Shown: positions 1 to 53,297 of the stretch, piece by piece
Layout: every line of letters begins with the position of its first letter
How positions within the stretch are numbered: position 1 is the first letter of the stretch
Origin: an uncultured archaeon
Lineage (GTDB): Archaea; Thermoplasmatota; E2; DHVEG-1
Length of the DNA: 53,297 nucleotides
Assembly: GCA_902384685.1 (NCBI GenBank)
Contig: CABMCU010000073.1
Coordinates: forward strand, 1 to 53,297
Reading direction: 5' to 3'
Program-made: the position numbers and the translations under genes
Notes under the pieces: model-generated
Database searches by the model: none
Told to the model about the DNA's origin: nothing
Seen by the model: only the letters and a program-made list of their open reading frames with translations

Positions 1-57
1 ATTACAGCATCTACGGAGATCATAAAGGACAAACAAAGATCGGTGATTTCACCAAGT
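1..57 (+). CDS. C-terminal tail of an unidentified protein, possibly a TnpB-like transposase
   Basis: In frame 3 an open frame runs in from the window edge and stops with TGA at 55-57. The 18 visible residues contain a YGD tripeptide. A perfect hairpin follows 28 bases after the stop. A short tail with YGD and a 3' hairpin is reminiscent of IS200/IS605-type TnpB genes, but 18 residues cannot prove it. The upstream sequence is needed. Confidence 0.2.
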
Positions 58-85
58 GAACAAAAAAAGTTAGACTCCAATTCAT

Positions 86-105
86 CCACTGGTTAAAACC
101 AGTGG
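86..105. repeat. Perfect inverted repeat (9-bp stem)
   Basis: CCACTGGTT, two A bases, then AACCAGTGG forms a perfect 20-base hairpin. It lies just after the partial open frame at the window edge. It could be the hairpin at an IS200/IS605-type right end or a transcription terminator. The stem is certain; its role is inferred. Confidence 0.6.
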
Positions 106-124
106 TATTCTTGGAGATTTTTTA

Positions 125-200
125 TAATTAATTATCTAAATGGATATTCTCGGAAATCTTCAGAATTAAATACTTTTCGAGTACATGCTCCTTTTTTCAG
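125..200 (-). repeat. Dispersed imperfect repeat, copy 1
   Basis: About 76 bases match 5838-5917 at most positions in the same orientation. Shared blocks on the minus strand include GCTGAAAAAAGG, a CGAAAA-TATTTA stretch and CATTT-GATAATTA. Copy 1 overlaps the end of a 28-codon basic ORF; copy 2 overlaps the end of a 37-codon frame. The pattern looks like two decayed copies of the 3' end of one small gene, though the CGAAAA-TATTTA core also resembles a BRE-TATA promoter. Confidence 0.55.
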
Positions 201-252
201 CAACTCCTTTTTGTACTTTTCTTTTTACTCTTCTCCTTACACCTAAAACCAT
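166..252 (-). CDS. 28-aa highly basic microprotein
   Basis: The frame starts at ATG 252 and encodes 28 residues, about ten of them Lys or Arg, rich in RRRVKRK-like runs. A very strong ribosome binding site (GGTGGAGGT) lies 6 bases before the ATG. The conserved promoter motif at 291-318 sits 38 bases upstream, the same distance as for the zinc-finger gene at 626 and the DnaJ-like zinc gene at 17443. I do not recognise the family. The 3' half matches a repeat at 5838-5917, where a related frame runs longer, so this copy may be frameshifted. Coding status rests on the promoter and binding site. Confidence 0.4.
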   Translation of the reverse strand: MVLGVRRRVKRKVQKGVAEKRSMYSKSI

Positions 253-290
253 TTTTTTACCTCCACCTTATCGTTTCATAATAAATACTT

Positions 291-318
291 CTTTAAAAAC
301 ATATCTTTGGTAACTCAT
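291..318 (-). promoter_or_regulatory. Conserved promoter motif P, copy 1
   Basis: Minus-strand TAAC-CAAAGATATGTTTTTAAAG lies 38 bases before the ATG at 252. It is a weaker match to the consensus TTTCTAAGGATATG followed by TTTTTAAAG. The AT-rich end acts as a plausible TATA box; the upstream half is unusual. Confidence 0.5.
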
Positions 319-533
319 GTTTTCTGGTAATGATTGGCAAGATTATTTTCTCCTTTTTTTCTTTCTTTATCTTTATATCTCCAACCATATCCTGGGTATC
401 TCATTTCTTTAAAACCTTTTAAAAATTCGTCAAATTTTTTTGGACTCCTGAAACAAATTGTTCTTACAACTTCTCCTGTTTTTTCATTAAATAACTCAAT
501 TACTTTTTTATTCATCGTTCTAAACCGACTCAT
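315..533 (-). CDS. 72-aa hypothetical protein
   Basis: The ATG at 533 directly follows the TAA stop of the zinc-finger gene (534-626), giving TAAATG and translational coupling. The protein is charged, begins MSRFRTMNKKVIELF and has an aromatic stretch (RYPGYGWRYKDK) near residue 50. A second in-frame Met at residue 7 could be the true start. No membrane segment or metal motif is visible and I recognise no family. Co-transcription with the zinc-finger protein suggests a linked role, which is inference. Confidence 0.55.
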   Translation of the reverse strand: MSRFRTMNKKVIELFNEKTGEVVRTICFRSPKKFDEFLKGFKEMRYPGYGWRYKDKERKKGENNLANHYQKT

Positions 534-626
534 TTAAACATATCCTTTATCGTGTTCTTTTGCATAATGTGCATATAGTTCCTTTTCACTTTTAAAGGAT
601 TTACCACATACCTTACATGTTGGCAT
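534..626 (-). CDS. 30-aa single C2H2 zinc-finger protein
   Basis: The ATG at 626 opens a 30-codon frame with Cys4-x2-Cys7 followed by His20 and His25, the spacing of a classical C2H2 finger, including the hydrophobic F and L positions. It could bind DNA or RNA or act as a small adaptor; the target is unknown. The gene lies 38 bases behind promoter motif P at 665-691 and its TAA abuts the ATG of the 72-aa gene, so the two form an operon. At this length it is easily missed by gene callers. The finger pattern makes coding likely. Confidence 0.7.
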   Translation of the reverse strand: MPTCKVCGKSFKSEKELYAHYAKEHDKGYV

Positions 627-664
627 ATCCTATACCGCCATCTTGTTATTTTATAGCAATCCCT

Positions 665-691
665 CTTTAAGAACATATCCTTAGAAACCCA
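665..691 (-). promoter_or_regulatory. Conserved promoter motif P, copy 2
   Basis: Minus-strand GGTTTCTAAGGATATG then TTCTTAAAG, 38 bases before the ATG of the zinc-finger gene at 626. It is a near match to the copies at 1141, 5739 and 17481. Confidence 0.6.
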
Positions 692-734
692 ACTTTCGTG
701 CAAATGAATAACGATGATAAAAATAAAAGAAGAA

Positions 735-812
735 TTATTCGAGTTTAAGTCTTTTTCGTTTCATTCTATTCTTCCGAATTTTTTTATCTTTCCGTTTTTG
801 TTTTGTGGTCGT
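735..812 (-). CDS. Possible 25-aa basic peptide with a non-standard ACG start
   Basis: A perfect ribosome binding site (GAGGAGGTG, 819-827) is followed 6 bases later by ACG, not ATG, GTG or TTG. From that ACG a frame of 25 codons ends at TAA 735-737; about 15 codons specify Lys or Arg. An in-frame TAA lies just before the ACG. The strong binding site without a normal start codon is the only support. Either ACG initiates, or this is a small gene that has lost its start. Similar basic composition is seen at 166-252. Confidence 0.25.
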   Translation of the reverse strand, partial: TTTKQKRKDKKIRKNRMKRKRLKLE

Positions 813-863
813 TTAAATCACCTCCTCAAACCATGAAGTCTGAACTTCTTTAAAACAGTTGGT

Positions 864-1100
864 TCAATGTAACTTTACGCCTGTTAATGTCTTGGTGTCG
901 ATTATACCATCTATTGTTTTAATCTTTTGTATAATGATTTGTCCGATGCTTTCATAATCTTCTTCTTCAATTTTTGCGATAAGATCGTATTCCCCAAACA
1001 ATGGATGAAGTTCAATAACTTCTTTGAGCATCGAGAGTTTATTGAATACTTCGTACTCATGTGTAGGCGAAATATGAATGAGAACAAAACCTATTACCAC
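864..1100 (-). CDS. Stand-alone Lrp/AsnC effector-binding (RAM) domain protein
   Basis: The 78-aa product matches the C-terminal alpha-beta ligand-binding domain of Lrp/AsnC regulators with no helix-turn-helix part. Typical elements are the N-terminal strand VIGFVLIHISP, the LFGEYDLIAKIE strand and the final IDTKTLTGV strand. Such single-domain proteins usually oligomerise and bind amino acids, sometimes pairing with full-length Lrp proteins. The start is GTG at 1100, chosen because AAAGGAG lies 8 bases upstream. Promoter motif P at 1141-1165 is 40 bases upstream. Confidence 0.8.
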   Translation of the reverse strand: MVIGFVLIHISPTHEYEVFNKLSMLKEVIELHPLFGEYDLIAKIEEEDYESIGQIIIQKIKTIDGIIDTKTLTGVKLH

Positions 1101-1140
1101 CTTTATTTCTCCTTTATCATCAATATCATAACATCTCGTT

Positions 1141-1165
1141 CCTTAAAAGCATACCCTTAGAAACA
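1141..1165 (-). promoter_or_regulatory. Conserved promoter motif P, copy 3
   Basis: Minus-strand GTGTTTCTAAGGGTATG then CTTTTAAGG, 40 bases before the GTG start of the AsnC-domain gene. It keeps both the TTTCTAAGG upstream half and the AT-rich half. Confidence 0.55.
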
Positions 1166-1253
1166 CATGTTTTGTGCGGGTAGCCGCTAAGTGAACTTCG
1201 GTCTGAGAACCTTTATATAACATTCCCTCCTTACGCTACTCCGAGGAAATAAT

Positions 1254-1445
1254 ATGGCATTTGAAAAAGACGGGTATATCCTCCACACACGTGAAGTCAA
1301 GTTGAAAGGCGGAAGAGACCAGAAAATATACTATTTTTGCAAAGCAGGAAACAAACCAAAAAGTGGCAAACCCTGCGATATACCCGATGGGTATACAACT
1401 GGTGTCAACAAACGAACTAAATTACCATATCTAAAAAAGAAATAA
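1254..1445 (+). CDS. 63-aa conserved-looking hypothetical protein
   Basis: The ATG at 1254 follows a GAGGAAAT binding site; a TATA-like TTTATATAAC box at about 1211-1220 gives a short leader. The product is basic, has two Cys (CKAG...PCDI) and ends TKLPYLKKK. The C-terminal NKRTKLPYLKKK tail resembles small archaeal proteins of unknown function, but I cannot name the family. It is a single-gene unit divergent from the minus-strand cluster. A T-rich stretch after the stop (1446-1461) probably terminates it. Confidence 0.65.
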   Translation: MAFEKDGYILHTREVKLKGGRDQKIYYFCKAGNKPKSGKPCDIPDGYTTGVNKRTKLPYLKKK

Positions 1446-1461
1446 ATTTTTCTTCTTTTTT
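1446..1461 (+). terminator. T-rich terminator after the 63-aa gene
   Basis: A T-rich run (TTTTTCTTCTTTTTTT) starts right after the stop codon. Archaeal RNA polymerase commonly terminates on oligo-T. The rest of the gap to 1693 shows no convincing gene. Confidence 0.4.
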
Positions 1462-1693
1462 TAATTAAGTATATGCAAAATGTATTGTCTTTTCCCCAAT
1501 GATTTACAATTTTATAACATCTTTTTCCTTAAATAACCAACCATAAGTAAAATTAAAAAAATATAAAGATGTTAAAAAAAACAGATTATGTAACCAGCAT
1601 ATTATGAGAGAATCATTTTAATAGATATACTTGTTCTTTGTTTTGCAACCTAAAAAATGTGACACTGCACTTTTTAATGAAAAGTGATACTCT

Positions 1694-2245
1694 ATGATAG
1701 AAATAAAATTACAAAATATTGTAGCATCTACATCTTTTGCAGATAAGTTGGATCTTGATGTGATAGCACAATCATTGGAAGAAGCTGAATATGAGCCTGA
1801 GCAGTTTCCTGGGCTTGTGTATCGGTTGAGTAATCCGAAAACCGCTACCCTTCTATTTAGAAGTGGGAAGGCGAACTGTACTGGTGCAAAGAATATTGAA
1901 GATGTCAAAACCACTCTCAATATCATTGCGGAAAAACTGAAGAAGCTAGGTGTTGAGGTCTATAAAGACCTTGGGATCGTCATTCAGAATATAGTTGCTA
2001 CAGCTGATCTGGGGGGAGAACTTAATCTTAACGAAGTAGCTATATCTCTTGGTTTAGAGAATATAGAATATGAACCTGAACAGTTCCCCGGACTTGTGTA
2101 TCGTATCAAAGAGCCGCGTGTTGCGATGCTGCTGTTCGGCTCCGGTAAAATAGTCTGTGCAGGTGCAAGAAAGATACAGGATGTGTCATTAGCCGTAGAT
2201 AATTTATCAAAAGAGCTTTCTTCTTTAGGGCTTCTCCATAAGTAA
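1694..2245 (+). CDS. tbp: TATA-box binding protein (TBP)
   Basis: This 183-aa protein binds the TATA box and recruits TFB and RNA polymerase. Two imperfect direct repeats are visible: residues about 1-91 and 92-183 each start with an I-x-NIVA element and contain EYEPEQFPGLVYR and a LLF-SGK-CAGA-like segment. Length is typical of archaeal TBPs. The next gene is TFB, so both basal initiation factors lie together, separated by 157 bases and with a separate promoter for TFB. ATG at 1694 fits the family N-terminus. Confidence 0.97.
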   Translation: MIEIKLQNIVASTSFADKLDLDVIAQSLEEAEYEPEQFPGLVYRLSNPKTATLLFRSGKANCTGAKNIEDVKTTLNIIAEKLKKLGVEVYKDLGIVIQNIVATADLGGELNLNEVAISLGLENIEYEPEQFPGLVYRIKEPRVAMLLFGSGKIVCAGARKIQDVSLAVDNLSKELSSLGLLHK

Positions 2246-2350
2246 AAACTTTCTCGTACTATAATGGGGCAACGGAAAAAACCCCAAATCTGTTAAATAG
2301 AGGGATGTTCTGTTTTCATAAGAAAATCCTCAAAAATTCCCATGTACGAG

Positions 2351-2360
2351 TATTTATATA
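2351..2360 (+). promoter_or_regulatory. TATA box of the TFB gene
   Basis: TATTTATATA preceded by ACGAG lies about 45 bases before the TTG start at 2403, placing transcription start near 2382. Confidence 0.6.
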
Positions 2361-2402
2361 ACTCAACTGATGAGTGAGAGAATATCAGGGATTTGATTTG
2401 TT

Positions 2403-3338
2403 TTGGTTAAAAAAGAAAAGCAGACAATAGAAGAGATCGTTCAATGTCCTGAATGTGGGAGTAACCATCTGAGTAAAGATTACTCTCGGGCAGAATTGGT
2501 GTGTAGAAATTGCGGATTTGTTCTTGATGAAGATATCATTGATCATGGACCTGAATGGCGAGCGTTTGATAGCGAACAGCGGGAAAAACGAGCTCGAACT
2601 GGGGCGCCAATGACGTATACCATTCATGATAAGGGACTCAGTACGATGATCGGATGGAAAAACAGAGATTCCTATGGGAAGTCAATTCCAACGAGAAATA
2701 GAGCGCAGATCTACCGTTTGAGAAAATGGGCACGGCGTATTCGGATTAGCGATGCAACAGAGAGAAGCCTTGCTATTGCATTTTCTGAGCTTGATAGAAT
2801 GGCATCAGGCATGGGACTTCCAAGAACGGTGAGGGAGACCGCTGCTGTGATTTATAGAAAAGCAGCATTGAAGAAATTGGTCCGTGGTAGAAGCGTAGAA
2901 GGTGTTATCACTGCAGCTTTGTATGCGGCATGCCGGCAGTGCCATGTGCCACGTACGCTTGATGAAATAAGTAGCATAGCACATATATCGAGGAAAGAGC
3001 TCGGAAGGACCTATAGATATGTCTCCCGTGAATTAGGATTAAGATTGTTACCGACTTCACCAGAGGATTATATTTCAAGGTTTTGCAGTGAACTGAAACT
3101 TAGTGGTGATGTGCGAGTGAAGACCTTGGAGATATTACAAGATGCTACATACCGAGAACTTACGAGTGGACGTGGCCCAACGGGTATGGCAGCAGCATCT
3201 CTCTATATTGCATCAGTTCTTTGTGGTGAACGGAGAACACAACGTGAGGTAGCAGATGTCGCAGGTGTAACAGAAGTCACCATTCGAAATCGCTACAAGG
3301 AAATCACAAAAAAACTAGATATAGCCATTGGCTTGTAA
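2403..3338 (+). CDS. tfb: Transcription initiation factor TFB
   Basis: The 311-aa protein is the archaeal TFIIB homologue that bridges TBP-DNA and RNA polymerase. Cys15, Cys18, Cys34 and Cys37 form the N-terminal zinc ribbon. The B-reader/linker follows with the [19 protein letters not shown] segment. Two cyclin-like repeats occupy about 110-205 and 210-311. Translation appears to start at TTG 2403; a TTTATATA box about 45 bases upstream supports a short leader. Only one TFB is seen in the window. The conserved B-finger suggests a functional general factor. Confidence 0.97.
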
Positions 3339-3524
3339 GTTTACCGTTCTCCCTATTTACTCTTCTTTATAGTTGTTAAGATTATTTCCATTGAAGATAC
3401 ATTGGAGGCTCTACCTTCTTCGTTGGTGAGGCTATCGTTTCCAATTTTTATCTTTTTTATTGTTGCATCTGTAACAAACCTGTTTCTCACATGATAAGCC
3501 ATATTACGTGGGGAAATGCAGGAG

Positions 3525-3564
3525 CAGTGAGGGTCAAAACCTGTATCAAACCCTCAAATCACTG
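3525..3564 (+). other. Bulged stem-loop in the TFB downstream region
   Basis: CAGTGA plus GGGT at 3525-3534 pairs with ACCC at 3550-3553 and TCACTG at 3559-3564, with a 15-base loop and a 5-base bulge (TCAAA). The 3339-3639 gap has no long frame. A TATA-like ATTATATAG at about 3588-3596 starts the next transcript, so the stem belongs to the TFB 3' end or to a separate small RNA. Function is unknown. Confidence 0.35.
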
Positions 3565-3639
3565 ACCTCCATCCGTCAATGTATAGCATTATATAGTGAT
3601 TGTATTATTTACGCAACCCAAAAAAGGATGTAATGAAAA

Positions 3640-3813
3640 ATGTATCGAGACAATAATAGAGGCGGTGGCTATGGTGACGCACCCCGAGTAATGCATAAGG
3701 TTACATGTGCAGATTGTGGAAAAGAAACTGAAGTTCCCTTTAAACCAGATGGTTCTAGGCCAGTTTACTGTCGGGACTGTTATCAGAAACATCGGCCACC
3801 AAGGAGATATTAA
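3640..3813 (+). CDS. 57-aa CxxC-x17-CxxC zinc-ribbon protein
   Basis: ATG at 3640 opens a 57-codon frame. Cys23-x2-Cys26, exactly 17 residues, then Cys44-x2-Cys47 matches the CxxC-x17-CxxC small zinc-binding family common in archaea. The N-terminus is Gly/Asn/Arg-rich (RDNNRGGGYGD) and the C-terminus basic (HRPPRRY), as expected of a nucleic-acid-binding protein. The family function is not established to my knowledge. AAAGGATG lies upstream and a TATA-like box sits at about 3588-3596. It lies between TFB and the thermosome gene. Confidence 0.8.
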   Translation: MYRDNNRGGGYGDAPRVMHKVTCADCGKETEVPFKPDGSRPVYCRDCYQKHRPPRRY

Positions 3814-3923
3814 ATATCTCTTTTTTTTTATTTTTTTCTTTAAAAAACGATTAATTTTGTTTGAACAAGTAAAAGATCCTTCATTTCAGACCGTATTATC
3901 GGCCTGGATCGACCTTCATTTTC

Positions 3924-3984
3924 CTACTCTGTTGGTCCTTGGTAGGAACTTTCGGAACTACTACCACTATCGTAACCTTTATAT
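3924..3984 (+). promoter_or_regulatory. Heat-shock-like promoter of thermosome copy 1
   Basis: A block from CTACTCTGTTGG through GGAACTTTCGGAACTACT is repeated almost exactly at 28013-28051 before thermosome copy 2. It contains the direct repeat GGAACT-TTC-GGAACT. The TATA box TTTATAT is at 3978-3984 and a perfect binding site AAAGGAGGT at 4024-4032. Position just before TATA suggests a regulator site; which regulator is unknown. Confidence 0.6.
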
Positions 3985-4039
3985 GAAAGTGTCTACATGG
4001 TATTTCTACTTTTAATAGTATTTAAAGGAGGTAAACATT

Positions 4040-5701
4040 ATGATGGCTGGAGGACAGCAACCAATTATCATCCTTAGAGAAGGAACGAAGCGAGATAAAG
4101 GAAAAGGCGCACAGTTAAACAACATTATGGCAGCACGAGCAATCTCCGATGCAGTGAAATCAACACTAGGTCCGAAAGGAATGGACAAGATGTTGGTCGA
4201 CTCTATGGGTGATGTGGTTATCACGAACGATGGAGCTACTATTCTTAAAGAAATCGATGTTGAGCACCCTGCAGCGAAGATGATCGTTGAAGTCGCCAAA
4301 TCACAAGATGAAGAATGCGGCGATGGAACAACATCAGCGGTGATTCTCACCGGTGAGTTGTTAAAATACGCTGGAGAACTTATCGAGCAGAACATCCACC
4401 CGACCGTTATCTGCGCAGGATACAAGCTTGCAGCAACCAAAGCAATTGTTGAACTCAACAAAATGGCGATACCGATAAAACCAGGGGACAAGAAAACCCT
4501 GAAAAACATCGCGATGACCTCGATGGCTAGTAAAGGTGCGAGCGCATCGAAAGATCTCCTCGCGGACGTCGTCGTTGACGCAATTACCAGCGTCGCAGAA
4601 CATATCGGTGATAAAACCATCGTTTATATGGACAACATCCATATCCATAAGAAACACGGCGGTAGTATCCAGGACACCAGGATTATAAAAGGTATCATTC
4701 TGGATAAAGAACGCGTCCATGAGGGAATGCCCCGACATTTAAAAAATGCAAAAATAGCACTTGTGAACGCGGCCTTAGAGATCAAAAAAACAGAGATTGA
4801 TGCACGTATTCAAATCCAAGACCCTACCCAGCTGCAAGCATTCCTTGATGAAGAGGAGTCCATGCTACGGAAAATGGTTGAGAAAGTCAAAAAAAGCGGT
4901 GCGAACGTTCTAATATGTGAGAAAGGCATTGATGATCTTGCGCAACATTTCCTCTCCAAAGAAGGTATTTACGCAGTTCGGAGCGCGAAGAAAAGCGACA
5001 TGGACAAACTCGCAAAAGCAACCGGCGCAACCGTTGTCGCAAACCTTTATGAGCTCTCAACAAAAGACCTCGGATTCGCAGGAACTGTCGAGGAGCAAAA
5101 GATCGGCGATGACAAGATGACGTTTGTTACGGACTGCAAGAATCCAAAGGCAGTCTCCATTCTTATACGCGGTAGCACCGAGCATGTAGTTGACGAACTT
5201 GATCGTGGTATGCACGATGCGTTGTTTGTTGTGAAAGTCGCTCTGGAAGATGGTAAAATGACAGCTGGTGGAGGCGCAGCCGCTACATGGATTGCTATGG
5301 CGTTACGAGAATATGCTACCACAGTCGGTGGACGAGAGCAGATGGCGATCGAAGCCTATGCAAACGCAGTTGAAATCATCCCCAAGACCCTTGCTGAGAA
5401 TGCGGGGTTGGATCCTATCGATATGATGCTTGAGGTACGCAGATCCCACAAGAAAGGCGGCAAGTACGCTGGTATTGACGTGTTAAATGGAAAAGTCAGT
5501 GACATGTTAAAAATCAATGTCATCGAACCACTTCGCGTCAGCGTCCAAGAAGTACAAGTCTCAACCGAAGCAGCAACCATGATCCTTCGGATCGACGACG
5601 TCATCGCCTCAAAGGGTGGCGGTGGTGGCGGAATGCCTCCAGGTGGACCTGGTGGTATGCCCGGTGGAATGCCTGGTGGCGGTGGGCTAGACGATTACTA
5701 A
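4040..5701 (+). CDS. thsA: Thermosome subunit, copy 1 (group II chaperonin)
   Basis: The 553-aa ATP-driven chaperonin folds proteins inside a double ring in the cytoplasm. The family signatures are present: LGPKGMDKMLVDSMGDVVIT near residue 45-64, the GDGTTS phosphate loop, and a Gly-Met-Pro repeat tail ending DDY. It is about 95% identical to the copy at 28129-29796. Differences cluster in a few places, for example VYMDNIHIHKK where copy 2 has VDMDNIQIEKK, and NLYELS versus NLDELS. These Asp/Glu changes might affect assembly into mixed rings; that is inference. A T-run follows the stop. Confidence 0.97.
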   Translation: MMAGGQQPIIILREGTKRDKGKGAQLNNIMAARAISDAVKSTLGPKGMDKMLVDSMGDVVITNDGATILKEIDVEHPAAKMIVEVAKSQDEECGDGTTSAVILTGELLKYAGELIEQNIHPTVICAGYKLAATKAIVELNKMAIPIKPGDKKTLKNIAMTSMASKGASASKDLLADVVVDAITSVAEHIGDKTIVYMDNIHIHKKHGGSIQDTRIIKGIILDKERVHEGMPRHLKNAKIALVNAALEIKKTEIDARIQIQDPTQLQAFLDEEESMLRKMVEKVKKSGANVLICEKGIDDLAQHFLSKEGIYAVRSAKKSDMDKLAKATGATVVANLYELSTKDLGFAGTVEEQKIGDDKMTFVTDCKNPKAVSILIRGSTEHVVDELDRGMHDALFVVKVALEDGKMTAGGGAAATWIAMALREYATTVGGREQMAIEAYANAVEIIPKTLAENAGLDPIDMMLEVRRSHKKGGKYAGIDVLNGKVSDMLKINVIEPLRVSVQEVQVSTEAATMILRIDDVIASKGGGGGGMPPGGPGGMPGGMPGGGGLDDY

Positions 5702-5721
5702 ACAATCAATCCCTTTCTTTC

Positions 5722-5730
5722 TTTTTTTTT
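5722..5730 (+). terminator. Oligo-T terminator after thermosome copy 1
   Basis: Nine consecutive T bases about 20 bases after the stop codon, preceded by more T-rich sequence. Confidence 0.5.
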
Positions 5731-5738
5731 ATTTCCCT

Positions 5739-5765
5739 CTTTAAAAACATATCCTTAGAAACTCA
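5739..5765 (-). promoter_or_regulatory. Promoter motif P, copy 4 (no gene behind it)
   Basis: Minus-strand GAGTTTCTAAGGATATG then TTTTTAAAG is the best match to the motif, but reading on it enters the 3' end of the thermosome gene on the opposite strand. It may drive an antisense RNA or be a relic. Between it and 5838 lie inverted repeats such as AGCCC-cagta-GGGCT (about 5778-5792). Confidence 0.45.
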
Positions 5766-5837
5766 GGTTCATAGAGCCCCAGTAGGGCTTACGGAACTTA
5801 AGTTAAAAGCCCACAAAAAATATCGTCTTAAAAAAAT

Positions 5838-5917
5838 TAATAATTATCAAAATGCATATCCTCGCAAATCATCAGAAATAAATATTTTTCGGGTATAATG
5901 CTCCCTTTTTTCAGCAC
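5838..5917 (-). repeat. Dispersed imperfect repeat, copy 2
   Basis: This matches 125-200 in the same orientation. Both lie near copies of promoter motif P, but in opposite order relative to it. Decayed gene ends are the simplest reading. Confidence 0.55.
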
Positions 5918-5960
5918 CAGAAGAAAGATCGATTTTTACAAATTTTTTGTGTTCTTCCAA
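5847..5960 (-). pseudogene. 37-codon gene remnant related to the microprotein at 166-252
   Basis: Beginning at TTG 5960 a frame of 37 codons reads as plausible protein (EEHKKFVKIDLSSG, then AEKREHYTRKIFISDDLRG). Its AEKR-x2-Y-x-K section corresponds to the end of the 28-aa product at 166-252. No ribosome binding site precedes it and the upstream sequence is the tRNA-Glu trailer. It is best read as the surviving 3' end of a gene. Confidence 0.3.
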
Positions 5961-5981
5961 CAGGTGAAAAAAATGAAAAGG

Positions 5982-6054
5982 TGCTCCTGTCGGGATTCGA
6001 ACCCGAGTCGAAGCCTCGAAAGGGCCTCATGATTGGCCGCTACACTACAGGAGC
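5982..6054 (-). tRNA. tRNA-Glu (anticodon TTC)
   Basis: Acceptor arm GCTCCTG pairs fully with CAGGAGC, discriminator A, no complete encoded CCA. The anticodon loop is CTTTCGA with TTC. T arm and loop are canonical (GGTTCGAATCC). It is the second gene of a two-tRNA unit; tRNA-Gln lies 17 bases upstream on the same strand. Confidence 0.95.
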
Positions 6055-6071
6055 AGTTATTTATTTGAGCA

Positions 6072-6144
6072 TAGCCCCAAGAGGATTCACACCTCCATCG
6101 CTAGTACCAAAAGCCAGCATTACCGACTACTACACTACGGGGCA
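6072..6144 (-). tRNA. tRNA-Gln (anticodon TTG), degenerate, possible pseudogene
   Basis: A 73-base cloverleaf folds with loop TTTTGGT carrying TTG. Several conserved positions are abnormal: pair 1-72 is T:T, pair 31-39 is C:A, 12-23 is G:A, the D loop has A where G18 is expected, and the T loop is TGTGAAT instead of TTC-R-A-N-Y, so positions 55 and 56 are G and T. G18 normally contacts position 55 and G19 contacts C56, so both sides of the elbow are altered. It has its own TATA box at 6186-6194 on the minus strand and shares the transcript with tRNA-Glu. Confidence 0.7.
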
Positions 6145-6185
6145 AGCAATCATTTTTAGTGTAATAGGTCCGAGATTAGAATTAA

Positions 6186-6222
6186 CCTATATAACTTTTT
6201 CACGTTTGTGAAACCTTATATC
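6186..6222. promoter_or_regulatory. Divergent promoters for the tRNA pair and pncC
   Basis: Minus-strand TTATATAGG (6186-6194) lies about 45 bases before tRNA-Gln. Plus-strand CCTTATATC (6214-6222) lies about 40 bases before the TTG start of pncC. The boxes are only 20 bases apart. Confidence 0.55.
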
Positions 6223-6257
6223 ACACAAATGAGTTTACCTCTGATGAGGTGTGTTCG

Positions 6258-6746
6258 TTGGTAGATATAAAACTTATTAATAAAGTCTCTGATGAACTAA
6301 AAAAACATCATGTAACTATTGCAACAGCAGAGTCTTGTACTGGCGGTCTTCTTGCACATAGTTTGACGAACATTTCCGGAAGTTCCGAATATTTTGATTA
6401 TGGAGTAATTTCTTACAGCAACAAAGCGAAAAAGCAGTTGCTTGGTGTCCCAGAACAATTATTAAAAAATTACGGCGCGGTTAGCAAAGAGGTAGCAGCA
6501 GCAATGGCTAAAGCAATACAGCAACGTGCACAGGTTAATTATGGTCTCGCAACTACAGGAATAGCCGGACCAACCGGAGGCTCTAAAGATAAACCGGTTG
6601 GATTAGTGTACATCGCTATATCTACAAAGGATACTGTTATCGTTAAACAATTTCTTTTCTCTGGTGATCGACTTACCAATAAAGAAAGCACGTGTACCGC
6701 TGCATTGGAACTCCTGTTAAACATACTATCCCACAAAAAGGGTTGA
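6258..6746 (+). CDS. pncC: Nicotinamide-nucleotide amidase (CinA C-terminal domain)
   Basis: The 162-aa protein hydrolyses NMN to nicotinate mononucleotide in pyridine nucleotide salvage. The signature TAESCTGGLLAHSLTNISGS and the YGVISYSN-KAK segment identify the PncC/CinA-C family, and TGIAGPTGGS is conserved. It is the stand-alone domain, without the N-terminal molybdopterin-like part of full CinA. I start it at TTG 6258, because GAGGTG lies 6 bases before it; the GTG at 6249 would overlap that binding site. It ends 5 bases before rtcA, so the two form an operon. Confidence 0.9.
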   Translation: MVDIKLINKVSDELKKHHVTIATAESCTGGLLAHSLTNISGSSEYFDYGVISYSNKAKKQLLGVPEQLLKNYGAVSKEVAAAMAKAIQQRAQVNYGLATTGIAGPTGGSKDKPVGLVYIAISTKDTVIVKQFLFSGDRLTNKESTCTAALELLLNILSHKKG

Positions 6747-6751
6747 AAAAT

Positions 6752-7771
6752 GTGTTATTAATCGATGGTTCATACGGTGAAGGTGGCGGACAAATTGTCC
6801 GCACTGCAGTTGCGTTATCAGTGCTTACCAAACAACCTATAACAATAACAAATATTAGAGCAAACCGTCCGATCCCTGGGTTACGACCTCAACATTACAC
6901 AGCTCTTTCTTGTATCCAACGAATTTGTGATGCAGAGGTAGAAGGTGTTTCAGTACATTCAACGAGCTTGATGTTTACACCTCACGATATTAAACCAGGA
7001 ACCTATATCTTCGATATCGGTACCGCAGGGAGTATGACGCTTGTTTTTCAAGCATGTTTGCTAAGTGCGTTTCACACATCAACACCTCTAACCATAAAAC
7101 TGCGAGGAGGAAGCGATGTACGATGGGCACCATCATGGGATTATTTTACCTCTGTATTTCTCCCATTAATTTCAACAATTGGGATTAAAACTGAATCCCA
7201 ATTAATCAAACGTGGGTATTACCCAACAGGTGGCGGAGAAGCGATACTTACGATTTACCCCGTTGAAAAACTTATACCTTTCCATGGAGAAGAACCACAG
7301 AACTTTACCGATATGCAAGGAATCATACACCGCGCAAACCTTCCAGATCATATCAGTACACGTATGAAACATGCAGCGATAAAGATCGCGATGAAACACA
7401 ACCTTCGTTCTACCCTCCAAATTGATGCTGCCTCATCGACATCTTCTGGTACTGGAATTACCTTATGGTCTGCTTCAGGACCAACAATTCTGGGGTCATC
7501 AGTACTTGGAGAAAAAACAATTTCTGCTGAAGAGATTGGAGAAACCGCAGCAAATCAACTTATCCAGGAAATCACAAGTGGAGCAACTATTGATCGATAT
7601 GCAATAGATCAGATTTTACCTTACTTTGTTCTTGCACCGAAGGGATCTGCTTGTCTCACCAGAGAAATAAGTAATCATACCAAAACTAATATGTGGTTGA
7701 TTAAACAATTTTTTAATGTAGATTTTGAGGTGACACCGCAACAAGCTGCTATTCGAATTGTCGTCAAATAG
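6752..7771 (+). CDS. rtcA: RNA 3'-terminal phosphate cyclase
   Basis: The 339-aa enzyme uses ATP to convert an RNA 3' phosphate to a 2',3'-cyclic phosphate. It opens with the hallmark DGSYGEGGGQIVRTAVALS. TAGSM and RGGSDVRWAPSWDYF follow, and a His in NHTKTNMWL near the C-terminus fits the adenylated catalytic His. GTG 6752 is the chosen start, since family members begin a few residues before DGSYGEGG. It follows pncC by 5 bases. The role may be tRNA or rRNA end repair; no RtcB is visible here. Confidence 0.95.
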   Translation: MLLIDGSYGEGGGQIVRTAVALSVLTKQPITITNIRANRPIPGLRPQHYTALSCIQRICDAEVEGVSVHSTSLMFTPHDIKPGTYIFDIGTAGSMTLVFQACLLSAFHTSTPLTIKLRGGSDVRWAPSWDYFTSVFLPLISTIGIKTESQLIKRGYYPTGGGEAILTIYPVEKLIPFHGEEPQNFTDMQGIIHRANLPDHISTRMKHAAIKIAMKHNLRSTLQIDAASSTSSGTGITLWSASGPTILGSSVLGEKTISAEEIGETAANQLIQEITSGATIDRYAIDQILPYFVLAPKGSACLTREISNHTKTNMWLIKQFFNVDFEVTPQQAAIRIVVK

Positions 7772-7845
7772 AACACAAATTTAAATACAAATAATATATT
7801 AGTTAATTGAACAAGCTTTGTTATAAATTGAATGTATATCAAGTG

Positions 7846-9411
7846 ATGGGAATGCAAGAAATAAAAGAAAATTTATTAGAGGAGAAACCAGAATTCACAA
7901 CACCTGATGATCGATATCATACGTTGTTTGAAAGGATTAATGCTGCAGCATTTCTTACCAGTTTTGACGGACAGATCCAAGAAGCAAATCAAAAATCATG
8001 TGAGTTACTCGGTTATGATTGGAATGAACTTCTACGTTTAACATTACAAGATATTTTGTCAAAGGAATTTGATTGGAAACAATGTCGTGATGAGCTTGCA
8101 ACACGTGGGTGTATGACCCTTGAATCAGAAACGATCTGTAAAAACGGAAATCATTTTCCTGTTGATGTCAATATCTCGATTTTCCGGATGAATGGTAAAC
8201 TGGTTATGTTGGCTTTACTTTGGGATATCACACAACGGAAAAATCAGGAAAAACGGTTGAAAGAGAGTGAAAAGAGGTATCATGGATTGTTCGAATATAC
8301 AACCGATGGAATCTTCGTTCTTGACGCACATGGTGATATTCTTGATATTAATACCCGAATGTGTGAAATTCTCGATGCCGTGAAATCCTCCGTTATAAAT
8401 AAAAATCTGTTTAACATGGATTTATTAACTGCAAAATCCCTCCCTGTGGTGATCCAGCAGTTTGAACAACTCCTATCAGAGAAAATCGCAGCGAGTTATA
8501 CGACTGAAATTAAAAATCAGCAGGGGAAGATTTTGGATGTAGAGATCAGTTCATTTTTCCTGGTAAAAAAGGATAACGAGGTCGATAATTTTGTTTTAAT
8601 TGTACGCGATATCACCTCACGCAATGAGGTAGAGTTGAAACGTGCAAGAGAACGTGAATTGTTAAAGACCCTGATGGATAATATTCCTGATTCAGTGTAT
8701 TTTAAGGATGATCAGAATCGTTTTATCCTGGTAAATAAAGCAAAGGCAACACATTCGAATGTTAACCCTGAGGAAATGATAGGAAAAACTGATTTCGATT
8801 TCTTTCCTCAAGAGCAGGCACAAAGAATCTTCGATGATGAGAATGCAATTATACATTCTGGGCAGAGAATCATCAATAAATTAGAATGTTTAGTTCGTAA
8901 AGATGGTTCGGAGCAGTTGGTATCTGAAACCAAAATTCCGCGATACAACGAGGATGGAGAGATTATTGGGACGATGGGAATTACACGGGATGTGACGGAC
9001 TGGAAACACGCGGAGGACGAGCTTGCCAGAAACCTTGAGATGTTACAGACACTAATGGATACCATCCCTGATTCAATATATTTTAAAGATATTCAGAACC
9101 GATTCGTTCTCGTTAACAAAGTAAAAGCAGAACAGTGGAATATTCCACCAGGGGTGATAATCGGTAAGACTGATTTTGATTTCCTACCTATTGATCAGGC
9201 ACAGAAATTATCTGATGAAGATTACAAGATACTACAAACCGGGAAATCGATTATTAATTGTATTGAAAAAAGAATGGGTTCTGATGGTTCAGAGCAATGG
9301 TATTCGGTTACGAAAGTACCTCGATATGACCTCAGAGGAAGAATTATTGGAATCCTGGGTATATCACGAAATATCACAGAATGGAAGAAGATACAAGAAA
9401 TAAAGCAATAA
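7846..9411 (+). CDS. Multi-PAS sensor protein without an output domain
   Basis: The 521-aa cytoplasmic protein consists of four PAS domains, about residues 25-135, 140-265, 275-400 and 405-521. PAS3 and PAS4 are close duplicates: both have TLMD-IPDS-YFKD, IGKTDFDF and KDGSEQ or SDGSEQ. No kinase, HTH or cyclase domain follows, so it may signal through a partner kinase. ATG 7846 is preferred; an ATAATATATT box at 7791-7800 would start the transcript about 25 bases before it. An in-frame TTG at 7807 is the alternative, giving 534 aa. The neighbours give no clue to the ligand. Confidence 0.8.
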   Translation: MGMQEIKENLLEEKPEFTTPDDRYHTLFERINAAAFLTSFDGQIQEANQKSCELLGYDWNELLRLTLQDILSKEFDWKQCRDELATRGCMTLESETICKNGNHFPVDVNISIFRMNGKLVMLALLWDITQRKNQEKRLKESEKRYHGLFEYTTDGIFVLDAHGDILDINTRMCEILDAVKSSVINKNLFNMDLLTAKSLPVVIQQFEQLLSEKIAASYTTEIKNQQGKILDVEISSFFLVKKDNEVDNFVLIVRDITSRNEVELKRARERELLKTLMDNIPDSVYFKDDQNRFILVNKAKATHSNVNPEEMIGKTDFDFFPQEQAQRIFDDENAIIHSGQRIINKLECLVRKDGSEQLVSETKIPRYNEDGEIIGTMGITRDVTDWKHAEDELARNLEMLQTLMDTIPDSIYFKDIQNRFVLVNKVKAEQWNIPPGVIIGKTDFDFLPIDQAQKLSDEDYKILQTGKSIINCIEKRMGSDGSEQWYSVTKVPRYDLRGRIIGILGISRNITEWKKIQEIKQ

Positions 9412-9419
9412 AAAAAAAA

Positions 9420-9446
9420 AAATTAAATACCTCTTTCTTTTTTTTC
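9420..9446 (+). terminator. AT-rich end after the PAS gene
   Basis: A long A-run immediately after the stop is followed by CTCTTTCTTTTTTTTCTC. The T-run is a plausible archaeal terminator. From here to 9677 I see only AT-rich sequence and a weak AGTAAT/ATTACT pair near 9470-9497. Confidence 0.4.
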
Positions 9447-9678
9447 TCATCTTTAAATAGATAGCTTTAGTAATCTACATATCTACTGGTATTACTGACT
9501 AAAAAGAATTTCTTTAAATCAGAAGAAATATTACAACATGTTAGACAAAAAATAACCGGAAAGAGAACCTAACGAGATTTTTTCATAGTCTATTCTTCTT
9601 ATCTTATTTGTATTAATTATGTGATCGGGAAAATAGTAAATGCAGGTTTATTCAAAAGATAATAATTTTATAAGAAGA

Positions 9679-9780
9679 TTTATATACTTATTAAAATAAT
9701 ATAATTTTGAGGTCTGTTGATGGGGGATGATCCCTATTTTTCCCATCTTTCCTCACCACTTCCTCTGGATCCCCCATCTA
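9679..9780 (+). ncRNA. Candidate small structured RNA
   Basis: A TATA-like ATTTATATACT at about 9678-9688 is followed about 30 bases later by a perfect 10-bp stem, GATGGGGGAT (9719-9728) with ATCCCCCATC (9769-9778), closing a 40-base pyrimidine-rich loop that has TTTCCCATC and TTTCCTC segments. No frame covers it. A good TATA box at the right distance before a G-rich stem argues for an independent small RNA. Alternatively it is part of a long hydrolase leader, although that gene has its own TATA box. Confidence 0.45.
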
Positions 9781-9789
9781 CACCTTAAT

Positions 9790-9834
9790 ATCTATCTTGA
9801 GAAAAATTTTATTCTAAGATAGATTTAAATTCTC
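9790..9834. promoter_or_regulatory. Inverted repeat overlapping the hydrolase promoter
   Basis: ATCTATCTT (9790-9798) and AAGATAGAT (9826-9834) are perfect 9-bp arms. The right arm runs into an ATTTAAAT box at 9832-9839, about 20 bases before the ATG at 9855. It could be an operator for the hydrolase or the terminator of the small RNA upstream. Confidence 0.4.
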
Positions 9835-9854
9835 AACCTTTTCTATAGATATGT

Positions 9855-10889
9855 ATGGAAAAACGATGGAAACGAATAGAAAAAATTCTATCACCAATCG
9901 GTATAGTATATTTCTTGGTGTTAATTCTTTTTGTAACCCAGTCAATAGATCCATCATGTAGAGCCATTTTGAGTTATGAACAACGAAACACTCTAAAAGA
10001 ACCACCAACACCACTACAACAACCACCAACCGGTCCGGGTGGTTCAAATTATTCTCATGAAGGTGTACGACAAACGCATTATGGCTGGGGTGATCATGAA
10101 TTCTGGATTTTTGAGCCAACCAACCCGATACCACCATCAGCACCCCTAATTGTTTTTAATCACGGATGGAGTGCATTTTTTCCCAATTCCTATAAAGCTT
10201 GGATAGAACATCTGGCCAAACGTGGAAATATTGTAGTCTATCCACGATACCAACTAAGCTTCATCATTGGTGTTCGGTATGCGACACTAAATGCGATCCA
10301 AGCTGTAAAAAAAGCAATTACCATCCTACAGAACAGCGATCATGTTCAACCTGATCTCGATAAGTTCGCTATCGTTGGTCATTCACTTGGTGGCGGTATC
10401 ACCGCAGAGATGGCTGTGCTTGCTGAAGAAAAAGGGTTACCCCATCCAAAAGCCATCATGCCTGTCCAACCATTCATACGAAATGATACCATGATGAAGA
10501 ATTTCCATGATATCCCCGCAACAACCTTATTATTGGTTATCGTTGGAGAAAATGACACTATTGCAGGGAATTTCTCAGGAAAAATGATTTTCTCCACCTC
10601 AGATCAGATACCATTCAATCAAAAAGATTTTATTATTCAACGGACAGATCGGTATGGGTCTCCTGCTCTTGTTGCAGATCACTTCGCACCGATCTGCATC
10701 CCTAATAGTTCTTGGGTCAACGCAATGGATTATTACTCGACGTGGAAGCTTTTTGACGCGCTTACCGATTATGCGTTCTATGGTACTAATCATGAGTTTT
10801 GTCTTGGTAATACATCAGAGCAGCGATTCATGGGGTACTGGAGTGATGGAACTCCGGTAAAGGAACTCACAGTAACGGATACCCCATAA
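9855..10889 (+). CDS. Membrane-anchored or exported alpha/beta hydrolase
   Basis: The 344-aa protein starts with a short basic segment and one hydrophobic helix (about 12-30), so it is probably secreted or anchored with the enzyme outside. A Pro-rich linker covers about 49-62. The alpha/beta-hydrolase core has an oxyanion HGW at 103-105, nucleophile Ser177 in GHSLGGG and a likely acid Asp234 in GENDT. The catalytic His may be His276 in VADHFAP. The fold resembles chlorophyllase/PAF-acetylhydrolase-like lipases; the substrate is unknown. The TATA-like box is so close to the ATG that the mRNA may be leaderless. Confidence 0.8.
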   Translation: MEKRWKRIEKILSPIGIVYFLVLILFVTQSIDPSCRAILSYEQRNTLKEPPTPLQQPPTGPGGSNYSHEGVRQTHYGWGDHEFWIFEPTNPIPPSAPLIVFNHGWSAFFPNSYKAWIEHLAKRGNIVVYPRYQLSFIIGVRYATLNAIQAVKKAITILQNSDHVQPDLDKFAIVGHSLGGGITAEMAVLAEEKGLPHPKAIMPVQPFIRNDTMMKNFHDIPATTLLLVIVGENDTIAGNFSGKMIFSTSDQIPFNQKDFIIQRTDRYGSPALVADHFAPICIPNSSWVNAMDYYSTWKLFDALTDYAFYGTNHEFCLGNTSEQRFMGYWSDGTPVKELTVTDTP

Positions 10890-10945
10890 TTTCCGTCTTT
10901 TTTAATGGCGTTTATTTTTTCGTTTTGTCGTTTTCACGAGGTACG

Positions 10946-10994
10946 TTTATATAGATTCTCTGGCAACAGATATCATGCTATTGCATATCAATAG
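10946..10994 (+). promoter_or_regulatory. Promoter and leader hairpin of the 59-aa gene
   Basis: TATA box TTTATATA at 10946-10953, after CACGAGGTACG. In the leader, CTATTG (10978-10983) and CAATAG (10989-10994) make a small hairpin before the GAGGTAA binding site. Confidence 0.5.
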
Positions 10995-11018
10995 TAGAAT
11001 ATAAGTGAGGTAACGAAG

Positions 11019-11198
11019 ATGAAAAACAAAACAAAAAAATCTAAAATCAAAGGGAAAACCATGTATCAAGAGATTGAAACCGTGCAAGATGATCTGTTTG
11101 ATAGATGCATACGAAAGGGACTTATTGAAAAAACTTCCTTCGGCTATTATTTTACACCGGAATTCTTCGAAACATTAGATATCTATAATGAAGAGTAA
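11019..11198 (+). CDS. 59-aa hypothetical protein, winged-helix-like
   Basis: ATG at 11019 follows a GTGAGGT binding site. The first 14 residues are nearly all Lys and other basic or polar residues. The rest (LFDRCIRKGLIEK, then FGYYFTPEFFETL) reads like the recognition helix and wing of a small winged-helix protein. I do not recognise a specific family. It stands alone between the hydrolase and the convergent aconitase operon. Confidence 0.6.
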   Translation: MKNKTKKSKIKGKTMYQEIETVQDDLFDRCIRKGLIEKTSFGYYFTPEFFETLDIYNEE

Positions 11199-11254
11199 AC
11201 ATAGATAACCCCGCTGTACTTTTCTCCTTTTTCTAAAACAAAGAGGTAATTTTA

Positions 11255-11743
11255 CTATTTTTTCTTCCGTCTGAGTCTCTCCCTTGTATAAGGTAATAAC
11301 CCGCCAGAATCACGGATTGCGAGAATTTCTTTTGGAAGCTTTTGGAACGAGAAGGTATTCGAACCAATCATAATGGTACCTTTCTCAACATCAAGCCCGA
11401 CGCGATCTCCTTGTTTATATGCTTTCACTGCTTCAGGACATTCAATAAGCAACAGACCTTGATTGATAGATGATCGATAGAAGATCCGAGCAAAACTTTC
11501 TGCAACAACCGCAGCAATACCAGCCGCTTTTATTCCAAGAACAGGTTGTTCACGAGAGCTCCCACAACCAAAGTTTCTCCCAGCAAAAATAAGATCACCT
11601 TCTTTTACATTTTTAGCAAACAGGGGATCTAAATCCTCAAGCAGATGTGGCCTGATTTCTTCTGCAGTGCTGCAGGTGTAGGTGTATTTTCCTGGAAAGA
11701 GCATATCGGTATTGATGTTATCACCGTACTTCCAGATTTTCAT
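11255..11743 (-). CDS. Aconitase-superfamily dehydratase, small subunit (LeuD/HacB type)
   Basis: The 162-aa swivel-domain subunit pairs with the 422-aa large subunit to isomerise 3-isopropylmalate or (homo)aconitate-type substrates. Family motifs are GDNINTD at the start, [12 protein letters not shown], and [17 protein letters not shown]. The specificity loop after the first strand reads YTYT, which matches neither the YLRT of the homoaconitase nor the YLVY of the isopropylmalate enzyme of methanogens as I recall them, so the substrate stays open. Its ATG overlaps the stop of the large-subunit gene by 4 bases, indicating coupled translation and equal dosage. Confidence 0.88.
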
Positions 11744-13008
11744 TTTCGCATCTCCTTTCGAGGATCGGTGATTTTCCCATAAATAGCAGATACCGCAACG
11801 ATTGCTGGACTTGCCAGATAGATTTCTGCTTCGTTACATCCCATACGTCCCTTAAAATTTCGATTTGATGTACTAAGACATCGTTCACCAGGTGCAAGCA
11901 CACCCTGATGTGCACCCAAACACGGTCCACAGCCAGGTGGGAGCACCGTGGCTCCTGCTTCAATAAAAATTTTAATAAGACCTTCTTTTAATGCATCAAG
12001 ATATATTTTTCGAGAAGCAGGAAGTATCAACAACCGCACATATGGATGTACCATCTTTCCTTTCAAAATTTTCGCGGCAATCTGAAAATCAGATAACCTC
12101 CCGTTCGTGCACGTACCAAGGAGACATTGCTGGATTTCGATCCCCTCAACTTCCTTTATCGGTTTGACTTTGTCAACACCGTGTGGTACCGCAATAACTG
12201 GTTCAATCATCGTAAGATTATATGTGAGTTCTCGACTATAGGTTGCATCATCATCAGGGTTGATAGCTGTATACTTTGATTTTAAAATTCCAATCGATTT
12301 TAGGTAATTTATCGTCACATCATCAACAGGGAATACCGCGTTTTTTGCTCCCATCTCTACACCCATATTTGCAATGGTAAATCGCTCTTCAACTGAGAAT
12401 CGATTAACGTTTCCATGGAACTCTACAGAACAATAATCAGCACCAGACGCGGACACATCTCCAATAACAGAGAGAATCACATCCTTCGCAGTAACCATAC
12501 GCTGTAACTGACCTTTCAATGTTATTTTGATGCTCTGAGGAACCTTCAGCCACGTCTCACCCGTAAGTAATAACGCAGCAGCCTCGGTTCGATCTATTCC
12601 TGAGGAAAACGCACCAACCGCCCCATACGAACATGTATGGGAATCACTCCCCAGCACAATTGTTCCTGGTAACGCAAGACCGTTCTCAACGATTATCTGA
12701 TGACAGATCCCGGACCCGACATCAAAAAAATGTTTTATCTTGTAGTTCTTGACAAACTCACGGATTTGTTTATGTTGTACAGCATTTTTTTCAGCTGCCG
12801 CCGGGATGACATGATCTAGGACAATAACAGGAAGGGATCTGTTGAAGATACCATACTCTTTTAATTCTGGTTGTATCTTTGATATAATTGGTGCTGCATT
12901 ATCATGCATGAGCAAATGATCAGGTTTTATTGTCAAGATTTGCCCGGGCACGACCTTTTTTTCACTACCATATTTTGCTAGGATTTTTTCTGCAAAAGTC
13001 ATTCCCAT
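11740..13008 (-). CDS. Aconitase-superfamily dehydratase, large subunit (LeuC/HacA type)
   Basis: This 422-aa subunit carries the [4Fe-4S] cluster. The canonical ligands are present: Cys in GTCTNGRLSDF and the pair in PPGCGPCLG. The catalytic region is intact with LDHVIP, GSDSHTCSYGA and the SGICHQ motif. Possible reactions are 3-isopropylmalate isomerisation (leucine) or the homoaconitate series; no leuA or leuB is in the window to decide. It is the second gene in a three-gene minus-strand operon, 6 bases after the 601-aa paralogue. Start ATG at 13008. Confidence 0.92.
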   Translation of the reverse strand: MGMTFAEKILAKYGSEKKVVPGQILTIKPDHLLMHDNAAPIISKIQPELKEYGIFNRSLPVIVLDHVIPAAAEKNAVQHKQIREFVKNYKIKHFFDVGSGICHQIIVENGLALPGTIVLGSDSHTCSYGAVGAFSSGIDRTEAAALLLTGETWLKVPQSIKITLKGQLQRMVTAKDVILSVIGDVSASGADYCSVEFHGNVNRFSVEERFTIANMGVEMGAKNAVFPVDDVTINYLKSIGILKSKYTAINPDDDATYSRELTYNLTMIEPVIAVPHGVDKVKPIKEVEGIEIQQCLLGTCTNGRLSDFQIAAKILKGKMVHPYVRLLILPASRKIYLDALKEGLIKIFIEAGATVLPPGCGPCLGAHQGVLAPGERCLSTSNRNFKGRMGCNEAEIYLASPAIVAVSAIYGKITDPRKEMRK

Positions 13009-13014
13009 ATTATC

Positions 13015-14820
13015 TCACCGTTCTAATAAACCTCTGCGCAGATAGATTTCTTTTTGCACCTCAGAAAATGGTTTTACTTGAAATGTTTTTCCCTGTGTTT
13101 TATTCTTAAATATACCGGTAATAAAATCAATAAAAACGATGTCTTTCTCATGTATCTTTTTTGTAATATCATCTGCAACAAGAATTGACATCCCACTATT
13201 GATCGCATTTCTTTCGTATATCGCACCAAACGATTCTGCGACTATCGTACTAATTCCTAATGCTTTGAAACAGTCGACTGCCTGCTGCCGAGAACTCCCA
13301 CAGCCGAAATTTTTCCCAACCACAACGATATCACCTTTCTTCGCTTCTTTAGCAAATTGTTCATATCCCTTCAGGTTCCCAAATGTATATTGTCCCATCT
13401 CTGATATAATAGTGAGCGAAAGATGTCTGTTGTGGTAGATCATATCGGTGTCAATGTTATCTTTTTGGATAAGCCACACTCTACCTTCAACGCTGAGCGG
13501 CGGGACAACCAGCTCGTTCTTCTGAAGTGTTTCACTTTTTGTAAGAATCTTTTCAACTTTCACTGATACTGGTTTCATTGGAATCGCATCAACAGTTGTG
13601 ATGTACCCGGCAAGTAATGATGCTGCGACGGTTTCTGGTGACGCCAGGAAAATGTCCCCTTTTCCTTGTTTCCCGACAAAGTTCCGATTTCCAGAAGAAA
13701 TTGTAACTTCTCCTGTTCCAGTTTGACCGATTTGTCCAGCAGCACATCCGGCACAACCGGCGGAACCAACTAATGCTCCCGCGTCTTTGAAAATATTTAT
13801 TAATCCTTCCTTCAGACAGGTATTCCATATCGTGTCAGTAGCAGGGACAATTTTCAGGATTCTTCCTGGTGCTATTGTTTTATCTTTCAGAATAGCAGCA
13901 ACTGCCCGCATATCCTCGAGGCGAGCATTGGTACTCGATCCGACAAAGCCAGAATTAACAATTACACCTCTAACATCAGCTACATTCACAACATCCTCCG
14001 GATGACCAGGACGCGATATCTGTGGTGGAAGTTCTGAGATGTTTATTTCCATGGTACGTTCGTAATGTGCATCAGGATCTGCGTTAATTGGTTTGATAGT
14101 AATTCCAAACGTTTTTTTGTAGTACTCCATGACTTTCTGGTTGGTGGGAAACAAGATGATGATACCGCCCATTTCCGTTGCCATTGATGCTATCGTAATC
14201 CTCCCATCTAATGATAACGAATCAATATATTCACCGTAGAGTTCTGCAGAATACCCAAGTAGTCCATTCGCTCCAAGTTCTTTATTCATCTTTAATACAA
14301 CATCTTTCGGGGTTGCAGTTTTTAATGGTTTACCCTTGAGAATAATTTTTATTGAGGGGGGAACCTTAAACCAAATCGTCCCATGGGCGAACGTATGTGC
14401 AATATCAATATCGCCCATCCCTTGACCGAATGCACCAAGTGCACCGAGGATGTTCGCGTGAGAATCTGTTGATACGAACGTATACCCTGGAGATATAAGT
14501 CCTTCTTCGAATGCGAGATGGGTTCCAATGCCACTGTTGATATCATATATTTTAATACCGTATTTCCTGGCAAACTCCCGACAGATCTGTTGGTTCTCTG
14601 CGTATTTTTGATCGCAGCCGCCAGGATTACAATCAAAGGTGAAGAACGTGCTCTTCGGATCGTGGATAGAAAGGTTGTTTTCTTCAAGGCGTTTGACGAC
14701 GTTTGCTCCACCGAAATCACGTGCAACTCTTACGTCAATAACAATATCTATGATTTCATCGACATCTGCAGTACTTTTTGAATGAGCTTCAAAAATTTTT
14801 TGAATAATGGTTTTTCCCAT
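13015..14820 (-). CDS. Single-chain aconitase-like hydro-lyase with altered active site
   Basis: The 601-aa protein fuses a large-subunit-like part (about 1-420) and a swivel part (about 445-601, with KDNIDTDMIYH and [13 protein letters not shown]). It resembles short aconitate hydratases. Two key positions are unusual. The first cluster ligand, normally Cys in GSCTN, is Ser (AGT at 13933-13935). The Asp-His pair of the active site reads Asp-Cys (TGT at 14629-14631). The CxxC pair (GCAGCAAG) is kept. The cluster may be bound differently or the substrate may differ. It is the first gene of the operon, with AGGGAC before ATG 14820. Confidence 0.8.
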   Translation of the reverse strand: MGKTIIQKIFEAHSKSTADVDEIIDIVIDVRVARDFGGANVVKRLEENNLSIHDPKSTFFTFDCNPGGCDQKYAENQQICREFARKYGIKIYDINSGIGTHLAFEEGLISPGYTFVSTDSHANILGALGAFGQGMGDIDIAHTFAHGTIWFKVPPSIKIILKGKPLKTATPKDVVLKMNKELGANGLLGYSAELYGEYIDSLSLDGRITIASMATEMGGIIILFPTNQKVMEYYKKTFGITIKPINADPDAHYERTMEINISELPPQISRPGHPEDVVNVADVRGVIVNSGFVGSSTNARLEDMRAVAAILKDKTIAPGRILKIVPATDTIWNTCLKEGLINIFKDAGALVGSAGCAGCAAGQIGQTGTGEVTISSGNRNFVGKQGKGDIFLASPETVAASLLAGYITTVDAIPMKPVSVKVEKILTKSETLQKNELVVPPLSVEGRVWLIQKDNIDTDMIYHNRHLSLTIISEMGQYTFGNLKGYEQFAKEAKKGDIVVVGKNFGCGSSRQQAVDCFKALGISTIVAESFGAIYERNAINSGMSILVADDITKKIHEKDIVFIDFITGIFKNKTQGKTFQVKPFSEVQKEIYLRRGLLER

Positions 14821-14887
14821 AGTATTTGTCCCTCTAGGATTATTTTTTTACAATGTTTTCCCCGTTGGTACCTCTAATCAATTGTGA

Positions 14888-14960
14888 GTATGAAAGCATT
14901 GTGGTTTTATTACCTATAAAAATTGATATAATAATATAATCATTCCTACTCCTTTCATAC
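14888..14960. promoter_or_regulatory. Inverted repeats around the aconitase operon promoter
   Basis: GTATGAAAG (14888-14896) and CTTTCATAC (14952-14960) are perfect 9-bp arms, with a third GTATGAA at about 14967. Between them the minus strand has TATCAATTTTTATAG, a plausible TATA box about 100 bases before the ATG at 14820. Paired arms on both sides of the box suggest an operator. Confidence 0.4.
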
Positions 14961-15255
14961 TGTGTTGTATGAATGTACTATTGCGTTTTATGAAAATTTT
15001 TTTATATAATTTAACGTCTTGATATCTTGAAAATACTTTTTTAGAATTTTTAATTTAGATTTCTCAATATTTTCTTTTCTCCGTGGCTTTGTCTTGGGAG
15101 ACCTCATAGAACATTCGTAGTGATCATTTTCCAATCCGCGATGAGATCGTTCGAAATTATTATCAATTACTTAGAATCTACAATCGGGTATTGTATAGTT
15201 TAGAGGTGGAAAATTTATAGTGGAAAATCAGGGTTGGTATCGTGCAATAATGTAT

Positions 15256-15344
15256 GGGGAGTTCAGCTGGGAAACTAAGAAAGATGAACAAGGAGACAAG
15301 AATAGTCTATATAGAAGTTTTACCTTATCTATGATCGACTCCCC
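15256..15344 (+). other. Gene-poor stretch with a long-range stem
   Basis: GGGGAGT (15256-15262) pairs with ACTCCCC (15338-15344) across 75 bases. A plus-strand TTTATATAA at about 15001-15009 could start a transcript through 14990-15390. The only frame here (GTG 15220, 68 codons) has weak composition, so I read 14990-15390 as probably non-coding. Confidence 0.25.
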
Positions 15345-15391
15345 GAGAATTATTATCTTATTATTGTATAAAAGAATATTTTACCTTTATT

Positions 15392-15519
15392 GTTACAAAT
15401 GTAACCAAAAATATAATAAATTATAAATATAGATGATGGTTTAGTTTTATTTGAGAAAAAGGAGAAAGGGATGTTTAACGATCTTCACCTGTATTCCCGA
15501 TTTTTTTTCCCTATCCTCC
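15392..15519 (+). promoter_or_regulatory. Palindrome-TATA-stem leader element, copy A
   Basis: In order: the 14-bp palindrome GTTACAAATGTAAC (15392-15405), an AATTATAAATAT box (about 15418-15429), GATGGTTTAGTTTTATT, GGAGAAAGGG (15461-15470) and its partner CCCTATCCTCC (15509-15519). The same order occurs on the minus strand at 17119-17001. Copy A leads into the small gene at 15535. The palindrome contains TACA-N2-TGTA, the core bound by BlaI/CopY-type repressors. Confidence 0.5.
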
Positions 15520-15534
15520 TTTAAGAGGAAGAAC

Positions 15535-15684
15535 ATGATAAAATGCAAATTTCTTGAACAATATCGTATTCCGACGGTTACACTTGATGGTGAAGAACAC
15601 GTGGTAAGTGAACGGTGTAGGTTAGGTAATGAAGTCCCATTAGATGGCTGTTTAGAAGATTGTCCTGACTTTGAATCAGTATGA
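15535..15684 (+). CDS. 49-aa cysteine-containing small protein
   Basis: I start at ATG 15535 because AAGAGGAAG lies just upstream; an in-frame TTG at 15451 would add an unlikely 28-residue leader. The protein has Cys at residue 4 and three more near residues 28, 39 and 43 (ERCRLG, GCLEDCPDF), enough to bind one metal ion. I do not know the family. The gene follows leader element A, so its expression is probably under the palindrome-binding regulator. Confidence 0.55.
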   Translation: MIKCKFLEQYRIPTVTLDGEEHVVSERCRLGNEVPLDGCLEDCPDFESV

Positions 15685-15807
15685 TGTTTTAGCTCTTTTA
15701 TGTTGTATTGTTGTATGTATCAACGTGAGCCATTTGTTTTCTCCCTCAACTGTTATCCCTGCTTCATCAGAAGGTGTTCTCCTATCGAGTACAATCGGGC
15801 TCCGTAA

Positions 15808-15849
15808 ACCACAGTTGATTTCCCACAGTAAAAATCCCACAGTGATTTT
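15808..15849 (+). repeat. Three tandem 14-bp repeats before a TATA-like box
   Basis: ACCACAGTTGATTT, CCCACAGTAAAAAT and CCCACAGTGATTTT follow one another with exact 14-base spacing, then a partial GCACAGAGCC. CTTATAAAT (about 15859-15867) follows at once. Regular repeats next to a TATA box suggest multiple sites for one regulator, but no convincing gene lies downstream before 16060. The rest of 15685-16059 appears empty. Confidence 0.45.
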
Positions 15850-16059
15850 GCACAGAGCCTTATAAATCTAAGGTAAAAGTCAAATCGTAGTCTTCCCTTT
15901 TGATAAAAAACTCCTGATAAAAGTCCTCTATATAGTGTAGATTGGCAATCAACACACAAGGGGCGACCAATAGTACCAACACAATTAGTTTTTAAAACTG
16001 TTTGCAAACACTAAATTGACAAAAAGAAATTAAAAAATAGTATTTATGACTAATATCAA

Positions 16060-16470
16060 TCATGTATTTAATTTAGGCCATTTCCATGCATGCCAGACGA
16101 TCAAAAACGCAATTATTACCCCAACAGCTTCTAACAAAAGGTGACCGCTAAATTCTTGACCCATACTTAAAGGAAGAACTATAGAAAAAATAAGGTAAAT
16201 ACCAAAGAAAAGACCTAGAGCAGCATTTGTATAACGATTTGTTCTCTCTTTCAGGACTAATGTAAGGAACGCCATTGTTAAAGGAATAAGCCAAAAGAGC
16301 GAAAACACTATTAAAAAACCAGTATTTATCTCCATTCCCTCAAACTTACCTGCAATAATATTATTTATTACACCAGGTGCAAGAATGTACAATATCTGTG
16401 TACCTGAACAGCCTGCCGCAAGAATAATCCATAACACGGTAATTCTAAGTTTCCAAACTAATTCTTCCAT
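16060..16470 (-). CDS. 136-aa four-helix membrane protein
   Basis: Four hydrophobic segments are visible, near residues 10-32, 50-68, 82-102 and 110-128, separated by short charged loops (KERTNRY, WKWPKLNT at the end). GAAAGGAAATTT precedes the ATG at 16470. It resembles small uncharacterised integral membrane proteins; I cannot assign a function. It lies on the same strand as, and 160 bases after, another small membrane protein (16631-16900); the gap has AT-rich sequence only. Confidence 0.65.
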   Translation of the reverse strand: MEELVWKLRITVLWIILAAGCSGTQILYILAPGVINNIIAGKFEGMEINTGFLIVFSLFWLIPLTMAFLTLVLKERTNRYTNAALGLFFGIYLIFSIVLPLSMGQEFSGHLLLEAVGVIIAFLIVWHAWKWPKLNT

Positions 16471-16630
16471 AAATTTCCTTTCTCCTTTCTCACCAATAGA
16501 GAACTAATCAACCAATCATTTTAATATTTTACTATACAAGAACAATTCACAAAGAGTTCTGTCTCTTTAAGGGTAATATTATAGTTTTTTTGTATAACAC
16601 GATAAAAAAAAGAAAAAGATAAAATTGAAC

Positions 16631-16900
16631 TTACTTCTTATCTCTTCTTTCAGACTCTACACCATACCAAGACTTCAAAGCTACTACTTGTACATGAGGA
16701 GCTATACTAATCACAGCGAAAAAAAGTCCAAGCAGTAACCAAGTTGTTGACGCCAAGTGAAGATCGATCTTCAATGCTTCTCCAATGACTCCTGCTATAA
16801 TAAATAGCAAGGCAATAATTAAACAACAGAGGTTCGACCATCTCCATTTTTTAATATCTTTCCTTACTTCATTCCAATCCTTATATGGTTTACCACTCAT
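16631..16900 (-). CDS. 89-aa two-helix membrane protein
   Basis: After a basic cytoplasmic start (KDWNEVRKDIKKWRW) two hydrophobic segments cover about 24-43 and 52-70, then a charged tail. ATAAGGAGA lies directly before the ATG at 16900. A TATA-like TTTTATATATTTT lies about 85 bases upstream and an ACACAAATGTAA half-site of the palindrome is near 16944-16955. The gene lies downstream of leader element B. Function unknown. Confidence 0.65.
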   Translation of the reverse strand: MSGKPYKDWNEVRKDIKKWRWSNLCCLIIALLFIIAGVIGEALKIDLHLASTTWLLLGLFFAVISIAPHVQVVALKSWYGVESERRDKK

Positions 16901-17000
16901 TCTCCTTATACCTCAATAATATCAACTGATGATATGTTATATAATTTTACATTTGTGTTCTACTATTTACAAAAACAAAATATATAAAACTTCCAGAATA

Positions 17001-17119
17001 AGAGGAAAGGGAAAAATTAGGGGATATATGAAGAATCTGTACCCTTCCTCCTTCTCCACAATAAAACTATACTACCATCTCTATAAATGCTTTTCTACAT
17101 TTTGTGTTACATTTGTAAC
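17001..17119 (-). promoter_or_regulatory. Palindrome-TATA-stem leader element, copy B
   Basis: Reading the minus strand: the same 14-bp palindrome (17106-17119), a CATTTATAGA box, GATGGTAGTATAGTTTTATT, GAGAAGGAGGAAGGG (17042-17056) and the partner CCCTTTCCTCT (17001-17011). The stem is kept although its bases differ from copy A, which fits selection on pairing. Copy B leads towards the gene at 16900. The other direction (17120-17287) has TATA-like stretches but no gene I can support. Confidence 0.5.
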
Positions 17120-17287
17120 GTTAGAGGAGGAAATATTTATTTACTACCATTTTATATATTTCTTTGGGGGTCTGGATTCTCCAAGTAGAGTTGAGTTAAC
17201 GATTATCTTTTTTTTGCCTACCCTTTTTTAAAAAACCAGATCCCTCCTTTCCTTCAAACAACGAGTTTTATGCAATACCAGATCTTC

Positions 17288-17443
17288 TTAGTCTTTTACT
17301 TCACCTATTCCTTTACAAACAGGACATATTCCTGTTGTACCGCAACGTATACAATTATCATCTGCCATAACTCCAATAATACTACCAGTTCCATTACAGT
17401 GACAGCATTCACCACTTCCACGACAACTTGCACATACAGCCAT
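17288..17443 (-). CDS. 51-aa DnaJ-type zinc-finger protein
   Basis: ATG 17443, with GAGG 6 bases before it, opens a 51-codon frame rich in Cys and Gly. Four CxxC-like pairs occur (CASC, CCHC, CIRC, CPVC), three followed by G-x-G, as in the CxxCxGxG repeats of DnaJ. Two zinc ions are likely bound. Stand-alone forms are thought to act as chaperone or assembly factors; the role here is unknown. Promoter motif P lies 37 bases upstream, as for the C2H2 protein at 534-626. Confidence 0.75.
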   Translation of the reverse strand: MAVCASCRGSGECCHCNGTGSIIGVMADDNCIRCGTTGICPVCKGIGEVKD

Positions 17444-17480
17444 TATTATCCTCTAAATTACAAATTCAAAGCATTCAAAT

Positions 17481-17505
17481 CCTTAAAAACATATCCGTTT
17501 TCCAA
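17481..17505 (-). promoter_or_regulatory. Conserved promoter motif P, copy 5
   Basis: Minus-strand GGAAAACGGATATG then TTTTTAAGG, 37 bases before the ATG at 17443. The GGATATG-TTTTTAA core is kept; the TTTCTAA part is changed. Confidence 0.5.
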
Positions 17506-17622
17506 CCCCAATTTCCCAACGAAGATTTCCTAACGCTATATTACACAGAACCTATGACGAAAATATTTATATAAATTCACTGTCTTAACTTTTATAAAAT
17601 AAAAAGGGAGGTATTAGATAGA

Positions 17623-18045
17623 ATGAGAAAAATAATATTTTTAATAGCCTTTTGTATAATAACAAGTCTATCATTACCATTAGTAACCGCAGAAAACACC
17701 ACAAATAATACTGGACCAGAATTTGAAGTCGGTCTTTATACAAGCATAGGATTCGGTTTAAGTTTTCATGGTTTTGAAATATCGGTAAAAAACATCGGTG
17801 ATTCAACAGCTCATAATGTAACACTTACCAATTTAAGTATCGAAGGAAATGTAATTTATAATAATCGAGTTACAAAGTGGGAAAGGGATATTGAATCAGG
17901 AACTACCTTATTAGGTTCTCCTAATAGTTTATTCATTGGTATAGGAAGATTCACTGCGACAATGACAGTTACTTGCGATGAAGGAATCTTTGGTACAGGT
18001 AGTGGAAATGGTTTTATCTTTGGTCCTTTTATAATAGTACCATAA
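17623..18045 (+). CDS. 140-aa secreted protein, CARDB-like
   Basis: The N-terminus is a signal peptide (RKIIFLIAFCIITSLSLP...TAEN, cleavage near residue 23). The mature part is beta-rich, with FEISVKNIGDSTAHNVTLT, typical of CARDB/DUF11-like extracellular Ig-fold domains, and several N-x-T/S sites for archaeal glycosylation. A TATA-like AATATTTATATAAA lies near 17561-17574 and GGGAGGT about 10 bases before the ATG. It may be surface-exposed; the partner is unknown. Confidence 0.65.
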   Translation: MRKIIFLIAFCIITSLSLPLVTAENTTNNTGPEFEVGLYTSIGFGLSFHGFEISVKNIGDSTAHNVTLTNLSIEGNVIYNNRVTKWERDIESGTTLLGSPNSLFIGIGRFTATMTVTCDEGIFGTGSGNGFIFGPFIIVP

Positions 18046-18064
18046 AACTAAATTTCCCTACCTA

Positions 18065-18670
18065 TCATTCCCAAACGAGAATTATACAGAACCTACATAG
18101 TACCTCCGAATGCAAAAATCTACCAAGGAAGTCATCAATTTTGGATTGTTTCTCCTTAGGAATTGAGTAATACCTGTTTATTGATTCCTTAATTCTCCGT
18201 GTCTTCCTCCAATGATTTTTACCAAGGAACACCCTTTTCTCATGAATATCGATGTCAGTGTTGAAAACCTGCGATACCTTCGCTAGATCTTGATATGAGA
18301 TAATCCTCGATGTATTCTGCTTCATCAACTCTAAGAGGGCAAGTTTATTCTTATCCTCTAGATAATAACAGGATTTATTCTTGAACTGAGACCGTTTAAT
18401 CGAAGGAAAATATCGTTGTAATGCTCGGAGAGCATTCCGATTCTCCTCTGTATAGACATATCCTTTCGCTATAAGTTGCTTCAATAGTTCAAGTGGTTTT
18501 CCGCTGACGTACGGCTCCCGTTTGTATTTATTTGGGAGATCCTTTGTATGTTTGTAAACTGTTGTACGATCGATATGCATCTCCTTGGAAACCTGGAACT
18601 TCGATTTACCTTTCAGAATTTCCTCTCGTATTTGCTGAATATCCTCTTTAGTAAGATGTCGTATCATCAC
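18065..18670 (-). CDS. 201-aa helix-turn-helix protein, complete copy
   Basis: The N-terminal 50 residues form a homeodomain-like HTH (IQQIREEILKGKSKFQVSKE, then MHIDRTTVYKHTK). The rest is basic and has a second possible helical domain. A related partial copy lies at 21548-21746, covering the codons for about 84-147. Together they flank the peptidase gene as direct repeats. Promoter motif P lies near 18690-18712, only 19 bases before the start, so a leaderless mRNA or a later start (Met2) is possible. It may be a regulator or a mobile-element gene. Confidence 0.65.
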   Translation of the reverse strand: MMIRHLTKEDIQQIREEILKGKSKFQVSKEMHIDRTTVYKHTKDLPNKYKREPYVSGKPLELLKQLIAKGYVYTEENRNALRALQRYFPSIKRSQFKNKSCYYLEDKNKLALLELMKQNTSRIISYQDLAKVSQVFNTDIDIHEKRVFLGKNHWRKTRRIKESINRYYSIPKEKQSKIDDFLGRFLHSEVLCRFCIILVWE

Positions 18671-18689
18671 TAAGGAGCGTAAAAGGATC

Positions 18690-18712
18690 TATAAAAACAT
18701 ATCTTTATAACA
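18690..18712 (-). promoter_or_regulatory. Promoter motif P-like site, copy 6
   Basis: Minus-strand TTATAAAGATATG then TTTTTATAG before the HTH gene. It keeps the GATATG-TTTTTA core but lies closer to the start than the other copies. Confidence 0.35.
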
Positions 18713-18845
18713 GTAAGTTTGCAAAACTTATATAAAAAGATATCGAAAAAATTCAATTTTTTATTTTTAAAAAAATAGAAATATTTATAAATCATTTTTT
18801 AATCTGCAATACAGGAATTAGAAAGGAGTAAGGGGGAATGAAATA

Positions 18846-21296
18846 ATGGTTTTTAGTAAAATTTTTTCTCGAAAAAAGATAATAGCGTTATTTTTATCAT
18901 TGATAATCTTTTGTAGTTCAACAAGTGTAATTTCTATTTCTTATAATATGAACACAATTCAAAAAACAAACGAGTATAAAAAAGAAAATTTTGAAGTTGA
19001 TCAAAAATTTATTTATCAAATAATAGAAAATTTAAGTCATATATGCTATAATTATTCTCAAGGAAGAACTTATGGTACATCTGGAGAAAATTTTGCGGCA
19101 AATTATATTTATGATTTTATGGATAAAATTAATCTTAAAAACAATTATCTTGAAAAAATTTGCGATGAATCTCTTCTTTCAATTTATCCAAATATTACAA
19201 GATACAAATTAATTGATGATAAAATTCAAATAAACGGTTTTAGTCTAAAAATATATGAAAATGGTACTGCTGAATCTCCCGAATGTTTCCCGATAGCATC
19301 AGGAGCAAATAATCCAATATATGACATTTTTAATTATAATTATAGTTATAAAAATCTAAGGTTGCTTCCTGGAGATATTTTTGATACAAATTTTTTCTTA
19401 CAAAATTCAATATCATTTCCATGTAAATTAAATAACTATAAATCTATGATTATTGGAGAAATTATATTACCAAGAAATGACACAATTTTTAATAGCTATG
19501 ATGATAATAAAATAATTTTATTGGATTCAAATAATTCACAGATATTTACTAAGCAAGAAAAAGATATTAAATATCCAAAATTCGTATTATCATATGATTC
19601 CAATAATAAATATGATTCGTATGCTAATACTACATTTATTCAAGTTTCAAAAGAAAATTGGTATAAAATAAAAGAATTAGTTAAAAAAGAAAATGTTATT
19701 ATAACAAATATCATTTCTGACGGAAATATTACATTAATATATAATTATGAAAAAATTATTGAAGATAAATTTGGACCAATAGATTTTGAGTATATGTTTA
19801 TAGAAGGAATGCCCTCAATAAATCAAACATATACTGAACTTAAATGGAAAATATTGAAAGAATTTAATTTGAGTTATTATAGTCTATTATTTCTTAAAAC
19901 ATATATATGGGGTGCCATTTGGAAAATTGGAAATAAATGTCGAGGTGGCATAATATACGACAACGATAACGAGACCCATTTGATGATATGTTCATTAAAA
20001 GATTATAATTATATTGACATAAGTCAAGCAGGAGGAGCAACATGGCCATATACTCCCCTGTTTTCTATTAATAATACTATAGGTTCAAAATTATACAAAG
20101 ACGCCTGTTTAAAAATTAGCGAGAAAAAGTATAAAGTTGAATATTATCTAGATCAGAGCTATAATGAAAGTGCTATTAGTTACAATGTAGCAGGTAATAA
20201 TAGTAAATATGAGAATGATAGTAAAATTGCTATAATAAGTGCTCATTATGATGGATATTGGGGTCAATCTAGTGCAGATGATGCTGTTGGAACCTCAATT
20301 ATGCTTGGAATTGCAAAATTAATCGAGGATTATAAACTTGAATCTAAATATAAAATTCGATATGTCGCTTTTGCCGGAGAAGAGTATGGATTTCGTGGTT
20401 CTCATTTTCATAATTTATTTCATTTTAATGACAGTATCGCATATGTTATTAATTTTGAAGAAGAAGGATTTGAACAACATAATCCACCAGTTAAATTATT
20501 ATTATATTCACCAAATGGATCGATTTTAGATGCTGCAGAAATAATTCTTGAAGATATAGGTTATTTTGAAAAAACTCAAACTGAAATTGAAAGAAACAAA
20601 AAACCAGGCCCAAGTGATGAATCAGTATTTGTTAAGAGACCAGGAATTAATACTTTTTGTTTTGGAAAAGACCATAACTGGACAGATTATCATAAAACAG
20701 GTCTTTCTAATAAAGTAGGAGATTGCATTGATAATATTAATAAAAGTTTACTGAATATTGTTTCTGAATTTTCTTGGAGAATGGTTGAATATTTATTATT
20801 TAATCCAAATTGTTGGTTTACGAATATTTCATTTACATCTTTTAATTCAAAAAATAATAAAAATAATAAAAATGATTCGATAATGATACATTTCAGCATT
20901 AATTCAGTAATACCAAAAGACAAAATAATGCTCAAGATTTATTATCGAAATGAAGATAATCTGAATGATTATTATCATTTGTATCAGATAGAAAATTTTA
21001 TTATTGACTCGACTGTCTTGAAAAAAAACATAATTTTTAGTCTGAACGATAGTATAATTAATGGAGATTATTCTATAAAACTTGAACTTTACAATTCTAC
21101 TGGAAGAATAAATGAAATTATGAATATTAATAATAAAAACTATAATGACACAGCCTCGTCGAATATCCTACATCTGGAATCTTCATTGCTTCATCAAGAA
21201 AAAATATCTATTTTTAATTATGTATTTAAAAATTTTTTAAATGAAAATAATATTATAAAACTAAAGATTTTTTTCGATTACATTCTAAGGAAGTAA
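18846..21296 (+). CDS. Secreted M28-type metallopeptidase, very AT-rich
   Basis: The 816-aa protein starts with a signal peptide or anchor (KKIIALFLSLIIFCSS). The M28 aminopeptidase zinc site is recognisable: SAHYDG, SADDAVGTS, the catalytic pair in AGEEYGFRGS and a late His in DYHKTG. A large N-terminal region before about residue 440 is not recognised and may hold a PA-like insert. The C-terminal 150 residues look beta-rich. Codon use is extremely AT-biased compared with its neighbours, and the gene lies between two copies of an HTH gene, so recent transfer is likely. A GGGGG-containing binding site precedes ATG 18846. Confidence 0.8.
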   Translation: MVFSKIFSRKKIIALFLSLIIFCSSTSVISISYNMNTIQKTNEYKKENFEVDQKFIYQIIENLSHICYNYSQGRTYGTSGENFAANYIYDFMDKINLKNNYLEKICDESLLSIYPNITRYKLIDDKIQINGFSLKIYENGTAESPECFPIASGANNPIYDIFNYNYSYKNLRLLPGDIFDTNFFLQNSISFPCKLNNYKSMIIGEIILPRNDTIFNSYDDNKIILLDSNNSQIFTKQEKDIKYPKFVLSYDSNNKYDSYANTTFIQVSKENWYKIKELVKKENVIITNIISDGNITLIYNYEKIIEDKFGPIDFEYMFIEGMPSINQTYTELKWKILKEFNLSYYSLLFLKTYIWGAIWKIGNKCRGGIIYDNDNETHLMICSLKDYNYIDISQAGGATWPYTPLFSINNTIGSKLYKDACLKISEKKYKVEYYLDQSYNESAISYNVAGNNSKYENDSKIAIISAHYDGYWGQSSADDAVGTSIMLGIAKLIEDYKLESKYKIRYVAFAGEEYGFRGSHFHNLFHFNDSIAYVINFEEEGFEQHNPPVKLLLYSPNGSILDAAEIILEDIGYFEKTQTEIERNKKPGPSDESVFVKRPGINTFCFGKDHNWTDYHKTGLSNKVGDCIDNINKSLLNIVSEFSWRMVEYLLFNPNCWFTNISFTSFNSKNNKNNKNDSIMIHFSINSVIPKDKIMLKIYYRNEDNLNDYYHLYQIENFIIDSTVLKKNIIFSLNDSIINGDYSIKLELYNSTGRINEIMNINNKNYNDTASSNILHLESSLLHQEKISIFNYVFKNFLNENNIIKLKIFFDYILRK

Positions 21297-21547
21297 TTAC
21301 TCCTCGATCCAATTATTGAAGATAAAGATGTGGGCTGAAAGTGGATTGTTTAGTAAGTAATTAATATAAAACGATACCAGAAAACAATCATATAATACAA
21401 TAATAAAATTTTAAAATGGCCAATTAAAATGATGAACTAGTAACAGTATAGTCATTATAAGCGCTTTTAACATCTCTAATAGCCACATAACCTTACTCTC
21501 CAAACAACTATAAAAATGTAGCAACAAAATGTTTATAAACCTTTCTA
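21297..21547. other. AT-rich gap without recognisable gene
   Basis: About 250 bases between the peptidase and the HTH fragment. No frame, tRNA or strong repeat is visible. Confidence 0.5.
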
Positions 21548-21746
21548 TTATCCAAATTGATTAGTAATTTCAATATCTGCGTTAAAAACCTGGGATACTC
21601 TTGCTAAATCCTGATATGAAATGATCCTTGTAGTATTCTGCTTCATCATTTCCAGGAGTGCGAGCTTATTTCTATCTTCCAGATAGTAACATGATTTGTT
21701 CTTAAACTGAGATCGCTTTATTGAAGGGAAATACCGTTGTAATGCT
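21548..21746 (-). pseudogene. Fragment of the HTH gene
   Basis: From AGCATTACAACG (21746) the minus strand encodes ALQRYFPSIKRSQFKNKSCY and onward, matching residues about 84-147 of the protein at 18065-18670 with few changes, then diverges (EITNQFG) to TAA at 21548. The HTH N-terminus is missing. The fragment starts exactly where the methylase gene loses its own frame, so this is a recombination junction. Confidence 0.8.
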
Positions 21747-23877
21747 GTCCTATTACAACTGGTTTGATGTAATCGCCTATTTTTTCATCCGATCTCATTA
21801 ATTCCTTTCTCGTTATTTCATCTACAATAAACGCCTCGTTTAATCCAGTTTTTAAACCGTAAAAAATTTTATTTCCGACATAGTCTTCAATCGGTATACT
21901 ATTGGCCTTTATTTTTTTTAGAATATCATTTGCCTCTTTCCTTTGGATGTTCCAATCATTCTCTCCAAATTCCTTTTGATTTATTATAAACTGTTTACTT
22001 TTAATATACTCCTCTAAAGAATCAAAATTCAGTGTTTCCATTTTACACACTTGGATTTTTGGATTTAGTTTGTTTATTTTTCTTATTACGATTATACAAG
22101 GATAAATTGTTGCTTCTGGAAATACCTTAAGGTCTCCAAAATCAATGAAGGTTTCTATCCAATATTTACTAATAAATTTACGTAAATTGGCTCCGTAACC
22201 TGCTCTAAGCCACTTGTTAGATACAATCATTCCGAAGTAACCGCCATCTTTAAGTAACTTGATTTCACGTTCAAAGAAATATACATATAAATCGGCCATC
22301 CCATTATACACTTCATAATTTTTCTGGAGGTATGGTTTTAATGCTGAAAATTCCTCCTGTCTTACATATGGTGGATTGCCGATTACAACATCGAAACTTC
22401 CTTCTTTAAAATCTCCCTGCCATTTGAATGCATTATATTCTACAATAGTTTCATCGTCAATTACGGAATTACCATGTTTAATGTGTAAATCTATTTCTTC
22501 TGGTAATCTCCTATTTTTCTCTGCCGCTTTTAATAATAGATTTAATTTTGTGATCTCAACAGCTTTATTATCCAGGTCAACCCCGTAGAGATTATTTTTC
22601 AATATCTCCGTTTTTACAGAATATAAGCCCTGACTATCAAACATACGTTGTTTTGAACTTTTTTCAGATGAAATATTTACACGTAGATAATCAAATGCTT
22701 TAATCAAAAAAGAACCAGAACCACACGCAGGGTCTAGAACCTTAATTTTCTTTGCCTTAATCTTCTTATCTTTTAACAATTCCCCGACAGTGTTTTTAAC
22801 GATGTAATCCACAATATAGGTGGGAGTATAATATATCCCTTGCTCTTTTCTGTGTGCCTGTCCATTTGTAAGTTTTGCTTTCCCTGTTTTACTTTCCAAT
22901 AATATTTTACCCAAGTATTGTTCATAAACCTGTCCAAGAAGATCGGCAGTTATCCACTCAAAATTATAGATATATCCTTCATTTTTTGAAGTATAAAGAT
23001 ACCGAATAAGTTTCTTAATAATCTCGCCATTGATTGTTATTTTATCGCAATCATTATCCTTATTAATAGCAAATAATCCACTGTTATAGACATCATTGTA
23101 TTTTTCAAAAATCTCTTTTAACTTCGAGTATGCTCTGTTATCTGGAACTGCTACTGCATCTTTCAGTATCAAATTCTCAGGATTGATTCCCGTATCTTCA
23201 CATTTTCTGATAAAAATAAGTCGGTCAATGATTCTTTGAGTTATCTCTTCCTTTTCATTTGGTTGGTATTTCCCATGATAAATTTTTTCTATATCATCAG
23301 CTATGTACTTTCGTATTAAAATTAAATCGTCGAGAAGCGGTTTATCTATCGTAATCCTTTTCTTTAATAATCCTAGATTTTCTGCCTTCTTCAATAACAG
23401 GTTTTGTTCAAAACTTGATTTAGATAGTAATAATAAATCATGGATATTTTCAATATATTCCTCTGGTGTACTAAATACCATTATTTTCCTTTTAACAATA
23501 TTTTCTTCTTCTACACAAAATACCTTTAATTCCTCAAAATTTGTAGAGATCGCAATAGGAACCGATTTTGATAAGGCATAGGATACAACCTGTGTATCTG
23601 CATCTTTATATAATGGTACACCGATTTTTTTTACCTCCAAGAAGAATACTTTTTTATCTCCAATGTAAAATGTGTAATCAGCGAAACCTCGTTTACCTTC
23701 CCGTTGTGTCTTTTCTCGTTTTTTAAAATCCTTTTCTGTCCAACCCAGATGTTTGAATAACGGTTCGATTAGTTTTGTTTCTATAGATGCCTCAGATTCT
23801 TTTTTGTATTCCTGATAGTTTATTCTAAATTCATCAATCAGGTTTTGTACTTTTGTTTTTATCTGTTCATCAGTCAT
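21718..23877 (-). CDS. Nuclease-methyltransferase fusion (type IIG-like), 3'-truncated
   Basis: The 719-aa frame has a PD-(D/E)xK nuclease near the start (GFADYTF, then FFLEVKK with Glu81 and Lys83), a helical linker, and an adenine methyltransferase core: DPACGSGSF at 382-390 and NPPY at 501-504. This is the layout of Eco57I/type IIG enzymes that cut and methylate. The target-recognition domain should follow but the frame ends shortly after, and the last 7-8 residues (from HYNGI) come from an HTH fragment read in the wrong frame. Specificity is probably lost. It is the last gene of the operon starting at 26167. Confidence 0.8.
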   Translation of the reverse strand: MTDEQIKTKVQNLIDEFRINYQEYKKESEASIETKLIEPLFKHLGWTEKDFKKREKTQREGKRGFADYTFYIGDKKVFFLEVKKIGVPLYKDADTQVVSYALSKSVPIAISTNFEELKVFCVEEENIVKRKIMVFSTPEEYIENIHDLLLLSKSSFEQNLLLKKAENLGLLKKRITIDKPLLDDLILIRKYIADDIEKIYHGKYQPNEKEEITQRIIDRLIFIRKCEDTGINPENLILKDAVAVPDNRAYSKLKEIFEKYNDVYNSGLFAINKDNDCDKITINGEIIKKLIRYLYTSKNEGYIYNFEWITADLLGQVYEQYLGKILLESKTGKAKLTNGQAHRKEQGIYYTPTYIVDYIVKNTVGELLKDKKIKAKKIKVLDPACGSGSFLIKAFDYLRVNISSEKSSKQRMFDSQGLYSVKTEILKNNLYGVDLDNKAVEITKLNLLLKAAEKNRRLPEEIDLHIKHGNSVIDDETIVEYNAFKWQGDFKEGSFDVVIGNPPYVRQEEFSALKPYLQKNYEVYNGMADLYVYFFEREIKLLKDGGYFGMIVSNKWLRAGYGANLRKFISKYWIETFIDFGDLKVFPEATIYPCIIVIRKINKLNPKIQVCKMETLNFDSLEEYIKSKQFIINQKEFGENDWNIQRKEANDILKKIKANSIPIEDYVGNKIFYGLKTGLNEAFIVDEITRKELMRSDEKIGDYIKPVVIGQHYNGISLQ

Positions 23878-23948
23878 AAGTAAGATGTGATATTGTTCGT
23901 TTCTTCTTTAATTTTTGGCAATGACTCATCCCATTAATTCTTGATTGT

Positions 23949-24728
23949 CTATATACATTTTTTTGGGGGATAATACAATCCGATAATCATCCAGACAGGA
24001 TACATGGAATGAGTCCCAACAAAAAAATGTAAATCACATTTTTCTATCATCATTGTATAATATCTTTGATAGATTTTCTCCCATAATACTTCAGGAGTTT
24101 GATAAATATGACGCCAACTACGATACGATTGAAATAATTCCCAATCTTCACAAGTCATATTATGATTACATAAACAACTCTTTGTGCAAGAAAAATGGTA
24201 TTTGAATATATGTGGCAATTCTTCCAAAAGTGTCCTTTCTTCACCCAATAAAGTCATTTGTCTCCCTTGAATAATATCAGTATCCATATCTTCAAGAGGT
24301 TTAGTTGTAAAAAAATTATGAATAACCGATGGTTTAACAAGTCCTAAAGATGTTCTCTCTTCTTTAAAATCAAATTGTAAATCTTCTATTGTACATTTAG
24401 GCATCGATAATATTATTTTATCCCGTTCTTCCCAATTTACTGGTTTTTTTGTTAGTAGATCATCAATAATTTTAATGGAATCTGGACGAAGTTTAAAGCT
24501 TTCTTTTCTACTTAGTTTTTCATCAGTTGCTTTTTTTACATCGGCTTCAATCCAAGTGTATTTAGGTATTTTTGTTCCACCTCTAAAAGTTTCAAATGGG
24601 ACAGGATAAATTCTTATCCACTCACCATCTTCAGTAATCCCTGCTGTACAGACTACAGAACCATGTCTTTTACTACTTTCTGGATATGCCTTTACAACCA
24701 ACAATATCTTCTTTTTTTCCCAGCTCAT
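23949..24728 (-). CDS. 259-aa uncharacterised protein of a ParB-methylase operon
   Basis: The start resembles a family I have seen but cannot name: KAYPESSKRHGSVVCTAGI followed by GEWIRIYPVPF. The middle has an acidic/basic KYTWIEADVKK segment. A Cys/His cluster (FSCTKSCLCNHNMTCEDWE, about 180-198) probably binds metal. Its ATG overlaps the parB-like stop by 4 bases (ATGA), so the proteins are made together. It could be a nuclease or modification component; that is inference from context only. Confidence 0.6.
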   Translation of the reverse strand: MSWEKKKILLVVKAYPESSKRHGSVVCTAGITEDGEWIRIYPVPFETFRGGTKIPKYTWIEADVKKATDEKLSRKESFKLRPDSIKIIDDLLTKKPVNWEERDKIILSMPKCTIEDLQFDFKEERTSLGLVKPSVIHNFFTTKPLEDMDTDIIQGRQMTLLGEERTLLEELPHIFKYHFSCTKSCLCNHNMTCEDWELFQSYRSWRHIYQTPEVLWEKIYQRYYTMMIEKCDLHFFVGTHSMYPVWMIIGLYYPPKKCI

Positions 24729-25738
24729 ACAATCATTTCAATATTTTTTTTCTTTTTAATTTTAAAAATTATTGTATTCACTGTTTCATTTGGATCCCAG
24801 TTTCCATGAAGATTTTTCCATACTTCCTTAAATTCTTCAAGTGTATATCCACCCTCTCGTTTGGCATCTTCTTCTGTAAAATCTCCTAATTTTTTCTTTT
24901 CAATTTTTTTAACAATTAAGTCTGCAAAAGCTGGTTGCCAAAGATTTGCTCTTATTATTGCTCCTTCTCTAATTTTAGGATCAAGCGATTTTCTACTTGT
25001 CTGTATTTTTATCCCATCTAATATAGGTTTCATATGAGAGAGTCTAAATATTAATTCGGCTGGTTCTTGTTCCACTTCTTCAACCAATTCCTTAATAGAT
25101 TTATTTTTGTCCTGTTGAACCTTTTTCGTTATTTTTATTACATCGTCCCTTGTTATTTTTTTTTCTGCTACTTCTTTAACAAGTTCTAATTGTTTTGATG
25201 GTTCTTTTACTGTTTTTGCTATTATTAATGCCTCTCTACTTGCTATCTTACCTATTGGCGTTCTTCCTCTTTCATCTGCTGTAGCTACATATTTTTGAAT
25301 TTCTGGAGAGATTTCCCGAAATGCAGAAATCCATCTGTGAATGGTAGTGGTTCCAAAACCCAATTTTTCCCCCATGGAGAAAATTGTTGGATAATCTGTT
25401 GAGTAATCCTCCATTAATTTAGTACAACATTTTCCTTTTTCAATATCAGTCAAATCTTCCCTTTCAATATTCTCTATGAGATTCAATTCGATAACTTCTT
25501 TATCTGAAAATTGTTTTATGATTGCTGGGATTTTGTCTAATCCAGCTTGTTTTGCGGCTCTATATCTTCTTTCACCCACAACAACTTCATAATAATCATT
25601 TTTTTTCCTAATAATGATTGGTTCAAGCAAACCGAATTTTTTAATACTTTTAGATATTTCATCAATTTTTTCCTTATCGAATGATGATCTCGGATTCAGT
25701 CTATTTGGCTTAATTCTTCTTAAATCTATTTCTGACAT
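24725..25738 (-). CDS. ParB/Sulfiredoxin-like protein fused to an ASCH domain
   Basis: The 337-aa protein begins with a ParB N-terminal domain (about 1-95: IKPNRLNPRS, VVGERRYRAAKQAG, NLIENIERED) and a KorB/Spo0J-type HTH (about 96-165, with FGTTTIHRW). ParB-like domains bind CTP or act as nucleases. The C-terminal part (about 228-330, SHMKPILDGIKIQTSR, then GAIIRANL) is an ASCH fold, which binds RNA or modified bases. The combination beside a restriction-methylase suggests defence rather than chromosome segregation. AAGGG lies 6 bases before the ATG. Confidence 0.75.
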   Translation of the reverse strand: MSEIDLRRIKPNRLNPRSSFDKEKIDEISKSIKKFGLLEPIIIRKKNDYYEVVVGERRYRAAKQAGLDKIPAIIKQFSDKEVIELNLIENIEREDLTDIEKGKCCTKLMEDYSTDYPTIFSMGEKLGFGTTTIHRWISAFREISPEIQKYVATADERGRTPIGKIASREALIIAKTVKEPSKQLELVKEVAEKKITRDDVIKITKKVQQDKNKSIKELVEEVEQEPAELIFRLSHMKPILDGIKIQTSRKSLDPKIREGAIIRANLWQPAFADLIVKKIEKKKLGDFTEEDAKREGGYTLEEFKEVWKNLHGNWDPNETVNTIIFKIKKKKNIEMIV

Positions 25739-25762
25739 ATTTTTCCCTTGTAAAACAAATAG

Positions 25763-26167
25763 TTATTTTAATTTCCAAACTATTCCTCTTTTTCTATCTC
25801 TAATTCTAATTAATTGAATATCTTCTTCTAATTTTTTTACCCATTTATTATTAGGGACTTTTTGTGGGAAATTTTCAATTTTTTTTATATCTGTCCATGT
25901 CAGACCAGATGAATTTTTATTTAATAACAATTTAATTCTTTCTTTAAATTCCTTATACGGAAGTTTCTCTTCTTTTTTTATAAGAATTTCTTTAATTTCT
26001 CCATTTTTCAAAGATTTTATTATGAGAGTTTTTCCTTGTATTTCGTCTTTTAACCATTCTCCTTCTTTCCATCCTATTTTTTCAATTGTGGATGGTGGAA
26101 TTACGATAATCCATTTTGGATATTCCTTATTATCTACAACTCTCGATAATTGTTTTTGTAATCTCAT
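25763..26167 (-). CDS. AbrB-like regulator, first gene of the operon
   Basis: The 134-aa protein has a swapped-hairpin AbrB/SpoVT-like N-terminus (WIIVIPPSTIEKIGWKEG, then LIIKSL) and a C-terminal part resembling a small winged helix (GLTWTDIKKIENFPQ). It is probably the autoregulator of this operon; the inverted repeat at 26203-26259 next to its promoter is a candidate site. It is 24 bases upstream of the parB-like gene. Confidence 0.55.
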   Translation of the reverse strand: MRLQKQLSRVVDNKEYPKWIIVIPPSTIEKIGWKEGEWLKDEIQGKTLIIKSLKNGEIKEILIKKEEKLPYKEFKERIKLLLNKNSSGLTWTDIKKIENFPQKVPNNKWVKKLEEDIQLIRIRDRKRGIVWKLK

Positions 26168-26194
26168 TTAGAAATAGGTATAGATTTTGGAGTA

Positions 26195-26273
26195 TTATAA
26201 ACTTTTAGGTGCCGAAAAGTATAAATAGCGTGTAATGTATATACATTAGGCACCTAAAATTATAAGTGCCTAA
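26195..26273. promoter_or_regulatory. Divergent promoter with an 11-bp inverted repeat
   Basis: TTTTAGGTGCC (26203-26213) and GGCACCTAAAA (26249-26259) are perfect arms. GTGCCTA (26266-26272) is a further arm pairing with TAGGCAC (26247-26253). A minus TATA-like GTTTATAATA (26195-26204) serves the operon; a plus AAAAGTATAAATA (about 26215-26227) serves the transposase. The repeat may be an operator or the end of the insertion sequence. Confidence 0.45.
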
Positions 26274-27900
26274 AGGGAGTTTAGGGCTCCCTCAGGCTGG
26301 AGACAAACGAATGCTGCTAGGCAATCGAAATATCTCCAAAGAAACCATAGAATTGGAGATATATAAGATATTCGAGCAATGCAAACAAGAAAAAGAAATC
26401 ACGATAGTGGATTATCTCAATCGATTACATTTAGATTGTTTTAATGATAATTACCGATCTATAAAATTCCCATACGAATCATTATTCAAACTCCTTATTT
26501 TTCAGGAACTCAAAGGAATAAAATTCCAAGCACAACTAGAAAGATACCTTCGGTTGCATAAACAAGAGCTTCACAAACTCAACATGACATCAGTACCAAA
26601 CCAAAGGACGATAAGTTATTTCATCAATAATATTCTTGATGAAGAAACAAAACAATTGATAGATTTTATCGCCTCGAAAATTGAGGAAGTCTCAAACAAA
26701 TTCGGAATACTACTCGATACAAATATCATACAACCAACACAACCTAAAAAACAAGCAGAACGAACATACTACCATAACAAAAACATCAAGATAAGAGAGA
26801 TCAGCACTCTTTTCAAGAAACGTTTTTCATCTGTAATCGAACTGAATACCAAGAGAAATTCCGTTTACCAAAAAAATGATTTCATCGACCTCGTGCTTCA
26901 TATGTGTAACACGAATGACTTCGCAGAAAACGGAAGTAAAACATTCCAACTACAGAGAACAAAGACCCCAAATGGAGACACGCTCCTCTATCATCTGAAG
27001 GATTACAAGGATATCTACCAGATGAAACGCATGTTCGTCTCGATGTTTGAGATGATCTGGGAGACCGCACGCAAAGCAAACCAATTCCACAAGATAGTTG
27101 ACTGTTCTATTGATTACACAGGTTGGCACTATTATGGAGACAAGAATGCCCCGATGGTCACTGAGGGCAAACCTGATCGAGGGACTACACACTACTATAA
27201 ATTCGCCACAATAACCATATCGGAACGAAATCAACGATTCACACTCCTAGCAATACCTGTTGGACCATTTGACAACAAACAGGAGATACTCAGAACGCTC
27301 CTTGAATATGCAATGCAACGGATGAAGATAAGACGATTGTATGTTGATAGAGGGTTCTTTGACTCTGAATCCATACAACTCTTCAAGTATTACCATCTAA
27401 AATTCCTCATGCCATGCACAGCTAACGAACGAATCAAAAAGATACTTGAGATTGTTCCATCTCCAACAGTAATCAAAGATTATGAGATGAAAAGCGCTGT
27501 GTTTAACGTTGTTGTTGTCAATGATGAAAATGGTGTGAAGAGAGCGTTTGCGACCAACATAGACTTCAATGAAAACGATGTCGGATTAGCAGAGCGATTA
27601 TTCAATCTCTACAGCAAACGATGGGGAATAGAAACATGCTACCGAGTGAAGAAACATTCATTCAGACCAAAGACCACATCAAAGAATTATTTCATTCGAT
27701 TGTTTTATTTTATGTTCTCAGTGTTATTGTACAATCTTTGGCTCCTTACAGATATTCTCGTATGCTTAGCTGTTCTAGGTGTCTTCAATGGTAACCATAT
27801 CATTACATCCAAGTATTTCTGTAGCATTTTTGTTTTGGTGGATCCTGGAGGCTGAAACAATGTCGTCTGTCCTTATTTTTATTAACATAACTTTTAGCGG
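26203..27900 (+). mobile_element. Insertion sequence with intact DDE transposase (ISH3/IS4 type)
   Basis: The element contains one transposase gene. Its left limit may be near the inverted repeat at 26203-26259. I could not find the matching right inverted repeat or a target duplication, so the ends are approximate. The right side lies near 27900, about 110 bases before the promoter block of thermosome copy 2. Confidence 0.55.
26311..27855 (+). CDS. DDE transposase, ISH3/IS4-like
   Basis: The roughly 514-aa transposase has the DDE pattern: Asp in VDCSIDYTGWHYYG, Asp in LYVDRGFFDSE and Glu in KRWGIETCYR with the downstream KHSFRPKTTS, as in IS4-superfamily (ISH3-like) enzymes. It appears intact. 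I start it at ATG 26311; a TTG 45 bases upstream would only add IS-end sequence. No strong ribosome binding site precedes it, as is usual for transposases. Confidence 0.85.
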   Translation: MLLGNRNISKETIELEIYKIFEQCKQEKEITIVDYLNRLHLDCFNDNYRSIKFPYESLFKLLIFQELKGIKFQAQLERYLRLHKQELHKLNMTSVPNQRTISYFINNILDEETKQLIDFIASKIEEVSNKFGILLDTNIIQPTQPKKQAERTYYHNKNIKIREISTLFKKRFSSVIELNTKRNSVYQKNDFIDLVLHMCNTNDFAENGSKTFQLQRTKTPNGDTLLYHLKDYKDIYQMKRMFVSMFEMIWETARKANQFHKIVDCSIDYTGWHYYGDKNAPMVTEGKPDRGTTHYYKFATITISERNQRFTLLAIPVGPFDNKQEILRTLLEYAMQRMKIRRLYVDRGFFDSESIQLFKYYHLKFLMPCTANERIKKILEIVPSPTVIKDYEMKSAVFNVVVVNDENGVKRAFATNIDFNENDVGLAERLFNLYSKRWGIETCYRVKKHSFRPKTTSKNYFIRLFYFMFSVLLYNLWLLTDILVCLAVLGVFNGNHIITSKYFCSIFVLVDPGG

Positions 27901-28012
27901 ATGCTAGATTTTTCTCCTGATTTTTCTTTGAAAACACCCCTTATTTTGTCTACATAAGCAAAAGATTTTTCTTCTACGATCGTATTATCGGACTGGATCA
28001 ACCCTGTTTTTA

Positions 28013-28121
28013 CTACTCTGTTGGTCCTTGGTAGGAACTTTCGGAACTACTGCTACAATCGGAATATTTATATAGAAGTGTCTACATGCTGTTTTTACTT
28101 TTAATAGAATTAAAAGGAGGT
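28013..28121 (+). promoter_or_regulatory. Promoter of thermosome copy 2
   Basis: CTACTCTGTTGG through GGAACTTTCGGAACTACT (28013-28051) repeats the block at 3924-3962 with no base change in the core. TATA box TTTATATA at 28067-28074, binding site AAAGGAGGT at 28113-28121. CGTATTATCGG-CTGGATC upstream is also conserved between both copies. Confidence 0.6.
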
Positions 28122-28128
28122 AAACATT

Positions 28129-29796
28129 ATGATGGCTGGAGGACAGCAACCAATTATTATCCTTAAAGAAGGAACGAAGCGAGAAAAAGGAAAAGGCGCA
28201 CAATTAAACAACATTATGGCAGCACGAGCAATCTCCGATGCAGTGAAATCAACACTTGGTCCAAAAGGAATGGACAAGATGCTGGTTGACTCTATGGGTG
28301 ATGTAGTCATCACGAATGATGGAGCAACCATTCTTAAAGAAATCGATGTTGAGCACCCGGCGGCAAAGATGATCGTCGAAGTTGCTAAATCACAAGATGA
28401 AGAATGCGGTGACGGAACAACATCAGCCGTGATTCTTACTGGTGAGTTGTTAAAATACGCCGGAGAACTTATCGAGCAGAACATCCACCCAACCGTTATC
28501 TGTGCAGGATATAAGCTCGCATCAACCAGAGCAATTGCTGAGCTGAACAAAATGGCGGTACCGATAAAACCAGGAGATAAGAAAACCCTGAAAAACATTG
28601 CGATGACCTCGATGGCTAGTAAAGGTGCGAGCGCATCAAAAGAACTCCTCGCGGACGTCGTCGTTGACGCGATTACCAGTATAGCAGAACACATCGGTGA
28701 TAAAACCATCGTAGACATGGACAACATCCAGATCGAGAAGAAACACGGCGGCAGTATTCAGGACACCCGGATTATAAAAGGAATCATTTTGGACAAAGAA
28801 CGTGTTCATGAGGGAATGCCACGGCATGTAAAAAATGCAAAAATAGCACTTGTGAACGCAGCCTTAGAAATCAAAAAAACAGAGGTTGACGCACGTATTC
28901 AAATCCAAGACCCTACTCAGTTGCAAGCATTTCTTGATGAAGAGGAATCTATGCTACGAAAAATGGTCGAGAAAGTCAAAAAAAGCGGTGCGAACGTTCT
29001 GGTCTGTCAGAAAGGCATCGATGATCTTGCACAACACTTCCTCTCCAAAGAAGGTATTTACGCAGTCCGACGCGCGAAGAAAAGCGATATGGACAAACTT
29101 GCAAAAGCAACCGGCGCAACCGTTGTTGCAAATCTTGATGAGCTCTCGTCAAAAGATCTCGGATTCGCGGGAAATGTCGAAGAGCAAAAGATCGCCGATG
29201 ACAAGATGACGTTTGTCACGGATTGCAAGAATCCAAAGGCAGTCTCCATTCTTATACGCGGTAGTACTGAGCATGTGGTCGACGAACTTGATCGTGGTAT
29301 GCACGATGCGTTGTTTGTCGTGAAAGTCGCTCTGGAAGACGGTAAAATGACGGCGGGTGGAGGCGCAGCCGCCACATGGATTTCTATGGCGTTACGAGAA
29401 TATGCTACCACCGTCGGTGGACGAGAGCAGATGGCGATCGAAGCCTACGCAAACGCAGTTGAAATCATACCCAAGACCCTTGCTGAGAACGCTGGGTTGG
29501 ACCCAATTGATATGATGCTTGAGGTACGCAGATCTCACAAGAAAGGCAGCAAGTACGCTGGTGTTGACGTGTTAAATGGAAAAGTCAGTGACATGTTGAA
29601 AATCAACGTCATCGAACCACTTCGCGTCAGTGTCCAAGAATTACAAACCTCAACTGAAGCAGCAAACATGATCCTCCGGATCGACGACATCATCGCCTCA
29701 AAGGGTGGCGGTGGTGGTGGAATGCCTCCTGGCGGTATGCCTCCTGGCGGCGGAATGCCCGGTGGAATGCCTGGCGGCGGGATGGACGACTACTAA
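28129..29796 (+). CDS. thsB: Thermosome subunit, copy 2
   Basis: The 555-aa chaperonin subunit is about 95% identical to copy 1 at 4040-5701. All ATPase motifs are intact (GPKGMDKML, GDGTTS). Its tail GGMPPGGMPPGGG...DDY has one more repeat than copy 1. Positions that are Tyr or His in copy 1 are the usual Asp or Gln here, for example VDMDNIQIEKK, so copy 2 is probably closer to the family norm. grpE starts 31 bases after its stop and dnaK follows, so the three may share the heat-responsive promoter. Confidence 0.97.
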   Translation: MMAGGQQPIIILKEGTKREKGKGAQLNNIMAARAISDAVKSTLGPKGMDKMLVDSMGDVVITNDGATILKEIDVEHPAAKMIVEVAKSQDEECGDGTTSAVILTGELLKYAGELIEQNIHPTVICAGYKLASTRAIAELNKMAVPIKPGDKKTLKNIAMTSMASKGASASKELLADVVVDAITSIAEHIGDKTIVDMDNIQIEKKHGGSIQDTRIIKGIILDKERVHEGMPRHVKNAKIALVNAALEIKKTEVDARIQIQDPTQLQAFLDEEESMLRKMVEKVKKSGANVLVCQKGIDDLAQHFLSKEGIYAVRRAKKSDMDKLAKATGATVVANLDELSSKDLGFAGNVEEQKIADDKMTFVTDCKNPKAVSILIRGSTEHVVDELDRGMHDALFVVKVALEDGKMTAGGGAAATWISMALREYATTVGGREQMAIEAYANAVEIIPKTLAENAGLDPIDMMLEVRRSHKKGSKYAGVDVLNGKVSDMLKINVIEPLRVSVQELQTSTEAANMILRIDDIIASKGGGGGGMPPGGMPPGGGMPGGMPGGGMDDY

Positions 29797-29827
29797 TCCA
29801 ATCCCTTTTTTTATTTTTTTGGTGATT

Positions 29828-30337
29828 ATGCCAACAAAAAAACCAATTGACACCAAGAAAAATATACAAGAAACAACACATCATACATTAAAAAAATTAG
29901 AAGAAGAAAACAAACAACTGAATCAGGAGCTCATTGATAAAAACGACAAATATCTACGAACACTCGCTGATTTTCAAAACTACCAGAAACGCATGGAAAA
30001 AGAACTACAAACTCAAAAAGAAGATATTAAGAAAAAATACTTACTCGAACTTCTTGACCTAACTGAACTCTTGAAAAAAGCATATGATGATTCCAATCCA
30101 AAATCAGGATTAAAACTTTTACTAGAAAATCTTGACAAATTTCTAGAAAAAGAAGGAATAACCTACATTGACTGTAAAGGAAAACCTTTCAACTATCAGC
30201 TTCATAACGCAGTCTCAACTATAGAACAATCTGAATGTCCTGATGGGACAATCCTTGATGAAATAAAAAAAGGGTATCTGATAGGAGAAAAACTTCTCCG
30301 ACCAGCCTGTGTTATTGTTGCAAAAAAGAAACTATAA
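29828..30337 (+). CDS. grpE: GrpE nucleotide exchange factor
   Basis: The 169-aa protein releases ADP from DnaK. A long N-terminal coiled coil (about 20-80, KLEEENKQLNQELIDKNDKY) contains the diagnostic RTLADFQNYQKRMEKE. The C-terminal beta domain ends NAVSTIEQSECPDGTILDEI and RPACVIVAKK. I start at ATG 29828 rather than a longer frame that runs through the thermosome tail; GGTGAT lies just before. It stands between the thermosome and dnaK. Confidence 0.93.
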   Translation: MPTKKPIDTKKNIQETTHHTLKKLEEENKQLNQELIDKNDKYLRTLADFQNYQKRMEKELQTQKEDIKKKYLLELLDLTELLKKAYDDSNPKSGLKLLLENLDKFLEKEGITYIDCKGKPFNYQLHNAVSTIEQSECPDGTILDEIKKGYLIGEKLLRPACVIVAKKKL

Positions 30338-30364
30338 TAAAAAACCACCTTGGAGGTGTATAAT

Positions 30365-32245
30365 ATGAGTAAAATAATAGGAATTGATCTCGGAACTACA
30401 AATTCCGAGGCCGCGTATATCGAAGCAGGAAAACCAGTCGTCATTAAGAGTGTAGAAGGACAACCATATTTTCCCTCAGTCGTCGCATTTACAAAAACCG
30501 GGGAAATGCTGGTTGGTGAAGCAGCGAAACGACAAGCAGTCACTAATACCGAAGGAACTGTCCAACGAATAAAACGAAAGATGGGGACAAAAGAGAAAGT
30601 CAATCTACGAGGGAAAATGTATACGCCGCAGCAGATATCCGCATTTATCCTTCAGAAAATTAAGAAAGACGCTGAGGATTTTCTTGGAGAAAAGATTACC
30701 GATGCAGTAATTACGGTTCCTGCCTACTTTAATGATGATCAACGACAGGCGACAAAGGATGCTGGTGCGATTGCGGGATTTAATGTGAAACGAATCATCA
30801 ATGAACCGACCGCTGCCGCTCTCGCTTACGGGTTAGATAAAGAGGGCGATCAGAAAATCGCGGTGTATGATTTCGGTGGGGGAACCCTTGATGTCACAAT
30901 CATGGAAGTTGGAGGTGGCGTTTTCGAAGTCTTATCCACTAGTGGTGATACGCAACTCGGTGGCTCGGATATGGACAGAGCACTTGTTGATTACATCGCT
31001 GAAGAATTCAAGAAAAAACATGGTGTTGATCTCCGCAAAGAACCGAAAACGTTACAACGAGTTTTAGAGGCAGCAGAAACAGCAAAAATAGAATTATCTT
31101 CGACGCTTCAAACCGATATAAACCTTCCCTATATTTATGTCGTTACCGGAGAACCAAAACATCTTGAAATAAAACTAACTCGAACCAAACTTGAAGAAAT
31201 TATTTCTCCGATTGTCCAACGTACCGAAAAACCCTGTCATCAAGCATTACAAGATGCGAAACTGAAACCAGAAGATATTGACCACGTCGTGCTTGTTGGT
31301 GGTGTCACCCGCATGCAGATGGTACAGAAGAAAGTCGAGGAGATTTTCAAACAGAAGCCGAAACGAGAGGTCGACCCGATGGAATGTGTCGCGATTGGTG
31401 CCGCGATTCAAGCAGGTGTGCTCTCGGGTGCAATAGATAAAGATATCGTACTGCTAGATGTAACCCCATTGACTTTAAGTATCGAAACCCTAGGCGGTGT
31501 AGCAACTCCATTGATTGATCGAAACACAACAGTACCTACGCGAAAAAGTAAGATATTTTCCACCGCAGCTGATAACCAAACCAGCGTCGAAATCAACGTC
31601 TTACAAGGAGAACGGCCTATGGCAGCGGACAATAAAAGCCTTGGACGTTTCCACCTTGACGGCATCCTTCCAGCACCACGGGGACTTCCACAAATCGAAG
31701 TTTCCTTTGATATCGATGTTAACGGAATTATAAACGTTTCTGCAAAAGACCTTGGGACTGGTAAAGAGCAATCTATTCATATCACCGGATCGACGAAACT
31801 CTCCGATTCCGAAATCGAACGGATGCGAAACGAAGCAAAAGAACATGAAGAAGAAGACAAGAAACGCAAAGAAAAAATCGAAATACGAAACACTGCAGAT
31901 TCACTCGTGAATAGTACTGAAAAAGCACTAGAAGAATTAAAAGATAAGTTCTCCAGTGAAGATAAAGAGAATCTCGAAAAAGCATTAAAGGAACTTCGAG
32001 AAGCACTCACAGGTGATGATACAGACAAAATAAAGGAAAAAACAGATTCGCTTACTCAAGCGTTCCAAAAAGCATCGACCGCAATCTATAAGCAGGCAGC
32101 ACAACACTACCAACAACAGCCAGGACAGGGTGAAACACAAGGAGATGCATGGCAAGAACACACTTCAGATGATGATTCTACCATCAACGCTGATTACAAG
32201 GTGAAAGGAGAAAAAAAGAAAAAGAAAGATGAAGACACCGAATAG
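30365..32245 (+). CDS. dnaK: DnaK (Hsp70) chaperone
   Basis: The 626-aa ATP-dependent chaperone has the N-terminal nucleotide-binding domain ([14 protein letters not shown] at 5-18, [25 protein letters not shown]), the linker with [14 protein letters not shown] and a substrate domain to about 500. The last 100 residues form the helical lid and a charged Lys/Asp tail. ATG 30365 fits the family start and has GGAGGTG 8 bases upstream. Hsp70 is not universal in archaea and usually came from bacteria by transfer. No dnaJ is present in the window. Confidence 0.97.
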
Positions 32246-32353
32246 ACACTCCTTTATTTTTTCTTTAATTGCAAATTATCGAGTTAAACCTTTTAATTTC
32301 ATACGGATACGAAGCCTAAACATTTTTATCGTACTATTTTATATACCGCATCT

Positions 32354-32863
32354 GTGAAAATCAAACCGAGAAACGATATTCTAAGAGATATTATTCGAGA
32401 TGCAAAAAAATACCCAAAAGGATGGAATGCAACATTCGGCTATGATTCAAATTTATTCTCACATGACTGCTACATATTCCATCCCAATATTGGAATTTAT
32501 TTGTTAAAAGAATACAACAAGAACCCGTTTGAAGTTAAAGGAATGGGATCAAAACTCGCACGTCATATCGACGAAGATATCGAAGAACAAATAACTAAAA
32601 AATCTGGAGACTTCGGAATCATCCAAGGAGATATTCAGAAAATCCTCCGAAACATAAACAAGGGAATACCTCCACAACAAATCCTTACCAGTGCAATGAA
32701 CGGTAGAGACCTCGGAATTACAATACCAGTCAAAGGACGTGCATCTACCTCAAAAGACACGTTTCATACTATGAAAAACATATTCTGTTCGCATCAAAAA
32801 AAACTTGAAACCTCTTATGAAAAAATGGTCTCAGAAGACGGAATTTACAAATCATATGAATGA
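32354..32863 (+). CDS. 169-aa hypothetical protein
   Basis: A GTG at 32354 starts the frame; TATA-like ATTTTTATC at about 32319-32327 suggests a leaderless mRNA. The protein is basic and soluble, with SHDCYIFHPNIGIYLLKEYN near the start and a GRDLGITIPVKGRASTSKDT segment later. No transmembrane part, no metal motif. I recognise no family. It converges on trpS with a 2-base gap. Confidence 0.55.
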   Translation: MKIKPRNDILRDIIRDAKKYPKGWNATFGYDSNLFSHDCYIFHPNIGIYLLKEYNKNPFEVKGMGSKLARHIDEDIEEQITKKSGDFGIIQGDIQKILRNINKGIPPQQILTSAMNGRDLGITIPVKGRASTSKDTFHTMKNIFCSHQKKLETSYEKMVSEDGIYKSYE

Positions 32864-32865
32864 CA

Positions 32866-34182
32866 TTATTTCAGATATTCTTGCATTTTTCCCGCAGCTG
32901 TTTTTCTTTTTTCCTCTAGATCAATAAGAAGTTTCTCCATTTGCTCTGCTGCGCGTTTCTTACATAGACCACACATCAACTTCCCTTTTTTACAAGAATC
33001 ATAAATTTCTTTCAAATCAGTATCATCCTCAATAAGATGATATAAAAATAACTCATATATCATACATTCATCTGGTCTTCCCCCAAATTTCTTCTGCTCC
33101 TCGAGGGTTACTGCACCACCAGTTTTCGTATTCATGATCTTCTTTTTCGCTTCCTCAGGCGTATCAGTAAGAAAGATCGCACTTTCTGGTTTCGACGATG
33201 ACATTTTCTCACCGGTCAAACCGGTGATAAAACGATGATATGTGGAAGAGGGCTGTAAAAATCCATATCCACCAAGTGCTGGTTCTATATGTGCAAGAGC
33301 TTCGTCGATTCTAGGAATATCAGCCTCTTCTGCAGTGTTGATATATATTGCTTTATAATCGGTGATACGTTTCAAATCAAAAAACTGTAAGGTTCTTAGG
33401 ATTTTCTCTGCGGCATCTAAAAGTTCTTTGACATGTTCATCGACCTTAACGAATACGCCGATTTTATTATCTTTTGTTACTGTTATATTATAGAGACGAT
33501 GGGCTTGAGCAATATCTCGGCTGAGTCTGATATGCGGGTCTTGGTCTACCCCAACTGGTACAAGAGTTGGTCGTACACCACCGAACTTTTCAAGCTGGAC
33601 GTGCAGGATATCCCCCGTCTGAACTAAGGGTGAGAAGATATGTGTCATATTTGTTGACCCTTCAAACCCGTACGTAGCGACCATCTGAGACCAGTTCACC
33701 TTTTTTCCAAGGAGAAATACGAGATCCTTTACATCTTGATGTCTTGATTGGAAATAGATATGACAGTGTTCTGGTTTCAGCCCTAGTGCGATGTAATTGG
33801 CGATGTATTCGTTTATAGCTAGCTCCTTAGTCTCTTCCAGGGTGAAACCTCGGGTTGCATAGGCTTCAATGTCAGCAACCGCGATAAAAATATCTGCTCC
33901 AAGGCTCTGGTAATACATAACTTCGTCAATTACCATTTTGTGACCTAGGTGCATTCGTCCAGATGGCATCAACCCGGTTAAAATCGCCCATGGTTTTTTC
34001 CGCTGGATTGCCTCGTGAATCATCTCGAAACCTCGATGACCAAACACTACCCCTCGTCGTAACAATCGATGAGGATGCGGCAGGTCCTTCCAAAGATCAT
34101 CAGAAAATTCCTGAATCCCAAATTCATCACGCAGACGAGTGTAATCTTGATAGGTTGTTGAGCTCCATGGGTCTATCTTCAT
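32866..34182 (-). CDS. trpS: Tryptophanyl-tRNA synthetase
   Basis: The 438-aa class I enzyme charges tRNA-Trp. HIGH is represented by SGRMHLGHK, KMSKS by GEKMSSSKPES. The N-terminal extension (about 1-70) is the archaeal/eukaryotic type. Near the C-terminus CKKGKLMCGLCKK holds three Cys that may bind zinc. ATG 34182 has GGAGATAG about 10 bases upstream. It stands alone on the minus strand. Confidence 0.96.
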   Translation of the reverse strand: MKIDPWSSTTYQDYTRLRDEFGIQEFSDDLWKDLPHPHRLLRRGVVFGHRGFEMIHEAIQRKKPWAILTGLMPSGRMHLGHKMVIDEVMYYQSLGADIFIAVADIEAYATRGFTLEETKELAINEYIANYIALGLKPEHCHIYFQSRHQDVKDLVFLLGKKVNWSQMVATYGFEGSTNMTHIFSPLVQTGDILHVQLEKFGGVRPTLVPVGVDQDPHIRLSRDIAQAHRLYNITVTKDNKIGVFVKVDEHVKELLDAAEKILRTLQFFDLKRITDYKAIYINTAEEADIPRIDEALAHIEPALGGYGFLQPSSTYHRFITGLTGEKMSSSKPESAIFLTDTPEEAKKKIMNTKTGGAVTLEEQKKFGGRPDECMIYELFLYHLIEDDTDLKEIYDSCKKGKLMCGLCKKRAAEQMEKLLIDLEEKRKTAAGKMQEYLK

Positions 34183-34351
34183 AGGTGTTCTATCTCCAAA
34201 TCAGGTATCCTTACAAAAACTTACCGTTATGAAAAGAGATTAAACAGAGAACCGGGAAAATAATTATCATATAAGGTTTACTAAAAAAGAAATACTTTAT
34301 ATTGTACGGTCTCCATTACTCTGGTCAGAGATAAAAAATGGAGTTTTTGCC

Positions 34352-34483
34352 ATGAACCAGAATTGTTCGCTCTGCGGCACAAACCTTCTCCCTGCTGACG
34401 AGGAAGGTATCTGTCATCTCTGCAAGATGTCGATTATTTTCAATGAGGATACGTTCCCCGATGTCGATGACTGCGCCTCATAG
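34352..34483 (+). CDS. 43-aa CxxC zinc-ribbon protein
   Basis: ATG 34352 follows GGAG by 8-9 bases. Two CxxC pairs, CSLCG (5-8) and CHLC (24-27), are spaced like a small zinc ribbon, and the rest is acidic (FNEDTFPDVDDC). A TATA-like CTTTATATTG lies near 34291-34298. Similar tiny ribbon proteins are common in archaea; the function is unknown. It is 77 bases upstream of taw1 on the same strand. Confidence 0.7.
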   Translation: MNQNCSLCGTNLLPADEEGICHLCKMSIIFNEDTFPDVDDCAS

Positions 34484-34560
34484 AACCCTTTATTTAAAGA
34501 GAAAAATCATTTGGCAGCATAATTGATATAAGATAAGATACTATCGCATTTTTATTACCT

Positions 34561-35493
34561 ATGAATCCTGAGTTACAGAAAATTCTGAAACGACAGCATT
34601 ACGCGATTATCGGGAAACATTCCGGGGTAAAACTCTGTCATTGGATGAAACAAAGTCTTCTCTTTGGTAGAGAATGCTATAAACAAACCTTTTATGGTAT
34701 CAATTCACATCGATGCCTGCAAATGACCCCCGCAATTACGCATTGTACACAGATGTGTCTGTTCTGCTGGCGGTTCCAAAATTTTACGGAAAAAGAGTTG
34801 CATGACATCGACGATCCAGGATATATTCTGGACCATGCGATCGAGGCACAAAAAAAACTCATCACCGGGTTTAAAGGGGATCCTCGGTGCGATCAGAAAA
34901 AATGGAAGGAGGCAAACGAACCAAACATGTTGGCTTGTTCGCTTTCTGGGGAACCAACATTGTATCCGAAGCTTGGAGAATTTTTTGAAGCATGTCACCA
35001 GAAAGGTATTACGACGTTTCTGGTGACCAACGGGACAACGCCCGCGGCTTTAGAAAAGTTAGATCCCTTACCAAAACAACTCTATGTCTCGGTTGTGGCA
35101 CCAACCGAGGAACTTTACAAGAAAATCTGTGCGCCCCTTATTCCTAACGGATGGGAAAACATCCAGCGAACACTCGCGCTCCTCCCGTCTCTTGGCACAC
35201 GAATTGTGATTCGCCATACCTTGATTCATGACTGGAACATGGATGAAAAATACATCGAAGCATACGCGAAACTCGATGCTCGGGCGTCACCCACGTTTAT
35301 CGAACCAAAAGGATATGTGTTTGTTGGTTCATCACGAAATCGACTGCATTTTTCTAATATGCCACCATACGACCAGATTAAAAATTTTGGACAGAAACTC
35401 GCAGAACAACTCGGATATGAACAGGTTATGGAAAAAGCAGATTCTCTTGTCGTATTGCTCTCTTCTCAGCAAAAAAACAGAAAAGTTAAATAA
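34561..35493 (+). CDS. taw1: 4-demethylwyosine synthase (radical SAM, Taw1/TYW1)
   Basis: The 310-aa enzyme condenses N1-methylguanosine-37 of tRNA-Phe with pyruvate to the tricyclic wyosine base. The radical-SAM cluster ligands are Cys62, Cys66 and Cys69 (CTQMCLFC). Cys26, Cys39 and Cys52 correspond to the second cluster described in archaeal Taw1. SLSGEPTLYPKL and TFLVTNGT are typical of the family. The start ATG 34561 gives this numbering and fits the known N-terminus. No clear binding site, so perhaps leaderless. Confidence 0.95.
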   Translation: MNPELQKILKRQHYAIIGKHSGVKLCHWMKQSLLFGRECYKQTFYGINSHRCLQMTPAITHCTQMCLFCWRFQNFTEKELHDIDDPGYILDHAIEAQKKLITGFKGDPRCDQKKWKEANEPNMLACSLSGEPTLYPKLGEFFEACHQKGITTFLVTNGTTPAALEKLDPLPKQLYVSVVAPTEELYKKICAPLIPNGWENIQRTLALLPSLGTRIVIRHTLIHDWNMDEKYIEAYAKLDARASPTFIEPKGYVFVGSSRNRLHFSNMPPYDQIKNFGQKLAEQLGYEQVMEKADSLVVLLSSQQKNRKVK

Positions 35494-35508
35494 AAAAGGA
35501 AATAGGTG

Positions 35509-35877
35509 TTAGAATTTTCCGCGTAATTTTCGACGTTCGACTTTCACGCCATTTGGAGAGACGACCATAAGGTTGTTCCCGATACCTGCGACATCGCCAC
35601 CCACATCATCCGTAATCCGTTTTAACTCATTGGTGACTCTCTTGAGGAGTACTTCTTGGTCAGAAATGGCGGTGAAATCAAGGATTAACACATTTCCACC
35701 ATAGACATAATCTGTTAATCCCTTTAAATCCTCATACCGTTGAATCTCACCAATGGCAACATGCATGCGTGCATTAGTCGCACCCCCGACTTGTGCATCT
35801 GTATATTTCTCAAGATCGATATATCCCTCTGTTGTTCCCGTTTTCTTCTCACCAAAAATTTTACTTGTTATTCCCAT
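35509..35877 (-). CDS. sepF: SepF-like cell division protein
   Basis: The 122-aa protein is an archaeal SepF, which anchors FtsZ to the membrane. The N-terminus MGITSKIFG is an amphipathic membrane-targeting helix; the core (about 35-115) has GGNVLILDFTAI and a DDVGGDVAGIGNN turn typical of the domain. Its TATA-like GTTTATAAAG lies near 35919-35930 on the minus strand. It converges on taw1. FtsZ is not in the window. Confidence 0.88.
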   Translation of the reverse strand: MGITSKIFGEKKTGTTEGYIDLEKYTDAQVGGATNARMHVAIGEIQRYEDLKGLTDYVYGGNVLILDFTAISDQEVLLKRVTNELKRITDDVGGDVAGIGNNLMVVSPNGVKVERRKLRGKF

Positions 35878-35930
35878 ACTGACACACGACTCCTAATTTT
35901 TGCTCGTATTCTAAAATATATTTCTCTTTA

Positions 35931-36381
35931 TAAACATTTGTAAGGCTCTATAATTACCTGTTTAAGATAGAATATCTATCCGTCACATATCTTTGATAGT
36001 TCTTGGGAAACAGAAAATGTCATAACATCAATATAAGAATATTTGTTTTTGGCATTAGGCTGAGCCAGAACGGGAAATTTACCGAACGAATTACTTTTAA
36101 GAATAGAAACATTTGATACCGTGTATTAGAAATGAACGGTTCGTTAACGATTTATCAAAGAACAATGTATTAAACTGAATGATATCTGTAATATATTAGA
36201 TGAGGGCAAAGGAAAAATATTTGTTACCAAACGAAAGAAAGAAAATAAGGAAAAAAAATAATACAAGGTGATACTTATCGAACACTCGGACAATAAACAT
36301 ACCGATGTCCCTAAAATGTATTTCCATTAAATTATTTTACTTCATTCCCTTTCCATCTTCAATAAAATTGAGGTATCGTCT
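35931..36381. other. Gap with a possible gene remnant
   Basis: About 450 bases with no intact gene. At about 36151-36261 (plus) a frame without start codon reads IKLNDICNILDEGKGKIF then a Lys-rich tail to TAA, which looks like a decayed small gene. The rest is AT-rich. The promoter of the esterase gene is not obvious. Confidence 0.35.
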
Positions 36382-36918
36382 ATGCTCTATTTCCTCCATG
36401 GGTATCAGTCTAGTCCTGACGGTGAAAAAGCAATAATATTCAAAAAAACATTGAAAGCTATACCTATCAAATATCAAGATAGCGCTCCTGAGGATCTTGT
36501 TATTTCAAAGGCTCTCCATCGCATCTCTGATGCAATAAAAGACGACCAACAGGTTGTGTTAATCGGCTCATCGTTCGGAGGATTTCTCGCTGCATTCACA
36601 GCACTTACCCATTCTACTGTCAAACATATTATTCTTCTCAATCCTGCGATTATCCCTCCGGATGTCGATCTACATACAATTCAAGGAATTCCCTATGGAA
36701 TACTTAAAGAAATGAAAGATCCACAACTGTTTGAACAGAGAATCCCTGCAGCTATTACTATCCTGCGGGGAACTCAAGACGATATTGTTCCTGACCAATG
36801 GATTCTGAGCTTTGCAAAGGCACAACAAGCAACGATACAATTATACAACGATGACCACCGGTTTTCAAAAAACCTGCAGAAACTACCTACTATTATCTCA
36901 AAGCTGTTACAAAAATAA
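36382..36918 (+). CDS. YqiA-like esterase (alpha/beta hydrolase)
   Basis: The 178-aa protein matches the UPF0227/YqiA esterase group: it starts MLYFLHGYQSSPDG, has nucleophile Ser in IGSSFGGFLA near residue 64, Asp in LRGTQDDIVP near 132 and His in NDDHRFSK near 158. All three catalytic positions are present. A weak GAGGTATCGTCT precedes the ATG. Natural substrate unknown. It converges with the PUA gene. Confidence 0.8.
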   Translation: MLYFLHGYQSSPDGEKAIIFKKTLKAIPIKYQDSAPEDLVISKALHRISDAIKDDQQVVLIGSSFGGFLAAFTALTHSTVKHIILLNPAIIPPDVDLHTIQGIPYGILKEMKDPQLFEQRIPAAITILRGTQDDIVPDQWILSFAKAQQATIQLYNDDHRFSKNLQKLPTIISKLLQK

Positions 36919-36930
36919 GCTGTTGTTTCA

Positions 36931-37419
36931 CTAATGTGTAAGCATCCACAATCGGTCACCTACATAATGGAGTGTTTTTACCGCTTTTCCTGGTTTTTTT
37001 GTTTTCATTTCTTCCCCTGTCATCAACGCAACCCCAACTACTAGAGGTTTCCGATGCTTCTCATCACAGATCCAGACAAGATCATTTTTCTGAATCAGTG
37101 GATCTGCATCGGTTATGCCTGGTGCCATCACATCAGCTCCTTTTGTGATAAAAACCACCGCGCCCATGTCGACGACTACGAAATTGGTGCTCGGTTGATA
37201 CTTATTTAAGCCTTGTAACGTAAACACCAGCTGGTTATTATGCATTATAAAATCAATACTATCATCGATGAGCAGGACCGTAAACTCCTCTAGAGATCCG
37301 ACATCGAATGTGGCTTTCGAATCAAAAAAATCACCATGGAACCTGGTTTTTAACTCATTAGTCAGTTCTTTTACTTCCCGTTCTTTTAGACGATGTCTAT
37401 TTTTAATTTTGACGGCCAT
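36931..37419 (-). CDS. PUA-domain RNA-binding protein, MCT-1/Tma20-like
   Basis: The 162-aa protein has an N-terminal domain of about 75 residues (LKEREVKELTNELKTRFHG) and a C-terminal PUA domain (about 78-155, VFITKGADVMAPGI, then DLVWICDEKHRKPLVVGVAL). This order matches the archaeal homologues of MCT-1/Tma20, proteins linked to ribosome recycling and initiation in eukaryotes. It is divergent from the LSm-L37e pair, 101 bases away, which fits a translation context. Confidence 0.85.
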   Translation of the reverse strand: MAVKIKNRHRLKEREVKELTNELKTRFHGDFFDSKATFDVGSLEEFTVLLIDDSIDFIMHNNQLVFTLQGLNKYQPSTNFVVVDMGAVVFITKGADVMAPGITDADPLIQKNDLVWICDEKHRKPLVVGVALMTGEEMKTKKPGKAVKTLHYVGDRLWMLTH

Positions 37420-37520
37420 ACTAGAGATATTCTGTACATTGTTTTAATAGTTATCCTGGAGAATATAAGCCCAAACTCTTATAAATGATATCTCTATTTC
37501 GTCTCTCCTAGGTAACAATC

Positions 37521-37739
37521 ATGGAAAAACCATTAAAACTTCTACATGCCAGCTTGAACGCCCGAGTCATTGTTGAACTTCGAGGCGGAGTCGAGTACCA
37601 AGGTGTCCTTGATGGCTATGATGTTCCTCATATGAACCTTGTATTAAAAAATGCAGATGAGATTGTCCATACCGATAAGAAATCAAAACACGAGAAAGTC
37701 ATTGTCCGAGGGGACAATATCATTTATATATCACCTTAG
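37521..37739 (+). CDS. LSm/Sm-like RNA-binding protein
   Basis: The 72-aa protein has Sm1 (ARVIVELRGGVEYQGVLDGYD, DPHMN-like VPHMNLVL) and Sm2 (VIVRGDNIIYIS). Archaeal LSm proteins form heptameric rings that bind U-rich RNA. The gene lies 17 bases before the L37e gene, a conserved archaeal pair. Confidence 0.95.
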   Translation: MEKPLKLLHASLNARVIVELRGGVEYQGVLDGYDVPHMNLVLKNADEIVHTDKKSKHEKVIVRGDNIIYISP

Positions 37740-37756
37740 AATAGGGGGTAACTACT

Positions 37757-37921
37757 ATGACGAAAGGAACAACGTGCAGAGCGGGGAATAAAACCACTCA
37801 CATTGCGTGTCGACGTTGCGGTAGACATTCTTTCCATGCACAGAAGAGACGTTGCTCGTTCTGTGGATTTGGGGAAACAAGTAAAATGAGGCATTATAAC
37901 TGGGTCAGAGAAAAGACCTAA
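37757..37921 (+). CDS. rpl37e: Ribosomal protein L37e
   Basis: The 54-aa large-subunit protein begins TKGTTCRAGNKTTH and has the Zn site Cys18-x2-Cys21 with CSFCGFG, followed by the basic MRHYNWVREK. ATG 37757 has GGGGGTAA upstream. It is shorter than many gene callers accept. It forms a transcription unit with LSm. Confidence 0.95.
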   Translation: MTKGTTCRAGNKTTHIACRRCGRHSFHAQKRRCSFCGFGETSKMRHYNWVREKT

Positions 37922-37923
37922 CG

Positions 37924-38289
37924 CTATTTTAATGAGTTTTCTTGTTGTTCATTGCTCTGTTTTAATATGTTTTTATATTTCTCGAGAGACCAACGTCCTT
38001 TTTTACCCCATAATGAATTATACAATCGGATTTCCACGTATAAAAAGATACCAAGAACGATGAGAGACACTGCGATGTTGAATGGTAAGGGAAGATCTCG
38101 ATAAACCTCAAGGGGAATCAGCGTGTCGATAAGCAGAACAGCAACAAGGAAGAGGTTTTTCAACGCTTCCTGATAAAGTGGTCTCATTAAACTATTCTGG
38201 ATATTTTCCCTTTTTTTTCCTAACAGATAATTTACTAGGTTTTCTGTTTTTTCTACCTGAATATCCAGTCGACTCTTTCTCGATAGCAT
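37924..38289 (-). CDS. 121-aa membrane protein
   Basis: A basic N-terminus (about 1-40) is followed by two hydrophobic segments near 44-62 and 70-90, then a charged tail. The layout resembles small PsiE-like or DUF membrane proteins; I cannot assign a function. It overlaps no other gene and lies 3 bases from the end of rpl37e in convergent orientation. Confidence 0.6.
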   Translation of the reverse strand: MLSRKSRLDIQVEKTENLVNYLLGKKRENIQNSLMRPLYQEALKNLFLVAVLLIDTLIPLEVYRDLPLPFNIAVSLIVLGIFLYVEIRLYNSLWGKKGRWSLEKYKNILKQSNEQQENSLK

Positions 38290-38341
38290 TCAAAACAACC
38301 CCTCAAATGATTCTAATATAATAAAACTATGTAGGAAACAC

Positions 38342-39307
38342 TCAATAAAGATAACAAGCGACAAAATGATCTTTATGAAACTCCTTAAGCACGGGTTCAT
38401 TTTCTGAACATTTAGGCATGGCTTGGGGGCATCGAGGATGGAACCGACATCCGGATGGCGGTGATATCAGACTGGGGACTTCCCCTTTCAAATGAATATG
38501 TTTTCTTTTTATCCGTGGGTCAGCGACAGGGATAGCAGAAAGCAACGCTTTCGTATACGGGTGCAACTGCTCCCAGAAGAGATCCTTCGTAGGTGCGTAT
38601 TCCACGATTTTACCAACGTACATCACTGCGACACGGTCACTAATAAATTTTATCACACTTAAATCATGGGTGATAAACAAATAGGTGAGCCCAAATTTTT
38701 CTTGCAGATCTTTAAAAAGATTTAGGATTTGAGCTTGCACGGAAACATCAAGCGATGAGGTGGGTTCATCAAGCACAATAAAATCAGGGTTTAGCGCAAG
38801 CGCTCGTGCGACACCAATTCGTTGTTTCTGTCCGCCACTGAACTCATGCGGGTATCGATACATATGTTGTTCATCAAGTCCAACTGTTTTTAATAGTTCA
38901 AGCACTTTTGTATTCAATGCTTCTCCTTTGAACCTTTTGTTAATTTTCAATGGCTCCCCGATGATGTTCTTTACAGTCTCACGAGGGTTTAACGAAGAGG
39001 AGGGGTCTTGGAATACTATCTGCATATGAGGTCGTAACTTTCGAAGCTCTGATTTGTTGATTGCAGTGAGATCAGATCCCATAAACACCAAGGTGCCCGC
39101 AGTGGGTGGTATCAGATGAATTAGGACACGACCAAGCGTTGTTTTCCCACAACCGGATTCACCTACAAGACCGAATGTTTCCCCCTTTTGTATCTTAATG
39201 TCGATATTATCGACTGCTTTGATGTAGTCTTTTGTTGAGGAGAATATTCCTTCCTTCATCGGAAAATATTTCTTCAGTTTAGTCGCGTTTACAATAGTCT
39301 CTTCCAT
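38342..39307 (-). CDS. oppF: Peptide ABC transporter ATPase, OppF-like (operon 1)
   Basis: The 321-aa ATPase energises peptide uptake. Walker A is GESGCGKTT, the signature LSGG-type motif FSGGQKQRI, Walker B FIVLDEPTSSLD. The C-terminal oligopeptide domain has the Cys motif GCRFHPRCPQAMPKC, linked to an Fe-S cluster in some Opp ATPases. I start at ATG 39307 with GAGGGA upstream; a TTG six codons earlier is possible. It overlaps the oppD end by 29 bases. It is the last gene of operon 1. Confidence 0.93.
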   Translation of the reverse strand: MEETIVNATKLKKYFPMKEGIFSSTKDYIKAVDNIDIKIQKGETFGLVGESGCGKTTLGRVLIHLIPPTAGTLVFMGSDLTAINKSELRKLRPHMQIVFQDPSSSLNPRETVKNIIGEPLKINKRFKGEALNTKVLELLKTVGLDEQHMYRYPHEFSGGQKQRIGVARALALNPDFIVLDEPTSSLDVSVQAQILNLFKDLQEKFGLTYLFITHDLSVIKFISDRVAVMYVGKIVEYAPTKDLFWEQLHPYTKALLSAIPVADPRIKRKHIHLKGEVPSLISPPSGCRFHPRCPQAMPKCSENEPVLKEFHKDHFVACYLY

Positions 39308-40381
39308 CTTCTTCCCTCGAGGCAACAGAATATTTCACGGTTTCATAGTGATGACACGCCACCTGATGGTCCTTTTCAACCTCCCTGAGTGGCGGTTCGC
39401 ATTCTATACAGACATTGGTGTGGTATCTGCATCGTGGATGGAATCGGCAACCTGTTGGTGGCTCGATAAGATTTGGGACACTCCCTGGGATAATATCTAA
39501 TCGTTTTCGTTCATCTGCTACCTTTGGTATCGCCTTCATCAGTCCCCTTGTGTAAGGGTGATCCGGGTTATCAAAGATTTTTTCTGTTGTCCCGATCTCG
39601 ACAATGTACCCTGCGTACATGACACCGACACGATTACACATCTCCGCGATGATACCAAGATTATGGGTGATCAACCAAATCGCGGTTCCCACACGTTGTT
39701 GTAACTCTTTCATCAGGTCAAGGATCTGTGCTTGGACGGTAACATCCAGCGCAGTTGTTGGTTCATCTGCAATCAATAAATCAGGGTTGCATGCTAGCAT
39801 CATCGCGATCATCACTCGTTGTCGCATCCCTCCACTGAGTTCATGTGGATATTGTTTTGCAACCTTTTTCGGATCAGAGATTTTTACAAGATCCAGTGTG
39901 TTTATTGCTTTTTCAAATGCTTTTTTTTGAATGGTCTTTTTTAGTTTCCGTTTTTTCCAAATATTATATGACGGCGTTTTTTGGTTTGTTTCCGGAAAGG
40001 TTCCATGCCGTAAAATAACTTCAGCGATTTGTTGTCCCGCAGTATAAACAGGATTCAATGCAGTCATCGGTTCTTGGAAAATCATTGAGATGTCTTTTCC
40101 CCGAATTTTTTGCATGTCTTTCTCTGTTTTTTTAAGGAGATCTTCACCTTTGAAAAGGATTGTTCCCTTGAGGATTTTTCCAGGAGGTTGAGGGATGAGT
40201 TTCATGACCGAAAGAGCAGTAACGCTTTTTCCACATCCAGTCTCGCCGATTAAACCAAAAGTCTCTCCTTTCCAAATGTTGAAACTTGTTTCTTCGAGTG
40301 CTTTGACGACTCCTTCGTAGGTGTAGAAGTAAGTTTTGAGGTCTTTTATACTGAGTAATGGTTCGTTTTCCGCTGTCTCAC
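39279..40381 (-). CDS. oppD: Peptide ABC transporter ATPase, OppD-like, with N-terminal frameshift (operon 1)
   Basis: From ATG 40205 an open frame gives 308 aa with LSGGMRQRV and [12 protein letters not shown] but without Walker A. The missing part is encoded just upstream in the same frame: LKTYFYTYEG, then [13 protein letters not shown]. No ATG, GTG or TTG starts that part. A GTG at 40381 overlaps the oppC stop (GTGA) in the neighbouring frame. One extra A in the AAAA run at 40366-40369 would join them as MRQRKNEPLLSIKD. So either the gene has a one-base deletion, or the sequence does, or translation slips -1. Confidence 0.85.
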
Positions 40382-41301
40382 CTTCTTAATTTTGGATCAG
40401 TCACATCTCGTAATCCATCACCGAGTAAATTAAATCCAAGAACAACCAGTAGAATTGCTAAGCCTGGGAATGTCACGTACCACCAGGCATGGAACATAAA
40501 TGATCGTCCATCTGATATCATAAGTCCCCATTCTGCGGTTCCAGGGGATGCACCAAGACCAATGAAACTTAATCCCGCAGCAACGAGGAGAACTGCTCCT
40601 AGGTCAAGGGTAATTTGGACTAAAAGAGGAGCAAGTGAGTTTGGTAAAATATGATGAAGAAGAATCCGTGAGTTTTTTGCTCCGACACTTCGTGCTGCTT
40701 CCACAAATGGTTGTTCACGTATTGTAAGGACTTGGCCTCTCATGAGTCGAGCATAAGTAGGCCACCATGTGATTATCATTGCTTCCATGATATGGTCGAT
40801 ACTTCGTCCTAATGCAGCAGCAATAGCCAATGCTAAAATGAGATAAGGAATGGAAAGAAAGACATCGGTTATTCTCATAAGTATTTCATCAAGTACTCCT
40901 CCGAAATAACCTGCAAGACCGCCTAATACAACACCGATGAGTGTTGAGATTGCAATGACCAATATACAGATCCTTAATGAGGTTTGAGAACCATAAACAA
41001 TCATACTAAAGATATCGCGTCCGTAATCATCGGTTCCGAAGAAATGGTCTGTACTCGGTGGGAGAAGTTTTTTATCAAAATGGATTTCCCATCGTTCTTC
41101 GACTTGGGTTGTACCTTGTTCCGTGGACACCTCTGCATAGGTGGGATGTTCTTTTGCGATGAATGGTGCAAAGAGAGCTACAAGGAGTAATGCAATGATT
41201 ATCGCAAGTCCTATCATGGAGAGAAGACTTTTTCGAAAAAGGTGAAACATGAACCGTATATCTTTGATCCTCGACTCATGTTTTTTAAGATAATCATCCA
41301 T
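40378..41301 (-). CDS. oppC: Peptide ABC transporter permease, OppC-like (operon 1)
   Basis: The 307-aa membrane permease has six predicted helices and the EAA loop EAARSVGAKNSRILLHHILP that contacts the ATPase. The N-terminal KSLLSMIGLAIIIALLLV segment and FGTDDYGRDIFSM are typical of OppC/DppC. Its TGA overlaps the GTG start candidate of oppD. It follows oppB by 19 bases. Confidence 0.93.
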   Translation of the reverse strand: MDDYLKKHESRIKDIRFMFHLFRKSLLSMIGLAIIIALLLVALFAPFIAKEHPTYAEVSTEQGTTQVEERWEIHFDKKLLPPSTDHFFGTDDYGRDIFSMIVYGSQTSLRICILVIAISTLIGVVLGGLAGYFGGVLDEILMRITDVFLSIPYLILALAIAAALGRSIDHIMEAMIITWWPTYARLMRGQVLTIREQPFVEAARSVGAKNSRILLHHILPNSLAPLLVQITLDLGAVLLVAAGLSFIGLGASPGTAEWGLMISDGRSFMFHAWWYVTFPGLAILLVVLGFNLLGDGLRDVTDPKLRR

Positions 41302-41320
41302 TATTCTAAAACGCAGGATA

Positions 41321-42343
41321 TTATCCCCCTCCTAATTTAACACGAGGATCGACGACCGCGTAGAGGATGTCTACAATTAAGTTTGCTATGACGTAGATTA
41401 TTGCAACCACGAGGGTGAATCCCATTACCGCGTTGAAATCTAATCCGAGGACAGCATGAGCAGCAAACCGACCCATTCCCGGCCAATTAAAGATAGTTTC
41501 AGTAAGCACTGCACCACTTAACAAACCACCAAACGATAAACCGGCGACAGTAATGGTAGGTATCATCGCGTTACGTAAGGCATGTTTATAGATTACGGTA
41601 CGTTCAGATAATCCCTTTGCTCGAGCAGTACGAATATAATCCGAACCCATGACCTCTAGCATACTTGAACGCATCATACGTAAGATAATTGCAAGTTCAG
41701 CAAAGCCAAGGGTAAATGCAGGCAAGAGAAGATGATGTAAAGATGAGATAAGTGCCGCACCATTTCCGGAAAAAATACTATCTAAAATATAAAATCCGGT
41801 AAACGTCGTTGGAGATGTCATCCCAACAGATAATCGTCCTTCTAGCGGAAAAATTGGAAATTGATAAGCGAAGACATATTGTAGCATCAGCGCCAACCAA
41901 AAAATCGGTAATGAATATCCAACGATGGCAATAATTCTCGTAATATGATCGGAGAGTTTATTTTGTCGGATTGCGGATATGATACCTCCAATAATACCAA
42001 ACGGGATTGCGATGATCGTAGCAAAAATCGTTAGTTCAAATGTCGCTAGGAAATATTGAGCGAGAGCAGTCGTGACCGTCCTATTTTCAAGAAATGATTT
42101 CCCGAGATTTAAATGAATGAGATCATTCATATAGTAAAAATATTGTTCCCAGAGTGGTTTATCTAAATGGAGTTCCGCGCGTATTCGTGCAATGGTTTCT
42201 GGTTGTGCTTTTGGTCCTCCAGCAAACGCTCTTGCAGGATCAGCTGGGATTACATGGGAGACTGTAAAAGTTATGATAGTTACCCCAATTAATACCGGTA
42301 TTAACAGTAATAGTCTGCGGACTATATATTCCCATGTCTTCAT
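41321..42343 (-). CDS. oppB: Peptide ABC transporter permease, OppB-like (operon 1)
   Basis: The 340-aa permease starts with a conserved IVRRLLLLIPVLIGVTII helix and ends with RVKLGGG. The EAA-type loop is DYIRTARAKGLSERTVIYKH. It pairs with OppC to form the channel for di- or oligopeptides. Located 29 bases after the solute-binding protein gene. Confidence 0.93.
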   Translation of the reverse strand: MKTWEYIVRRLLLLIPVLIGVTIITFTVSHVIPADPARAFAGGPKAQPETIARIRAELHLDKPLWEQYFYYMNDLIHLNLGKSFLENRTVTTALAQYFLATFELTIFATIIAIPFGIIGGIISAIRQNKLSDHITRIIAIVGYSLPIFWLALMLQYVFAYQFPIFPLEGRLSVGMTSPTTFTGFYILDSIFSGNGAALISSLHHLLLPAFTLGFAELAIILRMMRSSMLEVMGSDYIRTARAKGLSERTVIYKHALRNAMIPTITVAGLSFGGLLSGAVLTETIFNWPGMGRFAAHAVLGLDFNAVMGFTLVVAIIYVIANLIVDILYAVVDPRVKLGGG

Positions 42344-42372
42344 GTGTTAAAAAAAAAGAAAAAGAAAGAGGT

Positions 42373-44049
42373 TTATTTGTATGCTTTATAGTAGTTATAG
42401 TAGTAGTATTCAATACAGGGGTTATATGAGTAACCTTGTAACCAAGTGCGCATCCCTCTAGTGTACGATTCCTGGCCAATATAGATAAGCGAAGGATCAT
42501 TGATGTAAATGTTAAATGCGGTAGCGTATGAATCACCTCGTATTTGAGTACTAACATTGAATTTCGCTCTGTTTATCATTCGGTCAACTGTTGCGTTCGC
42601 CCATCCCGTATGGAATGTATCTCCACCATTTGCCGCAGATCCGACAAACGGAGCAACATAATCATCAGGGTCATTATAATCAGGCATCCATCCGAGGAAC
42701 ATGAAATCCCAGTCTATGGTATTGTACAATCTGTTGAGGTATTGTGGCCATGATTCTGTGCTGACAATAGAGTTTATTCCAATGTTCGCGAGATCTTGTT
42801 GGAAGGAAAGCGCCATTTTTTGTCGTTCCGAGTTTCCTGAGTTGTACCAGATACGTATTGCTGTGTTATTGAATCGATAGAGTTTTCCTTTAAACATCGT
42901 CGTTTGCGTGTAACCTGATGCGTTCAAGAGTTCTGCTGCTTTTTCAAGGTTGTGATTATAGACAGGCACGCCATTATTTTGTGTTTCATAGTACGGCATT
43001 CCTTTTGGAATTGCTCCTGGGGAAAGAAACAGATATCCGTTGAAAGCATCGTCAATTGCAGACTGATAATTAAATACATAACTTAACGCCTTTCGAACAT
43101 CTTTATTGGCCATGAATGTGTTCTCGCTTTGTGTGTTAAAGATCCCATTGACCGTATTATAACTGGGCGAATTATAGATGAGAACTCCAGTTTTATTTTG
43201 TATATCAACAAGGTTTTCAAAAGGGATATACGCGAAATCCGCATCTCCGCTATTCAAGGCAAGTATTCGGGTTGATGCTTCATCAGCAGTTTTCACAACA
43301 ACTGTATCAACATGGTTTCCACTCCAGCCACCCCAATAGAGATCATTTTTCTTTAAGACGATTTCCGAGTTATGTGTCCAGTGATCAAGTTTATACGGGC
43401 CGGTTCCAATAGCATGTTCTTTCATCCATTGATTATCCGTGTTGGCGATCACACCCCCATTTGCTTCAACGATTTTTTTATCAACAATAGACGCAACACT
43501 AAACGCCATTAATGCGAGGAATCCCCCATAGGTATTTTTTAGTTTAATTTGAACAGTATATGGATCGAGTATTGTCGTACTGTTTAAATCCATGCATTGG
43601 GACAAAATCCAAGCGACTCCAGAATCGGGAGAGTTTATGGTTAACACACGATCTAATGAGTACTTCACATCGGATGCGTTAAAGAGATCTCCGTTAGAGA
43701 ATTTCACTCCTTGCCGTAAATGGAATGTCCATGTTTCTTGATCGCTCCCCACGGTCCAGTTTGTTGCAAGTGACGGATAAATGGTTTTTGTATCGTTCCC
43801 ATGATAAGTGACTAATGTTTCATAGATGTTAAAGACCATATCAGTCGATGCTGAATCATATGCCTCTGCAGGATCAAGTGTTCTGGGTTCTCCAATATCA
43901 TAACGGACATATGTTGTTGGATTTTTTATTTCAGGGTTTCCCTGTTGCTGCTGCTGTGTACATCCACTAAACCCGACGCAAATAAACATCGCACATATCA
44001 AGATTGCTAGAACACCAGCCTTCACATCTTTCTTTCCAAAACTTCTCAT
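42373..44049 (-). CDS. oppA: Peptide-binding lipoprotein, OppA/DppA family (operon 1)
   Basis: The 558-aa protein has a lipobox-like VGFSGCTQQQQQG (Cys near residue 30) after a hydrophobic helix, so it is lipid-anchored outside. The SBP family 5 motif is visible in GEPRTLDPAEAYD and TWTFHLRQGVKFSNGD. It captures peptides for the oppBCDF system that follows. AAAGAGGGATC lies before ATG 44049; a TATA-like AATAAATAATATACAG is near 44096-44111. Paralogue of the gene at 48104. Confidence 0.93.
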   Translation of the reverse strand: MRSFGKKDVKAGVLAILICAMFICVGFSGCTQQQQQGNPEIKNPTTYVRYDIGEPRTLDPAEAYDSASTDMVFNIYETLVTYHGNDTKTIYPSLATNWTVGSDQETWTFHLRQGVKFSNGDLFNASDVKYSLDRVLTINSPDSGVAWILSQCMDLNSTTILDPYTVQIKLKNTYGGFLALMAFSVASIVDKKIVEANGGVIANTDNQWMKEHAIGTGPYKLDHWTHNSEIVLKKNDLYWGGWSGNHVDTVVVKTADEASTRILALNSGDADFAYIPFENLVDIQNKTGVLIYNSPSYNTVNGIFNTQSENTFMANKDVRKALSYVFNYQSAIDDAFNGYLFLSPGAIPKGMPYYETQNNGVPVYNHNLEKAAELLNASGYTQTTMFKGKLYRFNNTAIRIWYNSGNSERQKMALSFQQDLANIGINSIVSTESWPQYLNRLYNTIDWDFMFLGWMPDYNDPDDYVAPFVGSAANGGDTFHTGWANATVDRMINRAKFNVSTQIRGDSYATAFNIYINDPSLIYIGQESYTRGMRTWLQGYSYNPCIEYYYYNYYKAYK

Positions 44050-44182
44050 AATTATGATCCCTCTTTATTTCACCATCTCCATATATGAATTAACACTGTA
44101 TATTATTTATTAGTTAATTACTTTTTCCTTTTAGACAATGATTGATTCCACGAGAACAGACGATTATTTCATTTAACGTACT

Positions 44183-45145
44183 CTACGTGGGGAAACATGC
44201 AACAAAATGATCTTTTTTCACTTCCCGTAATTCTGATTCATTCTGTGAACATTCTGGTCTTGCCTCGGTGCAGCGTGGGTGAAATCGACATCCAGGTGGG
44301 GGGTGCACAAGACTTGGAACCTCACCAGTTAAAGGGATATATTTTGTTTGGTACTCTGGATCAGGAATTGGAATTGCTGATAATAACGCTCTTGTGTAAG
44401 GATGCATTGGTTCGTGGAATAAATCCTGTTTTGACGCCAATTCCACAAGTTTCCCGGCATACATTACCGCAATTCTATCACTCGTATGTTTTATGACGCT
44501 GAGATCATGGGTGATAAATAACAGAGTCAAACCAAAATCCTTTTGTAAATCCTTCAAGAGATTAATGATTTGTGCTTGAATAGAAACATCAAGGGCAGAT
44601 ACTGGCTCATCCGCGACAATAAATATCGGATTTGTCGCCAACGCCCGCGCAATACCGATCCTCTGTCGCTGTCCTCCGCTAAACTCATGAGGGTATCGGT
44701 TTATCTGATCTGGTGTCAATCCTACTTTTTCCATTAGTTCAATGATTTTGTTCTCTTTTTCCTCTTTTGTTGCAGCGAGTTTATGGACTTCTATCGGCTC
44801 TGCGATTGCTGCACCTATAGTCATCCTCGGATCAAGGGAGCCATAGGGATCTTGATAGATAATCATCATTTTTTTGCGAAACTCATTCATCTGCTTTGGT
44901 CTTAGATGAGTGATATCATGCCCATCAAAATAGATACTACCAGCGGTAGGATTTATCAATCGCAAAATCAGCTTTCCACAAGTGGTTTTTCCGCACCCAG
45001 ACTCTCCAACAAGACCGAGAATTTCATTTCGTTTAATATAAAAACTTACATCATCTAACGCTTTAATCGCTTCTTTCTTTTTAAACGGCCCACTGCCTTG
45101 ATAAAAATATTTTTTTAGATTCTTTACTTCAACTAAATTATCCAT
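44183..45145 (-). CDS. oppF: Peptide ABC transporter ATPase, OppF-like (operon 2)
   Basis: The 320-aa ATPase has Walker A GESGCGKTTC, FSGGQRQRIG and IFIVADEPVSALD. The C-terminus GCRFHPRCTEARPEC carries the Cys motif. Paralogue of 38342-39307. It is the last gene of operon 2 and follows oppD by 3 bases; 133 bases separate it from operon 1, where operon 1 has its own promoter. Confidence 0.93.
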   Translation of the reverse strand: MDNLVEVKNLKKYFYQGSGPFKKKEAIKALDDVSFYIKRNEILGLVGESGCGKTTCGKLILRLINPTAGSIYFDGHDITHLRPKQMNEFRKKMMIIYQDPYGSLDPRMTIGAAIAEPIEVHKLAATKEEKENKIIELMEKVGLTPDQINRYPHEFSGGQRQRIGIARALATNPIFIVADEPVSALDVSIQAQIINLLKDLQKDFGLTLLFITHDLSVIKHTSDRIAVMYAGKLVELASKQDLFHEPMHPYTRALLSAIPIPDPEYQTKYIPLTGEVPSLVHPPPGCRFHPRCTEARPECSQNESELREVKKDHFVACFPT

Positions 45146-45148
45146 TTA

Positions 45149-46120
45149 TTAAAGACCTCCAACTAAGTAGCATCGTACCCAATGATGGTTTCCTACTTGT
45201 ACTAGTGGTGGTAAATTTTTTGTGCAGGGCTCAAAACAATATTCACATCTCGGGTGAAATGGACATCCCGTGGGGAGATCAAGAAGATTTGGAACCAAAC
45301 CCGGAATGATTTTCAATCGTTCGGTATCGGTATCAAGTCGTGGTATTGATTTCATTAATGCTTGTGCATAGGGATGTAATGGATCTTTGAAGAATGTATG
45401 CACATCGGTGTATTCAGCCATATATCCAGCGTACATCAACGCAACATTATCACATGTTTTTGCTATAACACCAAGATCATGTGTTATCAGTAACACCGAG
45501 GTATTGAACTGTTTTCGTAATTCATCGATCAATTTTAAAATCTGAGCTTGGATAGTCACATCCAAGGCGGTGGTGGGTTCATCAGCAATAAGAAGAGCAG
45601 GATTGCATGATAATGCCATAGCAATCATCACTCGCTGTCGCATCCCTCCAGATAATTCATGCGGGTAATCATCTATTCGTTTTTCCGGATCTGGGAACCG
45701 GACGGTATACAACGATTCAATCGCTTTTTTTTGCGCATCCTCTTTTTTCAATTTGTGATGCAGTTTTAACACTTCTATTATTTCAGAACCAATCGTAAAC
45801 ATGGGGTCTAACGAGGTCATCGGTTCTTGAAAAATCATGGATATCTTACATCCTCGGATATTTCTCATTTCCTTTTCACTAAGCTCTAAAAGATTCGTTT
45901 CTTCGAAAAATATTTTCCCACCGACGATTTTTCCTGGGGGACTCTGTACCAATCTCATGATGGATAATGCGGTGACGCTTTTCCCACACCCTGATTCTCC
46001 AACAAGGCCAAGGGTTTCTCCTTTGTTGATGGTGAAACTTACCCCATCGACTGCTTTGACTGTTCCTTCATGGGTGAAAAAGTACGTTTGGAGATTTTCA
46101 ACTCTGAGTAACTCTTCCAT
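45149..46120 (-). CDS. oppD: Peptide ABC transporter ATPase, OppD-like (operon 2)
   Basis: The 323-aa ATPase is complete: N-terminal [20 protein letters not shown], Walker [35 protein letters not shown]. It shows what the frameshifted copy at 39279-40381 should look like. The C-terminal Cys motif is [11 protein letters not shown]. Confidence 0.93.
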
Positions 46121-46129
46121 TTTTTCATC

Positions 46130-47011
46130 CTATTCTTTCAGTCGTGGATCTAAAATATCCCGTAAACCATCTCCTAACAGATTTAGTCCTAATACCGCAA
46201 TGACAATTGCAATTCCTGGGAATGTCGCAGCCCACCAGGAGCCACTCACGATGTAGAAACGGCTCTCGGAAAGCATCGCACCCCATTCTGGACTTGGTGG
46301 TTGCGCTCCTAATCCTAAGAAACCAAGTGCTGCTGCATCAAGAATAGCGCCCGCCATCATCAATGTCCCATAGACAATAACCGGTGAAAGGCTATTGGGC
46401 AGCACATGTCGGAAAATAATTCGTGTATTGCTCGAGCCAATGGCTTTCTGCGCCTCGATATATTCCGTTTCTTTAATGTATAATACTGAACCTCGCATGA
46501 CTCGTGCCATCTGAGGCGAATATTCAATACCAATCGCGATCATTGCTTTATCCAATCCCTGTCCAATCACTGCAACAATCACTATAGCGAGTAATAACGA
46601 CGGGAAGGCAAACAAGATATCAGTGATTCTCATAAGAACATTATCAATCCATCCGCCATAATACCCCGCAGCAACCCCAATTAAAATACCAAGTAATGTC
46701 GCAATACCAACTGCGATGAAACCCACTGTTAAGCTAATTCTAGAACCATAAATGATTCTACTTAAAATATCTCTGCCCATCATATCGGTTCCGAGAGGAT
46801 ATCCTGATATACTTTCATTGCTCCAAAATCCTGGTTTCAGGCTATTTTCAAGTTTCGGAGGTGAGGGTGTTGGGTCCTGTGGAGCAATAAAGGATGCAAA
46901 GATCGCTAAAAATACGAGAAAAAGGATGAGGATTAGACCAAAAACCGCTGATTTATTGTATCGAAATCGTCTGATTAATTCATGGGTTTTTGTCTCTCTT
47001 TTTCGTGCCAT
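46130..47011 (-). CDS. oppC: Peptide ABC transporter permease, OppC-like (operon 2)
   Basis: The 293-aa permease has FGLILILFLVFLAIFASFI near the start, PLGTDMMGRDILSR and the EAA-type loop EYIEAQKAIGSSNTRIIFRH. It follows oppB by 7 bases. Paralogue of 40378-41301. Confidence 0.92.
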   Translation of the reverse strand: MARKRETKTHELIRRFRYNKSAVFGLILILFLVFLAIFASFIAPQDPTPSPPKLENSLKPGFWSNESISGYPLGTDMMGRDILSRIIYGSRISLTVGFIAVGIATLLGILIGVAAGYYGGWIDNVLMRITDILFAFPSLLLAIVIVAVIGQGLDKAMIAIGIEYSPQMARVMRGSVLYIKETEYIEAQKAIGSSNTRIIFRHVLPNSLSPVIVYGTLMMAGAILDAAALGFLGLGAQPPSPEWGAMLSESRFYIVSGSWWAATFPGIAIVIAVLGLNLLGDGLRDILDPRLKE

Positions 47012-47018
47012 TCTTCAC

Positions 47019-48023
47019 CTAATCATAATGAATTCTTGGGTCGATATAGGTGTACAAAAGATCCGTAATCAAATTGACAATAACGAACACAAGTGCAAAA
47101 ACAAGGATGCAACCGATCACCAGCGGATAATCCCTCGCGTACACCGAGTCGACTACAAGGCGACCAACTCCCGGCCAGGAGAACACAGTTTCTGTTAAAA
47201 TCGCACCTGAAAGGAGTAGACCAAAATTCAATCCAATAACTGTCACCACTGGGACCATCGCATTTCTAACTGCATGTTTATAGATGACTTTGCGTTCTGA
47301 TAAGCCCTTTGCTCGTTCCGTTCGTATAAAATCCTGACGCAATATTTCAAGCATACTTGACCTAGTGGTCCTGGCAATAACCGCCATAGGGATAGTGCCT
47401 AATGCAATAGCGGGGAGAATTAAATGACGAAGAACACTAATCAGTGCTGCACCATTTCCCGTAATGATACTATCAACGACCATAAAACCAGTGATGCGAT
47501 TGAAGGGAAGTAACAAATCAATTCGTCCACCTATTGGAAGCCACCCGAGGAAAACTCCAAAGATCATCATCAGCATAATCCCAAGCCAAAACACGGGCAT
47601 GGAAATCCCAAAGAGTGCGATACCCATCACCGAATAATCTGCAACTGAATATTGTTTTGTTGCAGAGATAATACCAGCGACAACACCAATAAGGATCGCA
47701 AAAATCATCGCTGCAATCGCAAGCTCGATTGTATTTGGAAAACGTGATGCAATCTCTGTGGTAACTTGTTCGTGAGAAAGAATGGAACGACCAAGGTCAC
47801 CATGTAGCACGTCACCAAGCCAGATGAAATATTGAACAAACAGCGGTTGATCCAATCCATATTTCGCGCGGGTTTCGTCGATTTCCTGCTGTGTGGCATG
47901 TTGCCCAAGCATGGTTCTTACTGGATCACCAGGGGCAAGATGAATCAATGAAAACGCGATAAGGGTAACTCCTAGGATAACTGGTATAATCTGCAATAGT
48001 CGCTTAATAATGTACCATTTCAT
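47019..48023 (-). CDS. oppB: Peptide ABC transporter permease, OppB-like (operon 2)
   Basis: The 334-aa permease starts IIKRLLQIIPVILGVTLIA and has the FIRTERAKGLSERKVIYKH loop. It resembles 41321-42343. About 80 bases separate it from the solute-binding gene. Confidence 0.92.
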   Translation of the reverse strand: MKWYIIKRLLQIIPVILGVTLIAFSLIHLAPGDPVRTMLGQHATQQEIDETRAKYGLDQPLFVQYFIWLGDVLHGDLGRSILSHEQVTTEIASRFPNTIELAIAAMIFAILIGVVAGIISATKQYSVADYSVMGIALFGISMPVFWLGIMLMMIFGVFLGWLPIGGRIDLLLPFNRITGFMVVDSIITGNGAALISVLRHLILPAIALGTIPMAVIARTTRSSMLEILRQDFIRTERAKGLSERKVIYKHAVRNAMVPVVTVIGLNFGLLLSGAILTETVFSWPGVGRLVVDSVYARDYPLVIGCILVFALVFVIVNLITDLLYTYIDPRIHYD

Positions 48024-48103
48024 TTCTGATCAACAGAATATCTTAGAATCTCTCTCATTTATTCCTTCGTGCATCAGAAAATCGGAGATTACCCTGTATG
48101 GTT

Positions 48104-49777
48104 TTATGTTAGAGTCACAGGATAGAAGAAATATCGTCCTGTTGGGTTTAAGACAAATCCCTGTACGTTCTTAGTAAAGACAAGGTCTTGGTTTGCATGT
48201 GCTAGATACACAAACGGTGCGTCTTCGTGGATGATTCCTTGTGCATCTTTGTAGAGTTGTGCGCGCTCATTGGTATCATAGGTTTGTAATGCAGCTGATA
48301 ATAAATCTTGTACTTTAGTATTGTTGTAAAACGCTACGTTTCCTGCAGTTCCTAACGTGCATTGGTTCGCGCCGTATAAAACGTTCATGAAGTTATCCGG
48401 GTCACCATTGTCTCCAGTCCAACCAAGCAGACACATTGGATGTTCTCCTGCCTGTGTCTTTGCAAGATACGTCGACCAATCGATCTGGTAAATTGTCACA
48501 TGAATATTCACAGCCTCAAGATAGCTTTGAATCGCCTCTCCAATCTTAGCTGGATCAAACATATATGGTCGACTAACTGGCATCACCCAGAGTGTGGTGT
48601 TAAAACCATTTGACCACTTTGTTTCATTTAATAGTTCTCGTGCTTTGACAGGATTATACGGATAATCAACAACAGAATTATTATATCCGAGCATGAACGG
48701 TGGCATCCCGTTCTTTGCAACGATTGCTGTCCCTTTATAAAGATTCTTAACTATCGAGGATTTATTGATTGCATAATTGACTGCCTGTCTTACCGACTTG
48801 TTCGTAAACGGCTCGAAGTATCCAGGAGTTTTCACCCATGGTTCATTTTGGTCATGCATACCGTTTTTATTGCTATCATTATAACCATATCCATTATTCA
48901 TCGCCAGATACCCAACATTCATCCCCGCTGCCGTCAACAGCTGCAGATTAGTATTAGCTTTAATTGAATCAAGGCTTGCAGGGTCAGGGAACTCCATTCC
49001 TTGAATTTCACCTGCCTGTATCGCGAGCAGTCTGGCAGAAGGATCCGTGATGACCCGATAAATCACTTTATCAATTTTTGGGGCTCCACGCCAATAGTCC
49101 TTGTTTGCTTCTACGGTAATATGATCATCTTTTACCCATTCTACGAACTTAAATGGACCAGTACCACAAGGGTGTTTAAACGCATCTGCTCCATATTTTG
49201 CTGCGTTGGTTGGACTGACAATAGCAACCGTGAACATCGCGAGGCTTGTCATAATCGCAGCGTTTGGTCTGCTTAAAACAATTTTCACCGTGTAATCACC
49301 GATTTTTTCGACTTTCGCTATATCACTGAACATGTATCCCCAATACGCCCATTCGCCATATTGATGATACGGATGACTTGTATTATACTGCCGTTCAAAT
49401 GAAAAGACAACCGCATCAGCATTGAAGGTAGTATTATCATGGAACTTCACACCCTGTCTTAAAGTGAAGGTGATATTCTGTCCATCTGCTGAAGTAACCC
49501 ATGATGTCGCCAAGCACGGCTGGATCTCTGCAGTACCTTCTTTATATTCCACTAACCCTTCAAAGATGCTATCGGTTCTCGCTGTAGACTCTCCATCAGT
49601 GACATCCGCTGGGTCGAGTTTATCAGCATCTCCAGAACATGCAAAGATCAGCACCTTTTCTTTTACAGTTGGAGTGTTGTTTTGCATACATCCGCTAAAA
49701 GAAACTGCGAGTAATAATCCACAGACAATGATTGCAATGACACCAGCCTTCATATTGGTCGAATTTACTCTCCCCAT
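48104..49777 (-). CDS. oppA: Peptide-binding lipoprotein, OppA/DppA family (operon 2)
   Basis: The 557-aa protein has a hydrophobic segment (GVIAIIVCGLLLAVSFSGC) ending in a lipobox Cys, then an SBP family 5 domain (DADKLDPADVTDGE, with TFTLRQGVKFHDN). I start at ATG 49777: GAGG lies about 10 bases before it, whereas the TTG three codons upstream would leave no room. The sequence clearly differs from the first oppA, so the two systems probably take different peptides. Confidence 0.92.
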   Translation of the reverse strand: MGRVNSTNMKAGVIAIIVCGLLLAVSFSGCMQNNTPTVKEKVLIFACSGDADKLDPADVTDGESTARTDSIFEGLVEYKEGTAEIQPCLATSWVTSADGQNITFTLRQGVKFHDNTTFNADAVVFSFERQYNTSHPYHQYGEWAYWGYMFSDIAKVEKIGDYTVKIVLSRPNAAIMTSLAMFTVAIVSPTNAAKYGADAFKHPCGTGPFKFVEWVKDDHITVEANKDYWRGAPKIDKVIYRVITDPSARLLAIQAGEIQGMEFPDPASLDSIKANTNLQLLTAAGMNVGYLAMNNGYGYNDSNKNGMHDQNEPWVKTPGYFEPFTNKSVRQAVNYAINKSSIVKNLYKGTAIVAKNGMPPFMLGYNNSVVDYPYNPVKARELLNETKWSNGFNTTLWVMPVSRPYMFDPAKIGEAIQSYLEAVNIHVTIYQIDWSTYLAKTQAGEHPMCLLGWTGDNGDPDNFMNVLYGANQCTLGTAGNVAFYNNTKVQDLLSAALQTYDTNERAQLYKDAQGIIHEDAPFVYLAHANQDLVFTKNVQGFVLNPTGRYFFYPVTLT

Positions 49778-49901
49778 GATTTTCAATCCTCGTTAGCTTC
49801 CTTCTCTCAAAGAAAGTCTAAATTCGTATCACGTATATTATTTAACTACTTTTTCTTTTAACGAGAATTTATACAAAATATTTCACCTAACAAGCGCTTC
49901 A

Positions 49902-52103
49902 TCACAGCATCCCTTGAAGTTTTTCTCTCGTATAATCGAAAGGAATCAGAAGGCTTTCTGCACATTTGGCAAGCTGACGAAGGTAATAATTAACGTCGAT
50001 GTCTTCAATCCTCTGCATCTTTTCGGCAAGACAGACTCGCCTTTTGTAGTTGTGAGAAGATTCATCAGTGACGATATAGTGAATCGATTGACCTGGCTGG
50101 ACTTGAACATCGAGATCTCGCAGTTGCAGTAACGCTGATTTAGGGAGCGTATTGACCCTATAGTTCACGATATCCTTTGAGATCGTTGTCGTAAACACCA
50201 AGTCCTTGTGATCCACTGCGCCGTCTCGTAGTGCTACCGCAGATCGTCTGAGTACCTCAACAGATGTTGGTATCAACGCACGGAACTCATCTGCGGTACG
50301 TGCTTGTTTGAAGACGGTGAGCATTTCTTGCTGAGCATTTTTCAGGAATGCTGGCGTGTTATGCTGCCGGAGCTCCACGCCGCGTATCTTTACGGCCCCG
50401 TTTTCAAATAACCCATAGTACCTGGTTAATGCACCGACACCGGTTGCTTTATTCGGGAGAAACACAATCCATTTGTAGTGACCTTCCACATCCATACGAA
50501 TCCCGGTACGATGGCTGATCATTCGTGAGAGGTGAAACGGACGAACGCACCCTTCGGATCCTTTAACCCATAGCGAGTCAACAATGCCGTGGAGCACTTC
50601 ATAGCCTGTTTGTTGTGCAACCTCAGATGCGGTCAGCAGAATATCGCGGCTGAACGCAGTGATGCTCTCATGGCATTCGATGCGTCCGTACCGGGCGTTT
50701 CGATACCCAGTGTATCCGAAACAGACTACAAGGATCCATTTCCATGCTTTCTGCAATTCTGTGTAGACCGCATGATCGTACCGTGGGTTTTTTGCGCGTG
50801 CTTTGAAACAAAATCTGCGCTGTAAAATTGGTTCAAGGATCGCAGGGAGTAATCCTTTCTGCTTCTCACAAATATGATATCCAAGTTGAGGGACTCGTTT
50901 GGTAGAGTCAGGGCAGCAGGAACAAAGCATTGTTTCAGGGCTTATGTTATGCACTACCATGATATTTGGGTATAACGAGGCGTAATCCAACTCAACAACA
51001 TTCTCATGAAGACCAACCACTGGCTCAAGCACCAGCCCACCTCGGTCCGCGATGAGTAATTCTTCTGCAGTCTTCCAATTCTCTGGCATGTTTTTCTTCC
51101 AAGGTACGAGGTAATCTTTTGCCATCGCAGCATTGATTTCGATTTGGCTGATAGCGGTCCCAGGGCCGAGTCGTGAGAGGAGTTGAAGGGGGATATTTGC
51201 GCATCGTGCAATATCAAGAATGCCGCGAAGCCCGCTTTCCCCGTAGAAGAACGATTGTGCAGTATCTAGATGAATACGACCCAGCAACGTGTAGAACGCA
51301 GGTCGATACACAATCCGTCCATAGCTGAAATACGATTTTGCTTTTTTCACGGGCCGGAGGTTGCTTTTTTTCTGATTCGTCTCTCGCCCCAAGTTCATCT
51401 CATGTTCGATACCACAGAGTTTCGCACGATGATACAAAAACGGAAACAGTAGACTGTCTCCATTCACAGTTGCAATCACATCAGGGTCAATCTGCTGAAT
51501 CTGATTAAGTGCCGAAAGAATCGTATCTGTTTCGTTGTCTTCTTGGATTACTTCGTCATTTATAGCTATCCCAGGGAGTGGTTCCTGAAATGACGGGACT
51601 CCTTGTTTTTTCGGTGCGATATCAAGATGTAGTATTTTCAGTGAGGGCACCTCGTAATCAAGTGCCCATTGGTCGTCATCAAGAATGAATCGCCTCCCGT
51701 CCCATGCCACCTGCGCATGGCAAAACACGCCGCGTTCCTGAAGGTACCTGGTTGGAAGACGTATATCGACGTTGAACAACTGATACCAATGAAAACTACC
51801 CCACGAATCAATCAGGTTAGCAAGCGTATGAAGAGAGCTGAGAGTTTTTGGTACCACTTCTAAGACCATGGTATGCCTTGGTGAACCAAGTGTGAGCTTT
51901 GCTGGAGTCAGCTGCAGTCGTTTCACCTGAGGAAGTAGTTCTAACGCCTTGGCAACCTCAGAGATGTCTTGCGACGTATGCACATAAAAACATGGTTCGT
52001 ACGGCTCCTCAATTCGGGTTGTTTTGCCGTTTTGCAGCAGCCAGGTGACCATGACGTTTTTCTCATAGTCTGGGTACACGTCAAGGATGTTCCCGCGTAA
52101 CAT
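49902..52103 (-). CDS. polB2: PolB2-like B-family DNA polymerase with altered catalytic sites
   Basis: The roughly 733-aa protein has B-family polymerase layout. Motif A is intact (LDYASLYPNIM). Motif B reads QKAWKWILVVCFGYTGY. Motif C is HGIVDS (50573-50591) instead of YGDTDS, so the first Asp is Ile but the second is kept. The exonuclease is lost: LDIA replaces DIE, and NGDSLLF lacks the FD pair. This matches the archaeal PolB2 group, known as inactivated or low-fidelity and linked to damage tolerance in Sulfolobales. ATG 52103 is my start; the frame overlaps the 84-aa gene by 23 bases. Confidence 0.85.
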   Translation of the reverse strand: MLRGNILDVYPDYEKNVMVTWLLQNGKTTRIEEPYEPCFYVHTSQDISEVAKALELLPQVKRLQLTPAKLTLGSPRHTMVLEVVPKTLSSLHTLANLIDSWGSFHWYQLFNVDIRLPTRYLQERGVFCHAQVAWDGRRFILDDDQWALDYEVPSLKILHLDIAPKKQGVPSFQEPLPGIAINDEVIQEDNETDTILSALNQIQQIDPDVIATVNGDSLLFPFLYHRAKLCGIEHEMNLGRETNQKKSNLRPVKKAKSYFSYGRIVYRPAFYTLLGRIHLDTAQSFFYGESGLRGILDIARCANIPLQLLSRLGPGTAISQIEINAAMAKDYLVPWKKNMPENWKTAEELLIADRGGLVLEPVVGLHENVVELDYASLYPNIMVVHNISPETMLCSCCPDSTKRVPQLGYHICEKQKGLLPAILEPILQRRFCFKARAKNPRYDHAVYTELQKAWKWILVVCFGYTGYRNARYGRIECHESITAFSRDILLTASEVAQQTGYEVLHGIVDSLWVKGSEGCVRPFHLSRMISHRTGIRMDVEGHYKWIVFLPNKATGVGALTRYYGLFENGAVKIRGVELRQHNTPAFLKNAQQEMLTVFKQARTADEFRALIPTSVEVLRRSAVALRDGAVDHKDLVFTTTISKDIVNYRVNTLPKSALLQLRDLDVQVQPGQSIHYIVTDESSHNYKRRVCLAEKMQRIEDIDVNYYLRQLAKCAESLLIPFDYTREKLQGML

Positions 52104-52335
52104 ACTCTCGGAGCATCCGCAGTGTTTTCTCATGTTCCACAAGAATGGACATCACGATTGGTTCAAACGGGTTGGGGTTGCTGATGTTGCTGCCTGCTGC
52201 CGCGTGTTTCCGGGCATGGTTGATGAGCTCATCGAATGCTTCCTGATCGATATTTCGCAGTGCGCGTTTGAAATCATTCCATTCCCAGCCGAATGATTCA
52301 ACGACCATGCGGAACGTCGGAACAGTCCGGCCCAT
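52081..52335 (-). CDS. 84-aa protein coupled to the PolB2 module
   Basis: The short, mostly helical protein begins MGRTVPTFRMVVESFGWEWN and has Trp and Arg-rich stretches (NDFKRALRNIDQEAF). Its ATG overlaps the stop of the RecA-like gene by one base (TGATG), and its end overlaps polB2. Tight coupling on both sides makes it a likely third component. I recognise no family; candidates are an adaptor or accessory subunit of the polymerase. Confidence 0.75.
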   Translation of the reverse strand: MGRTVPTFRMVVESFGWEWNDFKRALRNIDQEAFDELINHARKHAAAGSNISNPNPFEPIVMSILVEHEKTLRMLREYVTREHP

Positions 52336-53081
52336 CAGTTCACCATCCCGAACGCTTCAAGACGGAGTTGCCCTTTTGCACCACGAACAATCGTCGCATT
52401 CTTCTGATTCTTGACAAGCTCAAGAGAGGTGTATTGCTCAAACTGTTTCATTCGTACGATTTCGCTGACGCTATCGTACAGTTGTTTCCCCAGGCCTCTT
52501 GATGGTGAGAGTGGCATCAAATCTAGATTTGTACACACCGTGATGAGCTGGTATCTGCTGGTGAGGTTCTGTATCTTCTGAAGATCCGATGACAGTACTG
52601 CCTGCGCCTCCTGAGCGGGGATTTCGGGGTCGAGGTACAGCGCAGGCAGCATCCCGATGAGAAGGGTCCGTGGACTGCGTTTCAGGATCATCGGCTCAAG
52701 CAGTTCCTGGAGTAGGGTGGAGAGCTGGTAGACGGTGAACGCCCTGCTCATCACCACGTTCTGTAATACCTCCCGCTGATCTAACTTTGCCATCCGTGCG
52801 TACCGAGCAATCCGATACGGATCGGCACACATCCCACCATCAATATAGATCGTGTCACTCCGAAACGTTCGGTAGGTGTTGACACAGAGCTGGTTTGGTA
52901 GATCTGAGATCAGGCTGCTGTTCCCATCAACGAGAGTCATTTCCCCTGCTTTAAAACCACCACATAAACTGTCCAGTTCTGCTATCCCTGAAGAGACGAT
53001 GATGTCAGGTCTCAGGACATGTACAAAGGACATGTTCGCATGAGATCCCTCAATATCCTGTTCTGAACGACTGTTTTTCAT
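52335..53081 (-). CDS. RecA/RadA-like protein without Walker motifs
   Basis: The 248-aa protein follows the RadA core pattern: SSGIAELDSLCGGFKAGEMT as in RadA, but the Walker A position reads DGNSSLISDL and lacks GKT, and the Walker B region LLIGMLPALYL has no Asp. ATPase activity is therefore unlikely. GGGAGG lies 7 bases before ATG 53081. It heads the module with the 84-aa protein and PolB2. In bacteria the RecA-like ImuA works with the polymerase DnaE2; by analogy this may be a recruitment factor. Confidence 0.8.
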   Translation of the reverse strand: MKNSRSEQDIEGSHANMSFVHVLRPDIIVSSGIAELDSLCGGFKAGEMTLVDGNSSLISDLPNQLCVNTYRTFRSDTIYIDGGMCADPYRIARYARMAKLDQREVLQNVVMSRAFTVYQLSTLLQELLEPMILKRSPRTLLIGMLPALYLDPEIPAQEAQAVLSSDLQKIQNLTSRYQLITVCTNLDLMPLSPSRGLGKQLYDSVSEIVRMKQFEQYTSLELVKNQKNATIVRGAKGQLRLEAFGMVN

Positions 53082-53181
53082 GAATCTGCCTCCCTTAAAA
53101 TAGGTGTAAGAAAAAAAACATAGGCGGTTCTATTTTAAAAAGCTAAAACAAGGATGAGTGAAAGTATTCTAGGGCTTTGTC

Positions 53182-53297
53182 TCAAAAGTATTCCTCTTCC
53201 ACATATTTCCTCAACAACATCATCAAATTATACACAATGATTTTCAACGCGATTTCTACCTGTTGAACACCTCTTTTAATGGAGGCGACAGTGCCTC
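53182..53297 (-). CDS. C-terminus of a DDE transposase (partial)
   Basis: The frame enters from the right edge and ends TGA at 53182. It encodes TVASIKRGVQQVEIALKIIV and a hydrophobic ending. The SIKRG-x-QQVEIALK segment resembles the region after the catalytic Glu in IS4/IS1182-like transposases. The rest of the gene lies outside. The 100-base gap to the RecA-like gene holds its promoter only. Confidence 0.55.
   Translation of the reverse strand, partial: GTVASIKRGVQQVEIALKIIVYNLMMLLRKYVEEEYF

Follow-up and report, generated by a model that had tools for sequence, protein, structure and literature searches.

A ParB-HTH-ASCH protein in the place of DUF488 beside the PDC-M19B protein in an archaeal operon

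An archaeal operon pairs a ParB-HTH-ASCH fusion with a member of the PADLOC family PDC-M19B (hereafter M19B). The unit is a variant, lacking DUF488, of the pair DUF488-M19B (PDC-M19). It lies on the minus strand of a 53,297-nucleotide stretch of DNA, here called the window, which is contig 73 of an archaeal MAG (2.06 Mb, 85.5% complete). A first-pass annotation had described a four-gene operon at positions 21718-26167, ending with a type IIG-like enzyme. All four open reading frames are present in that interval, on the minus strand, but they do not form one intact four-gene system. The core is three genes, AbrB, ParB-HTH-ASCH and M19B, because ParB-HTH-ASCH takes the place of DUF488 in three genomes in which no DUF488 gene was found.

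The last gene of the core (23949-24728, minus strand) encodes a protein of 259 aa. Three PADLOC models, all called PDC-M19B, recognise the protein, the best of them with E 3e-61 over residues 4-257. There was no match in Pfam or NCBIfam, and a sequence search of the PDB with M19B gave nothing convincing. The Cys/His cluster reported in the first-pass annotation is genuine; residues C27, C181, H189 and C193 are invariant across 46 relatives, as is the motif D195-W196-E197 (DWE). Structure prediction, proposed earlier as a check, gave a confident AlphaFold2 model (pLDDT 92.5, pTM 0.90) made of tandem OB folds. The best hits in Foldseek were to proteins with tandem OB folds (RPA, Teb1, HIN-200 and telomere end-binding protein), most of which bind single-stranded DNA. 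The E-values extend down to 7e-5 and the TM-scores are low (0.2-0.4); hence, we claim the fold class alone. Being modelled as tandem OB folds, M19B probably binds nucleic acid.

We scanned one genome per species, from 84,980 species, for M19B and recovered 50 loci besides the window. DUF488, which we take to belong to the rhodanese-phosphatase superfamily, was found near M19B in 46 of the 50. The two genes are directly adjacent in 45 loci and about 1.5 kb apart at L081. In 31 loci they run in the same direction and overlap by 4 bp. The DUF488 protein paired with M19B is the PADLOC family PDC-M19A. Its fusion partners vary. They include a ParB-HTH module, in four Lokiarchaeota loci and on the Sulfolobus plasmid pSOG1, as well as AbrB domains and SocA-like winged helices. 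Two of the 50 loci (L076 and L077) carry ParB-ASCH instead of DUF488. A further two have neither partner; L071 begins at a contig end and L083 contains a partial M19B only. No match to DUF488 was found anywhere in the window's genome, or in the genomes that contain L076 (G199) and L077 (G390). It is unlikely that DUF488 is missing through a chance gap in all three incomplete genomes.

Comparison with PDC-M19, as defined by PADLOC, is instructive on both sides. M19B of the window is matched over its whole length, and the gene order and 4-bp overlap are kept. The AbrB part is also present, as a domain in PDC-M19 and as a separate gene in the window. Conversely, no M19A was found in the window's genome and ParB-HTH-ASCH fills the slot, so that a rule requiring M19A would miss the window. 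No publication on PDC-M19 was found in the literature searched, and none of the DUF488 literature found concerns the DUF488|M19B pair. Since ASCH replaces DUF488, the exchange suggests that the two domains perform comparable work for M19B.

The ParB-HTH-ASCH gene (24725-25738, minus strand) encodes 337 aa. As the first-pass annotation had it, ParB and ASCH domains are fused in a single protein (Pfam ParB_N 2e-31, ASCH 2e-6), and the gene is coupled to that for M19B, by the 4-bp overlap at 24725-24728. The N-terminal part resembles ParB of ParABS systems in having ParB_N and an HTH with a GERR box, and the box (GERRYRA) is intact. None of the genes directly flanking or forming the unit (M19B, AbrB, IIG and transposase) encodes ParA; the remaining open reading frames of the window were read by eye. 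Full-length relatives adjoin M19B at L076 (57% identity) and L077 (45% identity). The former is in Candidatus Thermoplasmatota archaeon PFL35, of the same family as the window's genome, and the latter is in an Acidobacteriia bacterium. At both, ParB-HTH-ASCH directly precedes M19B, as in the window. The co-occurrence that the earlier annotation had suggested looking for does recur. For the M19B family as a whole, the neighbourhoods are mixed. These three ParB-ASCH|M19B loci are the only ones known, and the ParB-ASCH protein is rare. In a search of 347 Acidobacteriota genomes, G390 is the only one with a full-length ParB-ASCH among the matches listed; the others match in ParB_N/HTH only. A tblastn search of plasmids with the ParB-ASCH query gave matches to ParB domains only. 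Viral contigs contained one weak ASCH match, and no M19B was found in them using the archaeal M19B pattern. A 2025 survey of ParB-CTPase-fold fusions describes, in its accessible part, the same joining of a ParB fold to ASCH, enriched in archaea, and a DUF488-HTH fusion that bound CTP (PMC12704722). Neither a coupling to M19B nor an operon nor an exchange of DUF488 for ASCH is described in that part of the survey.

The ASCH domain (24740-25069, minus strand) has YqfB (1te7), the E. coli N4-acetylcytidine amidohydrolase, as its closest solved structure. The match was found by hmmsearch with a three-sequence profile (E 1.3e-4); phmmer with the single ASCH sequence gave no match. Beyond the shared ASCH fold, YqfB residues K21, T24, R26 and E74 are retained in the window as K244, T247, R249 and E295, residues that do not vary among the three ParB-ASCH proteins. 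Conversely, YqfB residues D27 and H70 are replaced by Lys and Asp, the domain is fused to ParB, and its substrate is putative. A Lys/Thr/Arg motif is common to many ASCH domains. Hence, the retained residues are compatible with YqfB-type catalysis and nothing more. ParB-ASCH may sense nucleic acid or modified bases, as the first-pass annotation suggested. In YqfB, which acts on N4-acylcytidines, K21, T24 and R26 are required and loss of E74 leaves activity 100- to 1000-fold weaker (PMC6972931). Conservation of these four residues, with YqfB as best solved relative, would suit a nucleotide-salvage or RNA-turnover operon in which ASCH is a YqfB-like N4-acylcytidine amidohydrolase of ordinary metabolism. 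We consider this improbable given the rare and patchy distribution, the fusion of ASCH to ParB-HTH, its swapping with DUF488 and the variable partner of M19B.

The first gene of the operon (25763-26167, minus strand) encodes an AbrB-like and winged-helix protein of 134 aa, for which Pfam gave no match. A profile comparison related its N-terminus to AbrB domains in the partner proteins of M19B (hhalign E 3e-5, probability 73%). The C-terminal winged helix, at residues 71-133, is the sole part that AlphaFold2 models. An AbrB structure from AlphaFold2 was dropped because the model is too poor at the N-terminus. At L072, an AbrB-wHTH-DUF488 fusion adjoins M19B, and its N-terminal part is homologous to the window protein over the full length of the latter (E 2e-31, 46% identity). 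Hence, the AbrB gene of the window is tied to the DUF488|M19B pair.

The first-pass annotation had placed the operon beside an insertion sequence. An ISH3-like DDE transposase gene (26311-27855, plus strand; NCBIfam NF033541 2e-44, below its cut-off) does adjoin, as a single copy in the window's genome. It is no chance neighbour, because it is divergent from the operon both in the window and at L076, where the gene order matches and a transposase open reading frame 53% identical to that of the window lies ahead of the operon. Between the transposase gene and the operon, an inverted repeat TTATAATTTTAGGTGCC...GGCACCTAAAAGTTTATAA surrounds TATA-like sequences (26198-26264) and is a candidate operator. 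The intergenic region, including the repeat, is 80% identical between the window and L076. Of 380 Thermoplasmatota genomes, only that of the window and PFL35 have the pattern TTAGGTGCC-N25-40-GGCACCTAA. Each has it a single time, upstream of the AbrB gene of this operon. We also considered the arms of the repeat as termini of the insertion sequence. This was rejected; TTAGGTGCC is found exactly only twice in the window and, since both copies are at the operon promoter, it is without a terminal partner.

Identity between the window and L076 is uneven along the operon. It is 75% for AbrB, 50% for ParB_N, 36% for the HTH-linker, 86% for ASCH and 39% for M19B. In a tree of 46 M19B proteins, the window and L076 fall in distant groups. 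A clade uniting them was rejected with a p-AU of 5e-5, a value that is optimistic because the group was chosen with the tree already in view. Taken with the uneven identities, this rejection points to exchange; ParB-HTH and M19B appear to have been replaced against a constant background of promoter-AbrB and ASCH, judging from two loci. Near the operon of PFL35 is a gene for a radical SAM protein (L076:4135-5928) with a weak C-terminal match to EVE, a PUA-like modified-base reader domain. Beside it is a Cas4-like PD-(D/E)XK gene (L076 3406-4044).

The fourth gene (21718-23877, minus strand) is outside the core. Its product is type IIG-like, as first annotated (best PADLOC model 2e-102; HSDR_N_2 3e-6, Eco57I 1e-45), but it is truncated C-terminally, with 719 of about 1000 aa. 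The match to the PADLOC model runs no further than position 737 in a profile of 1011, and a related protein encoded by an E. coli plasmid has 998 aa. In the type IIG class, target recognition is carried by the C-terminal part. The window protein is short by about 270-300 aa and has lost this region. A whole-genome DNA search showed that the IIG gene runs, at its 3' end, into a fragment of an HTH gene (21566-21746, minus strand). The fragment is 79% identical to part of the intact copy at 18065-18670. Because the aligned junction falls inside the open reading frame, the last nine IIG residues (QHYNGISLQ) are out-of-frame HTH-gene sequence. No other IIG-family copy was found in the window's genome. 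The gene is a probable pseudogene and a degraded neighbour; the junction, which is read from a MAG, may be a misassembly.

Its membership of the unit, as originally claimed, is not supported. If the IIG nuclease-methylase were directed by ParB-ASCH together with the 259-aa protein, the four genes would make up one restriction system. In favour of this, the gene is 71 bp downstream of the core, on the same strand and of similarly low GC (0.31). Relatives of the pair do occur in R-M operons, and a distant IIG is near the pair at L072. Even so, the gene is absent at L076 and L077 and has lost its target-recognition part in the window, and we regard such a system as very improbable indeed. For the same reasons, truncation and absence from the relatives, IIG was ruled out as the effector of the unit. 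An 816-aa M28-like peptidase gene (18846-21296, GC 0.25) has the intact HTH gene on one side and the paralogue fragment on the other. This arrangement suggests that the DNA was rearranged locally, in an event by which the IIG gene was cut as well. Elsewhere in the window, two very similar thermosome genes (4040-5701 and 28129-29796) are 24 kb apart.

The suggestion that the unit is a defence system stands in part. The family of the 259-aa protein is already listed as a phage-defence candidate, and plasmids, phages and type I R-M operons all contain relatives. The gene order HsdR-DUF488-M19B-HsdS-HsdM is shared by L046 and L082, and that of L048 is DUF488-M19B-HsdS-TBP-HsdM. L037 and L040 contain HsdR-DUF488-M19B and then a partial HsdS at the contig end. 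The TBP of L048, a Methanoregula locus, is a TATA-binding-protein gene (3305-3820, Pfam TBP 6e-30) that separates hsdS from hsdM in the type I R-M operon. Embedding of this kind is seen in about five of the 50 M19B loci. Among 111 near neighbours of M19B, HsdS is the commonest class (four or five), and the remainder are mostly single housekeeping families; L077, for example, is flanked by a peptidase and a Na/H exchanger. Because embedding is limited to few loci and other neighbours are mostly housekeeping genes, the R-M link is real for one subset and not general. "Defence island" is likewise too strong a term, since many M19B loci adjoin housekeeping genes. The guard nuclease gene prrC is placed within a type I locus (PMC12707154). 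DUF488|M19B is similarly located, between hsdR and hsdS, in L046 and L082, whereas the window's copy is outside any type I operon. We know of no sequence relation between PrrC and DUF488|M19B.

On bacterial plasmids, with Streptomyces and Rhizobium pairs as examples, M19B and DUF488 are convergent, end to end. The genes are also convergent in Gordonia phages, as gp43 (M19B) and gp42 (DUF488), between repressor and integrase. In Gordonia phage Eviarto (L091:4033-6280), they have the gp44 immunity repressor on one side and the gp39 integrase on the other, an interval in which accessory genes are often found in prophages. In the Sulfolobus islandicus plasmid pSOG1 (L090 3936-5864), the annotated partition protein ParB is a ParB-HTH-DUF488 fusion adjoining M19B. 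Hence, the pSOG1 protein may be no partition protein.

Carriage on plasmids and phages, the ParB and AbrB domains and the conserved divergent transposase would also suit a module that serves to regulate or maintain an integrated mobile element. Such a module would be partition or toxin-antitoxin-like, with ParB and AbrB binding DNA and no antiviral role. Conversely, no ParA was noted near the pair at the loci examined, the pair can be embedded within type I R-M operons, and its contexts are chromosomal in many archaea. We thus hold element maintenance to be the main rival but rather unlikely. If a single reading is to be chosen, we prefer a defence or guard role. With moderate confidence, we propose that the unit is an autoregulated AbrB / ParB-HTH-ASCH / M19B operon, a mobile-element-borne accessory or guard module like those in type I R-M operons.

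In such an accessory or guard module, AbrB, ParB-HTH or both would keep expression of the operon low by binding to the TTAGGTGCC inverted repeat. The OB folds of M19B would bind single-stranded nucleic acid, which M19B would present to the partner. The C-terminal domain of the partner, DUF488 elsewhere and ASCH in the window, would then read a modified base or nucleotide or process it chemically. Acting as a switch that depends on CTP or NTP, the ParB domain could tie the action of M19B and ASCH to DNA binding. More speculatively, and with considerable doubt, these proteins might form a modular defence family. It would combine M19B as an OB-fold protein that binds nucleic acid, an interchangeable base-acting domain (DUF488 or ASCH) and interchangeable DNA-binding switches (AbrB, wHTH or ParB-CTPase). 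N4-modified cytosines of invaders would be the target of the ASCH variant, which would either deacylate or sense them. The operon joins, in one testable unit, the uncharacterised PDC-M19 pair, the archaeal ParB-ASCH fusions of the 2025 ParB survey and the function of ASCH domains in prokaryotes. The embedding of DUF488|M19B in archaeal type I R-M operons provides an obvious assay.
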